NCBI GenBank assembly: GCA_019096195.1
Contig: JAGTXK010000229.1
Coordinates: 372,001-436,000 of the forward strand
Length of the DNA: 64,000 bases
Reading direction: 5' to 3'
From: Boletus sp. NGJ
Taxonomy: Eukaryota > Basidiomycota > Agaricomycetes > Boletales > Boletaceae
The translations under genes and the position numbers were made by a program. This document shows, piece after piece, positions 1 to 64,000 of the stretch (within the stretch, counting starts at the first letter, position 1; every line of letters starts with the position of its first letter). The notes below the pieces were generated by a model. It saw only the letters and a program-made list of their open reading frames with translations, was not told the DNA's origin and searched no databases.

Positions 1-1600
1 GTTATCGTCCCGTCATCGCCGTGAATTGAAGGAGGGCGGAGTAGAGACTGCCAAGTACTGAGGGAGGTGCTCCGTTTGCTAAAGTCGAGAAAGTGGGGCG
101 ATGAGGGTGCTTGGTGGCGCTGTGTGGTGACGTCAGTCTCTTGTCTCGTGCATGGGCCTTCGGACGGTGTGACCTATCGGTGGGAGCGAGCGGGGCTACC
201 AGAGGGACCGTTGATTGGCACGGTGCTGCGGTGGTGATAGCACGAAGGACGAGGACGCTCCAACATCGAATCGACTATGAACACGTACCCGTGGTCCATA
301 CAGAAGCACGATGGCATCACAAATGACGCAGGGTCACAATCCCGAACCCTTCCGATGCACCATGCCTCCTCGAACCGGACGTCCGATTACTCCAGACACG
401 CGCGTGTTTTCTCACTGACAAGGTGGGGCAGAACAGGAAAAGATGGTGGAGTCTTGAGGGATATTCGCGAACGCGGCGAATCGCAAGGTGGGACGCCTCG
501 AGTTCGATGTTCTCCCTGTCAGTGATCACATGTCCACCAAAATCCGATGTCGATTTCTGATTCGGAAATCGAGCGATGGGATTGGGAACTTGGCGAGGTC
601 ATCTAGCGATGACGAGTAGGGTGGGTTGAGAACATGTGAAACGTCCAGAGTTACGGGTGGCCCACTCCCGGCCATAGCCGTCAGCTTGGAGTGACGACAT
701 GAAGGAAACGAAAGTGAGATCAAGGGTCGTCCTCGTTGAACGGGCGAGTTTATCTCTCTGACTATCTCGTTTGATCCCCAAGTCTTCCTTTTCTGGTCGA
801 CCCGGAGGAAGTTAATTAAACATGCACCGCACCATTGAGCTTGAACGTCCATGTGCGCCGACCCTGGGCCCACAATAATAGGTCTCTGTGGCAAAGTGAC
901 GCTGGTTTGGAACGTGCCAGGGTACGGCATTGCAGACGAGGATAGTCCACGTTTCGAATTTCAACCTACCGCGGTGTGTACTATGTCACTTGGCGTAATG
1001 CGAAACATACTGCGGTTCCCACCATCGGGTGTGTGTCCGACGTGACGGCCGAGGCTGAGGGATGAGGTTGGCGCACGAACCAGAGGTCTCGAGGATGGAA
1101 TCTGGACCGCCTGTCTGGTCCTCGAGCGCACACCTGGCATACCTACATTCACGTGCTCGTGCTCGTCCCTGGTTGTATACATCCCCGATGAGGCACCAGA
1201 GCATATGATTATAATGATATTGATATTCCCAGTCGCCATAAAGCTCGAAACAAGACGAACTCGAGGTCTTGCTATCCGCGTGTGTGCCTGTTGGACGTCA
1301 CGGTGCGCACAGCCTAGACCTTCGGAGATGAACGTGAGCTAACCTCTCGCAATGGGAGTTACAGTACTAGTAGTTGTCGTCCGCCACACGGCAATGGAAC
1401 ATGACACGACCAGACTCGGATCCTGTGGTCGTCGTCAAGTATCACTGTCGTGTAACAGACGCTATGCGAGAGAGAACCTGCAGGGAAGCGCATCTTCTTT
1501 TCGGGTGACGAGGAATTTGATGCAAAGAAGCTTTACTTACGCGTGGATTATTTTTTTGTCCGGTAACACCCCGGGCAAGATCGGATAACTACCAAGGACT
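1..1600. other. GC-rich stretch without an assignable gene
   Basis: This stretch has the base composition of the host gene island further right, unlike the AT-rich DNA that follows from about 1600. The longest open frame is about 134 codons on the minus strand (526-930); it has no motif I recognise and no clear splice partners. It could be an exon of a gene running off the left edge or plain intergenic DNA. I make no functional call. Confidence 0.4.
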
Positions 1601-2080
1601 TAGTCGGTACATAGTTATCAACAAATTCCGCCTGGGAAGAAAACTAAGTTGATAATAAATATTTTGAGAAAATATATCCAACTCTGTTGGAGAAACTTTA
1701 GGCTTCCAAAAGAGGAAGAATAACTTGGCTGAATTCATCCAAAATAATAACTTAGGGTCTGTTGTGCTTACATATTTCACCACATATTACGAAAAAGATT
1801 TTATTTCTTTTGTTATAGTATTAGCATTTGTTTCTGAGTATGTCTGAAGAACATATTAGAGTTCAAATTCTAACTCAGGCCTATTCACAGAGTTTGGGCA
1901 GAAAGGCAATACATATTTTAAGTAATGTAACAAATTATTTCAGTGACTCTTATATATCTACAAATTCTATTTCTGTTGTGGGATATATACAAGAGGACCA
2001 CTCAGAGGCCAGTCAGAGAGCTGGTCAGAAGGGGGAGGGGATTGATCAGAAGGAGGAGGGGGCTCAATGATAGAGCTCAA
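1601..2080. other. AT-rich spacer, nothing recognised
   Basis: Composition shifts abruptly to AT-rich here. No gene or repeat family is recognised. A G/A-rich run (about 2030-2062) precedes the small LTR that starts at 2081. Confidence 0.4.
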
Positions 2081-2560
2081 TGTTAGGTAGCGAACAGAGG
2101 TGACTCAAAATGAACCACGATTCTGACGAGTGAATAACTATTCTGAAATTAGGGAAAATACATGGATGCGGGTAGGCTTAAATACAAGGACTGAATACCA
2201 AAGCTACCTGTGAGATAAGACCCAAATACAAGATATGACATCAGAATGACATAGATGGTCTGAGACAAGAAACATGAAGAAATAGAAAATCCTAACATCA
2301 CCCTCCTTTTAAGAGTTGGTGCCTGCAACAATGGATGGACTTGGAGAGAACTCAAACAGAAAGTCAGGGAGATGGTTTAAACTAAACCTGAAGGACTTGA
2401 AGTTGTCTGTAAGGAACAAAGGAGAAGGGGAGAGTAGAAGGGATCTTGTGACAGATGGGACAATTACAGGGAGAGTCTGTGTCCAAGTTGTTGGTGTTAT
2501 GACACAGTTTCATGACAGGATGAAGACGAGGTGCAGTCAGGTGTAGGGATGTTAAGGACC
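2081..2560 (-). mobile_element. small LTR (217 bp) with adjoining 3' remnant of an LTR element, fossil
   Basis: 2081-2297 begins tgttagg and ends cctaaca, a perfect 7-bp terminal inverted repeat of the TG...CA kind. Just outside its right end the minus strand reads a purine-rich tract (aaaaggagggtga) directly before the LTR, as expected of a polypurine tract before a 3' LTR. This suggests a minus-strand element whose last few hundred bases (2298 to about 2560) remain. No coding part is recognisable and no second LTR is seen. Family unassigned. It is a broken remnant. Confidence 0.5.
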
Positions 2561-2602
2561 TGGCTTGGCCTGAAAGCCCAGGCCAGGGCTTTTCATATAT
2601 TT

Positions 2603-3150
2603 TGAGTGTATTGGGTGTGCTGTGTGCATTGTTGACATGCATTGTTTGGATGCATCAGTTGGTTGTGCCATTCTGTGTGACACATCGTTCATGTGTGTCA
2701 GTTGGTGTGTTGTTGAGATGCATCAGGTGTGTCAGATGTGTCGGTCAGTCATACTGTCCATGTAGTACATTGTAAAATCATGAGTAAATTGAATGCACAG
2801 GATACAAATGTACTTTACCTTTTGGTGGACCATGTGTTATTCATGTGCATTGGTCAGTGTTGTTCGAGTGTGTTGGGTGTGCTGTGTGCATTGTTGACAT
2901 GCATCATTTGGGTATGTTAGGTGTGTCGGTTGGTTGTGCCATTCCATATGGCACATCGTTCATGTGTGTTGGTCAGTGTGTTGTTGAGGTGTGTCAGGTG
3001 TGTCAGCTGCATCAGATGTGTTGGGTGTGTTGGGTGTGTCAGGTGCATTGGGTGTGTTGGATGCATTAGTTGGTCGTGTCGTTCATGCATGTAAAAATGT
3101 GAGCAAATTAAATGCATAGATGAAAACAGCTACTTTACCTTTGGGTGTAC
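2603..3150. repeat. two-copy tandem duplication, GTGT-rich unit of ~265-285 bp
   Basis: Copy 1 runs from about 2603 to 2860 and copy 2 from about 2865 to 3150. Both start with a gagtgt(a/g)ttgggtgtgctgtg block and end with a similar block reading ctttacctttnggtg. Copy 2 has an internal expansion of a gtgttgg/gtgtcag motif (about 2990-3065). Open frames here are by-products of the low-complexity sequence. Confidence 0.7.
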
Positions 3151-3682
3151 TGCTGATTGTAATGGCTAAATCTGTCATTCCTGTGGCTGCATCTATGTGT
3201 GTTGAGTAACATCATGTTTCATCAATGGAGGTGCATACCTGTAGTAACCTGCATACTCAGGGTGGTGGCTATGTTGGTTAGTACTATGGTTGTGGCTGTG
3301 AGTTTTTGGTTGTAAGTTTTCATGTTGCTGATAAATTCTGAGTCACCTATGGCTGTTTGGTGGCTCTACAGTTTAGGAATGGCTTTATTGTTGGTGTCAG
3401 CAAGTTGAGCAGAGGGTTTGATGACATGCCAAGCATGAAAAGGCTGAATTGGTGCTTCTTTGTCGTCTGAGAGCATGATTGCCATATAGTGTTGTAGTTA
3501 AAAGCTTGGACCTGAATCTATGGTGTGTGCACTATGTGTGTGGCTGATATAATGTTATAGTTTTCCGAATGTTTCCATGCCTGACACTATTATTAAATAC
3601 CATCCACTGTAGTATGACTAATAATTAATAATATATTATTATACTAAAAGCCAGGGCCAGGCCATCAGTAAATACAGGATTT
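3151..3682. other. AT-rich spacer, nothing recognised
   Basis: No gene, repeat family or RNA is recognised. A short AT run (about 3621-3643) consists of taat/attat steps. Confidence 0.4.
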
Positions 3683-4045
3683 CATCATAGTGCTCATAGT
3701 GTCATAATATCATAGCATTTCATAGCATTCATAGTACATCCATAGTAGTCATAGTCATAGTAGTAATTTTAAGCTAAACCTAAACCTAAACCTAAATCAA
3801 AAGTATACAAAAAGTGTAGTTAAAGGTGTAGTCAAATGTTGTACAAAAAGTGTAGGAAAGAGTGTAATACAGTGTAGCAAAAATGCGCACCAAATGTAGC
3901 AAAAGTGTAGCAAATAAAGTGTAGTAAAAAAAAGCAAACAAAAGTGTAGCAGAGTGTAGTACAGTGTAGCAAACAAAGTGTACCAAAAGTGTACCAAAAG
4001 TGTAGTAAAAGTGTAGTCACAAAGTGTACCAAAAGTGTAGACCTA
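3683..4045. repeat. compound minisatellite: catagt array, CCTAAA run, then aagtgtag array
   Basis: Three arrays lie side by side. 3683-3770 is rich in catag(t) units. 3774-3796 holds about three and a half CCTAAA units. 3799-4042 is a minisatellite of degenerate 10-14 bp units with the core aaaagtgta(g/c). The minus-strand frames across the last array translate only to low-complexity Thr/Leu/Phe/Tyr peptides and are not genes. Confidence 0.75.
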
Positions 4046-4340
4046 CATTCAAAAAATATCCAAGTCCATTTTCCTACACTCAGTGTTAAAAAAGCAGACA
4101 TTGTTTGCCAATGTTTGTGCCACCATTCTTATATACACACCCAAGTCAAGCTTTCAAAACAGTGACATTTGATGGAAAATGTTAGTTTAATATATTTTCA
4201 ATATTGTGTGAATATAAGTATGATGTGCTTGGAGTAATGTGAAGGCGGTCTGTGGTATAGCATATATGATATTTTGTGTGACATAACACCTTGGATGTCC
4301 ACCAGACATCCAGAGAGGCTCTAGGGGTCATTTAGATGTG
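4046..4340. other. spacer, nothing recognised
   Basis: AT-rich; no gene or recognised repeat. Confidence 0.4.
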
Positions 4341-5310
4341 TGTTACGCCAGGTAACAAGTGACACGTTCCCAAGTAATCAACCCTGTGTGATTACTGGAC
4401 TAGCTGGACTTGAGGGAAAAATACCTCCTGAGGTCCAATGGTTCCTCAGACTGGGGACCAATGGCTAGCTTTAACATAGAGCCTCCCTTGGGGTTGGAGC
4501 TGCTACTCTATGACCAATGTTGGAGTTTCAGACTTTAAGAATGGTGGCGCAATCCAAAGGAAGGGCAGACCTATCCTATACGGGGTCAGTGGCGGAGTCC
4601 TGACCAATATGGTACCAGTGGTGGACTCCTGGATTTACTGTGCTGCCAGTGGTGGAGTCCTGGGCTTAGGCGGGTGCTAGTGGCAGAGTCCTGGGCTTAC
4701 ATGGGCCAACCTCTGTTGGTGTTGGAGTTGCTGTTCAGTGATGCGAGCGGACAGCAACGAGGCCACACAGATGTGAAGTGATGAGGAAGATGGTCACGAG
4801 CACTGTGGTGATCATCTCCAGAGCAGGAGCAGGCTTCTGAGGTGAAGTGGAACTGAGAGCTGGGAGAGCTGGTAGATTACATGGGAAGTTGTGTAGATCT
4901 AGATTAGAGTTACATAGAGGGTGAACACCCATATATAGGCCTTTCCCATCTAGGGCAGGCTTCATATCGTATATGGTAATAATAAGTCACAGACTGAATA
5001 TTACCATAAGAGACCAAGGCATCAGTCAAATGGAGGATTTGGAATACTGGGCTGTGTATGAGAGAACACAGCCGAGGAGGCAATGTCTATGATCAGATCA
5101 AAAGGTGAAATGCATATGTATCAATGAAATGGAGATAGGCTGTGTCACAGCCATAGTGGTGCATCACCTAGAAGGGGAGTTCTGGGTGAGGCGATGCTTG
5201 TGTTAGTGTTGTGGGAGAATCCCTGGTCAGAGTCAAGGAAGAGGTCATCCCATAGTCCTGGAGGGGGTGAAGGAAGAGAAAAAGATGTACTCCCTTCCCT
5301 AACCGTAACA
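4341..5310 (-). mobile_element. solo LTR of the Ty3/gypsy family of retro 1 and retro 2, fossil
   Basis: Begins tgttacgccaggtaacaagtg and ends taaccgtaaca. Read on the minus strand it is colinear with the LTRs at 44506-45411 and 54391-55296. Flanks are atgtg (4336-4340) and gtgtg (5311-5315), a 5-bp target duplication with one mismatch. No internal region adjoins, so it is a solo LTR left by LTR-LTR recombination. Confidence 0.85.
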
Positions 5311-6440
5311 GTGTGACAACCAGTCAGTGTCACTCTCCACACATCAGAGAGACATAGGACCATATGCTGTGCTACCATAACAGGTAAGATATATGACTAA
5401 TGTAGCCCCACTGTCTGCCAAACAGCCCAGGGGTTCTGGCATCAGACAAAGAAATGTGTGATCACTGAAAATGTGTACAAATTTAATTTACTATTGTGAT
5501 AGAAATGTCTATAATTGTATGTACTAATCTGGTTGATTACAGTAAGCTAATCAAGTGTAGCCAACCTTTCCTAATGTTTCAGAACTTGGACAAATTTTTG
5601 TGAGTGAAGTCATGTGACAGTTGATTATGTCACATGCAAATTTTTAAGTTGTGGCTGGAATGCTCAACATTCAATGTTCAACGTCAACCTCCACTTCTCC
5701 AATAACCACAGCTGCACAATCTCACCCTAAGTTGCCCATATCCCAGGCCTGCATAAACTATGCATGCCACACAGTGCAGCATTGCCTTCAACATCACTAT
5801 CCCCACTACCATCTGAGTCCTGCCACCCATTTCATTGAAACACCAAGTATCCACCCACCTCCGTGTGTACCCAAGCCACCTTACTTGCTCATGGTGCTCA
5901 AAAGTGTGCCTGAGCCTTGTCTCTACCCACTTATTTATGTTATTATATTTCAATGTACTAGATATTCTAATAATTCAATTTGTTATGTTAAGCCTGCTGT
6001 GCTCGTTGTGCTATTTGAGTGAACATAAGATCTATTTATATTGCACCAAAACTATATAAAAACATGGATGTTTACTGGATGCCTGCTGGATATTTAGTGG
6101 ATGGTTGGGTTGGGGTTGTCAACACAGCTGGCTTGAAACATAAATGGAATGTCCAAACCCTCAAGAGCCAACTAACAATACAATGGACAAATAAATTACA
6201 TGTGATGCATCATAATAACCATGTTTAGCATGTCACTCACCAAATAATTGACAGAAATCCTCAGCCACACCACTCGCTGATGTAAGTCCAATATAAACAA
6301 ATTTTGACATCCACCAGATGTTACCTTGACTTGGGCATGTAAACAAGCCAGACTTTAAAAACTTTCCCACACTCTCTTGTTTCTTAATTTTATCCTTCTT
6401 TACTCATTACGTGAAGTCAACACTTTACTTTGTAAATCAT
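5311..6440. other. AT-rich spacer, no gene recognised
   Basis: The longest open frame (5651-6022, +, 123 codons) is low-complexity Ser/Thr/Pro/His-rich and has no recognisable domain. I do not call it a gene. Confidence 0.4.
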
Positions 6441-6442
6441 TA

Positions 6443-6540
6443 GGATTGGGATTGGGATTGGGATTGGAACTGGGACTGGGATTAGGATTAGGATTAGGAT
6501 TAAAATTAGAATTAGAATTAGAATTAGAATTAGTAGAATT
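6443..6540 (+). repeat. degenerating hexamer array GGATTG to GGATTA to GAATTA
   Basis: Reads as tandem ggattg units, then ggatta units, then gaatta units in order, as if the repeat unit drifted step by step along the array. Confidence 0.8.
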
Positions 6541-6616
6541 AATATTTGATTGAATTTGAAATTAGAATTGGCTTGAAATTGTATTAGAATCAGAATGAGA
6601 ATTAGGATTGCTAAGC

Positions 6617-6800
6617 CACTATGGAAGCACTATGTATACTATGGCATCACTATGACCACACTATGAGACACTATGAGAACACTATGAGATACTGTGGGAA
6701 TACTATGACCACTATGAAAGTACTATGAGAATACTATGACAGACTATGGCCACACTATGAACAGACTATGAGACACTGTCATAGTACTATCAAACCACTA
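6617..6800. repeat. minisatellite of cactatga(g) units
   Basis: Irregular 8-13 bp units with the core cactatga. It resembles the catagt array at 3683-3770. Confidence 0.7.
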
Positions 6801-7083
6801 TCCAGTTGGACCCTCACTATAAGCACTGTGTTACTGTCCAGTACTGTCCAGCACTGGACAGTTAGTCCTGTTTTTACTGATGAGAGCCCAGAGCTTGGGC
6901 CTGGCCTAAATAAGGCCTGAAAGGAAAGCTCCAAATTAGCAGTATTCTTGGCACATGTCATACATGCAGATGGTATGGCTGTATGTTTGGGCTGGTAAGG
7001 CTATTCTTTGATGTTGGACATAATTTCTGTAATAAGTGAAGAAATGGAATTTGCAGATGAAATGAAAATTTCATATCCACTTA
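6801..7083. other. spacer, nothing recognised
   Basis: Contains a short GC-rich island with ggcctggcctaaataaggcctg (about 6898-6920). No gene. Confidence 0.35.
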
Positions 7084-7420
7084 CAGTGGCTCAAAAAAGT
7101 ATTCCAATATTTGGCTATTTTGGAAAGACTTGATATTTGTAAAAGAGCAAAAGGTATTAGCTCTAACCCTTGCTGGGTCATCAATAGCCCTAACCCTTGC
7201 CCTGAAAATGAACCCTTAATCATGTGATCTGGTTGTCATGGCACTGAGATATAATCATATTAAAATAATATGTCATTGGGACACTTTTTTGACTCTGATA
7301 TTATTAACTATCATTTAGTAAATAACATATGGTTTTAATGGATGCTGTGCTTCAACCCTGTCTGATTATGTCACCTACATAATTCTAAATGATATAAAGA
7401 GCAGAGGTACCATGCAGCTA
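7084..7420 (+). mobile_element. left-end fragment of a Tc1-like element, family C
   Basis: Starts after TA (7082-7083) with cagtggctcaaaaaagt. It is colinear, in inverse orientation, with the right end and transposase 5' leader of the fuller copy at 47652-49221. It contains the ~230-bp terminal repeat, its inner inverted end motif (cattgggacacttttttgactc, 7273-7294) and about 100 bp of leader. It stops where Tc1-like element A starts at 7421, so A inserted into it. Its remaining part is not found downstream of 18091 and is presumably deleted. Confidence 0.8.
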
Positions 7421-7583
7421 CAGTGACCTCCAAAACTGTTGCAATATTTAACCCTGATGTGGTGTGTGCAGCACACCACAAACACCCGTGGGAATTACAC
7501 TTCGCTTTGGTGGGAACAAACACAGTACACACTCGTGGCTACAATCCGGCCTCTGGATCAGGTGATTTGAATCAGAGGCTATG
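7421..7583 (-). mobile_element. Tc1-like element A, left part (split by retro 1)
   Basis: Follows TA at 7419-7420 and starts cagtgacctccaaaactgttgc. It resembles the terminal repeat of element D (55461-57075), including the GC-rich gtgcagcacacc palindrome. It is interrupted after ggctatg by retro 1 and resumes at 17566 with ctgtggagttatg. The junction duplication is ctatg/ctgtg. Confidence 0.85.
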
Positions 7584-8014
7584 TGTTACAGTTACCGAAG
7601 GGGGTACATCTTTTCCCCTTCCTTCTCCCCCCGTAGGACTATGGGACAACCTATTCTTCGACTCAGACCAGGGATTCCCCTGTGACATCAACTCAGGCAT
7701 TGCCCCATCCAGAACCTCCTTTCTAGGAAGTTATTCATAACTCCCCTTTTTAGGAACCTACTCATTTGGTATGAACACCGCCTCTCTTATTTCATCTGAT
7801 ACATGATTTCTTCCTTCTTGACCTGATCATAGACATTGCCTCCTTGGCTGTGCTCTCTTGTGCATAGCCCAGTATTCCTACCTTTCCATTTTCTGACTCA
7901 TGCCTTGATCAGTTTATAGTAATCTTTCGTCTGTGACTAATGATTACTATATTCGTTATGAAGCCTGCCCTAGACAGGTAAGGCCTATAAATAGGGATGT
8001 GGGCCCTTCATGTA

Positions 8015-9588
8015 CAGTGGCTCAAAAAACTGTCCGCATGTTTGGTCATTTTTCACTAAATGCATTATTCCCCAATAACCCCTAACCCTTACCCTAACAT
8101 ATAGGTGTATGAAATAAAGCACTGACCCTTGGCTTTCTATCCATCAAGGTTTCAAGACATATGAATAAGAATTGACGAACTGGCAGCCATTTCAAAACAA
8201 TGACTCATTCAGACAGTTTTTTGACTCTAAATTTATCTAGATATCTAGTACTTGGTATGAGCTCCTTTGGCCTTGATAACTGCTTCAATCCTTCTAGGCA
8301 TACTTTCTATCCATTTCTGACACTGTTCCTCATCAATCTTTCCCCACTGCTCCACTACTCTTTCCCACAATTGATGAATACCTGTAGGAGCATTTTCATA
8401 ACCTGAGAGGCATATCTTGAGGTGATTCCAAGTATGTTCAATGGAATTAAGGTCTGGAGATTGTGCAGGCCAGTCCAGAAGCTTGATTCCTTGCTCTTCA
8501 AACCATCTTTGGGCTCTTTTAGAGGTATGCTTGGGATCATTATTTTGTTGAAAGATAATGTCATCTTCTGGAATTCCAGATTCCTCCATGCTTTGTAGCA
8601 ACCCCTGCTCCAATATGGCCACATACTGTTCAGCATCCATTCTCCCCTCCACCTCACTCAAAATCCCCACTCCATTCCACCCTATGCAGCCCCATACCAT
8701 CAGTAAACCTCCTCCAAACTTGACTGTGCCTTGGACCTTTCTAGCAATTAGCCCCTCTCCTCTCTTTTTCCACACATACTCTTGCCCATCTGACCCAATC
8801 CTATTGATCTTTGTCTCATCTGACCATATAACTCTCTTCCAGTCCTCCACAGTCCAATGCTGGTACTTGAGAGCAAAGGCTAATCTTCTTTTCTTGTGAC
8901 CACTAGGAAGCAGTGGCTTTTTCTTCTTTACCACAGCCTTTAAGGAGGCTTCCTTGAGAGTATTTCTAACAGTCTGAGGATAGAAAGGGGTATCAATAAT
9001 GGTATTGATGTATTGGGTAGCATGAACAGCATTCCTGGCCTTGCTAGTAATAATTTGCTGGACAATAGCTCTTTTGTTGGTAGAGGTGAGCTTGGAAGGA
9101 CAGCTATCAAGAAGCCTAGTCTTCTCTGGCTGGAGTTCCTAAAGCACTTGGCATACTGTAGACTTCCCTAGGCCAGTTTGGGCAGAGATTTTCCTAGAGG
9201 AAAGCCCATGAGAGGAGAGAGAGATGATATTGTTTCTTTGAGAGATGGAAATGGATTTTATGGTGATGGTGGAAAAATAAACATGGAATGATGGAGTTTA
9301 TATATGTTGTCTGACACTCAGTTACATAATGGTGACATAATAGAAGCCTTACCAAATGTATGTAATCAAAACTTAGAGTCAAAAAACTGTCCGAATGAGT
9401 CATTGTTTTGAAATGGCTGCCAGTTCATCAATTCTTATTTATATGTCCTCAAACCTTGATGGATAGAAAGTCAAGGGTCAGTGCTTTATTTCATACACCT
9501 ATTTGATAGGGTAAGGATTAGGGATTATTTGGAAATAACATGTTTAGTGAAAAATGACCAAACATGTGGACAGTTTTTTGAGCCACTG
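8015..9588 (-). mobile_element. Tc1-like DNA transposon B, inserted in the LTR of retro 1
   Basis: 1574 bp flanked by TA (8013-8014 and 9589-9590), matching the single TA of the empty site in the other LTR. The terminal inverted repeats are about 214 bp (8015-8229 and 9375-9588). Each repeat has the motif gctcaaaaaactgtccg at its outer end and an oppositely oriented copy (cagttttttgactc) at its inner end. It carries one transposase frame on the minus strand. This is the youngest insertion in the left nest, since it lies inside retro 1. Confidence 0.95.
8245..9261 (-). pseudogene. Tc1/mariner transposase (DD34E type) of element B, inactive
   Basis: Cut-and-paste transposase of the Tc1 group. 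From 8934 down to 8245 the frame is open for 229 codons and shows the DDE_3 core: WSDETKINR (first Asp), the GG.LMVWGC block, the NDPKHT block, SPDLNSIEH (Glu) and a C-terminal PRRIEAVIKAKG. The helix-turn-helix half lies upstream in the same frame. Against the related transposase of element C, three faults appear: the start codon position reads ATA (9259-9261), a TAG lies at 9139-9141, and the second catalytic Asp is Asn (QQNND where C and D have QQDND). The protein is therefore almost certainly dead, and mobilisation would have needed a transposase from another copy. Confidence 0.9.
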
Positions 9589-10168
9589 TAACTCTAACCT
9601 AGATCTACACTCCTTCCTGTGTAATCTACCTGCTTCTCCTGTTAAAGGTTCCACTTCGCCTCAGAAGCCTTCCCCACGCTCTGGAGGTGATCGCCCTCGC
9701 GCTTGTGATCATCTTACTCATCACTTCGCACTTGTGCGCCATTGTTGCCGTTACAGGCTTCTAAAGCTTCGGCAACTCCAACGACCAACAGAGGTTGGTC
9801 GTCGTCGGTCAAGACTCTGCCACTGACCCAGCAAGCCCGGGACTCCACCACCGGCACTCGTAACACCAGGACTCCGCCACCGGTACTAGGCCCAGTAAGC
9901 CCAGAGAATCAGCTGATGGAAGGCAACTGCTCTCTGGCCTGCACACCGGTCTGCCCACCCTTCTTATAGGATTGGGATTCCGTGGTAAATCCAAGACTCT
10001 GCCATTGGTCGTAGAGGTAACAAGAGGACTCTATGTAAAGCTAGCAGTTGGTCCCCAGTCAGAGGAAACCTTGGGCCTCTGGAGGTTGAGTAATCCCTCA
10101 AGTCCTGCTAGTCCTATAATTCAACAGGGGTTATATGGGAATGTGTCACATTGTTACCCGGCATAACA

Positions 10169-10487
10169 AAAGATCTAGGTTATAAATTGCTGAAGACTAT
10201 TCAGTCTAGCAACTCCCATCGTCATTCCAAGGAATTAAAACCGCCTATCAGAGGATAGGCCCTCACTCTACGCACTGTGCAGAATCAACCTTTCCCATCT
10301 CCTAGAAGAAGATCGAGAAGAAGAAGCCACATCATCATGGGCTTCTACTCCTATCTCCAATATGTCTTCATCAAGAAGGATCCCAGGGTCATCATCCCAT
10401 TACAACGACCCTCCCACCTGTGCATTTCCAGAACAACCCAGATGACCAGATTTTCCAGATAGTCTCCACTCTCGAACTTCGACCCCA
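10169..10487 (+). other. retro 1 leader between 5' LTR and gag
   Basis: Non-coding leader starting aaagatctaggttataaattgc. The same leader follows the 5' LTR of retro 2 at 45412. No TGG-type primer-binding site is seen directly after the LTR. Confidence 0.6.
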
Positions 10488-11558
10488 TTGGACGCTTCCA
10501 TCCCACTGCCAGCGTTCCAACCAGTCCCCATCCGAGTAGACTCACCCAACCCACTATTCCCAAGTGGAAGATCTAGTCCCAATCCAGGAAATCCCCGGCC
10601 CAAAGAAGACACAGATGATGAAGACGATATGGTTGAAATTAAAGCTGCCCTGCCTGAGGAGTTCTCAGGGGAGACAAACGATGCCAAGAGATGGCTCATG
10701 GCTATGGAAGGATACCTCCATCTAGGAGGTGCAGAGAAGTTCACCGAGGAAGCCAAGAGGCTTATCCTGCTGAACTGGATGTCCAAGGGAAGAGGAAAAG
10801 CGTTTGCAGAAGCTTGGCTGACCAGGCTACTCGACGACACCGTGCCACTCGCAGACAAATCCTATAATGAAATCAAGAAAGCCTTCGCCCTCACCTTCAC
10901 CCCCCATAACACTAGCAACCTGGCAATGGCAGAACTAGGGTCTCTCTGACAAAACACTAAAGACCCGAAGGGATTCGACAAGTTCATCTCCCAGTTCTCA
11001 CCGCTAGTGGTTCGCTCAGAACTACAAGAATTCCATTCCATCCTCGAATTCTTCCTTAGGGGGATCAACCCAAGTATCGCCCAACAGATGGTTAACAGCG
11101 AGACCTTCCAAAAAGCCAAGAAAATGGGAGAGGTCTACAAAGTAGCTGCTAACATCCATGGAGCATGGCAACGAATTGAAGGAATACAGAAAGGACCCTT
11201 TGTGTCCTTTGGAAGAGGCTGAGGAAATCACCACGATCCGAACGCAATGGACATAGACAGGATCACGTTATCTCCTATCGAATGGGCCAAGCGGATGAGA
11301 GAGCGAAGATGCTTCATCTGCAACAAGACTGGGTGCAGTACCAAGAACCACCCAGGATATCAGCCAGTTAGGAAAGAGGAATATAGGAAACCACAGGAAA
11401 CGCACACTAGGGTGATCGTCACCCAAGAAACGCCACAAGATCCCCTCGACAAGTATCTCGCAGAAGTCGCCAGAAATAATGGACGAGACACAGTTCTCAG
11501 AACGCTGCAGACAGTCTACGACATGGGACTGGATGAGCAAGGACTCATTTTGAAATGA
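10488..11558 (+). pseudogene. retro 1 gag region, fossil
   Basis: Gag-like capsid region. An acidic lead (DTDDEDD) precedes a capsid-type helical part (EFSGETNDAKRWLMAMEGYL and following), then a small Cys/His motif of the form C-x2-C-x4-C-x4-H (about 11311-11352). The same parts are seen in retro 2 (45719-46900). It is broken, with a few breaks. Confidence 0.85.
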
Positions 11559-11689
11559 GTACACGAAGCTGCCACAAAGGAATGGGAAGAAAACGTCAAC
11601 TCTCTTGCCCTAGGACCCGCTACACAAATTTCCCCTTCTCCCATAGACCAAACGTCTTTTTAGGTGGAAGAGATGTACCAATGTCACCC

Positions 11690-14600
11690 TCTTCCTACAC
11701 GATTGCACCTGTATTTATTTCCGGATCGAAGAGTAATTCTATTCGCATTCCTCTCTTGATCTAGAAGCAGGATGGCAAAATCGTTGGAACACAAGCCTTA
11801 ATCAATAGTGGAGCAACAGGATGCTTCATCTCAAGACACACGGTGGAAAAGATGGGGTTACCCACATGGAAACTGGACAATCTGGTCCGAGCTTGGAACA
11901 TCGATGAAACCCAAAACCAGTCTGGGACCATCAAGGAAAGGACCAATATCGTGTTGGACTACGGAGGCATACGAGAACAGCAGGATCTCTATGTCCTCAA
12001 TTGCGGCAAGGATGAAGTCATTCTAGGACTTCCATGGCTCAGGGCAGTAAACCCTGACATTAACTGGATGGAAGGACGGGTAACAATAGTACTGTCTTCC
12101 TATCGGTGGACTCAAGGCGATCCACCCAGAACACTCGAACAGTGATACCTACTGAGGTATCTGGAACATGACGAAAGGGAGTACATGCAAGACGGACTCT
12201 ACGAAACCTTTTGCCACTGGACGCCCTTGCAACAGGCCAGGTTCTTCAACGTGCATGGGGATGTACCAGAGTTTGTCATCAAAAGGACCACTCTGTCTAC
12301 CGAGATCGCCCAACAGGCACAGAAGAAGAAGAGCGCATTACCTAATGCATTCAAGGAATACGAAGACGTCTTCACGGAGAAGACGATCACCAAGCTACCT
12401 CCCTCTAGGCAATACGACCACGCCATTGAGTTAAAAGACTCGTTCGTTCCAAAACGAGCCAAGGTGTACCCTCTCAACCCATTGGAACAATAGGCATGCC
12501 GGGAATTCATTGCCGAACACCTCAAGACTGGGAAGATATCGCCATCAAAATCTCCCCAGGCTGCTCCTTTCTTCTTTGTACAGAAGAAAGATGGGAAACT
12601 CCGCCCCTGCCAAGACTACCGATACCTTAATAGCCACATGATCAAGAATGCCTACCCTCTCCCCTTAATTTCTGACCTCCTGGACAAATTAAAGGGATCG
12701 TCAATTTTCACCAAATTCGACGTACGATGGGGTTACAACAACGTCTTGATCAAACCAGAAGATCGGTGGAAAGCGGCTTTTCTCACTCCATTCGGGCTAT
12801 TTGAGCCAAACATCATGTTCTTCGGAATGTGCAATTCCCCAGCAACGTTCCAAGCATTCATGGACGATCTGTTGATTCATTCTTCAGATCAGGAAACCCA
12901 CAATGAAAGGACACGGAAGGTCCTAGAACGCTTCCGACAGCATGAAATGTACCTCAAATTGGAGAAGTGTATCTTCTCAGCCGAAGAAGTTGAATATCTC
13001 GGGATGATCGTAGGGAAGGATGAAGTCCAGATGGACCCGATCAAACTCAACACCATCAAGCAATGGAAGCCTCCAGTAAACGTAAAGGACGTACGGTCCT
13101 TCATCAGATTCTGTAATTTCTACAGGAAGTTTATCCCCTCCTTTTCCGACATCGCACGTCCTTTGCTGAACCTCACAAAGCAAACAACGACCTGGTCTTG
13201 GGAACCACTTCAAGAAAAATCATTCAGAACCCTACAAGCGGCTTTCACCAAGAAACCCGTCCTCGCCTTCCCAGATACCTCAAAACCCTTCACCCTCATG
13301 ACAGATGCCTCGCTTACAGTGTCAGGAGCAGTACTCATGCAAAACAACGATAACGGAGATATGCAACTGTGTGGCTTTCTCTCAGAAACGTTCTCTCTGG
13401 CGGAGAGAAATTATGACATCTATGACAGGGAACTACTGGCTGTCATATGAGGATTGAAGGAATGGCGGCAATACCTCCTTGGATCCCCCCACCCCATAAC
13501 AGTGTTGACCGACCACAAGAACTTGACGTTCTTCAAGGAACCCCGCCAACTATCCCGGCGACAGGCACGCTGGCTTTTGTTCCTCCAAGACTATGATATG
13601 GTCTACCAAGCCCTACCTGGAACAAAAATGGCCCCTGCAGATGCTTTATCTCGCCAGGATGAGATCAATACTTCCAAGGACAACGAAGATGTGCAACTCC
13701 TCCCATCCAATGCATTCAACTATCAAGTACGAATGATCGACCTAGCCTTGGCCAAGAAAATCAAGGAATCCGCCCAGAACGATCCTTTGGTGCTCTCTGC
13801 CTTAGAATGCATAGAACAAGAAGAACCTCTCTTCACCCGGTCCAATGTGGAAGACTGGACCTTTGACAATGGTAACCTCTACTTCAAGAACCGGATGTAC
13901 ATCCCCGGCCCAGCTAGGCAGGAGTTGGTTTCCTCTATCCATTCCTTGTTTGAGGGAGGACACGGCGGACACCTTCGCACCACCCAACTCCTCGCCAAAG
14001 ACTACTGGTGGCCCGGACTTACTACATTCGTCCGCAAATACGTCGCTGGTTGCGCCATCTGCCAGAGTAACAAGGTCCAGACACACCCTACGGTTCCCCC
14101 GGTCATCCCTCTAGCCTTCCAAGGATGCCGCCCTTTCCAAAATCTATTGGTGGATTTAATCACCAACCTACCCCCAGTGGGGGGTTTCAATTCGGTCATG
14201 GTCGTGGTCGACCATGGGCTTAGTAAGGGGGTAATTCTCGCCCCTTGCACAAAAATGGTAGACGCGGCTGGTATAGCCCGTCTTTTCTTTGAAAAGGTCT
14301 TCCTATGGTACAGTTTACACGACAAATTGGTTTCAGATTGTGGCCCACAGTTCGCATCTGTGTTCGCTCGGGAACTTGCCAGACTCCTGAACTACGACGT
14401 CGCCCTTTCCATGGCCTACCATCCACAAACAGATGGTGAAATGGAATGATATAACCAAGAATTAGAAACCTACCTATGGATATTCTGCAATGGCCAGCCA
14501 CAGAAGTGGCTGGATTTACTACCTATGGCAGAGTTCGCCCACAACTCTGCAACCCACTTGGTCACCAGAAAATCACCCTTCTCCTTGATTCTTGAATATG

Positions 14601-15166
14601 AACCAAGAGCATATCCTTCTATCGGAAAAACCTTCCTACCAGCCCTGGAGGAAAGACTCTCTTTTCTAGAAGAATCAAGAAAGGAAGCAGAAGCGGCACA
14701 CCAACTGGCACAACTACGCATGAAGGAGAGAGTTCACTCTCGCTTCAAACCCTGGAAACTCGGAGATAAAGTATGGCTGGATGCCAAAAACCTAAAACTC
14801 CAAGTCCCTTCTTGAAAACTATCACCAAAACGAACTGGACCATTTGAAATCACTCAAGTGGTGTCCTCCGTGGCGTTCCAACTCAAGTTGCCAAAACAGT
14901 GGAAAATCCACGATGTGTTCCATGCATCCCTACTTTCCCCATATCGGGAAACCACGGAACACGGTCCCAATTTCACTCAACCCCCACCGGAACTTGTCAG
15001 AACCAATGAGAAATATGAAGTGGACAGCATCATCAACCATCGGGGAAAACCAGGAAAAAGACAGTACCTGACACACTGGAAAGGATACTCCACAGCAGAA
15101 CGAACTTGGGAACCAGAGGCCAATCTTGGAAACGCCAAGAAGATACTACTGGAGTATAAAAGGTGA
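11690..15166 (+). pseudogene. retro 1 pol region: protease, RT, RNase H, integrase, chromodomain, fossil
   Basis: Parts in order, approximate: aspartic protease (11700-12145), reverse transcriptase (12400-13100), RNase H (13270-13660), integrase HHCC domain (13950-14080), integrase core (14090-14450) and its C-terminal part (to about 14820), then a chromodomain at the 3' end (about 15010-15160, YLTHWKGY and TWEP motifs). A chromodomain after integrase marks the chromovirus branch of Ty3/gypsy. It is broken, with several breaks; the longest open stretch is about 330 codons in RNase H/integrase. Confidence 0.9.
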
Positions 15167-15355
15167 CTCAGACTCTAAGATGAACCCATGCCCCGAGAAA
15201 ACACCTCCCTCTTCATTCTACTTGCCTGAGTATCCGCTGCCCTCACCCAAGCCCGTCTTCAGAAGCAATACCCAGATCTTGACATCCCCAAACACATCGA
15301 ACAACACTGGTGCTTCTGCAAGATTGATTACTGCCCCTATCATCACACCTGGTAG

Positions 15356-16517
15356 ATGACTCTCCCCCCCCTTTCCGTACACCTCAACAGACTCTCCCCC
15401 ACTCACCATCGAAATCTCTATGCCGCCATTCTTGACGACCCCATCGCAGTTCAAACCCTCCAGACCATCCCCTTCTTCTCCTGCGATGACTCACTCGTCC
15501 AACTCGTCGCCCTCTGTAGATCTTACTCCTCACTTCGATCCCTTCTCTCCCAGACCCATGGGAACTTGGCAGGTCCCTATGACTCCAATGCCCAACAGAC
15601 CGCTGAAGAAGAAAGGGCAATGGAAGGGATCCTCGAGATTCGTGAACTTGTTCTCGACCTCCTTTTCATTGAGGGATTCAACTATTCCCTTGCCCTTCTG
15701 CCCATCAACACCCGTGATCGCCTCCTCCACCCCACCATCCTCTCCCTCATGGAGGAAGAAAGTCGCGTTTTCTTTGCCCCCTCGACAACTGCCATGCCCT
15801 CCTACCCCGTTCCCCCTAGACAAGTCCCCTCCGTGGTGGAGCGACCCATGGAGAACATCAACGGAATCAGAAGCACTAACAGAGTTGATAGAGACCCTCC
15901 AGAAACATGGAGAGCCCAGTCCTCCAATGACACCGTTGTCGCCTACCCCTCCTCCACAAGTCCCAACCCCTCCTCTCGAGGAACCCCCTCAATACCAGTC
16001 CTCCCAGTTCCTCCCCCAGCCATTTCCCGACCCACCAGAACCCTCCGCCAACGAGGGGCCATGGTGTTCTCGGTCGGCCTTCCCTCTCGCCCCAACGACC
16101 GAGGTCTTCTCCACACACTGGGGGACTCTACAATGAGGAGCCCTACTCCTTCCGCCGTTCCCATTCCTGGGGCCGCCGCAGGCGCCTCTCCTACCAGCCA
16201 TCCCGACTCAATGGCTAGTAATCCCAATCCCCTGCCCAGTGCCGGATCGCCTCATAACCATCGAAGCTCCCCTCACCAGCATCCGCTGCTACGAATGCGG
16301 ACGTCAAGGTCACCTTCGGCCCGCCTGCCCCCAGTACCGCTGCCCCTACTGTAGGATGGTTGCCCCCAACCATCCACAGTATGCTTGCCCACGAAGAACT
16401 TGCACATACTGTGGGGGACGAGGACACGGCTACCAGACGTGCCCCAGTCAGGGAGTCTTTGACGACTCCTGGGACCTTACCAATTACGAGGAGAACGAGG
16501 GAGTTCGGAGTTCTTGA
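15356..16517 (+). pseudogene. retro 1 extra 3' region (ORF3) with helical module, Pro-rich linker and zinc knuckles, fossil
   Basis: Lies between the chromodomain and the 3' LTR. An N-terminal helical, Leu-rich module (about 15400-15770) is followed by a long Pro/Ser-rich linker and then three consecutive Cys/His knuckles (about 16287-16450). Two of the knuckles have the classical C-x2-C-x4-H-x4-C spacing (CYECGRQGHLRPAC, CTYCGGRGHGYQTC). Equivalent regions sit at the same place in retro 2 (about 53025-54380) and retro 3 (about 42050-43300, minus). The function is unknown; the knuckles suggest nucleic-acid binding. It is open in pieces only. Confidence 0.75.
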
Positions 16518-16547
16518 GATGGAACTTCAAGACTACGAGGAGGGTAA

Positions 16548-17565
16548 TGTTACGGTTACCGAAGGGGGTACATCTTTTCCCCTTCCCTCTCCCCCCGTAG
16601 GACTATGGGACGACCTATTCTTCGACTCGGACCAGGGATTCCCCTGGATTCCCCCGACACCGACTCAGGCATTGCCCCATCCGGAACCTCCTTTCTAGGA
16701 AGTTATTCATAACTCCCCTTTTTAGGAACCTACCCGTTTGGTATGGACACCGCCTCTCCTATTTCACCTGATACATGCTCTCTTCCTTCTTGACCCGATC
16801 ATAGACATTGCCTCCTTGGCTGTGCTCTCTCGTGCATAGCCCAGTATTCCTACCTTCCCCATTTTCTGACTCATGCCTTGATCCGTTTATAGTAATCTTT
16901 CGTCTGCGACTAACGATTACTATATTCGTTATGAAGCCTGCCCTAGACGGGTAAGGCCTATAAATAGGGACGCGGGCCCTTCATGTAACTCTAACCTAGA
17001 TCTACACTCCTTCCCATGTAATCTACCTGCTTCTCCCGCTAAAGGTTCCACTTCACCTCAGAAGCCTTCCCCACGCTCTGGAGGTGATCGCCCTCGCGCT
17101 TGTGATCATCTTACTCATCACTTCGCACTTGTGCGCCGTCGTTGCCATTACAGGCTTCTAAAGCTTCGGCAACTCCAACGACCAACAGAGGTTGGTCGTC
17201 GTCGGTCAGGACTCCGCCACTGACCCAGCAAGCCCGGGACTCCGCCACCGGCACTCGTAACACCGGGACTCCGCCACCGGTACTAGGCCCAGTAAGCCCA
17301 GAGAATCAGCTGACGGAAGGCAACTGCTCTCTGGCCTGCGCACCGGTCTGCCCACCCTTCTTATAGGATTGGGATTCCGTGGTAAATCCAAGACTCCGCC
17401 ATTGGTCGTAGAGGTAACGAGAGGACTCTACGTAAAGCTAGCAGTTGGTCCCCAGTCAGAGGAAACCTTGGGCCTCTGGAGGTTGAGTAATCCCTCAAGT
17501 CCTGCTAGTCCTATAATCCAACAGGGGTTATACGGGAATGTGTCACATTGTTACCCGGCGTAACA
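16548..17565 (+). repeat. 3' LTR of retro 1
   Basis: 1018 bp, tgttacggttaccg...ggcgtaaca, with TATA-like tataaata at 16959-16966. It preserves the uninterrupted site of the Tc1-like insertion seen in the 5' LTR. Confidence 0.93.
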
Positions 17566-18091
17566 CTGTGGAGTTATGTCCATTTCAAAACAGCAATACC
17601 ATTACAACAGTTTTGCATCTCTTGATATGAAGTGGGTATTAGTACTTGGTATAGCCTCCTTTTGCCTTGAGCACTGCCTCAACCCTCCTAGGCATGCTTT
17701 CAATTAACTTCTGACACTCCTTAAGTGGTACCCCCTCCCATTCCACCTGAACTCTCTCCCATAACTCATAAATTCCACTAGGAGGTTGTTTTTGATCTGC
17801 TAGCCTTCTTTTGAGGTGACCCCAGAGGTGTTCAATGGGGTTGAGGTCAGGAGACTGTCCTGGCCATATTATAGTCCCAAAATCCTGCTCTCCAAGCCAC
17901 TCTTTTACCTTTTTGCAAGTATGCTTGGAGGGTCTAGACCATAATAGTGCAGAGTATTCAGCAGCTCATCCTTTAAAATCTGAAGATAAAGGTCTTTATC
18001 CATCCTACCATCAATCTTGATAGCATAGCCAACTCCCTGCCAAGTCATACACCTCCACATCATGAAAGAACCTCCTCCAAACTTTGAGGTC
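17566..18091 (-). mobile_element. Tc1-like element A, right part, truncated
   Basis: Continues the terminal repeat broken at 7583 (ctgtggagttatg...), with the inner inverted end motif (ccattacaacagttttgc, about 17599-17616). It then holds the C-terminal part of a minus-strand Tc1-type transposase. Blocks for the PRR.EAVLKAKGG tail, the SPDLNPIEH region and a GGGSFMMW block are recognisable by similarity to element D. The sequence stops at 18091 against a solo LTR, and the rest of the transposase and the right terminal repeat are absent. Confidence 0.8.
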
Positions 18092-18965
18092 TGAAACATT
18101 CACCCATTGATACCTACTATTTATCACTACCCCTCTATACTCTCGCACTACCTACAGATGAAACACTCGGCTACCATTCACCAAGCTCCATCCTCACTAC
18201 ACCTTGCACACACCTAGAGTAGTCGCTCATCATATCCTCCCCTATACGACACACCACACCACTGACCATATCCACATACACTTTCACTAGTTGTACCCTC
18301 GTTGTACCTGTTACACTACAACACCAAGTAGCCTCACAGCTAATCCCAGCATTCATTGCCACAAGCATAGGCCTGTATGCCTTTAAACTACAATACTCTG
18401 TGGACATACCTGAAGCAGTGCTCAGTATCCACACAAGGCCTGTAGACTGTACCTGAAGCAGCACTCAGTACACTACACAAGTACTGATCAAGCAATGCTA
18501 GATCAACAAGTTATTTATAGGGTACATATCCTGAGCATTCCGAATACTCCGAGCATCCTGACCGGAACCACCCCTGGAACCCTCCGGAAGCCCTACACCT
18601 AGATTCCTCGCTTTGCCCCCTATCTATTAGTTCTCTCAGATATATCACAATGTAGCCATGCCTAGAGCACCATGGACTACATTTCACTCACATGCACATA
18701 CTACATGCATCTCATTCCATCATTTCTCTCTTTCGCTATTGAACACTAACATTCCCCGTTCCAGTGATGTCATACCCAGTACCTATGACATCATAGCATA
18801 GCATGGTCCATGCACCACTATTGGTAGTATATAAGTAGCCAGTAGAGTACTCTGTTTCGCTTAGTCTTGAAATTGCCTTTCTCTTTCTCGCATATTGCTT
18901 TAGTTAGGAACACTTAAGATATCAGGTTTAGGTTTCTTTCTTTTGTTCATTGCAAGTTCCTTTCA
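18092..18965 (+). mobile_element. solo LTR of a second LTR family (TGAAA...TTTCA), fossil
   Basis: Starts tgaaacattcaccc and ends ttcctttca, with a TATA-like tatataa at 18828-18834. It is similar, in inverse orientation, to 49887-50882. No matching 5-bp flanks are seen here (aggtc and acact), so recombination or a deletion removed one side, consistent with element A ending at the same point. Internal coding parts of this family are not in the window. Confidence 0.75.
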
Positions 18966-21600
18966 ACACTAAAGCTCATCAAGGTAGATGGTGTTGCGAT
19001 TTCAAATAATCATGGAAATAAAAGTGATGTCAGCTAAGCTAAGGAGTTGGCAGCACCCAGTCAAGTGGGAGTATCTGCTTAGGTTGGTTATTTTAAATAC
19101 AATGAGAGTGTCCTGTGAACAAGTGATTTCTTGATACCTAACATACAGTATGACAGATGTCCTTGGCACTATGGTTGTGATTGTACAAGAGTGGTATTTG
19201 GGCCTTGATGTTTGAAGGCATGACATGATAGGACCCTGGCATTAATGGTTGCAGTGTGGTGTAGAACAAACTTGTATGCTTACTCAGCTGCACAGGCCAC
19301 CCACTCAGCTGCACCCAAGGTCCTTTCCTAGGTGTCTCCGAGGCATGACTTTCCAAAATTCATTTTCCACAGAGATTCACAAACTACTATAATGTATTGG
19401 AGGGGAGGAAAACAAATAAAATTACTGTAATACATGGTCACATCATGCCAGTAGCATGTGTTCCCAGCATTCAGTGATCTTGATTGATACATGTCTGCAC
19501 ATGCATATGGACACTGCACTGTGCTGTTATTCCTGCTATGATAGTAGTAGGTTCTATGATATGTAGTTACAGTTTATTTTGGCAGGGATTTGTTCATTTC
19601 TGTCTTTATATTTATTTATATTTACACAGATAATTATTTTGATAATATTGTAGGATGGCAGTTTTAGACACTTATCTCATCATCTCATGCTCCCCTTACT
19701 TTCCTCCACCATGCATCTGATGGTTGCTCTATCTTTGTGAAATAACCAAACCCTACCTGGGGCTTAGCACAATCAAGGAGTAGCCAAGTAGCTCTGTGGC
19801 TTACCCAGTAGAATATGAAAAAGACCAAGAGGACAAGACTGAGGTCCACTGGCAGCTCTTGGGCCTTTATAAACTATCTAGGGGTTACACTTGTGTATAT
19901 TAGATCTAACAATATGCTATGCTACATGCACAATCAGTGAGGCTAACATAAAGATAACATGTGTATCAGCATAGTCATGGAAGGGAAGGGAAGCATAGCA
20001 TAAAGAGTACATAAGGATGGCAAATTATAGATAGGGGCATGAGATGATCTAGGCTAATACATATGTGTGATTCTGCAAGCATACAGTACATGAGGTGATC
20101 TAGACCTAGGACAAGTCACAGGAAATGGCATGAGGGTGCCATAAGGTCTGTGGTTCTAGATCTATGGATAGACTTGAGCATTTAGGAGGATCAGGTTATA
20201 GGGGCTAAATATAGGGGCTAAATGTGAATGTCATTGTAATAAATTGTGAAAAATAGTAGAAATAAAGGGAAAAATAATACAGTCTGTAACTGTTCACACT
20301 AAAAAAACAACAATTAAGCTTACCAACATACAAAGGAAACAAGTGAAGCTCAAGAATATCTGATGAGACAAAAACCACTGACAAAACAGCAACCCTCTCC
20401 AACATCTCTAAACAATCAAAATAAAAGCAAATAGTTCACTCCTAAAAAAACAAATAGAAACAAATAATAACCATAGCAATTAATGTTTCTCTATAATGAT
20501 TGTCTAAGACCCCCCCACATATAAACCCCACTACTACCATAGCAGGTATAAGTCCTACAGCATATGCAATCATAGATAAACAATCAGTGAAATAATGTGC
20601 ACTAGGCTGCAAGACAATACCAACAAGGATGGAGATAATATCTGCACAGCTCTCAAGACCATGACTGACATCCCAACATGCAACATGCACATCATCAACA
20701 CCACTGAGAGCACACACCCCAATAAAAAAATGCCTCAATAGACCATTATCATAACTTCCTCAATCACAAACCACAACACCTGCAATGTACAATACTGACA
20801 CAGTATATCAACATCAGAATGAAAAATCATCAAGACACTGAAAGTTGACTCATCAAAATAGAGTGCTGCTTCAAGTATCATACAGACACCTGTCATTGAG
20901 CTTGCTTGGAGGTCAAGGAACATGATAGTACTTGAGGGAAAAACAGGATCATATACATTGCACACAACAACTGGATGGTTATCAATAAGATGGAAAAAAG
21001 CCATCCAAAGCTAGTTGGGACTCTCTCTTTTGCCAATATTTCCTGCTGGCTGTGCATATCTTTTTGTTTGTCGAGTTGGTGCCCCCACTTCTTCAGATGC
21101 TTCCTGATAACTTGTCTTGTCTGGTATGTGAACTGCACTGGCAGGAATGAGCATTTTGCACAGTGACACTGAAGCTGGATGTTGTCAGGCATGATTGTAG
21201 TAGTGATCAGGAGACTACAAGATGGGCTCGGGGCACATAGATTAGATAGTATTGGGACACATGCAAGTGGGTCATGTGATTCAATCCTCATGCAAAGGAA
21301 TACTCTGGTGGGAATTGACATGGATTTCAAATCTGCATTGAAATATACAAGGTGTATTCTGCAAATAGCATACTGTATTGTTGGGAATTGGAGAGGTATT
21401 TTTAGGAGTTCACGCCAATTCACTCAATCAGTATTGCTTGATTTTATGCTGTGATCCAGGGTCTAAGGTCAGCTTTTTATATCTTTTTAGTATCTGGGCT
21501 GTCTTTCCATGTAGTATGTCTATTACTGTGTCGACATACATATTGCAATACATGAGTTGCATAGAAAAAAATCATAGCTGATCATGTGGTGGTGCACAAG
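18966..21600. other. AT-rich spacer with one possible transposon-gene remnant
   Basis: No host gene is recognised. A minus-strand frame at 20893-21423 (176 codons) includes a Cys/His cluster, CHCAKC, followed by a basic helix-like stretch (TRQVIRKHLKKWG). This resembles the start of basidiomycete Tnp2/CACTA-type transposon proteins, but the rest of such a protein is not found, so the link is weak. The minus frame at 20442-20738 is hydrophobic and unassigned. Confidence 0.35.
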
Positions 21601-21737
21601 CTCATATAGGGCCTTTTATGACCGTACCCAGTTTTCACAATAATTGACGGGTAGACCGTGGGAATTCCATTTACGCGTGGGTGCTTGCGTCACCTACACC
21701 ACCGGACTGTACACTCTTACTTTCATACCCCACGACA

Positions 21738-23216
21738 ATGCCCGTCCCAACGCGCCCACAGAAACCGCCTGTTGGTGTTCAATCCTACTACCAAGCCAAA
21801 ATTGAAGCTGCCGAACTCTTGATCAACCAAAAGACGCAGAATCTACGTCGTTTGGAGGCCCAGCGGAATGCGCTGAACGCACGAGGTATGTATGATTCCG
21901 CCCCCTTCGTCTTGCCCCCTTTTTGCGCGCGAGCGAGTGACAAACAGGCTTGTAGTGAGGTTGCTTCGGGAAGAGTTGCAGTTGCTTCACGAGCCTGCGA
22001 GTTATGTGGGCGAGGTCGTCAAAGTGATGGGCAAGAAGAAGGTGTTGGTCAAGGTCCAGCCCGAGGGAAAGTACAGTGGGTATCGTGGCTGTTTGGCGGA
22101 CCTCTGAACGCTCACGCTAGGTTTGCAGTTGTCGACTTTGACTCTGACATTGACGTCGCGGCGCTCACGCAGTCACAGCGCGTCGCGCTGCGATCGGACA
22201 GCTACACGATTCACAAGATATTGCCGAACAAGGTGGACCCGCTCGTCTCGCTCATGATGGTAGAAAAGGTGCCCGACAGCACGTACGAGATGGTTGGCGG
22301 GCTGGAAAAGCAAATCAAGGAGATTAAAGAGGTCATCGAGTTGCCGGTGAAGCACCCCGAGTTGTTCGAGGCGCTCGGGATCGCGCAGCCCAAGGGCGTG
22401 CTCCTGTACGGACCGCCTGGGACGGGGAAGACGCTGCTCGCGCGTGCGGTGGCACATCACACGGACTGCAAGTTCATTCGGGTGTCTGGATCGGAGCTGG
22501 TGCAAAAGTACATTGGAGAGGGGAGTCGGATGGTGCGGGAGCTGTTTGTGATGGCTCGGGAGCATGCACCGAGTATTATTTTCATGGACGAGATTGACTC
22601 GATTGGGAGTTCGAGAGGGGAGAGCGGGTCGGGCGGGGGAGATTCGGAGGTGCAGCGGACGATGTTGGAGCTGCTGAACCAGCTGGATGGATTCGAGGCG
22701 ACGAAGAACATCAAGGTCATCATGGCGACGAATCGGATAGGTGAGAGTTGATGCACGCGAGGCGATATAGGTCTGACATGAGAACAGACATTTTGGACTC
22801 GGCGCTGCTACGACCGGGCCGGATTGACCGCAAGATTGAGTTTCCACCGCCAGGGCCTGAGGCGCGGGTGAGCATCCTGCGGATTCACTCACGCAAGGTA
22901 GGCCAAAATTTTCCGTGCTGCGTGATGGTTGTTGCTGATGGGCCGGCGCAGATGTCACTCCAGCGTGGGATTGATCTCAAGGCGCTGGCGGAAAAGATGG
23001 GGCAGTGCTCAGGCGCAGAGGTGCGGGGTATCTGCACCGAGGCGGGTAAGTGTGCTAGTGCGATATTACGACGACCGGGTCTAACGAGAGACAGGTATGT
23101 ATGCGCTGCGAGAGCGACGGCAACATGTTACGCAGGAGGACTTTGAGTTTGCGATTGCCAAGGTGCTGAAGAAACAGCAGGAAGGGAACACGTCGGTGAA
23201 CAAGCTGTTCTCGTAG
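21738..23216 (+). CDS. 26S proteasome regulatory particle AAA-ATPase Rpt6 (PSMC5/Sug1)
   Basis: One of the six AAA-ATPases of the 19S base that unfold substrates and feed them into the 20S core, in nucleus and cytosol. Predicted exons: 21738-21885, 21956-22075, 22129-22740, 22788-22897, 22952-23045, 23095-23216; all introns are GT-AG, 47-70 nt, and the product is 401 aa, close to yeast Rpt6 (405). An N-terminal coiled coil ([12 protein letters not shown]) is followed by the OB-like region ([22 protein letters not shown]), Walker A GPPGTGKT (about residue 184), Walker B IIFMDEID (about 243) and the second region of homology ATNRIDILD...[10 protein letters not shown]. The C-terminal alpha domain ends NKLFS. 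The near-invariant [10 protein letters not shown] and [20 protein letters not shown] blocks place it in Rpt6 rather than the other five Rpts. The frame is intact and transcription is probably constitutive. Confidence 0.96.
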
Positions 23217-23346
23217 ATCCCGAGAAGCGACGGAATGGGGTGACGCGTCGCAGTTGCTGATGTAATCCGGGAATATCCGAGTGTCATAGTTTTTACGCAC
23301 AGCCCCGCGTCGCGTTTCGTTTTCCCCCATTAACTTGTAACGAAAG

Positions 23347-25094
23347 ATGCTCGAGCCATACAGAATAGACGACTTTTTCAATCTCGACGCCTCCCCTTCC
23401 ACCGCAGACGACGCCCTCTTCTCCCTCTTCCTCGAGGACGACTTTACAAAGCTCCCCCACTCGTATGACTTTCCCACTTCCACCTCCCCTGACGACGCCT
23501 CGTCCACCTCCGCATCCCACTCCCCCCTCCCCATGTTTGCCATCGATCCCCAGCTCGTCGGCACTCCTGCCACCTCAAAGGCCTTCTCCGACTTTGGTGA
23601 TGACGACCAGGACTCTGACGACGATCCCCCCCCCGTTTTAAAGCCCAAGCTCTCTCGAAAGGGCACTGTCATGTCCGGTGGCATCAAGAAGGCGCCCCTC
23701 CCAGAGAAGGAGAACAAGGAGGGCAAGTCAAAGAAGGACCTTTCTCCCCTCAAGATCCTCGAACCAGAGGATTGGCGTCCCAGCCCAGAGGAATACAAGA
23801 AAATGTCCAGCAAGGAGAAGCGTCAGCTCCGCAACAAGATCAGCGCACGCAACTTTCGTGTCCGTCGCAAAGGTCCGCCCTCTCCTGGTCTACTCTTCCC
23901 GTCTTATCTCACCCCTTGCGCACAGAATACATCACCACCCTCGAGGGCGACATCGCCGAGCGTGATCGTCTAATCGATGCCATCCGTTCCGAGCTTGGCT
24001 CCTCCAAATCAGAGAACATCGCCCTCCGTCAGGAGATCTCTGCCCTCAAGAAGTGTCTCCTCGAGGGCCGTGCCCTTCCTGACCTCCCTCCGCCCGCCGA
24101 GTTGCCGCCCATTCCCGCGTCCCCTCCCCTGACTCCCTCACCCGCAGCAGCCACATCATCTCTTCCCGTCGTTACCCCAAACACACAAAAGGATCTTCCC
24201 ACGTCTCCCAGGCTCAGCAACCGTGCCTTTTGGGGTGGTCTCGGTGGTATCGGCGTCACTCCCGTGCACGCCACATTCGTCCCTCCTATCGCCGTCCTTG
24301 CTGCAAAGGCTTCTCCAACCCCCTTCTCTAGTGGCAGCCCTATCCTTAAGCCTTCCATCTTTTACGAAGAGACAATTCGCTCTCGCGTCCCCCAGGAGAA
24401 CATCAACCCCGGTCTCAACTCGCCCTCCTACCGTGGCCTCGTCGAGAAAAAGGGCTCTGCAAACATTAACCCTGCACTCACCAACCTCAACTCTACCATC
24501 GGCCATGGCGTCGGCGCATTCGATACCTTTTCTGATCTCAACCCGTTTTCCTTCAAGACCCTCGATACCTATCGTATGCAGCTCTGGGGAAAGATGGCTG
24601 CACAGCAACATGGTCACCAGCTACAGCCACAGCCTCATCTCTACACACAGCCCCACGGCTTGGCCGCCAATCTCAGGCCCCACTTTTTCAATTCGACCAA
24701 CTCGGCCTCCAAAGCCAAGCCGGCTTACCCAACACCGCCAGCCTCTCCAAAGATGCCATCAAAGGAACAAGCCGCTGCTGCTGCTATCGCGAGCCAGACG
24801 CTCTTCAGCAAGCTTGGGAGCGCATTCTGGGAGGCCTTTTCTGGCTCACCCCCCCATGCCTCTGCAACCAAAAACTGGGATGCAGAAAAGGTGCGCAAGG
24901 TGCTCGAAGGCCGCGCGGTCGTCAGAGTCGTCGATATCGATGTCCCTCTTGCCCACGTGCCTTCGCCTGCGCAATCAATATCATCATCTACATCCTCGCA
25001 CACGTCGACGTCCGCAAAGATGGACAAGTGCTCGTGCAATCTAACAGACATTTTGGAAGAGTCGATGCGAAGTCTAACGTTGAACAAGAAATGA
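23347..25094 (+). CDS. bZIP transcription factor
   Basis: Nuclear DNA-binding regulator. Exons 23347-23872 and 23926-25094 give 564 aa. An acidic, Ser-rich N-terminus (residues 1-110) precedes a Lys-rich stretch and a basic region with the bZIP signature N-x7-R (NKISARNFR, about 163-171). The leucine-zipper coil follows (EYITTLEGDIAERDRLIDAI, ENIALRQEISALKKCL, about 176-225). The long C-terminal half is Pro/Ser-rich with Ala and Gln/His runs, typical of an activation region. The 53-nt intron falls exactly between basic region and zipper and has a weak donor (gtccgc); retention would give a protein that ends at 23973 without a zipper. The start lies only 130 bp after the RPT6 stop. The target genes cannot be told from sequence. 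Confidence 0.9.
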
Positions 25095-25539
25095 GCTTGA
25101 ACCGTGCTCACACGACTGTAACGTTCCTTGTAACCCATTTAATTTTTCTTTAGCCTTGATCGGTGTCTCCCCACTCGTTCGCGCTGCATTTCCTTGTCTC
25201 AGAGTACACGTACGTAGACTGAATATTTTGCAATCCTAGTTTCCAGAACGCGCCGCAAGTTGGTGCCTGGTACTGTACACGTGTCTCGCTTTGAAGGTCG
25301 CTGCTACTTACCCTCTTGTCACACATACACACTAGTCCGTCCATACTGTTTTGGAGTTGTACATAGCATGGATTCCCATCAGAAGTGAAATCAGTAGTGA
25401 ATATTAGTATTTCGTTCATATTGTTGTTTGGCAACGGACTTGGAAATAAATAACCCGCTCAAAACACTGATACATCGTTCCGTTTCGTGTCTCGCCCAGG
25501 TTTTGCATCACACTCGTAGCGCGTCGACCGTCGACGACG
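25095..25539. other. intergenic, bZIP gene to ChAPs gene
   Basis: 445 bp containing presumably the 3' end of the bZIP transcript and the promoter of the next gene. No TATA box or known site is clear. Confidence 0.5.
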
Positions 25540-28517
25540 ATGACAGATGCATCGTTCAAGGACATTCCGGAGCTGTTTGAGGTGAGGCATCCAACGTCGG
25601 GCGTGGTGCTAGGGCTCACTCGCCTCTTTTTTGTGTCTTTCCCAGGTCGAAATTGGGGAAGCGTTGACGGCGCGCACCGAAAGTCTATGTACGTCTTTTC
25701 ATCTCGGCCCCAGCGAATGATTACGACGTCCCCCCGCAGCGTCCTTTCGTGAACTTGGTCCGCCGGATCTGTGCCACATAGTCAAGAGTACGGGGAGGAC
25801 TGGACAGCGGGATGTGAGTCCCCCATGTTCGCTTCCCTCGAGGGTGCGCCCTCGGCGAAGACGCCACGGACGCTAACGCCACCATCCAGCTCGGTTCCTT
25901 CCACTTCGTCTCTGGTGTAGATGCCAGCTCCTCTGCCTCCCTCGCCGCCTACATCAACTCGCTCACGTACGCCATCGAAGATAACTCGGCGTGGTTCTCC
26001 AAGGGATCGGTGTGGAAAGTTCGGAACGGGTGTTATTGTTGCTTTAATGCTTTTTCGCGCGTGGACATTCGCGTGGACGTCAAGATTCCGGGTGGGGTGC
26101 ATGCCTATGTGGTTGATCTGCGTGGGGAGCGGTGCGTCTTTCTTTTCCTCTCTTTTTGGTTTGCGTTACATTGTGCTTATCTCCTTGATCCTCATGCTGC
26201 AACGACGACGATCAGACACGAAGCCACTCCGGATATGTGGCAAGAAACCTACGTCTCCGCACTCCTCCGCGCGATTCTTTATTCAGACGATCCGACGTAC
26301 TGGTTGGAGGCGTATCGCAAGTTGGACCCGATTACGTCGGGGGAGGGGGAGGTCAAGTTTTTGCAGGCGGTCGAGGCGTTGTTTATGAAGGGTGTGTCTT
26401 GGACGTTTATCCGTTCACCTGAACACACTCTCACTCTTGCACGTAGGCTGGCAAGTCGGCTCGGATCCCGAGATCCAAGTAGCTACGATCGTCTCAAATC
26501 ACCTCACAGCGGGGGTGCTGAAATATTTCGGTGCGAGCGGACGATATCAGCAAGCCGCCAATCTTTTTGAAAAGTTGGCGGTGAAGGAACCCGAGGTGGC
26601 GTCGCTATTGGCCAAGAGTTATATCGGAATGAGTGCGTTCCCTTCCCGTCCAGTATGCGTGTGTTGACCGCATGACGTGTACGTGCGCACGCAGACGAAG
26701 AAGTCAAGGCGGTCCAAATCATGTCGGCCGCGATGAAACGCACGCCCCACTCCTACACGCTCTTGCACGTCCAGAGCGATTTCCTACGCTCCAAAGGTAG
26801 AGCGGGTTGGGCACTCAAGCTGGCCAAGGAGGCGGTCAATTGCGCGCCGAGCGAGTTTGTGACATGGGAAAAGCTGACAGAGTTGTACATCGACGCCAAG
26901 GATTACGAGTCGGTGCGTCGTCCCTCACACTCTCGTCTCGATCGTTGGGTGACACGTGCGGAAAAGGCACTGCTCACGCTCAACTCGTGTCCCATGTTTA
27001 CGTACAATGGCAAGGATGTACATAGGCCCATTCCGACGTCGCGCGTGCATCTCCCGTTTAAACGCCAGATTAGCGATATCTTACCGGAGAAACAAAAGAC
27101 GGAGGATGACGAGGTATGTTTTTTTTTTTTTCATCGTCCAACACTGTTTTACTGCGCGTGTCGTCGCTTACTTATGACTTACTCTTGCCCGTTGCAATCC
27201 CCACGTCCGTGTCATGTTTAGGCCGACCCCGCCCTCCTTCGCCTCCCAGCACCTGGTCTCCGGGGTACTTGGGCACGCGCCTACTCCCTCCTCACGCGCC
27301 TCGTCTCCGATATTGGATGGGACGAGCTCCTGAAGACCCGGAGTGCAGTGTTTGTCATGGAGGAAGAATACCGTATGCAGAAGTCGCACGCGGATCTGCA
27401 AAGTACGTCAGGGAGTGGGCATGATTTGGGATCTGGATCGCCGGGGGACAGGGATGGGGATGTGGTGATACACGAGGATGGGACGGTGGTGAGAAAGGGG
27501 GTGGTCGAGTCTCCGATGTTGAACACGAGTATGCAAAGTGGGACTGGGGGAGGGATGGCCGACGACGACGCGTCGACGAGGGCGGTGCATAGTCCGCAAC
27601 AGTCGCGGGGGTCCGATGGACAGTTGACCGTCTCGGGGAGCATTCCGATCATTAGAGTGTCGACCGAGTCGGATATCGAGCGGGAGTTGGCGGCGGCTGC
27701 GAATGGGGAGGTGGGTGGGGTTGTGCAAAGTGAGCAGAATGGGGCGGCGGGGAAGGAGAATGGGGAGAATGGGCACGGGCATGAGGTGACGAGTCCGACG
27801 TTGGAGCGGCCTGTGGTAGCAGCTGCGGTGACGGACCAGGAAGCGGCAGAGTCCCCGAGGGCGAGTCAGGATATGTTTTCGTTTACGAACAAGCGGTTGT
27901 GTGAGCGGTGGTTGGATAACCTGTTCATGGTTCTCTACGAGGTACGTCGATCTCCTGCTATGCACTGCGTCAGACTGAACGTACTGCAGGACCTGCGAGT
28001 CTGGACGATCTTTCGCGCTGAAGTCGCCCATTTCAAGACCCAACACGTCGCGTACCGCAAGACGGGTTTGGAATGGGAAATCCTGGGCGATTTGGGCCTG
28101 CGATTGCATCACAAGGAAGAAGCCAAGGAGGCGTATCAGCGGTGTCTCGATACGGCGCGGTACGCGCAAAAGCCGTGGGCGAAGCTGTTGGAGATGTTTG
28201 CCGAGGAGGGTGACATTACGAGGACGATTCAGACGGCGATACGGGTGGCTGCCTATCAGTATGCGGACTATACCGAGATGACGGTGAGTTTTCTTGTGGC
28301 CGTCGGTCGCGTTTTTTTCTTCTGAACCAAACGACGTTGACGCCGACAGTATCCCTCGTTGATCTCCGAGTCGTTTTTCAAACTGGGTCAGATCCACGGA
28401 CACGCCAAGATTTCGTTCACGTTGCTCAGCATGGGGCTTCCGGATCCGGTGCTCAAGATCATGGATGGGTATTTGCAGTATGGCAAGACGTTCAAGGTGG
28501 AGGGGTATGATTTTTGA
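25540..28517 (+). CDS. ChAPs family protein (Chs5-Arf1 binding; Bch1/Bud7-like exomer subunit)
   Basis: Cargo adaptor of the exomer complex, which in yeast binds Chs5 and Arf1 at the trans-Golgi and exports chitin synthase Chs3 and other proteins to the plasma membrane. Predicted exons: 25540-25581, 25646-25688, 25740-25813, 25890-26131, 26216-26391, 26447-26632, 26695-26912, 26967-27113, 27222-27941, 27990-28283, 28350-28517; GT-AG introns of 48-108 nt keep one frame and give 769 aa. Landmarks: FKDIPELFEVEIGEA at the N-terminus, DLCHIVKSTGR, TPDMWQETYVSALLRAI, the TPR-like region (SALLTLNSCPMF), and the C-terminal YPSLISESFFKLGQIHGH...KIMDGYLQYGKTFKVEGYDF. Exon 9 carries a low-complexity acidic/Gly/Ser insertion of more than 100 residues between conserved blocks, longer than in yeast. 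The partner chitin-synthase and Chs5 genes are not in this window. Confidence 0.93.
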
Positions 28518-29031
28518 GGACGAAAAAAGTGCGCGTGTTAGACGGAGCCTTTTCTTTTATTCTCTCTCTCTCTTTCGTTCTTGTTTGATGTGCGGTCGAC
28601 TTTTGTTCGTACGTTTGATATTATGTTTATTTTTCCTTCATCCCGGAGTGATTGTGGTCATCCCTGGATCAGACGCGCCATGTGGCGGTGAGTGACGGGT
28701 CGAAGCGGAATCCGGTTCCGTAGATAAGTCAGTAGGTGTGGCAACAACCCCCTCTGTTGCCACTCGTCCGTTGCAGATTTCACAACGCGACCTCACGGTG
28801 GTCTCTTTTCGGTTTTCACCTACGAAACGAGTCGCTCGAAGGAACAGCTCATCAGACGAGTCCAAAAGGTTCAAGCGATTACGATTGTGAGTCGGACGAA
28901 CCGCTGACATCGTTGACAAGGGACCGTCTCCACGACCTCCTAACCGAGAACGCAACGAGGAACACGATTTAAATAACAAACGAGACAACGACGACTACGA
29001 CAACTACAACTTACTACTTACTACGAGGGCG
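28518..29031. other. intergenic, ChAPs gene to CCDC6-like gene
   Basis: 514 bp. Pyrimidine-rich tracts (about 28550-28590) suit a 3' end or promoter. The leader just before 29032 is rich in acgac/aacta repeats. No gene found. Confidence 0.5.
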
Positions 29032-30411
29032 ATGTCCGATTCCCCCGTCCGTCGGTTCTCCACCGCGAGTCCGACAAATCATTTGAAGCGCGAAGAGACG
29101 TTGATCAATGCGTACGAGGCGGAGGAGGAGCGGATCATCAACGTGTTGTCACGCAAATTGGAGCAGGTACGGATTATCGCTTCTCCTCTTGCCTCTCCAC
29201 TTCTTCTCTCTCTTTTCCTTTTGGATGCGGGGTTCTGAACGACACGTGGTAGCTCCGCGAAGAAAAGATTCAACTCGAGAATGCGCTCGAGGCAGAGAGC
29301 GAGTCGCACGTGAACCGATTGAACCGGGAGTTATGCGCCTTGCGTGCCCAGGCGCATGCGAGTGCGAATGCGACCGGGACCCCCGGGAGCACGACGGCGA
29401 GTGGTGCCTCTTCCCCCGAATCGGCCCGTGCGCCATTTCTAAGCGGTCACGATCCGACGGCGCCGAGTGTCGACGTGATGCTGGAAGCGATGCGGCGAGA
29501 GAACGAGCAGTTGCGAACGCGGCTGGTGGATACGGAGCGGGATTACGTGCGGATTTCGAGGTTGAATGATATTTATCGGGAAGAGCTGTTGGAGTTGCGA
29601 AGGCGGGTGAGTCCGGGGGTCGTCGTTGTTTTCTTGGTTGGGGTTGTTGCTGACTGCAAACACGAACTAGCTCGGGTTGTCAGTGGACAATCTGGTGGGG
29701 TTGACGCATTTCGATCCGTTTTCTCAGCCGACGCATCGGCGGTCGTCGACGTCTGGGATTTCGTCGCCGAGTACGTCGGTGGTGTATTCGTCTGCCCGAC
29801 CGATGACACACGCGGTGCCTATTCCCTCGCACGGGGTGCCGATTCCACGACCGTCGTCGTCGATCCACCGACCGCAGCAGAGCACGTCGGAAACGACGAC
29901 CCCGCTCTCGCACTCACCCTCGTCGACGGAATCGCCGTTCCCGTTCTCGCCGGTGCTCTCTGCGCATGCACCAGCTGGGAGCAGCGTGTTGAGCAATGGG
30001 ACGCACATGACGACGCCGCCGTCGTCATCGTCTGTGCAGTCGGGCGTGCTGGTGCCGGGTGGGGGTGTGTATGGGGGGCATATGCATGCTTTGACGTATC
30101 CGAGTGTGCCGCCGCCGTCGTTGTCGTCGTCGTATGGGTCGCCTGTGGTGTCGTATTTTCCGCAGAGGGAGACGTCGCCTGGGGAGGGGTTGAGTCGGCG
30201 GGGGTCAGGGGCGCGTGGGCGGGGTGGGGTGGAGATGGGGACGGGGTGGCATAATGGAAGGAGTGGGAGTCGGAGGGACAGTGTGGACCGTGGGGGGAGG
30301 ATTGCGGAGACGGGGACGTTGGTGCGGAGGTCGAGGTCGAGGGGTGTGGGGTCGACGAGGCATGCGCAGGTGTCGTCTGGAGAGAGCGGGAGTGCTAGTG
30401 AGGGTCGGTGA
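29032..30411 (+). CDS. CCDC6-like (DUF2046-type) coiled-coil protein
   Basis: Exons 29032-29166, 29253-29606, 29671-30411; the product is 409 aa. Residues about 20-160 are a long coiled coil whose motifs EEERIINVLSRKLEQ, LREEKIQLENALE and VNRLNREL match the repeats of animal CCDC6 (EEEF.[27 protein letters not shown]). A second coil (RRENEQLRTRLVDTERDYV...YREELLELRRR) precedes a Ser/Pro/Gly/Arg-rich disordered tail of about 245 residues. Family function in fungi is little known; CCDC6 in animals is a phosphatase-linked checkpoint scaffold. The assignment to that family is by motif recall. The tail frame is long and open but strongly GC-biased. Confidence 0.8.
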
Positions 30412-30530
30412 ATGTTTGTCGGTCATGTCAACTTTTCAAAATTCATGTCTTGTTCCGCAGACAGGGGCGTGAGTCGAACCATATGAAACGACACAGCCAC
30501 CAAATGAATCATCCTGTGATTCGAGACCGG

Positions 30531-30550
30531 AAAAAAAAAAAAAAAAAAAA
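30531..30550. repeat. A20 homopolymer
   Basis: Twenty consecutive A in the intergenic region between the CCDC6-like and small heat-shock genes, about 255 bp before the latter's start codon. A nucleosome-excluding poly(dA) role in the promoter is possible. Confidence 0.8.
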
Positions 30551-30745
30551 CACCAGATGAATTCTACTACTACGAAACAAGTTCTGTGTACGCTAAACAA
30601 GGGGACGATGGGAGGACAATGGGATGAAGGGCGGGAGTTGAGGTGGCGTTAGCGTTTCAGGGTCGCTCATAATACCGACGGTTGCTACCAAATCCGGATC
30701 CGAGCGCTTGCTCGGCGAGTCACGAGATGCGGACGCGCGGCGGGC

Positions 30746-30751
30746 TATAAA
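30746..30751 (+). promoter_or_regulatory. TATA box of the small heat-shock protein gene
   Basis: TATAAA in a GC-rich setting (ggcgggctataaagcggc), 60 bp upstream of the start codon at 30806. It is the clearest TATA box among the host genes here, consistent with an inducible stress gene. No convincing array of heat-shock elements was found. Confidence 0.6.
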
Positions 30752-30805
30752 GCGGCCCAACGCGACAATCACAACCCCAGATCCCCCCCTTTTGTTTTTT
30801 TTTCC

Positions 30806-32049
30806 ATGTCGTATCAATACCCACACATTCCTGGGCACTCTTCAATGCCTGCAACACCTCAGACACCATATCGTTGGGATGACGGTGACCTACATCAACA
30901 TCAACAGCAGCAGCAGCAGCAGCAGCAACAGCATCTTGAGCAGCAGGTTCTACAGCACCCACTTCAGCATCAGCCAGAGCAAAATCAAGACGTATATGTC
31001 CCTACGTCCTCAACGACCGCTGTGCAACTTCAAGAACACGCCCCAATTGTGCCTAGCCAGGACCCCAGACGTTCTGGTTCTGGTCACGTCGTTGAGGGTG
31101 ATGAGCTGCGACCGCGTTTACAACATGTGTCTGCGCCAACCCTCTTGAAGCCTGAGCACATGAGACCACCCATGATTGATACCCATCGTGCGTATCATGT
31201 CGGAACCAGTGCTAGCCCTCCTTCGGGTCCACCGTCTGCCGGCCCTAGTGGCGCATTTCACGGTGCGGTTGGCCCCATGCGTGCGCGCATATCCCCTGTG
31301 CATACGGATCCTCGCGCTGCGGCGCATCCGTATCGGCGTCCCCAGAGTGCTGCGGGGGTGGTAATCGCAAGATCGAGAAGAGAGCCTGAAGTCTTCCAGA
31401 GTGTGAGATCTTCAAGACATGCCTCGTCTTCCGGCGCGCCCATCCTAGCCCCGCTCTCAGCAACAGCAACAGCAACGTCTACGACGACGACGACAACAAT
31501 TATACCAAGGGGATTCCCCGCCGCTGCAAAGATGATGTCGACGACCAAGTACGTTTTGTTTACTTGGTGGCGAGGCTTGCTCATGTGGTCCCGCCAGAGG
31601 ATTGATCAATCCGGTTTATTCGTCGACCGGCGTCCACGTTGCGATTCGTACGGACCTACATTTCAATAGCGAAACAAGCGTCTTGACTGCACTGTGTGAA
31701 CTCCCTGGTCGATCCAAGAGCGACGTTACCGTCGTCCTCTCGACCAATGCCATGAATCGGGTAAAGCAACTCGTCGTCACAGCCAAATCCCCTCCAGACC
31801 TTGCGGACGATGGATATGTTGTGAGAGAACGTAAATCGGGCACCGTATCGCGCACGTTTGTCGTGCCGAGCGTAACAACAGTGCGTTTGTCCTTGTATTT
31901 GTTCTCAGCATGTTGGTACATGTCACGGATGCTTTGTGTTGCAGCCCAACAACGTCACTGTTGAGATGCGAGACGGCTTGCTTTCCTTGCAAATCCAGTG
32001 TCCGCCACCCTCTCCAGACGACGATTCCCAAGAGATTGTGATACGCTGA
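30806..32049 (+). CDS. small heat-shock protein (alpha-crystallin/Hsp20 domain) with Gln-rich N-terminal extension
   Basis: ATP-independent chaperone that holds unfolding proteins, normally as cytosolic oligomers. Exons 30806-31548, 31598-31880, 31945-32049; the product is 376 aa. The C-terminal third (about residues 255-370) is an alpha-crystallin-type beta sandwich: VHVAIRTDLHFN, ALCELPG, a QLVVTAKS strand, GYVVRERKSGTVSRTFVVP, then NVTVEMRDGLLSLQIQCP. The ~245-residue N-terminal arm is unusual for fungal sHsps (most are 150-220 aa in total). It holds a polyglutamine run from a CAG/CAA tract (about 30897-30932), further Gln/His and Pro stretches, and a Thr/Ala run. The first intron acceptor at 31597 (cag) was chosen because it alone keeps the frame. 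Confidence 0.85.
30897..30932 (+). repeat. CAG/CAA trinucleotide tract coding polyglutamine
   Basis: Run of cag/caa codons inside the first exon of the small heat-shock gene. It is a likely length-variable microsatellite. Confidence 0.85.
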
Positions 32050-32485
32050 GTGATTGGTAGACTCCGCATCGTCTGACTTGACCGCAAGTGCTCCTGTCCC
32101 ACTTAGTCTCGCGTGGATACTTGTCCGTTTCGCTTCATGTCACCATTCACTGACCGACCTCTCCCTCTCTGTTTAGCTTTCTGCCGTTTGGAAAATGTCT
32201 TATATATCCCAACGGCGCACATCTCGCCAACATACTCTGTCGCTCTGTGTACCCTGATCGCAATCTCGCAACATGCTCTCTCCGTTTTCGTTTCCTTTAC
32301 TATACCTAGGCTGATACCATTATATTGACGCGGACTTTTTTTTAGTTTTCCGTGTAGCAACAATCTCTAGACTACAGCTGCTCTTGTTGTTTTATACCTA
32401 ACCAATATATACGCACATACACGTCATGTCAAAACGTGTCAGACTCGTAATGTTTGCATTTCGATCGACATTTAAACTATAACCT
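32050..32485. other. intergenic, nothing recognised
   Basis: 3' region of the small heat-shock gene and AT-rich spacer. Confidence 0.4.
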
Positions 32486-34000
32486 TTAGAGCTGTACTGG
32501 ATTGCTTGTGGCATCGTCCCTGTGGGCCACCTTCTTCGCCCACATCTCCATGACGTAGATGAATGGCCGCTGGCACTCGGGAACGCGGTCATAGCGATGC
32601 ACGAGCTGCTCGACCACGGGTGGGGAGGACACCACGGGCTCGAGGAACGGTGCGAGCAAACCATGCTCTCCCGGCATTGTTGCGAGAAGGTCGCCTGCAC
32701 GCACACAGTATTCCAGGAGCTACTAGGGCCTCGGCCGTTGGGTATACCGAGACGGAGAAGTTGCCCACGCACGTCCGCGCGTCACCTCCGGGACCCTCAG
32801 GCTGTACCAACGGTATCGAGTCCTTCTCGGGCGTCTTTTTGCGCATCGCTCGGAGCTCAAAGATGTCCCCCAGATCAGGGGATTCGTCCTGCGTCCGCGG
32901 GACGTCGACGGAGAGAAAGAGGGCGTGGTAGTACGGTCTCGAAATCGGGAGAGTGGCGCGGGTCAGGGTCAATAAGGGACTGGACGGGTTTGCTCGTCGT
33001 GGTGACGATCTCGCGGTCGGCGATTTGGTCCGCGGTGGCGTTGGGCATGGATATCTCTTTCGGGTGGGGCGTATTCCGCCGGGGGATCTTTTCGTGGGGA
33101 GTTGCAAAGTCTTGAAATTATAGGCTGTGAATCTGGCTGGAGTCTCCGCCGTACGCGTCCCGTTCGTGAACGCCACGCGAACAAAGTACTCGTACATTGT
33201 CTCGACATTGACAAACTGGATGCGGAAGCAAATTAATTACTTGTTTATCCTATTTTGGAACGGGCGCACCGCTTCCTTGGCCTAGGGTTTGAATGAGGGC
33301 AATCAAGGCGGGGGAGAGTTGGTACATGAAACAAGAGTGTTGAGCGATGTCACGAACTGAGCTAGGTTGCCCTTCTCCCACGGCTATCGCTTGCGTTGAC
33401 TCGAAGACGATGCGCTCCTGTTCGTGAACCATAGATCATCCTTGTTCTTGACGATCTCCTCGAACGCCATGTCATCGCTACAATTGACAGTGGCAAACTG
33501 GAGAACTCATACCTTCTGGATCGTATACGTCGATCACTTTATGTTCTTTCGTCGCTCTCATCGAGCGTCTAATGATCGTCGTCGGGGGTCAACCGGTCAT
33601 CAGTCAGTGCGTCGTGCTGGCCCGGTAGAAGCGGAGGAACGAGGAATGGCCCACTTCATTCACGACGCTTTCATAAAGGATCGTTTTTTGAAACGGAGAC
33701 CGAGCGAGGCTGACTCGACTGCGGTACATCCCAGTGGGTTTAGGCATGCGTCACCTTGGACGATAATACCCGGCGCGAGATCGGGTTCGCATATTCTGGG
33801 CTATGGTGCTAGTGCTTGCGTGAGCTGCGCTGCCAGGCGCCGAGCAGGGATAGCAAGCCGAGGATGTTCTGGATATGATCCACACGCATGGGCTGGAGTG
33901 ATTCAAGGCTTAGGACGGAATGAAAGCGAGAAGCGGACCTCATGGGCACTTTAAGCTTTTCCGTGCGTCGGCTGCACAGCCTGTACTTTCTACAGTATTT
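32486..34000 (-). pseudogene. unrecognised minus-strand gene, frame-broken
   Basis: Several stretches on the minus strand look like natural protein but lie in different frames. They include a Leu-rich segment (RFHSVLSLESLQPMRVDH, about 33840-33950), FLRFYRASTTH (about 33600), FEEIVKNKDDL (about 33440), ERIVFESTQAIAVG through MYQLSPALIALIQTLGQG (33250-33432), PNATADQIADREIVTTTSKP (about 33000), DLGDIFELRAMRKKTPEKDS (about 32850) and a tail GEHGLLAPFLEPVVSSPPVV...MEMWAKKVAH (32486-32690). Some changes of frame could be short introns, but the gaps do not offer consistent GT-AG pairs, and stops interrupt, so I read it as a decayed host gene. I do not recognise the family. The + strand frames here are shadows. 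Confidence 0.45.
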
Positions 34001-34608
34001 GTGGTCATGATCATGATGGTGGTTGCGGCTTGTACTGGTTCTTGATGACCCGACGGCGTTACGACCATGTATCAAGCACCACGTTCACATCGTCAGTGGA
34101 TGTCTTCTAGCAAAATAGCGACCGTTTTCTGGGATAGTTGATCGACTATACTCATTCCTAGCTCGGTTCAGAGATATTCATCTCCGAGTCGGTGATTCGG
34201 ATTCTTGCCGGAGCGGTTCGAGAACTTTGGTGCTGATCAGATCGTGTCGCCGCATCGGTTAATTACAACGAGTCCGACTGACGAATTACCGTAGCTTGGT
34301 AGAAGTCGACGTTGCAGTTGGTTTTATGAGACACGTTGCCCGGTGGGTACAACTTCAACGGAAGCACTTCGGCTGTTCACACGTGCCGCGGCGTGGCCCA
34401 ACAACGTCGAAGTTGTCCTCCCCCCCCGGAACTGAATTCATCGTGATGGGCCCACGTACGAACTGCCTGATGCGGCTACCGTCCGTACCGCGTTGGGTTA
34501 GTGCGTCGTGAACAACGTACTCGCCGTGAGCCCGACTCATTAACTAAATATAACACTTAAAAGAGCATACGGCAGCATGCTCACCTCACCGTTTTTTACC
34601 CACCTGCC
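34001..34608. other. intergenic, promoter side of the carboxypeptidase gene
   Basis: No gene recognised. tatttagtta rows and a tataac run near 34545-34555 lie 50-60 bp before the start at 34609. Confidence 0.4.
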
Positions 34609-37442
34609 ATGTCCTGGCCGTTATGCGCCGCTCTCCTGTTATCAGCGACTGCCCTCTCCTCGTTCGCGTTCGCACAAGTTCAGCTCACGCAAGATACTTG
34701 GCCTCATGTGTATCCCGGAATGCCCACCAGCGATTACAGTCCGGAATGGCAGAACTGTGTGTGCTGATATGACATCCGTTACTCCTTCTCGCCGCACTCA
34801 CACCACGACGATGTTCTCGCAGACTTTCAGGTGACCCAGAGCATTCCAAATGTGACATGGCCCCTTGCTCGGAACTGGGCCGGGAACATCCCCGTGCAGA
34901 GAGCGGGTCATCCGAATGATACCCTGTTCTTTTGGGCGTTCGAGTCCTCAAACGGGTCGTTTACTGCGAACAGCAGTGAGCCTTGGGGAATCTGGCTTAA
35001 TGGAGGGTGAGTTCATGTACCCGTGTACCTTACACCGCTCATCGTCTTGCATAGTCCTGGCGCGTCGAGCCTCGTTGGACTCTTGTTCGAGGTCCGTCTT
35101 GTACATTGCCGGTAGCACATATCCCGTCTGATCGTCGTGTTCACTCTGCACCTCAGAACGGCCCTATCAAGATCTTGAGCAGTTATTCAGCCGTCGAAAA
35201 TCAGTACGCGTGGACCACTGTCGCTGATTATGTGTGGATTGATCAACCAGTGTACGTCGGGATTCTCGTCTTGTACTGGAAGATTCACGTGTTTTTGTCA
35301 GCGGAACTGGGTTCAGCACGGCCGACGCCGACGGATACGGTGCGTACATTGACTAGGTTTCACCCTTCATAATCTGATTCTGATTCCAACGCCCATTCAG
35401 TCGCTAACGAGGACCAGCTAGGGTCTGATTTCGTGAGAACCAGTGTCGCACTGGTTTAATGCTATGCTAATACATGGACAGATGGGTTTCCTGGCCAACT
35501 TGGTAAAAGTATTTCCGAACCTTGCCACACGACCTTTACATCTGACCGGCGAAAGCTACGCTGGAACATACATAGTAAGTGCTGCCCTTTTCTTGCAAGC
35601 AAGCTAGTCAATGTAAAATCACATCAGCCCTACATCACCAAAACCTACTTTGAAATGTCGAATCCTCCCGTCAATCTCGCGGGAATTGCCATCGGAGATG
35701 GAACCATGACGTCACTGGAGACGTTTAATGAATTGCCTGTGGTCAGTGTGCTAGAAACATACCCACAAATCATCGGGTATGATGTCCAAGTGTTTGAGTA
35801 CTTTCAAGAACAGTACGTGCGATGCGTGGGTGTGTGTTTCAGGAATGCTCATGTTTCCGTTTAGGAGTGCACTCTGCGGGTACAATCTCAGCCTCGAATA
35901 CCCTCAACCAGAGCACTTTCCGGCTCTAAACGCGCCATTGCCCACTTCCCCTTCTGCATTAACCTCTGGAACGTATAGCGCGAAACTCACCAAGGCTCGG
36001 TTCATGCTGGAGGCACAGGAACGGCTTGCTGCGAGGCTCGAAGAAAGAGACGGTGCTCCGTTGGAGCACGGCGAGAGACTTCGCGCACGCGATGTATGGA
36101 AACGTGACCTGACTGGTCGCCCGAATGGAACCATCGACCCTTGGTATCTGTGTGACATATATACCGAGATGGTTGAATACGCCCTCAATTTCACCTTTCC
36201 ATGGTGTACGTTCCCACGTCTTCCCGTTTCCTTGTCCATTCTAGAATCCGTGTCTTAGCAAACGGCGACGTGTTCGATTTCTACAATATCCCCGATGCGT
36301 TGAGCCCCGAAGCGACAATGGATGCAAGTGTCTTTCTCAACGGTTTGTCCGTGAATTATAGATGGATGGGCTGATGCTGACACACATTCTCCCAGATGCC
36401 CAAACGCGTGCTGCAATCCATGCGCCTACGAATAAAGATTGGGTGGAAGTGATCCCTTCCCCGTTTGCATCTACGAATAGTTCCTGTAAGTGACTGTTTC
36501 TGGGGATTTACATTAGATTTATGCAATTTATTTACAGTGAATGTGTACGGCGACCCAAGTAAGTTTTGATCTTTCTCATCAACTATGTAGCAGAGTTAAT
36601 ATTCTCTAGGCGTCGAGTGAGTGCATGTCACAATCGGCATAATTAGATACTTAAAAAAAGCTCAGACCAATGGCATTCCTGACAGACCTTGCCACGAACA
36701 TGACGGCTCATAACATATCGGTGGTCATATATTCCGGAAACGACGATTCCCTCGTCCCACATTTTGGTTCGCAGAGTAGGTTTCCTCCTTGGTCTCCATT
36801 ATTGCAGCCTACTAAGTGCATGTTCAGTTGCTATCCAAGTACGACGTTGCGCATTTCGCACATAATTGACAAGGATCTGAGTTTTATTGCCTAGAACACG
36901 ACGTTTGGTGGAATCCAGGGATTCACACGCAAGCCAGATACACCGTGGTACAACGACGCTGGTGAGTTAGCTGGCGTCGTCCATCAGGAACGTGGTTGGA
37001 AATACGTTCTTGCTGCTCATGCTGGACATCTCCTTGGATATAACAACCCCATCTCTGTGAGGGATTGATTCCTCTCACACTTGCCATTCCTAACATCCCT
37101 GTTCAGGCCCTCACTCTCGTCCGAGAGTTCGTTTTTGGTAACAACCAAACTGGACTGGTGACCAACACTAGCTCAGGAACGGTCAGTGTTGTTGGAGGCG
37201 AGGTATCCTCCCTCGGGAACGAGATCATGACTGGTCAAGCGGGCATCTATTACGGGCAAGCCACGACCGCATCTACTTATTTCTTCCCATCGGCGACTGT
37301 CGAGGCTTGGGACAGCTATATGGCCTCTGCGACTCCGACAAGTCGAGCAAGCTCCCTGCTTTCCATGGGTGTTGTGATGAGTCAGCGATTTTACCTGGGT
37401 GGCGCGATAGCAATAGCGATTGCGCTCCAAATGCTATTGTAA
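34609..37442 (+). CDS. secreted S10 serine carboxypeptidase, probably GPI-anchored
   Basis: Removes C-terminal residues from peptides in the secretory route or at the cell surface. Predicted exons: 34609-34756, 34823-35006, 35055-35091, 35157-35251, 35302-35339, 35401-35432, 35482-35574, 35628-35812, 35865-36205, 36259-36342, 36396-36485, 36538-36558, 36610-36616, 36666-36775, 36828-36838, 36895-37056, 37107-37442. The product is 657 aa. A signal peptide (MSWPLCAALLLSATALSSFAFA) is followed by the substrate-binding block WLNGGPGASSLVGLLFENGP, GESYAGTY (nucleophile about Ser203), VIYSGNDD (Asp about 479) and HAGHLLGY (His about 537). Many N-glycosylation sequons are present. The C-terminus is a Ser/Thr region and a hydrophobic tail (FYLGGAIAIAIALQMLL) fitting a GPI signal. 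The start was chosen for the signal peptide; an ATG 33 bp upstream (34576-34578) is out of frame with it. Seventeen exons include a 7-nt and an 11-nt microexon. Confidence 0.9.
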
Positions 37443-37502
37443 TGTCAGTGTAGGCTGTTTCCCCCTTGGATTTTCTCTCAATCCGGCTGCCAGTGCCTAG
37501 GA

Positions 37503-37538
37503 TTGTTTGTTTGTTTGTTTGTTTGTTTGTTTGTTTTT
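37503..37538 (+). repeat. (TTTG)n microsatellite
   Basis: About eight tandem tttg units, just after the carboxypeptidase gene. Confidence 0.9.
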
Positions 37539-40500
37539 GTATTAGATGTGGCAGGTTGAAACGGACCTCGTTCACGAGGGTAACTTATGATGACCTGCTG
37601 TTTTTTTCGTATGATAGGTATGCTGAATCGAGCTGTCTGTTACACGGGTTGTGCTGTTATTTAGTGATGCCAACAATCAAGATGACATTCCCGCTGCTCG
37701 GACAACTTCTGCGCGAAATCGACTAATATTTCATGCAGTGGACTTGGCCCAGAGCTTGGTGAGGATTGGTGAGGACTGGTTCCGACCACTGTAAACTCAC
37801 CAGAATTGAAAAAAAAAGAGTGGGCCGCATCTGGAAAAAAAATTGGACTGGTAGTAACCCTAGTTACTACATAGACTACATAGCACTACATGGTAAATTG
37901 AACAGCTTTAGATACTATGTAGGTAGTGGCATGAACCAGCTGATACTACAAAGTCTACTAAGTCTACCAGTCATCAGGAAACTTTTGATACACTTTTATT
38001 TCCCACGCTTGTTAATACACATTTGGTAATCAAAAAGCACCACAAAAGCTACACTTTTGGTACATTCCATGGCCCTCTGGGCACTCCTGGACCTGCAAGC
38101 ATTCTCATTGATATCTGCAGACTCTGTTGCATGATACATGGACATTTCCAATAGTTGCTTTACACACTCCAAGTTACATTTGCACTAACTAATAAATTCA
38201 TTCCTCTATCTCTTTTAGGACTTGCACTTTCAATCTGTGTGCTAGTACTTAGCAATGAAGCAAAAACATGCATCAGGCTTGTCTATGAATCATATCTGCA
38301 ACACAAAGAATATCTTCCTTCACTATGTCTCAAAGCTTGTAACCATGATAGAAAGAGAGGACAAGATAAGGGCACTCGTTCATCCTGTAATTTATGTTTT
38401 CTCTTGTTATACATGCACATGAATTGATTCTTTCCACTTTTGCTTTCCAGTAAGGTTGTCACCATCCCCATGTTTTGCATTTGAGTAATGAGTGATCCCA
38501 TTCTATATATGAGAAAGTTGCCATTTGCAGTTTTGGTGATGATGACTCCTATGATCCCACTCCACTTATTACCAGTGACCTCATAGGCCATGATGAAATG
38601 TTTAGATCATTTCTTGTGAATCAACTCTTGGTTGTCTTGCAAACTGCAAACAAATATTAAGTAATGGTCTTTATAATGTACCTATCTACAGTATAATAGA
38701 GACAATGTCTTCTGCATGTTCTAAGATAAGGTCCATGTACTTTTTCCCTTTCACAATTCTTCTAAGTAATAAATAAGAACAATTAATTAGGCCCTTTGCA
38801 CCTTTTTGAAGTGCTGCATTATAGATAACAACAATTTGATCAGGTGCTTTGTTGTTTGATTGTATAATGGGGAAAATGACCCTGCCCATCTTTTGTTCCA
38901 TGAAGATGTTGGGTAAGCATGTCATTTTGGTTATTTGTACTGTGAGAAAGCCATCTGTTAAACTGCCACCTCACAAATATGCAGTGATGTTAGTTGGGAT
39001 GCTATTAGTTGACATTATCCTTGTGCTTTGCTGTTGTGGAAGGGAGGGTGGTTGCATCCATCTGTTGTTAGCATCCTTTATTTTAGAGTGTGTTATCTTG
39101 GATTCAAGCAATATGAGATCATTTCTTTTCAGGTCTTCCATTGAATATGGTGGCATGTTCATCTTCACAGTCAGGACCTTATGTGCATCATAATCTTCAC
39201 TGAACAGTTCTTTTGAATTGTTAACAAGGATTTTATAATAGCAGTGATATAGTACACACTAGTGTGTTCAACCCTTTACTGCTCTGCCATTTGATTGCTC
39301 AAACAGCTGTCAGCAAATCATTTGTGAGGTCTATGGAGACATTAAAGATGTGCATTTACCAAGTGAAGGGCTTTCAAGGCCAGCAAACAGTTTTGCTGTT
39401 TGGGTGCCAAGAGATTCCAACAACAGAATTACAGTAATTGATGCTTGTTTCTCTGGCAATCCTTGTCTGAGAAATCAAGTAGAGGTGATATGTTCCACAG
39501 TTCAGATGACAACAGCCTCGTTGATTACAGGATTGCATAGATTTGTGCAATGATTATGGAAAGGCTGGTATGTATCCCATGTCACACTTGTTAGAATCTT
39601 TCTGAGCACATACACATTTGCTTTTTTATTGACGAAGCTAGAGAGTGTATCAATATGCCTACTTATTTGTGTCAGCAGGAGTTAATGAGGCACTAGAGAC
39701 TCACTTCAAAAGACTTTGATCATAAAGGGTGATATGGATATGGTCAACCAAAATCCATGTCAGTAAGGGTGCAATGAACTGAACTGACACCCAACTTTGA
39801 CCCTGGTTATTGGTCTTTTTAACAAGGACCTGTTGTAGCACTTTTTTGCCCTTCTCTATAGAACTTTTTAATTTCTGCTTGTTCACATCATTGTTCATGC
39901 TCAGCTCTGGCTCACCAACACTGTCTCTGCCAATAGATATGACACTGATGTCAGTCTCTGAGTTAACTTCATGTGAATGACCTGGTATAATGGTGGCCCT
40001 TTTATTGTCATTAGACCTCCTATCCTGTCAATCAATATCTTGTATTAAAAGCACAAAATGAATGTTGATACCTGTGACATTTATAGTTTACCTAAGCTCA
40101 TTACATCCATCGGTTATTCATTATGCTTGTCCATATCACACTTTAATTTTTAAGAATGATATTAGTGGACATTAGATAAGGTGAGGAGACAACAGTCAAT
40201 GATTGTAGTGAAATCACATTTATACTACAAGAATCAATTCATGCTTATGTAACTCAAATTTATTGATGTTGATGTGCTATAAAAAGAATATTGTGCATTA
40301 AGCAAGTACTCTTACAGACATCTAGGTAATTAAACAACTGACTGAGCAAATATGGCATTGAGACATAATGTGCAGAGACCAACATTCATTTCTAATTGGA
40401 TAATACAAATTTACATGACTAGCTGCCCTTTGTGTAGTGTATTTGCTAAGCCAAATACTATGTTAGTTAGTATATAACACCTGCAACACATGCACAATAA

Positions 40501-40575
40501 GTAAAGTGGACTTACTCAGTTGTCTGATGTTGACAAACTCATGTGCTGATCAGCATGTTGGTGTTCAAATCATAT
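37539..40575. other. AT-rich decayed sequence, minus-strand frames unassigned
   Basis: Minus-strand open pieces at 38283-38591, 38686-38925 and 38971-39168 read like natural protein (for example KWSGIIGVIITKTANGNFLI and INCSYLLLRRIVKGKKYMD) but lack a motif I know. They lie downstream of the PIF1-type helicase remnant and may belong to the same element. 39350-39553 has an open + frame, also unassigned. Low-complexity actacata steps lie at about 37866-37895. Confidence 0.4.
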
Positions 40576-41142
40576 GTTTGTTTCAACATCTAAGCAAGCA
40601 ATCTGGTCAAGTTTGACTTGTAGGTTCTTCTGCAACTGTGAAAAAATTTGATGTGATGAGAACCAATGAAAGACTGAAGCCTATTGAGGCTGGTAGCATG
40701 GGACAACATGACATACATACATAAGCATTCTGAATACCTCATGCACTGGCTAAATCAACCACCATAGTGTTCATTGAAGCACCTTACACTTTATAATCAG
40801 TAAATGCCCAACAAGCTGGGACCAATGGAAGTTGTGAATGACTGATTTTGATGGTATTTGCCTGTGATGTATGGTATGTGAACTGATGACTTTTCAGAAA
40901 TATGGGAACCATAGATTCTTCCAATACATCTATGGCAGTTGGGGATAAAGTCATCTTGATATATGTGCACACTGCCACATGACCTTCCAGAACAGACCTG
41001 TAAACCACTCTGGTAAGTATTCCAGAGGATTCATTTATAATCTTGTTCCCCATTGACAAGTTTTCAGTTATCATGACAGGCATTCCAGGAACTGATTCCT
41101 TTGCATGAACATGTGATAACTGGATCCTATTATTACACCAGA
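40576..41142 (-). pseudogene. PIF1/Helitron-type helicase, C-terminal part (left of retro 3)
   Basis: The minus frame shows PVMITENLSMGNKIINESSG, the segment typical of PIF1-like helicases after the insertion domain. It then has QLPLVPACWAFTDYK, the near C-terminal motif with which these enzymes bind nucleotide. Immediately after that, stops are frequent (the Gln expected after YKV reads TAA), although MNTMVVDLASA and a final Arg/Lys-rich tail can still be followed. It continues the helicase interrupted at 62542: the 5-bp duplication ccaga joins the two sides. Such helicases are abundant in basidiomycete Helitron-like elements. Confidence 0.75.
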
Positions 41143-42034
41143 TGTTATGACCTCATAACAATGGGACATGTGACCTGAGTGAACCAAAGGCAATCTGGGT
41201 TTCACTAGGACTTGCTACTCTCCCTTCCTCTGGATAGGCAAGGATTTGGTCGGCCAGCAAGTACTGTAGCAATGCTTCATATATATTAGGATAACCATCT
41301 AACACAGATATGTGAGCGACAAATATATCCAGCTCCCAATGTATCTCAGAGCAGCAACCATCTGCAATATATGCTCTGTGAGGTTTCTACTACCTGTTCT
41401 ATCCTTGTAGAACAGATGCCTCTTATAACCCTGGTCCAATAACAGGGAGTGCAACTTTGCCCTGACCTCAATGGGTTGCAAAGCAAACAAAGAAGCTAGT
41501 GATTATGGCAACCACTAGCACAATGAGAAGCAATGCTTCCAGTGTTAACTTCTAGGAACAGAGGTTGGTGGAGAAGTGGGAATGATAAACACTCAGGTTG
41601 ATTAGTGTAGATCAAGGTTAGGGAAATACATGAAGGGTGGACACCTGTATAAATAGACCTTCCCTATCTAGGGCAGGCTCCCTATTATATAAGATGATAC
41701 AGTATAAGATTGAAGATCTAATATTACCATAAGAAGGACTTGGAACATTAGACAAATGGGAGTTTGGAAATACTCTGTGTATGAGAGAGCATAGCCAAGG
41801 AGGCAATGTCTATGATTGGATCAAAAGGTGAAATGGAGAAGGTGAAATAGAGGGCTGTGTCATAGCCATGGGAGCAGTGTTGCATTGTCTAGAAGTGGGC
41901 AGGGTAAGGCAGTGTTGGAGGGGAATTCCATGGGAATCCCACATCAAAGGAATCAAAGAGGAGGTCATCCCAGAGTTCAGGAGGAGATGATGGTAGGGAA
42001 AAAGGTATATGCATCCCCTTTTGTAACCGTAACA
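41143..42034 (-). repeat. 3' LTR of retro 3
   Basis: tgttatgacctcataaca ... gtaaccgtaaca. It pairs with 61686-62541. On the minus strand a purine-rich tract (agaagggtaa) precedes it. Confidence 0.92.
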
Positions 42035-42049
42035 TTACCCTTCTTATAG

Positions 42050-43300
42050 TCTTGAAGTTCCATCTCAAGAACTTCAATCTCCCTTGTTGATCTTGTAGTT
42101 GGTGAGGTTCCATGAGTTGTTGAGGACTCCCTGACAGGGACAAGTCTGGTAGCTGTGTCCTTGTTCTCCACAGTAAGTGCAAGTTCTTCTTGGGCAAGCA
42201 TACTGTAGATGGTTGGGGGCAACCACCTGATAGTAGGGGCACTGATAGTAGGGGCAGGATGGCTGAAGGTGACCTTAATATCCACATTTGAAGCAGTGGA
42301 GGCTGGTGAGGGAAGTTCAACGGTAATGAACTGGGCAGGAGTAGGACATGGGATGGGGATCACCAGCCATTGAGTCAGAATGGTTGATAGGAGAGGTGCC
42401 TGTGGTGGGCCTAGGAATGGGAATGGAGGAAGGAGGAGGGCTCCTCATTGTAGGATTCCCCAGTATATAGAGAAGGCCTCAGGTGTTGGGGCAAGAGGGG
42501 AGACTGACTGAGAATACCATGGCCCCTCACTGGCAGAGAGTCCTGGATTGGTCAGAAAGGGCTGGGGGAGGTACTGCAAGGAGTGGTACTGCAGAGGTTC
42601 CTTCTGTTGTGGGGTTGGAGGTTGTGGAGGAGGGAGAGGCAACAACAGTGTTGCTGGAGAATCTGGCTCTCCGTGATTCTGAAGGGCTTCTATCAACTCT
42701 GTTAATGCCTGGGATTCTACTGATGTTCTCCAGGGGTCACTCTATAATGGAAGGATTTTATTGATGGGGAATGGGGTGGTGGGTTGTGGAGGTTGATGAG
42801 GGTAAAGAAAAGGTTACTTTCTTCTTCCAATAGGGAGAGGAGGATGGTGTGGAGCATGTGATCATGGGTGTTGATGGGCAAAAGGGCAAGGGAATAGTTG
42901 AATTCCTTAACAAAGAGGAGGTTGAGAACAAGTTCATGAATTTTGATGATGTTTTCTATTACTCTTTCTTCCTTGGCAGTTTACTGGGCATTGAAGAGAT
43001 GGGAATCTGTCAGACTCCCAGAGGTCCTGGGGAAAAGGGTGGAATAGGATCTGTAGAGGGTGATGAGCTGGATGAGGAAATTGTTGCAGGTGAAGAATGG
43101 GATGTGTTGGGGCATCTGAAGCACAATGGGGTTGTCAAGTATGGATGCATAGAGATTACAATGGTGGATGGGGGAGAGGTGGTTAAGTCATTCGGAGAGG
43201 GGGGCAATTGCCATCTACCAGTTGGTGTGGTATGGGCAGTAATTAATCCTGCAGAAACAGGAGTATTGGAAAATATGTTAAGATCAGAGTATTGTTTCTA
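42050..43300 (-). pseudogene. retro 3 extra 3' region (ORF3), fossil
   Basis: Counterpart of 15356-16517 in retro 1: a helical Leu-rich module (about 43200-42830, with LALLPINT recognisable), a Pro-rich linker (about 42700-42450), then a Cys/His knuckle cluster (about 42310-42140). It is broken in many places. Confidence 0.65.
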
Positions 43301-43399
43301 GAGACAAGCTTGGGTGAGGGCAGCAGAGACACAAGCCAGGAGTACTAGGAGGGATGTATTGTCTTGGGGCATGGGGATGCATCTCAGAGTTTCAGTCAA

Positions 43400-44505
43400 C
43401 TTTTATATTCTGAGAATATTGCCTTGGCATTTTCCAAGTTTGATTCAGGCTCCCAAGTTCATTCTGCTGTGGAGTATCATTTCCAATGTATGAGGTACTG
43501 CCTTTGTCCTGGTTTTCTCCAATGGTTGATGATGCTGTCCACTTCATACTTCTCTTCTATTCCAACAAGTTCTGGTGGTGGTTGAGTGAAATTGGGGCTG
43601 TGTTTTGTTGTTTCCCAATACAGGGAAAGTAGGGAGGCATGGAACACATTGTGGATCTTCCACTGTTTTGGCAACTTGAGTTGGAATGCCACAGAGGATA
43701 CCACTTGGGCAATTTCAAATGGCCTGGTACATTTCAGGGATAGCTTTCCAGATGGGACTTGAAGTTTGAGGTTCTTGGCATCCAGCCATACCTTGTCTCC
43801 AAGTTTCCATGGTTTGAAGCAAGAGTGAATCCTCTCCTTTATTCTTACTTGTGTGAGTTTGTGGGTGGCTTCAGCTTCTTGCCTTGCTTCTTTTAGGAAT
43901 GAGAGCCTTTTCTCTACTGTGGGTAGGAACATTTTTCTGAGGGGAGGATAAGCTCATGGTTCATATCCTGGAATTAAGGAGAAGGGCGATCTTCCTGTCA
44001 CTGAATGGGCCACAGAGTTATGGGTGAACTCTGCCATGGGTAATAATTCCAACCACTTCTGAGGTTGGCCATTGCAGAATATCTGTAGATAGGTTTCTAG
44101 TTCCTAATTATATTGCTCCGTTTCACCATCAGTTTGTGGGTGATAGGCCATGGAGAGGGTGATGTCATAGTTCAGGAGTCAGGTGAGTTCCCAAGCAAAG
44201 GTGGAGGTGAATTGGGGACTGCAATCAGAGGCCAGTTTATTGTGTAAACCATATCGTAGGAAGACTTTTTTGAAGAAAAGATGGGCTATACCAGCTGTAT
44301 CTACTGTTTTTGTGCAAGAGGCAAGAATTACCCCCTTACTAAGGCCATGGTTGACCATGACCATAACCAAGTCAAAGCCCCCAACCAGGGGTAGGTTGGT
44401 GATCAAATCCACTCAGAGATTTTGGAATGGGCAGCGTCCTTTAAAGGCTAATGGGTTGACTGGGGGAACTGTGGGATGGGTTTGAACCTTGTTGGCTTGG
44501 CAAAC
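43400..44505 (-). pseudogene. retro 3 integrase C-terminal half and chromodomain, fossil
   Basis: The minus frames at 44179-44412 (integrase core) and 43477-43932 (integrase tail and start of the chromodomain, YEVDSIINHW) are colinear with retro 1. The upstream integrase part lies beyond retro 2 at 55302-55460. Confidence 0.8.
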
Positions 44506-45411
44506 TGTTACGATTATAGGAGGGGGTACATCTTTTCCTCTCCCTTCACCCTCCATAGGACTATGGAATGACTTATTCTTCAACTTGGACCAGGGATTCC
44601 CCCGCAACACCAACTCAGGCATCACCCCATCCGGAACTCCCTTTCTAGGAAGTTACCCATTTGGTTTGGACACCACCTTTCTATTTCATTGATACATGCC
44701 TTTCATCTCTTTCTGATTTGATCATAGACATTGCCTCCTCGGCTGTGTTCTCTTGTGCATAGCCTAGTATTCCAAATCTTCATTTGACTGATGCCTAGAT
44801 CCTTTATGGTAATCTTTAGTCTGTGACTTATGATTACCATATACGATACGAAGTCTGCCCTAGATGGGTAGGGCCTATAAATAGAGACACTGGCCCTTCA
44901 TGTAACCTTAACCTAGATCTACACTCCTTCCTGTGTAATCTACCAGCTTCTCCCACTACTGGTTCCACTTCACCTCAGAAGCTTGCTCCCACTCTGGAGG
45001 TGATCGCCCTTGTGCTTGTGATCATCTTCCCCATCACCGTACACTTGTGTGGCCTTGTTGCTGTCCAAACCTGCTTTTAAAGCTTTGGCAACTCCAACGA
45101 CCAATAGAGGTTGGTCTGTGCAAGCCCAGGACTCCACCACCGGCACTAGGCCGTGTAAGCCCAGCAATATAGTTGCTGGCCTCTGCATCCAGTCTGCCCT
45201 TCCTTCTCAGAGGATTGTGCCACTGAGGTAAATCCAAGACTTCGCCATTGGTCATAGAGGCAACCAGGACACTCTATGTAAAGCTAGTAGCCGGTCCCCA
45301 GTCAGAGGAATCATTGGGCCTTTGGAGGTATTTTCCCCTCAAGTCCTGCTAGTCCAGTAATCAAACAGGTTGATTACTCAGGAATGTGTCACATTGTTAC
45401 CCGGTGTAACA
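44506..45411 (+). repeat. 5' LTR of retro 2
   Basis: 906 bp, tgttacgattatagg ... ggtgtaaca, with TATA-like tataaata at about 44876-44883. A 303-bp block (44681-44983) is identical to the 3' LTR, whereas blocks on either side differ strongly. Confidence 0.93.
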
Positions 45412-45718
45412 AAAGATCTAGGTTATAAATTGCCATGGGACTATCTAGTCCAGCAACTCTCAACACTATTCAAGGGAATAGAACTACCTATCAAGGGATA
45501 GGCCCTCACTCTATGCACTGCACAGAATCAACCTTGCACAGCTCCTTAGAGAAGGTCAAGAAGAAGAAGCCACATCACCATGGGCTTCTACTCCTATCTC
45601 TGACACATCTTCAAGAAGGATCCCAGGGTCATCATCCCATTACAACAACCCTCCCGCCCACACATTTCCAGAACAGTCCAGACAACCAGATTTTCCAGGT
45701 GGTCTCCACTCTCGAACC

Positions 45719-46900
45719 TTGACCCCATTGGACACTGCTATCCCACTGCCCGCATTCCAACCAGTTCCCATTAGAGTAGATTCCCCTGATCAAAGCAGAA
45801 GATCTAGTCCCGATCCCAACCCAGGAAATCCCTGGCCTGAAGAAGACACAGATGACGAAGACAATATGGTTGAAATTAAAGCTGCCCTGCCTGAGAAGTT
45901 CTTAGGAGAGACCAATGATGCCAAGAGATGGCTTATGGCTATGGAAGGATACTTCCATCTAGGAGGAGCAGAGAAGTTCACAGAGGAAGCCAAAAGGCTT
46001 ATCCTATTGAACAGGATGTCTAAGGGACAAGGAAAAGCGTTCACAGAAGCCTGGCTGACCAGGCTGCTCGACAACACTGTGCCACATGCAGATAAGACCT
46101 ATAATGGGATCAAGAAAGCCTTCGCCCTCACCTTCACCCCCCACAACACCAGCAACCTGGCCATGGCAGAACTCGGATCCCTCTGACAAGACAGAAAGGA
46201 TCCAAAGGGATTTGACAAATTCATTTCCCAGTTCTCACTGCTGGTAGTTCGCTCTGAGCTACAAGAATTCCACTCTATCTTGGGATTCTTCCTTAGGGGG
46301 ATCAATTCAAATATTGCCCGGCAACTAGTCAACAGTGAGACCTTCCAAAAAGCCAAGAAGATGGAAGAGGTCTACAAAGTAGCTGTCAACATCCATGGGG
46401 CATGGCAATGGATTGAAGGAATACAGAAAGGACCCTTTACATCCTTTGAAAGAGGAAGAGGAAATCACCACGATCCAAACACCATGGATGTGGACTGGAT
46501 CACCTTGTCTCCTATCAAGCACACCAAGCGGATGAGAGAGGACAGATGCTTCATCTGCAACAGGATTGGGTGCAGTACCAAGAAACACCCAGGATACAAG
46601 CCAATCAGGAAAGAGGAATATAGGAAACCTCAGGAAACGCACACCAGGGTGGTCGTCACCAGGGAAACACCACAAGATCCCCTTGACAAATATCTCACAG
46701 AGATCTCCAGAAACAACGGACAAGACAAAGTTCTCAGGACGCTCCAGACAGCCTTTGACACCAGGCTTGACAAGCAAGGCCTCATTTTAGAACGAGTAGA
46801 AGAAGATGCCGCAATGGAATGGGAAGAGAATGTCAACTCTCTTGCCCTTGCACCCGCTACGCAGATCCCCATCTCTCCCATAGATGAAACGTCTTTTTAG
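45719..46900 (+). pseudogene. retro 2 gag region, fossil
   Basis: Colinear with retro 1 gag: acidic lead, capsid-type helices, and a Cys/His motif C-x2-C-x4-C-x4-H (about 46550-46592). It is open in long pieces, with few breaks. Confidence 0.85.
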
Positions 46901-47651
46901 GTGGAAAAGGTGTATCAACGTCACCCTCTTCCTATACGATTGCACCTGTATTTATTTCTGAATTGAAGAGTAATTCTATTCACATTCCTCTCTTGATCTG
47001 GAAGCAGGATGGTAAAATTGTTGGAACAAAAGCCCTAATCGATAGTGGAGCAACAGGATGCTTCATTTCAAGACATGCAATGGAGAAGATGAGGTTACCC
47101 ACATGGAAGCTGGACAATCCAGTCCAAGCTTGGAACATCAATGGAACTCAAAACCAGTCTGGGACCATCAAAGAGAAAACCAACATTGTGTTGGACTATG
47201 GAGGCATACGAGAACAGCGGGATCTCTATGTCCTCAACTGCAGCAAGGACAAAGTCATTTTAGGACTTCTATGGCTCAGAGCAGTGAACCCTGATATCAA
47301 CTGGATGGAAGGATGGGTAACAATAGTACCATCTTTCTACTGATGGACTCAAGGCAATCCACCGGGAACACTGGAACAGCGATACCTGCTAAGGTATCTG
47401 GAACATGACGAAAAGGAGTATGTGCAAGACAGACTCTACGAAACCTTTCGTCATTGGATGCCCTTACAATGGGCCAAGTTTTTCAACGTGCATGGGGATG
47501 TACCAGAGTTTGTCATCAAGAGGACCACTCTGTCTACCGAGATCGCCCAACAGGCGCCAAAGGCCAAGATTGCATTGCCAGATGCATTCAAAGAATATGT
47601 GGATGTCTTCACAGAGAAGACAATCACCAAGTTACCTCCCTCAAGGCAATA

Positions 47652-49221
47652 CAGTTTTTGCAAAGACTTGACATTTGCAAAAGAACCAAAAGGTATTAGC
47701 CCTAACCCTTGCTGGGCCATTGATAGCACTAGTCCTTGCTCTGAAGATGAGCCCTTAGTCATATAATTTGGTCGTCATGGCACTGAGATATAGCCATATT
47801 AAAGTGACATGTCATTGGGACACTTTTTTGAGCAACATTTCTATTCTTCAATTTAGTACTTTGTATGCCCTCCCTTTGCTTTTATCACTGCCTCTAGTCT
47901 TCTAGGCATACTCTCTATCAATCCTTGACACTCCTCAACCTCTATCTTCCCCCACTCCACTTCAATTCTCTCCCAAAGCTCCCATACTCCTTTTGGTGGT
48001 GTTGTATAGCTATTGAGTTTTTTTTTTGAGGATTTGCCAGAGATGTTCAATGGGATTAAGGTCTGGAGATTGTGCTGGCCAGTCAAGAAGCTTGATCTCT
48101 TGAGATTCCAGCCACTCCTTGGCTCTTTTAGAGGTGTGCTTGGGGTCATTATCTTGTTGAAAGATAATGCTCTCTTCAGGAATTCCAGAATTTTCCATGG
48201 AAGGAAGCAGATTATCCTCCAAAATGGAGACATACTGCTCAGCATTCATCCTCCCTTCAACCTCTGCAAGAATCCCCACTCCACTCCAACTCATGCATCC
48301 CCAAACCATCAAGGAACCTCCTCCAAACTTTACTGTTCCCTGAACTTCCTTGTCTTGCAAAGACTTTCCTGCCAATTTCCATACATACTTCCTTCCATCT
48401 GACCCAATCCTGTTGATCTTGGTTTCATCTGACCATCTAACCCTAGTCCAGTCCTCCACAGTCCAATGTTGGTGCTTGAGAGCAAAGGCTAGCCTATGTT
48501 GCCTATGCTTCACAGACAAGAGTGGCTTCTTTTTCTTGACTACAGCCTTGAGAGATGCAGACTTGAGAACATTCCTAACAGTTTGAGCGGAGACAGGAGA
48601 AGAGAGAGCAGAATTGATGAGATGGGTAGCCTGGACAGCATTTTCAACTTTGCCAGAGGTAATACTAGAGACAATTCTCCTTTTATCAGTAGGAGAAAGT
48701 TTAGAAGGACATCCTAATTTGATGTTTTCCTTGCCTGGGTGGATCTCCTTGATAACCCTGGCCACAGTAGACTTCCCCAGACCAGTTTGGAATGATATTT
48801 GCCTAGTAGAAAGGCCAGATTCAGAGAGAAAAAGAATATTGGCTCTAGCAGAGGAGGGAGTGGATTTCATAATGAAGTAGGGTTGGCTGAATGGTATCTC
48901 TGCTCTTTATACCATTTGGAGTTATGTAAGTGACATAATCAGACAGGGTTGAAGCACAGCATCCATCAGAACCTTATGTTATTTACTAAATGATAGTTGA
49001 TAATATCAGGGTCAAATAAGTGTCCCAATGACATATCCTTTTAATATGGCTATATCTCAGTGCCATGACAACCAACTCACATGACTAAGGGCTCATCTTC
49101 AGGGCAAGGATTAGGGCTATCAATGGCCCAGCAAGGGTTAGGGCTAATATCTTTTGGTTCTTTTGCAAATGTCAAGTCTTTGCAAAATAGTCAAACATTG
49201 GGACACTTTTTTGACCCACTG
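47652..49221 (-). mobile_element. Tc1-like DNA transposon C, inserted in retro 2
   Basis: 1570 bp flanked by TA (47650-47651 and 49222-49223). The empty site is readable in retro 1 (ggcaatacgaccacgcc). The right terminal repeat (about 49010-49221) is complete, with outer cactg end and inner inverted end motif. The left repeat has lost about 35 bp just inside its outer end (cagt joins tttgcaaagacttg). One transposase frame on the minus strand fills most of the interior. The fragment at 7084-7420 is an older copy of the same family. Confidence 0.93.
47853..48870 (-). pseudogene. Tc1/mariner transposase (DD34E) of element C, nearly intact
   Basis: From 48870 the frame is open for 286 codons. 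An N-terminal helix-turn-helix (STRQISFQTGLGKSTVARVI) is followed by a GCPSKLSP linker, a second HTH region and then the DDE_3 core with WSDETKINR, QQDNDPKHT and SPDLNPIEHLW. There are 34 residues between the second Asp and the Glu, so DD34E. All three catalytic residues are present. The last ~55 codons (ELWERIEVEWGK ... PRRLEAVIKAKGGHTKY, ending 47853) continue in another frame across a run of ten A on the coding strand (48018-48027). Length would be about 340 aa, normal for Tc1. It is the best-preserved transposase of the window, and a single slip separates it from an uninterrupted frame. Confidence 0.9.
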
Positions 49222-49886
49222 TATAACCACGCCATCGAGTTAAAGGACTCATTTGTTCTGAAACAAGCCAAGGCGTACCCTCTCAACCTGCTGGAACAAC
49301 AAGCATGCTGGGAATTCATCAACAAACACCTGAAAACTGGGAAGATATCCCCATCAAAATCTCCCCAAGCCACTCCTTTCTTCTTCATACAAAAGAAAGA
49401 TGGGAAGCTCTGCCCCTGCCAAGACTACCAATATCTCAACAGTCACACGATCAAGAATGCCTACCCCCTCCCCTTAATTTCTGACCTTCTGGATAAACTA
49501 AAGGGATTGTCAATCTTCACCAAATTTGACATACGATGGGGTTACAACAATGTCTTGATTAAGCCAGAAGATCAATGGAAGGTGGCCTTCCTCACCCCAT
49601 TCGGGTTGTTTGAACCAAACAGGATGTTCTTCAGAATGTGCAATTCCCCAGCTACATTCTAGGCATTCATAGATGATCTCTTTGGAGATTATATTGCAGA
49701 GGGATGGTTGGTGATTTACATGGATGATCTGTTGATACACTCTTCAGATCAGATAACTCACGACGAGAGGACACGGAAGGTCCTAGAACGCTTTCGACAG
49801 CATGAAATGTACCTCAAATTGGAGAAGTGTACCTTCTCAGCCAAAGAAGTTGAATATCTTGGGATGATCGTAGGGAAGGACAGAGT

Positions 49887-50882
49887 TGAAAGGAACTTGC
49901 AATGGATGAAAGAAAGAAACCTAGACCAATATCTGAAGCATTGCTAACCAAAGCAATATGTGACAGAGAGAAAGGCAATTTTAAGACTAAGCGAAACATG
50001 GTACTCTACCGGCTACTTATATACTACTGATAGTGGTGCATGGACCGTGCTATGCTATGATGTCGTGGGTACTGGGTATGACATCACAGGAACGAGGAAA
50101 TGTTAATGTCCAATGGCAAAAAGGGGAGGCGATGGAATGAGATGCGTATGATATGCGCATGTAAGTGAAATGTAGTCCGGAGTGCTCTAGGTGTGGCTAC
50201 GTGTGATATACCTAAGGGGGGACTAATAGATAGGAATGGAAATGAGAAGCAGAAGAGGAAGTGAAAGGGTGATGCATAAGGCATTGCATAGGGTGGTCGT
50301 TGGACCTGGTATTGAGATGAGATCGTGTTGGGTGACAGATCAGATCTTGTCTATGTCTAGGGGTTAATCTAGCGTGGCTTGATTAGTACTTGGTGGTACA
50401 AGGGGTGGTCTATGGTGTGAACCGGGGATTGAGGATCGAGCAGGGGGTTTGAGGATCTGGAGGTGAACTCCTGATTAGTACTTGTGTAGCATACCGAGCA
50501 CTGCGTCAGATACGGTCTACGGTTCTTGTGTGGATACTGAGCACTGCATTAGGTATGTCCACAGGGTGTGGCAGTTTAGAGGCGTGTGAGCCTGTGCTTG
50601 TGGCAATGGACACTGGGGTTAGCTGTGAGGCTACTTGGTGTTGTAGGTGTAACGGGTACAATGAGGGTATGACTAGTGAAAGCGTACGTAGGTGTGTGTG
50701 GTTGTGTAGTGTATCGTATGAGGGAGGATACGGTGGGTGGCTACTCTAGGTGTGCGCGAGGTGAGGTTGGGTTGGAGGTTGGGTGAGGGCAGGCGAGTGT
50801 ATCGTCTGTGGTGGTACGGAAGTGTAGGTAGGAGTGTTGATAAATAATGGGTATCTGGGTGATATCAACAGTGATTGTTTCA
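49887..50882 (-). mobile_element. solo LTR of the TGAAA...TTTCA family, fossil, inserted in retro 2
   Basis: 996 bp, starting tgaaaggaacttgc and ending gtgattgtttca. 5-mers agagt (49882-49886) and ggagt (50883-50887) flank it. It is the inverse-orientation relative of 18092-18965, including the TATA region (ggctacttatatacta, about 50010-50025) on the minus strand. Confidence 0.88.
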
Positions 50883-53024
50883 GGAGTCCAGATGGACCCA
50901 GTGAAGCTCAATGCCATCAAGCAATGGAGACCCCCGGTGAATGTAAAGAACGTACAGTCCTTCATCAGGTTCTGTAATTTTTACATCTTTCTCTGACATT
51001 GCATGTCCTTTGCTGGACCTCACAAAGCAAACAATGGCTTGGTCCTGGGGATCACTTCAAGAAAAATTGTTCAGAACCCTACAGGCAGCATTCACCAAGA
51101 AACCCGTTCCTGCCTTCCCTGATATTTCAAAACCCTTCACCCTCATAACAGACACATCTCTCACTGCGTCAGGAGTGGTACTCATGCAGAACAACGACAA
51201 TGGAGATATGCAACCATGTGGTTACCTCTCCAAGACTTTCTCTCCGGCTAAGAGAAATTACGATATCTATGATAGGGAACTACTGGCTGTTATATGAGGA
51301 TTGAAAGAATGGCAGCAATACCTCCTTGGATCCCTCCACTCTGTAACAGTGTTAACCGACCACAAGAACTTAACGTTCTTCAAGGAACCCCATCAATTAT
51401 CCCGACGACAAGTGAGATGGCTTTTGTTCCTCCAAGACTATGACATGGTCTACGAAGCTCTATCTGAAACTAAAATGGCCCCTGCAGACGTGCTATCTCA
51501 TCGGGATGAAATCAATACTTCCAAGGACAATGAAGATGTGCAACTCCTCCCATTAGATGCATTTGACTGTCAAGTATGGTTGATCGACCTGGCACTGGCC
51601 AAGAAAATTAAGGGATCATCTCAAAGCGATCCCCTAGTACTCTCTGCCATACAAAATATGGCGCAAGGAGAATCTCTCTTCACCTGGTCCAAAGTAGAAG
51701 ATTGGACCTTCAACAATGGCAATCTATACTTCAAGAACTGAATGTACATCCCTGGCCTGGCCTGACAGGAGTTAGTATCCTCCGTTCATTTCTCTTTTGA
51801 GGGAGGACATGGCAGACACCTTCACACCGCTGCACTTCTGGCCAAAGACTATTGGTGGCCTGGGCTCACTACATTCGTCTGGAAATTCGTTGCTGGTTGT
51901 GCTGTTTGTCAAAGCAACAAGGTCCAAACACACCCTATGGTTCCCCCGATTACCCCCCTAGCTTTTGAGGGCCACTGCCCTTTCCAACATCTATCAGTGG
52001 ATTTGATCACCGACCTACCCCCAGCGGGGGGTTTTGATTCAGTCATGGTTGTGGTCAACCATGGGCTTAGTAAGGAGGTAATTCTTGCCTCTTGCACAAA
52101 AATGGTGGATGCGACTGGTATAGCCTGTCTTTTCTTCAAAAAAGTCTTCCTATGGTATGGTTTATATGACAAGATGGTTTCAGATCGTGGTTCATAGTTT
52201 GCATCCACATTTGCTCGGGAGCTCACTAGGCTCTTCAACTATGATGTTGCCCTTTCCATGGCCTACCACCCACAAATGGATGGTGAAATGGAATGATACA
52301 ACCAGGAACTAGAAACCTACCTATGGATATTCTGCGATGGCCAACCACAGAGGTGGTTGGAACTATTACCCATGGTGGAATTCGCTCATAACTCTGCAAC
52401 CCACTCGGTCACCAGAAAATCGCCCTTCTCCTTGATCCTGGGATATAAACTGAGAGCATATCCTTCTATTGGAAAAACCTTCCTACTGGCCCTAGAAGAA
52501 AGACTCTCATTCCTAGAAGAATCAAGAAAGGAAGCAGAAGTGGCACATAAATTGGCACAACTACACATGAAAGAGAGAGTCCACTCTCGCTTCAAACCCT
52601 GGAAACTCAGAGATAAGGTATGGCTGGATGCTAAGAACCTGAAACTCCAAGTCCCCTCCTGAAGCTGTTCCCGAAATGAACTGGACCATTTGAAATTACT
52701 CAAGTGGTATCCTCCATAGCGTTCCGACTCAAGTTATCAAAACAGTGGAAGATCCACAATGTGTTCCACACATCCCTACTTTCTCCATATCAGGAAACTG
52801 TGGAACATGGTCCCAATTTCACTCAACCACCACTGGAACTTGTCAGAACAGAAGAGGAGTACGAAGTGGACAGCATCATCAACCATCAGGGAAACTGGGA
52901 AGAAGGCAGTATCTAACCCACTGGAAGGGATACTCCGCAGCAGAATGAACTTGGGAACCAGAGGCCAACCTGGGAAACACCAAGAAAATACTCTTGGATT
53001 ATAAAAAGCAACTCAAACTCTGAG

Positions 53025-54380
53025 ATGAATTCATGCCCCAGGACAATACCTCCCTATTCATTCTACTCGCCCATGTATCTGCTGCCCTCACCCAAGCCCA
53101 TCTTCAGAGACAATACCCAGACCTTGACATCCCTAAGCATGCTGGCTCTCATTCTTGTTTCTGCCATATCGACTACTGCCCCTATCATCACAACTTGTAG
53201 ATGGCCGTTGCTCCCCTCTCAGTACACCTCAACCAACTTTCCCCCACGCATCGCCAAAATCTTTATGCTACCATTCTCAATGACCCCATCGCAATCTGAA
53301 TCCTCCAATCAATCCCCTTCTTCTCTTATGATGACTCACTTGTCCAACTTGTCACCCTCTATAGATCCTACTCCTCACTTCAATCCATTCTCTCTGGGAC
53401 CACTGAAAACTCAGCAAGTCCCCATGCCACCAATGCCCAACAGACTGCCAAGGAAGAAAGGGCAATGGAAAGTATCCTTGAGATTTGTGAACTTATTCTC
53501 GACCTCCTTTTCATCGAAGGATTCAACTACTTTCTCGCCCTTCTACCCATCAACACCTGTGATTGCCTCCTTCACACCACCCTCCTCTCCCTCTCAGAAG
53601 AAGAAAGTCGCCTTTTCTTTGCCCCCTCATCGACCACCCTGCCCTCCTACCCTGTTCTATCTCAACAAGCCCCTTCCGTGGTGGAGCGACCCTTCGAGAA
53701 CGTCAACAGAATCAGAGGCATTAATGGAGTTGATAGAGACTCTCCAGAGACACGGAGAGCCCAGTCCTCCGATGACATCCTTGTCACCTCCCCTTCCTAC
53801 ACAGCCTCCAACCCCTCCTCCCGAGGAACCCCCTTGGTACCAGTCCTCCCAGTTCCTCCCCCAGCCCTTTCCTGACAAACCAGAACCCTCCACCAACAGG
53901 GTGCCATGGTATTCTCAGTCGGCCTCCCCTCTTGTCCCAACAAATGAGGTCTTCTCAACACACTGGGGGACACTACAACGAGGAGCCCTCCTCCTTCCTC
54001 CATTTCCATTCCTGGACCACCGCAAGCACCTCTCCTGCCAACCATTCCGACTCAATGGCTAGTCATCCCCATCCCCTGCTCTGTGCCCGACCGACTCATC
54101 ACCATTGAGCTTCCATCACTGGCATCTGCTGCTTTGAATGCAGATGTCAAGGTCACCTTCAGGCCGCCTGCCCCCACTACTGCTGCCCCTACTGTAGGAT
54201 GGTTGCCCCCAACCATCCACAATATGCTTGCCCACGAAGAGCTTGCACCTACTGTGGGGGAAGAGGACATGGTTACCAGACCTGTCCCAGCCAAGGGGTC
54301 TTCAACAACTCCTGGGACCTTACCGGCTATGAGGAGAATGAGGGAGACAGAAGTTCTTGAGATGGAACTTCAAGACTACG
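53025..54380 (+). pseudogene. retro 2 extra 3' region (ORF3), fossil
   Basis: Counterpart of 15356-16517: a helical module (about 53230-53610, LFIEGFNYFLALLPINT), a Pro-rich linker, and a Cys/His knuckle cluster (about 54120-54290, ending CTYCGGRGHGYQTC). It is broken in a few places. Confidence 0.75.
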
Positions 54381-54390
54381 AAGGGGGTAA

Positions 54391-55296
54391 TGTTATGGTT
54401 ATAGGAGGGGGTACATCTTTTCCTCTCCCTTCACCCCCTGTAGGACTATGGGATGACTTATTCTTTGACTCAGACCAGGGATTCCCCTGTGACACCAACT
54501 CAGGCATCATCCCATCTGGAACTCCCTTTCTAGGAAGTTACCCATTTGGTTTGGACACCACCTTCCTATTTCATTGATACATGCCTTTCATCTCTTTCTG
54601 ATTTGATCATAGACATTGCCTCCTCGGCTGTGTTCTCTTGTGCATAGCCTAGTATTCCAAATCTTCATTTGACTGATGCCTAGATCCTTTATGGTAATCT
54701 TTAGTCTGTGACTTATGATTACCATATACGATACGAAGTCTGCCCTAGATGGGTAGGGCCTATAAATAGAGACACTGGCCCTTCATGTAACCTTAACCTA
54801 GATCTACACTCCTTCCTGTGTAATCTACCAGCTTCTCCCACTACTGGTTCCACTTCACCTCAGAAGCTCGCTTCTGCTCTGGAGGTGATCACCCTTGTGC
54901 TCGTGATCGTCTTCCTCATCACCACGCACTTGTGTGGCCTTGTTGCCGTCCGAACCTGCTTCTAAAGCTTCGGCAACTCCAATGACCAACAGAGGTTGGT
55001 CCATGCAAGCCCGGGACTCCACCACCGGCACTAGGCCGTGTAAGCCCAGCAATATAGTTGCTGGCCTCTGCATCCAGTCTGCCCTTCCTTCTCAGAGGAT
55101 TGTGCCACTGAGGTAAATCCAAGACTTCGCCATTGGTCATAGAGGCAACCAGGACACTCTACGTAAAGCTAGCAGCCAGTCCCCAGTCAGAGGAATCATT
55201 GGGCCTCTGGAGGTATTTTCCCCTCAAGTCCTGCTAGTCCAGTAATCAAACAGGTTGATTACTCGGGAATGTGTCACATTGTTACCTGGTGTAACA
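54391..55296 (+). repeat. 3' LTR of retro 2
   Basis: 906 bp, tgttatggttatagg ... ggtgtaaca, preceded by a purine-rich tract (gaagggggtaa). Its pair is 44506-45411. Confidence 0.93.
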
Positions 55297-55301
55297 CAAA
55301 C

Positions 55302-55460
55302 TGTGCAGTCAGAAACAAATTTCTGGACAAATGTAGAGAGACTGGGCCACCAATCCTCTTTTGCTAGGAGGGCCAGGGTGCATAGATGGCCACCATGGCC
55401 ACCTTCAGGTGATTCATGAAGGGAGGTGACTAGGTCTTTGCATGCTTGTTCAGGAACATA
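55302..55460 (-). pseudogene. retro 3 integrase zinc-binding (HHCC) part, fossil
   Basis: The minus frame reads GGHGGHLCTLALLAKEDWW and FVSDCTVC, the HHCC domain of a Ty3/gypsy integrase, caught between retro 2 on the left and Tc1-like element D on the right. Confidence 0.8.
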
Positions 55461-57075
55461 CAGTGACTCCAAAAACCCTTTCCATGCTAACCCTCAATGT
55501 GGTGCGTGAAGCGCACCACCACACACTGTGGGAATTCCGCTTAGCTTTGGTGGAGTTATAAATAGTACATACTCTTGGCTGCGAGATTGCTCCCTAGGTC
55601 GTGTGATGTGGTCCACAGGCTGTGGAGATATGATCAATATGAAACAGTAATACCATGGAAAGGGTTTTTTCACCTTTGAATTGAAAAGGGTATTTGGATA
55701 TTATCAGTACTTGGTATAGCCTCCTTTTGCTCTCAGCACTGCCTGGATCCTCCTAGGCATGCTTTCAATCAATTTCTGACACTCCTCCACTGGTATCCTA
55801 TCCCACTCCACTTGAACCCTTTCCCACAATTCATGAATTCCATTAGGGGGGTTTTCATGCTTTGCAAGGCTCCTCTTCAGACAACTCCAGAGATGTTCAA
55901 TAGGGTTGAGGTCAGGAGATTGTGCAGACCACACCATAGTACTGAATTCTTGCTCCTCTAGCCAGTTCTTGACCAGCCTGCAGGTATGCTTGGGGTCATT
56001 GTCCTGCTGAAAGATGATGTTAGGAGGATTGAGACCATAATACTCCAGGGTTTGCTGAAGCTCATCCTTCAAAATTTGAAGGTAGAGGTCCCCATCCATC
56101 CTACCATCAATCTTAGTAGCAAAGCCAACTCCCTCCCAAGTCATACAGCCCCACATCATCAGAGAACCTCCTCCAAACTTGAGGGTTCCATCCACCAGCC
56201 TATCACTAAGCCCCTCACCTGCCCTCTTCCATGCCCATTTACGCCCATCTGACCCTAGGCGATTGATTTTGGTCTCATCAGACCATATCACCTTCTTCCA
56301 ATCCTCCATAGTCCAATCCTTATGTGCATAGGCAAAATCCAAGCGAGCCTTGTGATGCCTAGCAGAGAGGAGGGGACGTTTGGACTTCACCACAGCTTTC
56401 ATACCAGCTTTCTTCAAGTGGAGGCGGACAGTATTGGCAGAGAGGGGTTGGTTGATGATATTGGTGAGGGCTTTGGTTACTTGGACAGCATTTTCAGCTT
56501 TCCCGGAGGTGATTAGATGTTGGGCATGACGGATGTTGGTGGGAGAAAGCCTGGAAGGACGACCCCCAGGAGCTTTAGGAGAAGGGCAGAACGCTCTTTG
56601 GAGCGAAGCTTGGATATGGCAGAAGGGCTGACACCAGTTTGCTTGGCAATGGCTTCACCAGAGCAGCCAGAATCAAGCAAAGAGAGAATAGTGCTTTGTT
56701 GGGGAAGAGAGAGGGATTTGACCATGGTGGCGGTTGAGAATCAAGAAGTGTGTGAACTTTTTTAAGCTCAGACATGCTATTTATATGTATATCTTTGTTT
56801 GCATGAACAAACAATGGCAAATATGATATGATTTGACTAAGATCCTAGTCATCAGTTCAAAAGTGAAAAAACCCTCTCCATGGTATTACTGTTTCACATT
56901 GATCATATCTCCACAGCCTGTGGACCAAATCACATGACCTAGGAAGCAATCTCATAGCCAAGAGTATGTACTATTTATAACCCCGCCAAAGCTACGCGAA
57001 ATTCCCACAGTGTGTGGTGGTGCACTTCGTGCACCACATTGAGGGTTAGCATGGAAAGGGTTTTTGGAGTCACTG
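55461..57075 (-). mobile_element. Tc1-like DNA transposon D, inserted in retro 3
   Basis: 1615 bp flanked by TA (55459-55460 and 57076-57077). Terminal inverted repeats are about 214 bp (55461 to about 55675, about 56862 to 57075). Each has cagtgactccaaaaaccctttccatg at the outer end and an oppositely oriented accatggaaagggttttttcac copy at the inner end. Within each repeat lie further palindromes (ggtgcgtgaagcgcacc; ccacaggctgtgg). Element A (7421-18091) is a relative. Confidence 0.95.
55704..56725 (-). pseudogene. Tc1/mariner transposase (DD34E) of element D, one frameshift
   Basis: The N-terminal ~50 residues (MVKSLSLPQQSTILSLLDSG, a helix-turn-helix with GEAIAKQTGVSPSAISKLR) lie in one frame from 56725. 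From about 56590 down to 55704 the rest is open in a second frame: a GGRPSRLSP linker, the second HTH and the DDE_3 core (WSDETKINR, QQDNDPKHT, SPDLNPIEHLW; 34 residues between Asp and Glu), ending RAKGGYTKY. All three catalytic residues are present. The single frame change falls at about 56570-56595. Total about 340 aa. A domesticated role is unlikely, as it sits in its own terminal repeats. Confidence 0.9.
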
Positions 57076-57077
57076 TA

Positions 57078-59330
57078 CAGTCGTCCCTTGAAGTATAGTT
57101 GGCTGCTGGTATAGGTCTAGTCTGTGGTGGAGGATCTGGCAAAAAGTGGTATGGTCTTTGCCATGTTGTCTAATGCTGTGATTACTAGGGGGTCAAATGG
57201 GAAAGACTCTTTGATCTTCTCAGCAAAAGTGAGATCAATTTGTCAAACCTGGTGATCAAAGGTGTTTGACAGGAGGACCTGTATGTCTTCATTATCCTTG
57301 GACATGTCTATTTCATCATGTTGTGAGAGTGCATCTACCGGTGCCATTTTCATGTCTGGAAGAGCCTGATATTCCACATCAAAGTCTTGAAGGAACAAGA
57401 GCCATCTGACCTATTGTCTTAACAGTTTTCTTGGTTCCTTGAAGTAGATGAGGTTTTTGTGATCAGTCAACACTGTCATGGGATGGGGTGACCTTAGAAG
57501 ATACTATTGCCATTCCTCTAACCTCTATATGACAGCCAGTAGTTCCCTGTCATATATACATATTATAATTTCTCTCTGCCAAAGAGAAGGTTTGGGAGAG
57601 GTAGCCACACAGCTGTAAGTCTCCGTTGGTGTTCTTCTGCATGAGTACTGCTTCTGAAGCAGTAAGGGAGGCATTCATCATTAGAATGAAGGGCTTGGTG
57701 GTATTGGGAAAGGCAAGGACTGGCTTTTGGGTGAAGGCATCTTTTAGAGTCAGAAAGGATCGTTCCTGTAATTCTTCCCATTGCTATGGTTGCTTGCTTT
57801 TTGTGAGGTCAAGCAGTGGTCAGGCAATATCAGAGAAGGAAGGGATGAATTTTTGGTAGAAATTGCAGAATCTAAGGAAGGACCATACATTCTTCACATA
57901 GAGTGGTGCTTTCCATTCCTGGATGGCCTTGAGTTTGACCAGATCCATTCAGATCCTGTTTTTGCCCACAATCATTCGACCTCTTCTGCTGAGAAGATAT
58001 ACTTTTTGAGCTTGAGGTACATTTCATGCTGTTGAAAGTGTTCTAGGACCTTCCAAGTCCTCTTATTATGGACCTTTTGATCTGAGGAATGAATTAGCAG
58101 ATTGTCCATATAAATTACCAGCCATCCCTCAGCAATGTAGTCTCCAAAAAGATCATCCATAAAGGCCTGGAAGGTAGTGGGGGAATTGCACATCCCAAAG
58201 AACATTACATTGGATTCAAACAATCCAAAGGGGGTAAGGAAAGCAGCTTTCCAGTGATCTTCTGATTTGATGAGTATATTGTTATATCCCTATCACACAT
58301 TGAACTTTGAGAAGGTTGATGATCCCTTTAATTTATCCATGAGATTGGAGATTAAAGGGAGGGAATAGGCATTCTTGATTGTGTGCTCATTTAGATATTA
58401 GTAATCTTGGCAGGGTCGAAGCTTTCCATCTTTCTTCTGAACAGAGAAGAAAGGGGCAGCCTGGGGAGATTTAGATGGTGAGATCTTCCCAGTCTTGAGA
58501 TGTTCTTGGATAAATTCCTTGCAGGTTTCCTGTTCTGCAGGGTTGAATGGGTAGGTTTTGGCTCTTTTTGGTGTGAACAACTCTTTAAGTTCAATTATGT
58601 GGCCATATGGTTGTAATGGGGGTAATTTGGCGGTGGTCTTCTCTGTAAAGGATACTTTCATCTTCTCCACTTGTTGGGCAATAGTGGTTGGCAAAGTCAT
58701 TCTTTGGACGACATACTCTGGTATGTCTTTTGTGGCCCTAAAGAATTCTGCCTGTTGTGTGTGGCTCCAGTGGCAGAATTGTTTGTACAATTCCCCTTTG
58801 ATGAATTCCACTTCATCATGTTCTAGATACCATAGTAGGTATCTTTGTTCCAATGTCCCTGGAGAGTCTCTGTGGGTGAATTGATAGTTGGACAGCACTA
58901 TTGTTACCCATCTGCTCTTTCACTCGATATCCAGGTTTACTGCCTGGAGCCAGGAAAGCTCAAAGATGAGATCATCTTTGCCACAGTTGAGAATGAAGAG
59001 GTTCTGATGCTCTCTTATTCCTCCATAGTTCAAGACCACATTGGTCTTGTTTTGATGGTTCCAGACTGGTTTTGGATACTATCCATGTTCCATGCTTGCA
59101 CCTGTGTGTTGAGGGGAATTACTGGCAGTCCCATTCTTTTTACCATACTTCTTGATATGAAACATCCTGTTGCACTGCTGTTGATGAATGCATGCATTCC
59201 AATGATTTTGCCATCCTGCTTCCAGGTTCAGAGAGGAATGCAAATAGAATTACTCTTCGATCTGGAAATAAATACAGGGGCTATTGTAAAGGAGGGGGGG
59301 TGGTGTTGGTCCCAGCCCTCCTTTTAAAAA
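57078..59330 (-). pseudogene. retro 3 pol region: protease, RT, RNase H, start of integrase, fossil
   Basis: Minus-strand pieces: protease and linker (about 59300-58900), RT (58898-58398 and 58223-57972, with FFGMCNSPTTFQAFMDDL and YMDNLLIHS), RNase H (about 57800-57340) and the linker toward integrase, interrupted by Tc1-like element D. Heavily broken. Confidence 0.8.
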
Positions 59331-59812
59331 TATGACTCTGTGGTCAAAGAAGCAAAAGAGGATGGGAGTTCAGATATGAGATCTATGGAGCAGACATCAA
59401 TGTCTACCTCCCAATTGGTTGCAGCCTCTAGTGTCTCCTGGATTCCTCCCATTAGTGGGAGGCCTTGCTCATCTATTCCCATGTCAAAGGAGGTCTTAAG
59501 TGCTCTGAGAATTGTTTCTCTCTTGTTACTCCTGGAAATACTGTTCAAGTATTCATTCAGTGAGTCTTGTTGTGGTATGGCAGAGGGTGCGTTGGTGGTA
59601 GTTATTACTACCCAAGTGTAGGTTCCTCATGGCTGCTGTAATTTCTGGGTGTATCCCTTTTTCGCAGGTCTGTACCTCTTGTGGTTCTGGGTGGAACATT
59701 CTGGCTTCTGGCATATGAAGCACTTTTGTTCTCTCATAAGCTGGGCATGAGTGACAGGGTCCAGGGTGATGCAGTCTATGTTCATAGCATTTGGATCTCT
59801 CTGTTTCCCATG
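59331..59812 (-). pseudogene. retro 3 gag C-terminal part with Cys/His motif, fossil
   Basis: Contains the gag knuckle with the spacing C-x2-C-x4-C-x4-H (about 59680-59725, CFIC....C....H), as in retro 1 and 2. It is separated from the capsid part by the solo LTR at 59813-60671. Confidence 0.75.
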
Positions 59813-60671
59813 TGTTACACTGGGTAAAAAGTAACACGTTCCTAAGTAATCAACCCTGTTTGGTTACTGGACTAGCCAGACTTGAGAGGAAAATACCTCC
59901 TGAGGCCCAATGTTCCTCAGACTGGGAACTGATGGCTAGCTTTCACATAGAGCCTCTCTTGGGGTTGGAGCCTACTCTACAACCAATGGCGGAGTCTCGG
60001 ACTTTGACAAGGGTGGCACAGTCTTGATAGAGGCACAGACCAATTGTGTATGGGGGCTGGTGACAGAGTTCCAGGCCTATGCTGATACCAGTGGCGGAGT
60101 CCTAAGCTTAGACAGACAGACCTCTGTCTATGTTGAAGTTGCTGTTGGCTAGGTGCGAGACCAAACGGTAATGTGGCCACACAAGTGCGAGGTGATAAGA
60201 AGGATGATCACGAGCACTGTGGTGATCACCTCCAGAGCAGGTGCAGGCTTCTAAGGTGAAGTGGAACCAAGGGTGGGGTAGATTACATGGGAAGTTGTGT
60301 AAATCTAGGTTGGGTTTACATGAAGGGCAGGCCTCGTATCAATACGGTAATACTGGAATATTACCATAAGAGATCATATCATCAGTCAAATGAAGAAAGT
60401 GGAATATTGGGCTGTGTGTGAGAGAACATAGCCAAGGAGGCAATGTCTATGATCAGATCAAAGGTGAAATGCATGTAAAGTGAAATAGAATGGGCTGTGT
60501 CACAGCCATAGTGGTGCATTGCCTAGAAGGGGGATTCCGGATGGGGTGATGCTTGCGTGGATGTTGTGGGGGAATTCCAGATAGTCAGAAGCATCAAAGA
60601 AGAGGTCGTCCCAGAGTCCCAGAGGGGTTGAAGGAAGAGAAAAAGATATACCCCCTTCCATAACGGTAACA
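59813..60671 (-). mobile_element. solo LTR of the retro 1/2 family, inserted in retro 3 gag, fossil
   Basis: 859 bp, tgttacactgggtaaaaagtaacac ... ataacggtaaca, with the perfect target duplication ccatg (59808-59812 and 60672-60676). Minus orientation. Closest by eye to the solo LTR at 4341-5310. Confidence 0.92.
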
Positions 60672-61594
60672 CCATGGCTCTCTTGTCCTTCATAGAATCC
60701 TCCTCCTTCTTGAAGAGATCTGATATATTGAATGCTACTATCAATATCTATGGCCTTCATGTAAATATCTTCCATAGAGGTGGCAGTCTTGAGAATTCCT
60801 AAGCTTTGGAGTTGAGATGCAATGTCTCAACTGACTCCATACAAGAAGTACTCCAGGATGGCATCCAGTTCTGTCAGACCTGAGCAGATAGTGTAGAGAC
60901 TGAAATCAACTAGATATTGATTAATGCCATTTTCTACTCATACATATGTTCTGTCTGAGGGTTCTGAGCCTTTGTTGTGCAACTTCCTTGGTATTGTGTG
61001 GAGAGAACATAGTGAAGAAGCTTTTCTTTATCTTGGTGTAGGTTTTCTTGGCATTGAATACGGTGGGGGCTATTTTGATATGCCAAGCTTCTGAAAAGCT
61101 TTTCCCCTTCCTTTAGTCATTCTGTTTAGTAGCACGGTTCTCTTCTGATCCTCCCCATAGGCATCATAAAGCCCAAAATAGGCTTTTATCAATAGGAGCC
61201 AATGCCTGGCATCCTCAGTGTTTCCACTATACTCCTCTGGTAGTGTGGCTTTAATCTCAGGCATGTCTTTTTTATCTGAGTCCTCTCTTGCTGGGTCAGC
61301 TGCAGCTCTTATGTCAGCAAGGATGGCATCTCCTTCTGTGTCAAAGAGTGGTTCTGGGATAGGATCTTCCAATGGGGTTGTGGAGTGTGAGCAGAGACCA
61401 CCTGGAAGTTCTTGAAATCGAAATGGAGTGAGAGATAAATGGTCTTGAAAGCCTGGGAAGCAAGATGACCCTGGAATTCTTTTTGATAAAGACATTTTGG
61501 CCAATGGTGTAGGGATAGCACATGTTGGGGTTGGTTCTGGTTCTTCTTCTGAATTGCTATCTAGAATAAGGGTGTTGAGATTGATACAATGCAT
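60672..61594 (-). pseudogene. retro 3 gag N-terminal/capsid part, fossil
   Basis: The minus frame at 61070-61594 (174 codons) has an acidic/Pro lead and the capsid-type block ATLPEEYSGNTEDARHWLLL...KAYFGLY, colinear with retro 1 gag but clearly a different subfamily. The remainder to 60672 is broken. Confidence 0.8.
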
Positions 61595-61685
61595 TGTGAG
61601 AGCAAGTTTCTATCCTTTGATAGATGTTCCAGTGGTTGTGGAATTCTAGGCCAAGTGGCACTAGATGTTTATAACCTTGATCTTT

Positions 61686-62541
61686 TGTTGTGACCTCGTA
61701 ACAATGGGACACGTGACCTGAGTGAACCGAAGGCAATCTGGATTTCACTAGGACCTACTACTCTCCCTTCCTCTGAATAGACAAGGGTTCGGTCAGCCAG
61801 CAAATACTATAGCAAGGCTTTATATGTATTAGAATAACCACCTAACACAGATATGTGAGTGACAAAGATGTCCAAGTCCCAATGTATCTCAGAGCAGCAA
61901 CTGTCCATGACATAAGCTTTATGGGATTTCTACTATCTGTTCTACCCTTGTAGAACAGATGCCTCTTATAACCCTGGTCCAATAACAGGGAGTGCAACTT
62001 TGCCCTGACCTCAATGGGTTGCAAAGCAAACAAAGAAGCTAGTGATTATGGCAATCACTAGCACAATGAGAAGCAATGCCTCTAGCGTTAACTTCTAGAA
62101 ACAGAAGTTGGTGGAGAAGTGGGGATGATAAACACTCAGGTTGATTAGTGTAGATCAAGGTTAGGGAAATACATGAAGGGTGGACGGGCAGGCTCTCTAT
62201 TATATAAGGTGATATGGGATCGAAGATCTAATATTACCATAAGAAAGACTTGGAACATTAGACAAATGGGAGTTTGGAAATACTCTGTGTATGAGAGAGC
62301 ACAGCCAAGAAGGTAATGTCTATGATTGGATCAAAAGGTGAAACAGAGAAGGCGAAATAGAGGGCTGTGTCACAGCCATGGGGGCAGTGTTGCATTGTCT
62401 AGAAGCAGGCAGGGTAAGGCAGTGCTTGTGTCGGTGTCAGAGGGAAATCCCATGTCAGAGGGATCCAAGAGGAGGTCATCCCAGAGTCCAGAAGAAGTTG
62501 ATGGTAGGAAAAAAGGTATGCCCCCTTCTATAACCGTAACA
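61686..62541 (-). repeat. 5' LTR of retro 3
   Basis: tgttgtgacctcgtaaca ... ctataaccgtaaca; pairs with 41143-42034. Confidence 0.92.
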
Positions 62542-62736
62542 CCAGATAACCTTTTTGTATATCCTGTTGATTGCTAGGTAAACATGATACTCTTGATTGG
62601 TGTCCTCTGCGAACTGCCTCACTTTCATGTTGTTATAGATCTCTAAGGTGCTGTTCTCCAAATATGACAGGAGTATCTCAAAGGAGCTCATATTCATCTG
62701 GATGATCAAATTGTAACCTATTATAGTCTAAGTTAC
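62542..62736 (-). pseudogene. PIF1/Helitron-type helicase, middle part
   Basis: The minus frame SFEILLSYLENSTLEIYNNM...VRQFAEDTNQEYHVYLAINRIYKK lies between the helicase core (63531-64000) and the C-terminal piece at 40576-41142. It is bounded left by retro 3 and right by an LTR remnant whose duplication gttac ends at 62736. Confidence 0.65.
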
Positions 62737-63530
62737 TGTTATGACTACTCTGGGTAGAAGTAGTAAGACAGTAGTGTTGGGGTTTGTGGTAGACATTGTC
62801 TGTCAGGAAGTTGATGAGACAAGTCAAGGGCTATGTCCTGTTGTTGTTGGGATGGTAGATTGAGGTTGGTGTCCAATGAACTTTCTTTGTTCTCAGTATT
62901 CCCTTTGTCAGTGGGGGTGTCTCAGCATGTGTACAAGAAGTCCACCAATTAGAGTTTAGGGTTAGTCATTGGCAAGGAATGGTGATGGAGGACTATAACA
63001 GCGATAGTCTCATTGAGAAGAATTTACACCTTTTGTTATGACTACTCTGGGTAGAAGTAGGCATTAATTTGAATACATTGAGTAGCAACTAGCTACTGAA
63101 GACATGAGGTAGTAATGAAGGCTATGAGACCAGAGATCTCTAAGATAGAGTCTTCCTTGTTATGGTTGTGAGTTTGTTTGGGAGAACAAACTCACAACTC
63201 AGAAGAAGCATTCTGTTGAGAGTGGAACAACAACTCTTAGAATTCCCAGAGGACAAAGATGAAAGTTCACCAAGTAGGTGTAAATTGTCAGAGTTGTAAG
63301 TTACATGGGGGTTATATATTTACTAAGCATGGAAATGGGAATGACTAAGCTGTGGACATAATAAACCCTATGAAGCAAAGAATAAGTGGCATTAAAAGTA
63401 CACAACATGGAAGATGAAAGGTAATTGCACAGAGTCCCACTTTGTGATGGAAGGCAAGGCATGAGAAGATAAGAATGCAAACAATGACAAGGCAAGAATG
63501 AAGAGAAGAAAGGAAAGAGGGATCATAACA
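62737..63530. mobile_element. LTR-type remnant inserted in the helicase, fossil
   Basis: Starts tgttatgac, ends gatcataaca (8-bp terminal inverted repeat tgttatga/tcataaca), and is flanked by the perfect duplication gttac (62732-62736 and 63531-63535). The first 27 bp recur at 63034-63060, so this is probably an LTR stub, a piece of internal DNA and one ~497-bp LTR (63034-63530) left after an internal deletion. No coding part is recognised; family unassigned. Confidence 0.7.
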
Positions 63531-64000
63531 GTTACTCTCCTTTGCCAACATAGCAGCTCTGCTGACACAAAGTCTATTAAGTAGGGCAATATATCTAGGG
63601 TCATTGAGTGCTCTGATGTTTTGCTTCAGCTTGACAATATGTGTAAGTTATTGCTATATTGATGCCTCAAATAAACTCTGATGTCCTTTAATGATTTCAG
63701 TAGTGCAACAGGCTAATCATCCAAGAAGATTAGACACATAGTGCAGCACTGCCAATAGGTCACAGTTGGTCTAGAACACCTGTGAAAATCACATTGACCC
63801 CACCAAAAGATTTGTTTATGGCATTCAAATTACCCTTCTGTCCACATGTGATATGCTCTGAAATTTGGCAAAGAAGTTCTATGGAAACCATGGAGATTTT
63901 GTAAATTTTCCCAAATTGATTGTGGATCTGACTCTCTACTGGCAGTATTCCCATAAAAGATTTTCTGGACAACCACATCATTTGAAGAGTGCAACAATCA
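63531..64000 (-). pseudogene. PIF1/Helitron-type helicase, core motifs (runs off right edge)
   Basis: The minus frame 63760-63981 reads ISMVSIELLCQISEHI and FGGVNVIFTG, the Walker B/motif II to III region of PIF1-like helicases (usually DEISMVS and GGVNVIF.GD..QLPPV). Further down, VKLKQNIRALNDPRYIALLNRL (about 63545-63645) is the next conserved block. The frame is interrupted by stops. The Walker A and N-terminal half must lie beyond the window. Confidence 0.8.

Follow-up and report, generated by a model that had tools for sequence, protein, structure and literature searches.

Tc1-type transposons of Boletus sp. NGJ with two oppositely oriented core motifs per terminal repeat: a probable 'IR/IR' variant of the Sleeping Beauty-type architecture

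Results

Element D and its four cores

The window, as we call the whole stretch of 64,000 nucleotides of Boletus sp. NGJ analyzed here, contains a Tc1-type transposon at positions 55461 to 57075 (G000:C44:427461-429075 in the assembly), which we refer to as element D. It is flanked by TA dinucleotides at 55459-55460 and 57076-57077, noted directly at this element and independently of the extraction pattern used below. Its left and right terminal repeats occupy 55461-55684 and 56852-57075. Counting the TA, the arms (55459-55684 and 56852-57077) measure 226 nt each, around repeats of 224 bp, are 93% complementary and lie 1167 nt apart. The end reads TA-CAGTGACTCCAAAAACCCTTTCCATG from 55459, and its mirror finishes at 57077.

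The transposase is encoded on the minus strand, in a frame of 316 aa from stop to stop (55704-56654). Pfam searches found HTH_Tnp_Tc3_2 and DDE_3, and the protein shows traits of the Tc1 DD34E family: counted by eye, 34 residues separate the second D from the E (QDN...PIEH). For the transposases of this group, the best relative with a solved structure was the catalytic domain of Sleeping Beauty (5cr4, E 1.2e-56). An AlphaFold model reached a pLDDT of 43.5, too low for use. Open frames of 338 aa, at least three of them, are present in family C.

Within each 224-bp repeat, a core at positions 11-29 is accompanied by an inverted copy at 191-209. In window coordinates, AAAAACCCTTTCCATG is found without mismatches at the left outer (55471-55486, plus strand), left inner (55654-55669, minus) and right outer sites (57050-57065, minus), and with one mismatch at the right inner site (56867-56882, plus), which runs opposite to the outer core of that side. 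The inner copy equals the outer one from the A-run inward and lacks the 4 bp 'ctcc', just as the first-pass annotation of this DNA had bracketed them. These four sites are all the matches of AAAAACCCTTTCCATG in the window with up to two mismatches, against 0.07 expected from shuffled sequences.

Related elements in the window

The same layout, with other motifs, had been proposed for further elements of the window, and it was recovered for B and C. Element B (8015-9588, minus strand; 8013-9590 as an insertion) has cores at 8022-8040 (plus), 8206-8224 (minus), 9379-9397 (plus) and 9563-9581 (minus). A family C copy that lacks its left outer end (47656-49221, minus strand) shows them at 47813-47831 (minus), 49012-49030 (plus) and 49196-49214 (minus). 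Finally, a family C relic consisting of one terminal repeat (7084-7418, plus strand), cut by element A at 7419, has cores at 7091-7109 (plus, three mismatches) and 7274-7292 (minus). A joint B/C core pattern gave ten matches in the window with up to three mismatches, compared with 0.17 expected; beyond the nine B and C cores, the tenth lies at 52136 (three mismatches).

Regarding element A, the head-to-head layout held, while the idea of two ends at 7421 and about 17605 did not. The outer part of one terminal repeat lies at 7421-7583 (plus strand), with the outer core at 7431-7445 (plus). The element resumes at about 17568-18084 (minus strand) with the inner core at 17601-17615 (minus, one mismatch) and part of the transposase gene. 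What splits the repeat is an LTR retrotransposon (about 7584-17565) whose LTR segments are 92.5% and 96.6% identical. We thus rejected a 10-kb element A with two ends, the two motifs being the outer and inner core of a single split repeat. The left LTR of this retrotransposon in turn harbors element B, so that 7082-18084 is a four-deep nest: the C relic received element A (at 7419), A received the retrotransposon and the retrotransposon received B. In B and C, the spacers within the terminal repeats also contain stretches similar to CTAACCCT (window positions 7158-7203 and 8080-8095), and a gene of the window matches ChAPs, a fungal protein family.

Families and extracted copies

DNA, family and pattern searches of the assembly (32.8 Mb in 141 contigs) identified seven families, A, B, C, D, D2, F and G, the letters A to D being those of the first-pass annotation. 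All the counts below come from this one genome and from families that are related to each other. From 95 loci and two window elements we extracted 75 copies with two TA-flanked ends, belonging to six families. They represent 74 distinct insertions, as L001 and the window's element D are the same one, and include a duplicated pair, L027 and L030. Their 150 ends are distributed among C (60), D (40), B (16), F (16), A (12) and D2 (6). All 75 copies have TA at both ends, largely by construction, given that the ends were picked with a TA pattern. The rule of two TA ends left 22 loci without an extracted copy. An outer core was absent from three of these (L021, L069 and L070), and in L023 and L061 the ends are cut off; the 21 distinct readable ends of the dropped loci all have an inverted inner core and none a direct one.

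The inner core is inverted

Allowing up to three mismatches, 149 of the 150 extracted ends have an outer core and 146 an inverted inner core, with no direct inner core at any end. All four cores are present in 70 of the 75 copies. The earlier suggestion that the head-to-head layout is a conserved feature of this lineage, present in diverged families, is supported. One could argue that motifs as A-rich as these cores would pair in inverted orientation anywhere, by chance or low complexity. We aligned the outer 34 nt locally with the inside of each repeat: the inverted score exceeded the best of 200 shuffles at 137 of the 150 ends, but the direct score did so at none. These counts, along with the excess of AAAAACCCTTTCCATG matches in the window, refute this explanation, to which we give practically no weight.

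The four ends that failed are the left ends of L013 and L027 and the right ends of L030 and L068, the last with four mismatches. In L013, a D copy, the inner core has gone through a short deletion. L027 and L030, which each lack one of the two inner cores, show 97% likeness across 4.2 kb including the flanks, so transposition without an inner core was rejected here in favor of a duplication that included the flanks. Three D copies with internal deletions (L026, L028 and L085) retain their inner cores; each is a single copy, hence no test of whether the inner cores are needed.

Searches of the whole assembly with exact degenerate patterns gave the same orientation. Among 143 outer ends of the A/D/F/G type, 78 have an inverted core 150-180 bp further on and one has a direct core. 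In the sole direct case (C97:418521-418715), the second core is the outer core of an A element that lies next to a G outer end. For the 372 B/C outer ends, the counts were 237 inverted and 0 direct. The ends without an exact inner core number 65 of 143 and 135 of 372, respectively, with mutation, truncation and nesting expected among the causes. Fifteen of the 143 ends belong to family G by their longer end, and the inner pattern does not fit G. Family G is known from its outer end only (TACAGTGACTTCCAAAATTGAGTCAAT; L061, L094 and L095); the inverted core predicted from this end was found at 3 of the 15 ends, and a direct one at none, when about 7e-6 would be expected by simple arithmetic (a 13-mer, 31 places, 15 ends). 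The other 12 G ends gave no exact match to it. At L094 and L095, D and A element ends lie 121 and 167 bp from the G end. Besides, some B/C outer ends, 5 among the first 100 listed, are less than 250 bp from a contig start (C3:126, C11:35, C12:71, C14:124 and C25:211 in G000), which would fit either a tendency of the assembly to break at such repeats or a preference for subtelomeric sites.

Outer and inner cores change together

The cores are family-specific: AAAAACCCTTTCCATG in D, CAAAACTGTTGCAATG in A, CAAAACTGTTCCAATA in F, AAAAAACTGTCCG(C/A)ATG in B and AAAAAAGTGTCCCAATG in C, D and D2 having a common core. The inner core of a family tracks the outer core of that family, which is the co-variation that the first-pass annotation had put forward as a check. 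Mean identity between outer and inner cores is 14-17.5 of 18 positions within families versus 7.5-16 between families. When the inner cores were assigned to the outer cores of the families in all 720 ways, a permutation that takes these related families as independent, two assignments came out on top, the true one and apparently the swap of D and D2 with their common core. Where sister families differ in the core, the difference is found at both the outer and the inner site in 8 of 10 cases by our own count: 5 of 5 for D/A, 1 of 2 for A/F (the second is on one end only) and 2 of 3 for C/B. At their 3' ends, D and A share 78% of spacer positions and 63% of the positions of the outer core (12/19). 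There, the core has thus not changed less than its surroundings; it has changed alike at both sites.

We then looked at divergence from the family consensus in 70 copies of five families, leaving out D2, one A copy of unclear direction and one duplicate. Inner cores differed at 61 of 2620 sites, outer cores at 55 of 2660 and spacers at 605 of 22613. The result named beforehand as refuting, an inner core that is lost or drifts freely beside a conserved outer end, was not found among these copies: inner and outer cores did not differ significantly (pooled p 0.57). However, inner cores and spacers did not differ significantly either (pooled p 0.33), which makes this test weak. C was the only family with a significantly lower inner divergence (6/1133 versus 201/9758 in the spacer, p 7e-5), and in F (21/303 versus 81/2444) and B (13/304 versus 82/2556) the inner core was the more diverged. 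As the copies are young, within-family divergence is modest evidence.

These results bear on a different explanation, namely that copying from arm to arm (by gene conversion or template switching) or a hairpin or cruciform keeps the cores alike, with no protein reading the inner one. In its favor, the pooled inner core is no more conserved than the spacer, and the whole-strand fold of the D repeat beats all 200 shuffles. But the match between outer and inner copies ends at the core, the flanks being different, and most of the differences between sister families appear on both ends. Folding itself gave no sign of a conserved hairpin, a possibility that had been raised for these repeats: the inner region alone folds with z values of -0.9 to 0.9 in 11 consensus ends, that is, with no excess. 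Whole-repeat strands, folded for D and B, gave z values of -4.3 and -2.1, which the inverted cores alone would produce and which hence do not support a hairpin. Moreover, outer and inner copies mismatch at some core positions in B, D2 and the 5' end of C. A cruciform with a loop of about 160 nt is implausible in duplex DNA. We regard this explanation as quite improbable.

Spacing and the block beside the inner core

Out of 146 ends with both cores, 123 have a core-to-core gap of 165-170 bp. The commonest gap is 167 bp in D (27/39), 165 in C (47/59) and B (12/16), 166 in A (8/12) and 168 in F (8/16). The spacing is not rigid: gaps range from 146 to 168 bp in F, 133 to 165 in B and 138 to 173 in C, and deviations are most frequent in F. 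In the consensus of D, D2, A, B and C, the outer-core start and the inner-core end add up to 218-220; the sum of 209-210 in F comes from copies that vary in length, so that majority columns are lost.

The spacers of the A/D/F and B/C clades are hardly alike (z 0.9 to 4.2), with two of four cross-clade pairs above all 300 shuffles (A-B and D-C, not D-B and A-C). Within the A/D/F clade they are clearly alike (z 15.6 to 22), and B with C gives a z of 3.3. The spacer taken for this test includes part of the block described below. As some likeness persists across clades, simple common ancestry may account for part of the similarity in spacing.

Five C ends, each on a different one of the 30 C copies extracted, have a gap of 138-139 bp. 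In these copies (L031, L032, L039, L045 and L055) one terminal repeat is 27 bp shorter, and two 16-bp repeats lie 27 bp apart. Each copy is nearest to L050 and not to the others in a tree that is star-like and weak. We rejected the idea that they form mobile lineages; they look like separate deletions between the 16-bp repeats.

On its outward side, when the repeat is read from within the element, the inner core adjoins a block conserved between clades and absent at the outer site; its sequence, TGTTTTGAAATGG, is identical in A and B (examples of the region in the window are 55624-55646 in D and 17580-17592 in A). None of 2000 shuffles gave an identity as long as that between A and B, and 12 of 2000 matched the 9 nt common to D2 and B. 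The likeness was not significant in the shuffle test for F-B, A-C, F-C and B-C, and the blocks of F, D and C are similar by eye only. By analogy, this block may be a bending or host-factor site, since in Sleeping Beauty HMGB1 helps to bend the DNA at the inner repeat (PMC7827188, in excerpt).

The DNA-binding domain

Pfam detected the second helix-turn-helix of the transposases; the first appeared in A alone and below the cut-off (HTH_7, 22.5 bits against 23.8). By its residues, the first one reads TGVSPSAISKL in most D and D2 copies compared, TGLHASTISRL in A, TGVGIATISRL in three of five F copies, from which the remaining two deviate at one or two residues, and TGLGKSTV in C and most B copies compared. 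It is thus the same in D and D2, which have a common core, and different in A and F, a correlation over few families.

Discussion

The terminal repeats described here combine an outer core with an inverted inner core at a usual distance, the two change together between families, and the transposase is a relative of Sleeping Beauty. We consider it probable that these elements are an 'IR/IR' variant of the Sleeping Beauty-type DD34E Tc1 transposons, with two opposite transposase sites per repeat, of which the inner one is not cleavable and likely has a role in synapsis. Binding of the transposase at the inner core and its role in synapsis we infer from sequence. Each terminal repeat would have two transposase sites, about 183 bp apart from centre to centre and in opposite orientation (IR/IR for IR/DR). 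The N-terminal helix-turn-helix, PAI-like, would read the family-specific core at both. Cleavage would occur at the outer site alone, as only this site adjoins the TA/CAGTG cleavage end. Such an end is absent from the inner site, a point to consider for the earlier idea that each repeat works as a small paired-end unit. The inner site and the adjoining block (TGTTTTGAAATGG in A and B) would most likely load transposase and aid the synapsis of the ends, by analogy with the inner direct repeat of Sleeping Beauty. In that system the inner site has the higher affinity for transposase and is where dimers collect, the outer sites being engaged afterwards, and all four sites are needed (PMC7827188, in excerpt).

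The inner core might instead be an operator through which the transposase represses its own promoter, the copy downstream of the gene existing only because the repeats stay alike. Inner cores do bracket the gene closely (in D, 55654-55669 next to a frame ending at 55704), and the Bari transposase reduces expression from the left TIR of Bari3 (PMC4120734, in excerpt). We find this unlikely, as the core is also retained 3' of the gene, where it is useless for an operator, and the usual distance to the outer site is maintained in both clades.

Going back to the IR/IR reading, a further step is conceivable. With the inner site turned, the relation of outer to inner core is that of two transposon ends, so a loop could be conceived within one end. 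Each repeat would then be a dyad, on which a dimer closes a cleavage-proof loop of about 183 bp in cis and must afterwards release the inner site in exchange for the outer end on the opposite side before it can cut. We put this forward tentatively and think it somewhat doubtful. If true, inverted sites in place of direct ones would provide an assembly checkpoint and the elements a separate architectural class of Tc1 (IR/IR).

We found no description of oppositely oriented sites in a Tc1 TIR in the literature searched, which was available partly as excerpts and covered few subscription papers, and one scan each of viral and prokaryotic contig collections gave no relatives elsewhere. A second region bound by the transposase, about 180 bp from the end, has reportedly been seen in Tc3 of C. 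elegans, in work by Colloms dated 1994. Tc3 is treated as a single-site element in PMC7827188 (in excerpt). As for fungi, a survey of Tc1/mariner elements in Sclerotinia gives TIRs of 36-70 bp, with no direct repeats inside them (PMC4188875, in excerpt).

Comparison with other known systems yields partial likenesses. Bari1 and Bari3 also have several transposase sites per end, and Bari2 and Bari3 have long TIRs; unlike here, the Bari ends carry three direct repeats each (PMC8834629, PMC4120734 and PMC3828361, in excerpt). piggyBac shares the presence of internal inverted repeats besides the terminal ones, but it belongs to another superfamily, with a TTAA target, a 13-bp TIR and asymmetric 19-bp internal repeats (PMC2874221, in excerpt).

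The closest comparison is with the IR/DR group of Sleeping Beauty, Frog Prince and Minos (PMC3680223, PMC7827188 and PMC11754664, all in excerpt). Our elements resemble the group in the Sleeping Beauty-like catalytic domain, the TIRs of more than 200 bp, the TA target, the outer and inner copies of a common core (18 bp in Sleeping Beauty) with different flanks, and the similar distance of the inner copy (165-166 bp in Sleeping Beauty). They differ in that the two cores of one repeat are opposite here and in the same orientation there, a contrast drawn from the outset that our counts bear out. IR/DR ends are by definition ends with two sites 'in the same orientation' (PMC3680223, in excerpt), and it is on ends of this kind that models of ordered assembly are based. 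By this definition the elements of Boletus are not classed as IR/DR, though they may work likewise. That this lineage keeps a common core, comparable spacing and a related transposase, yet has the inner site reversed, suggests that direct orientation is not required by a Sleeping Beauty-type transposase. These transposons offer a natural comparison for the role of the inner site, and their families with different cores constitute matched pairs of transposase and site.
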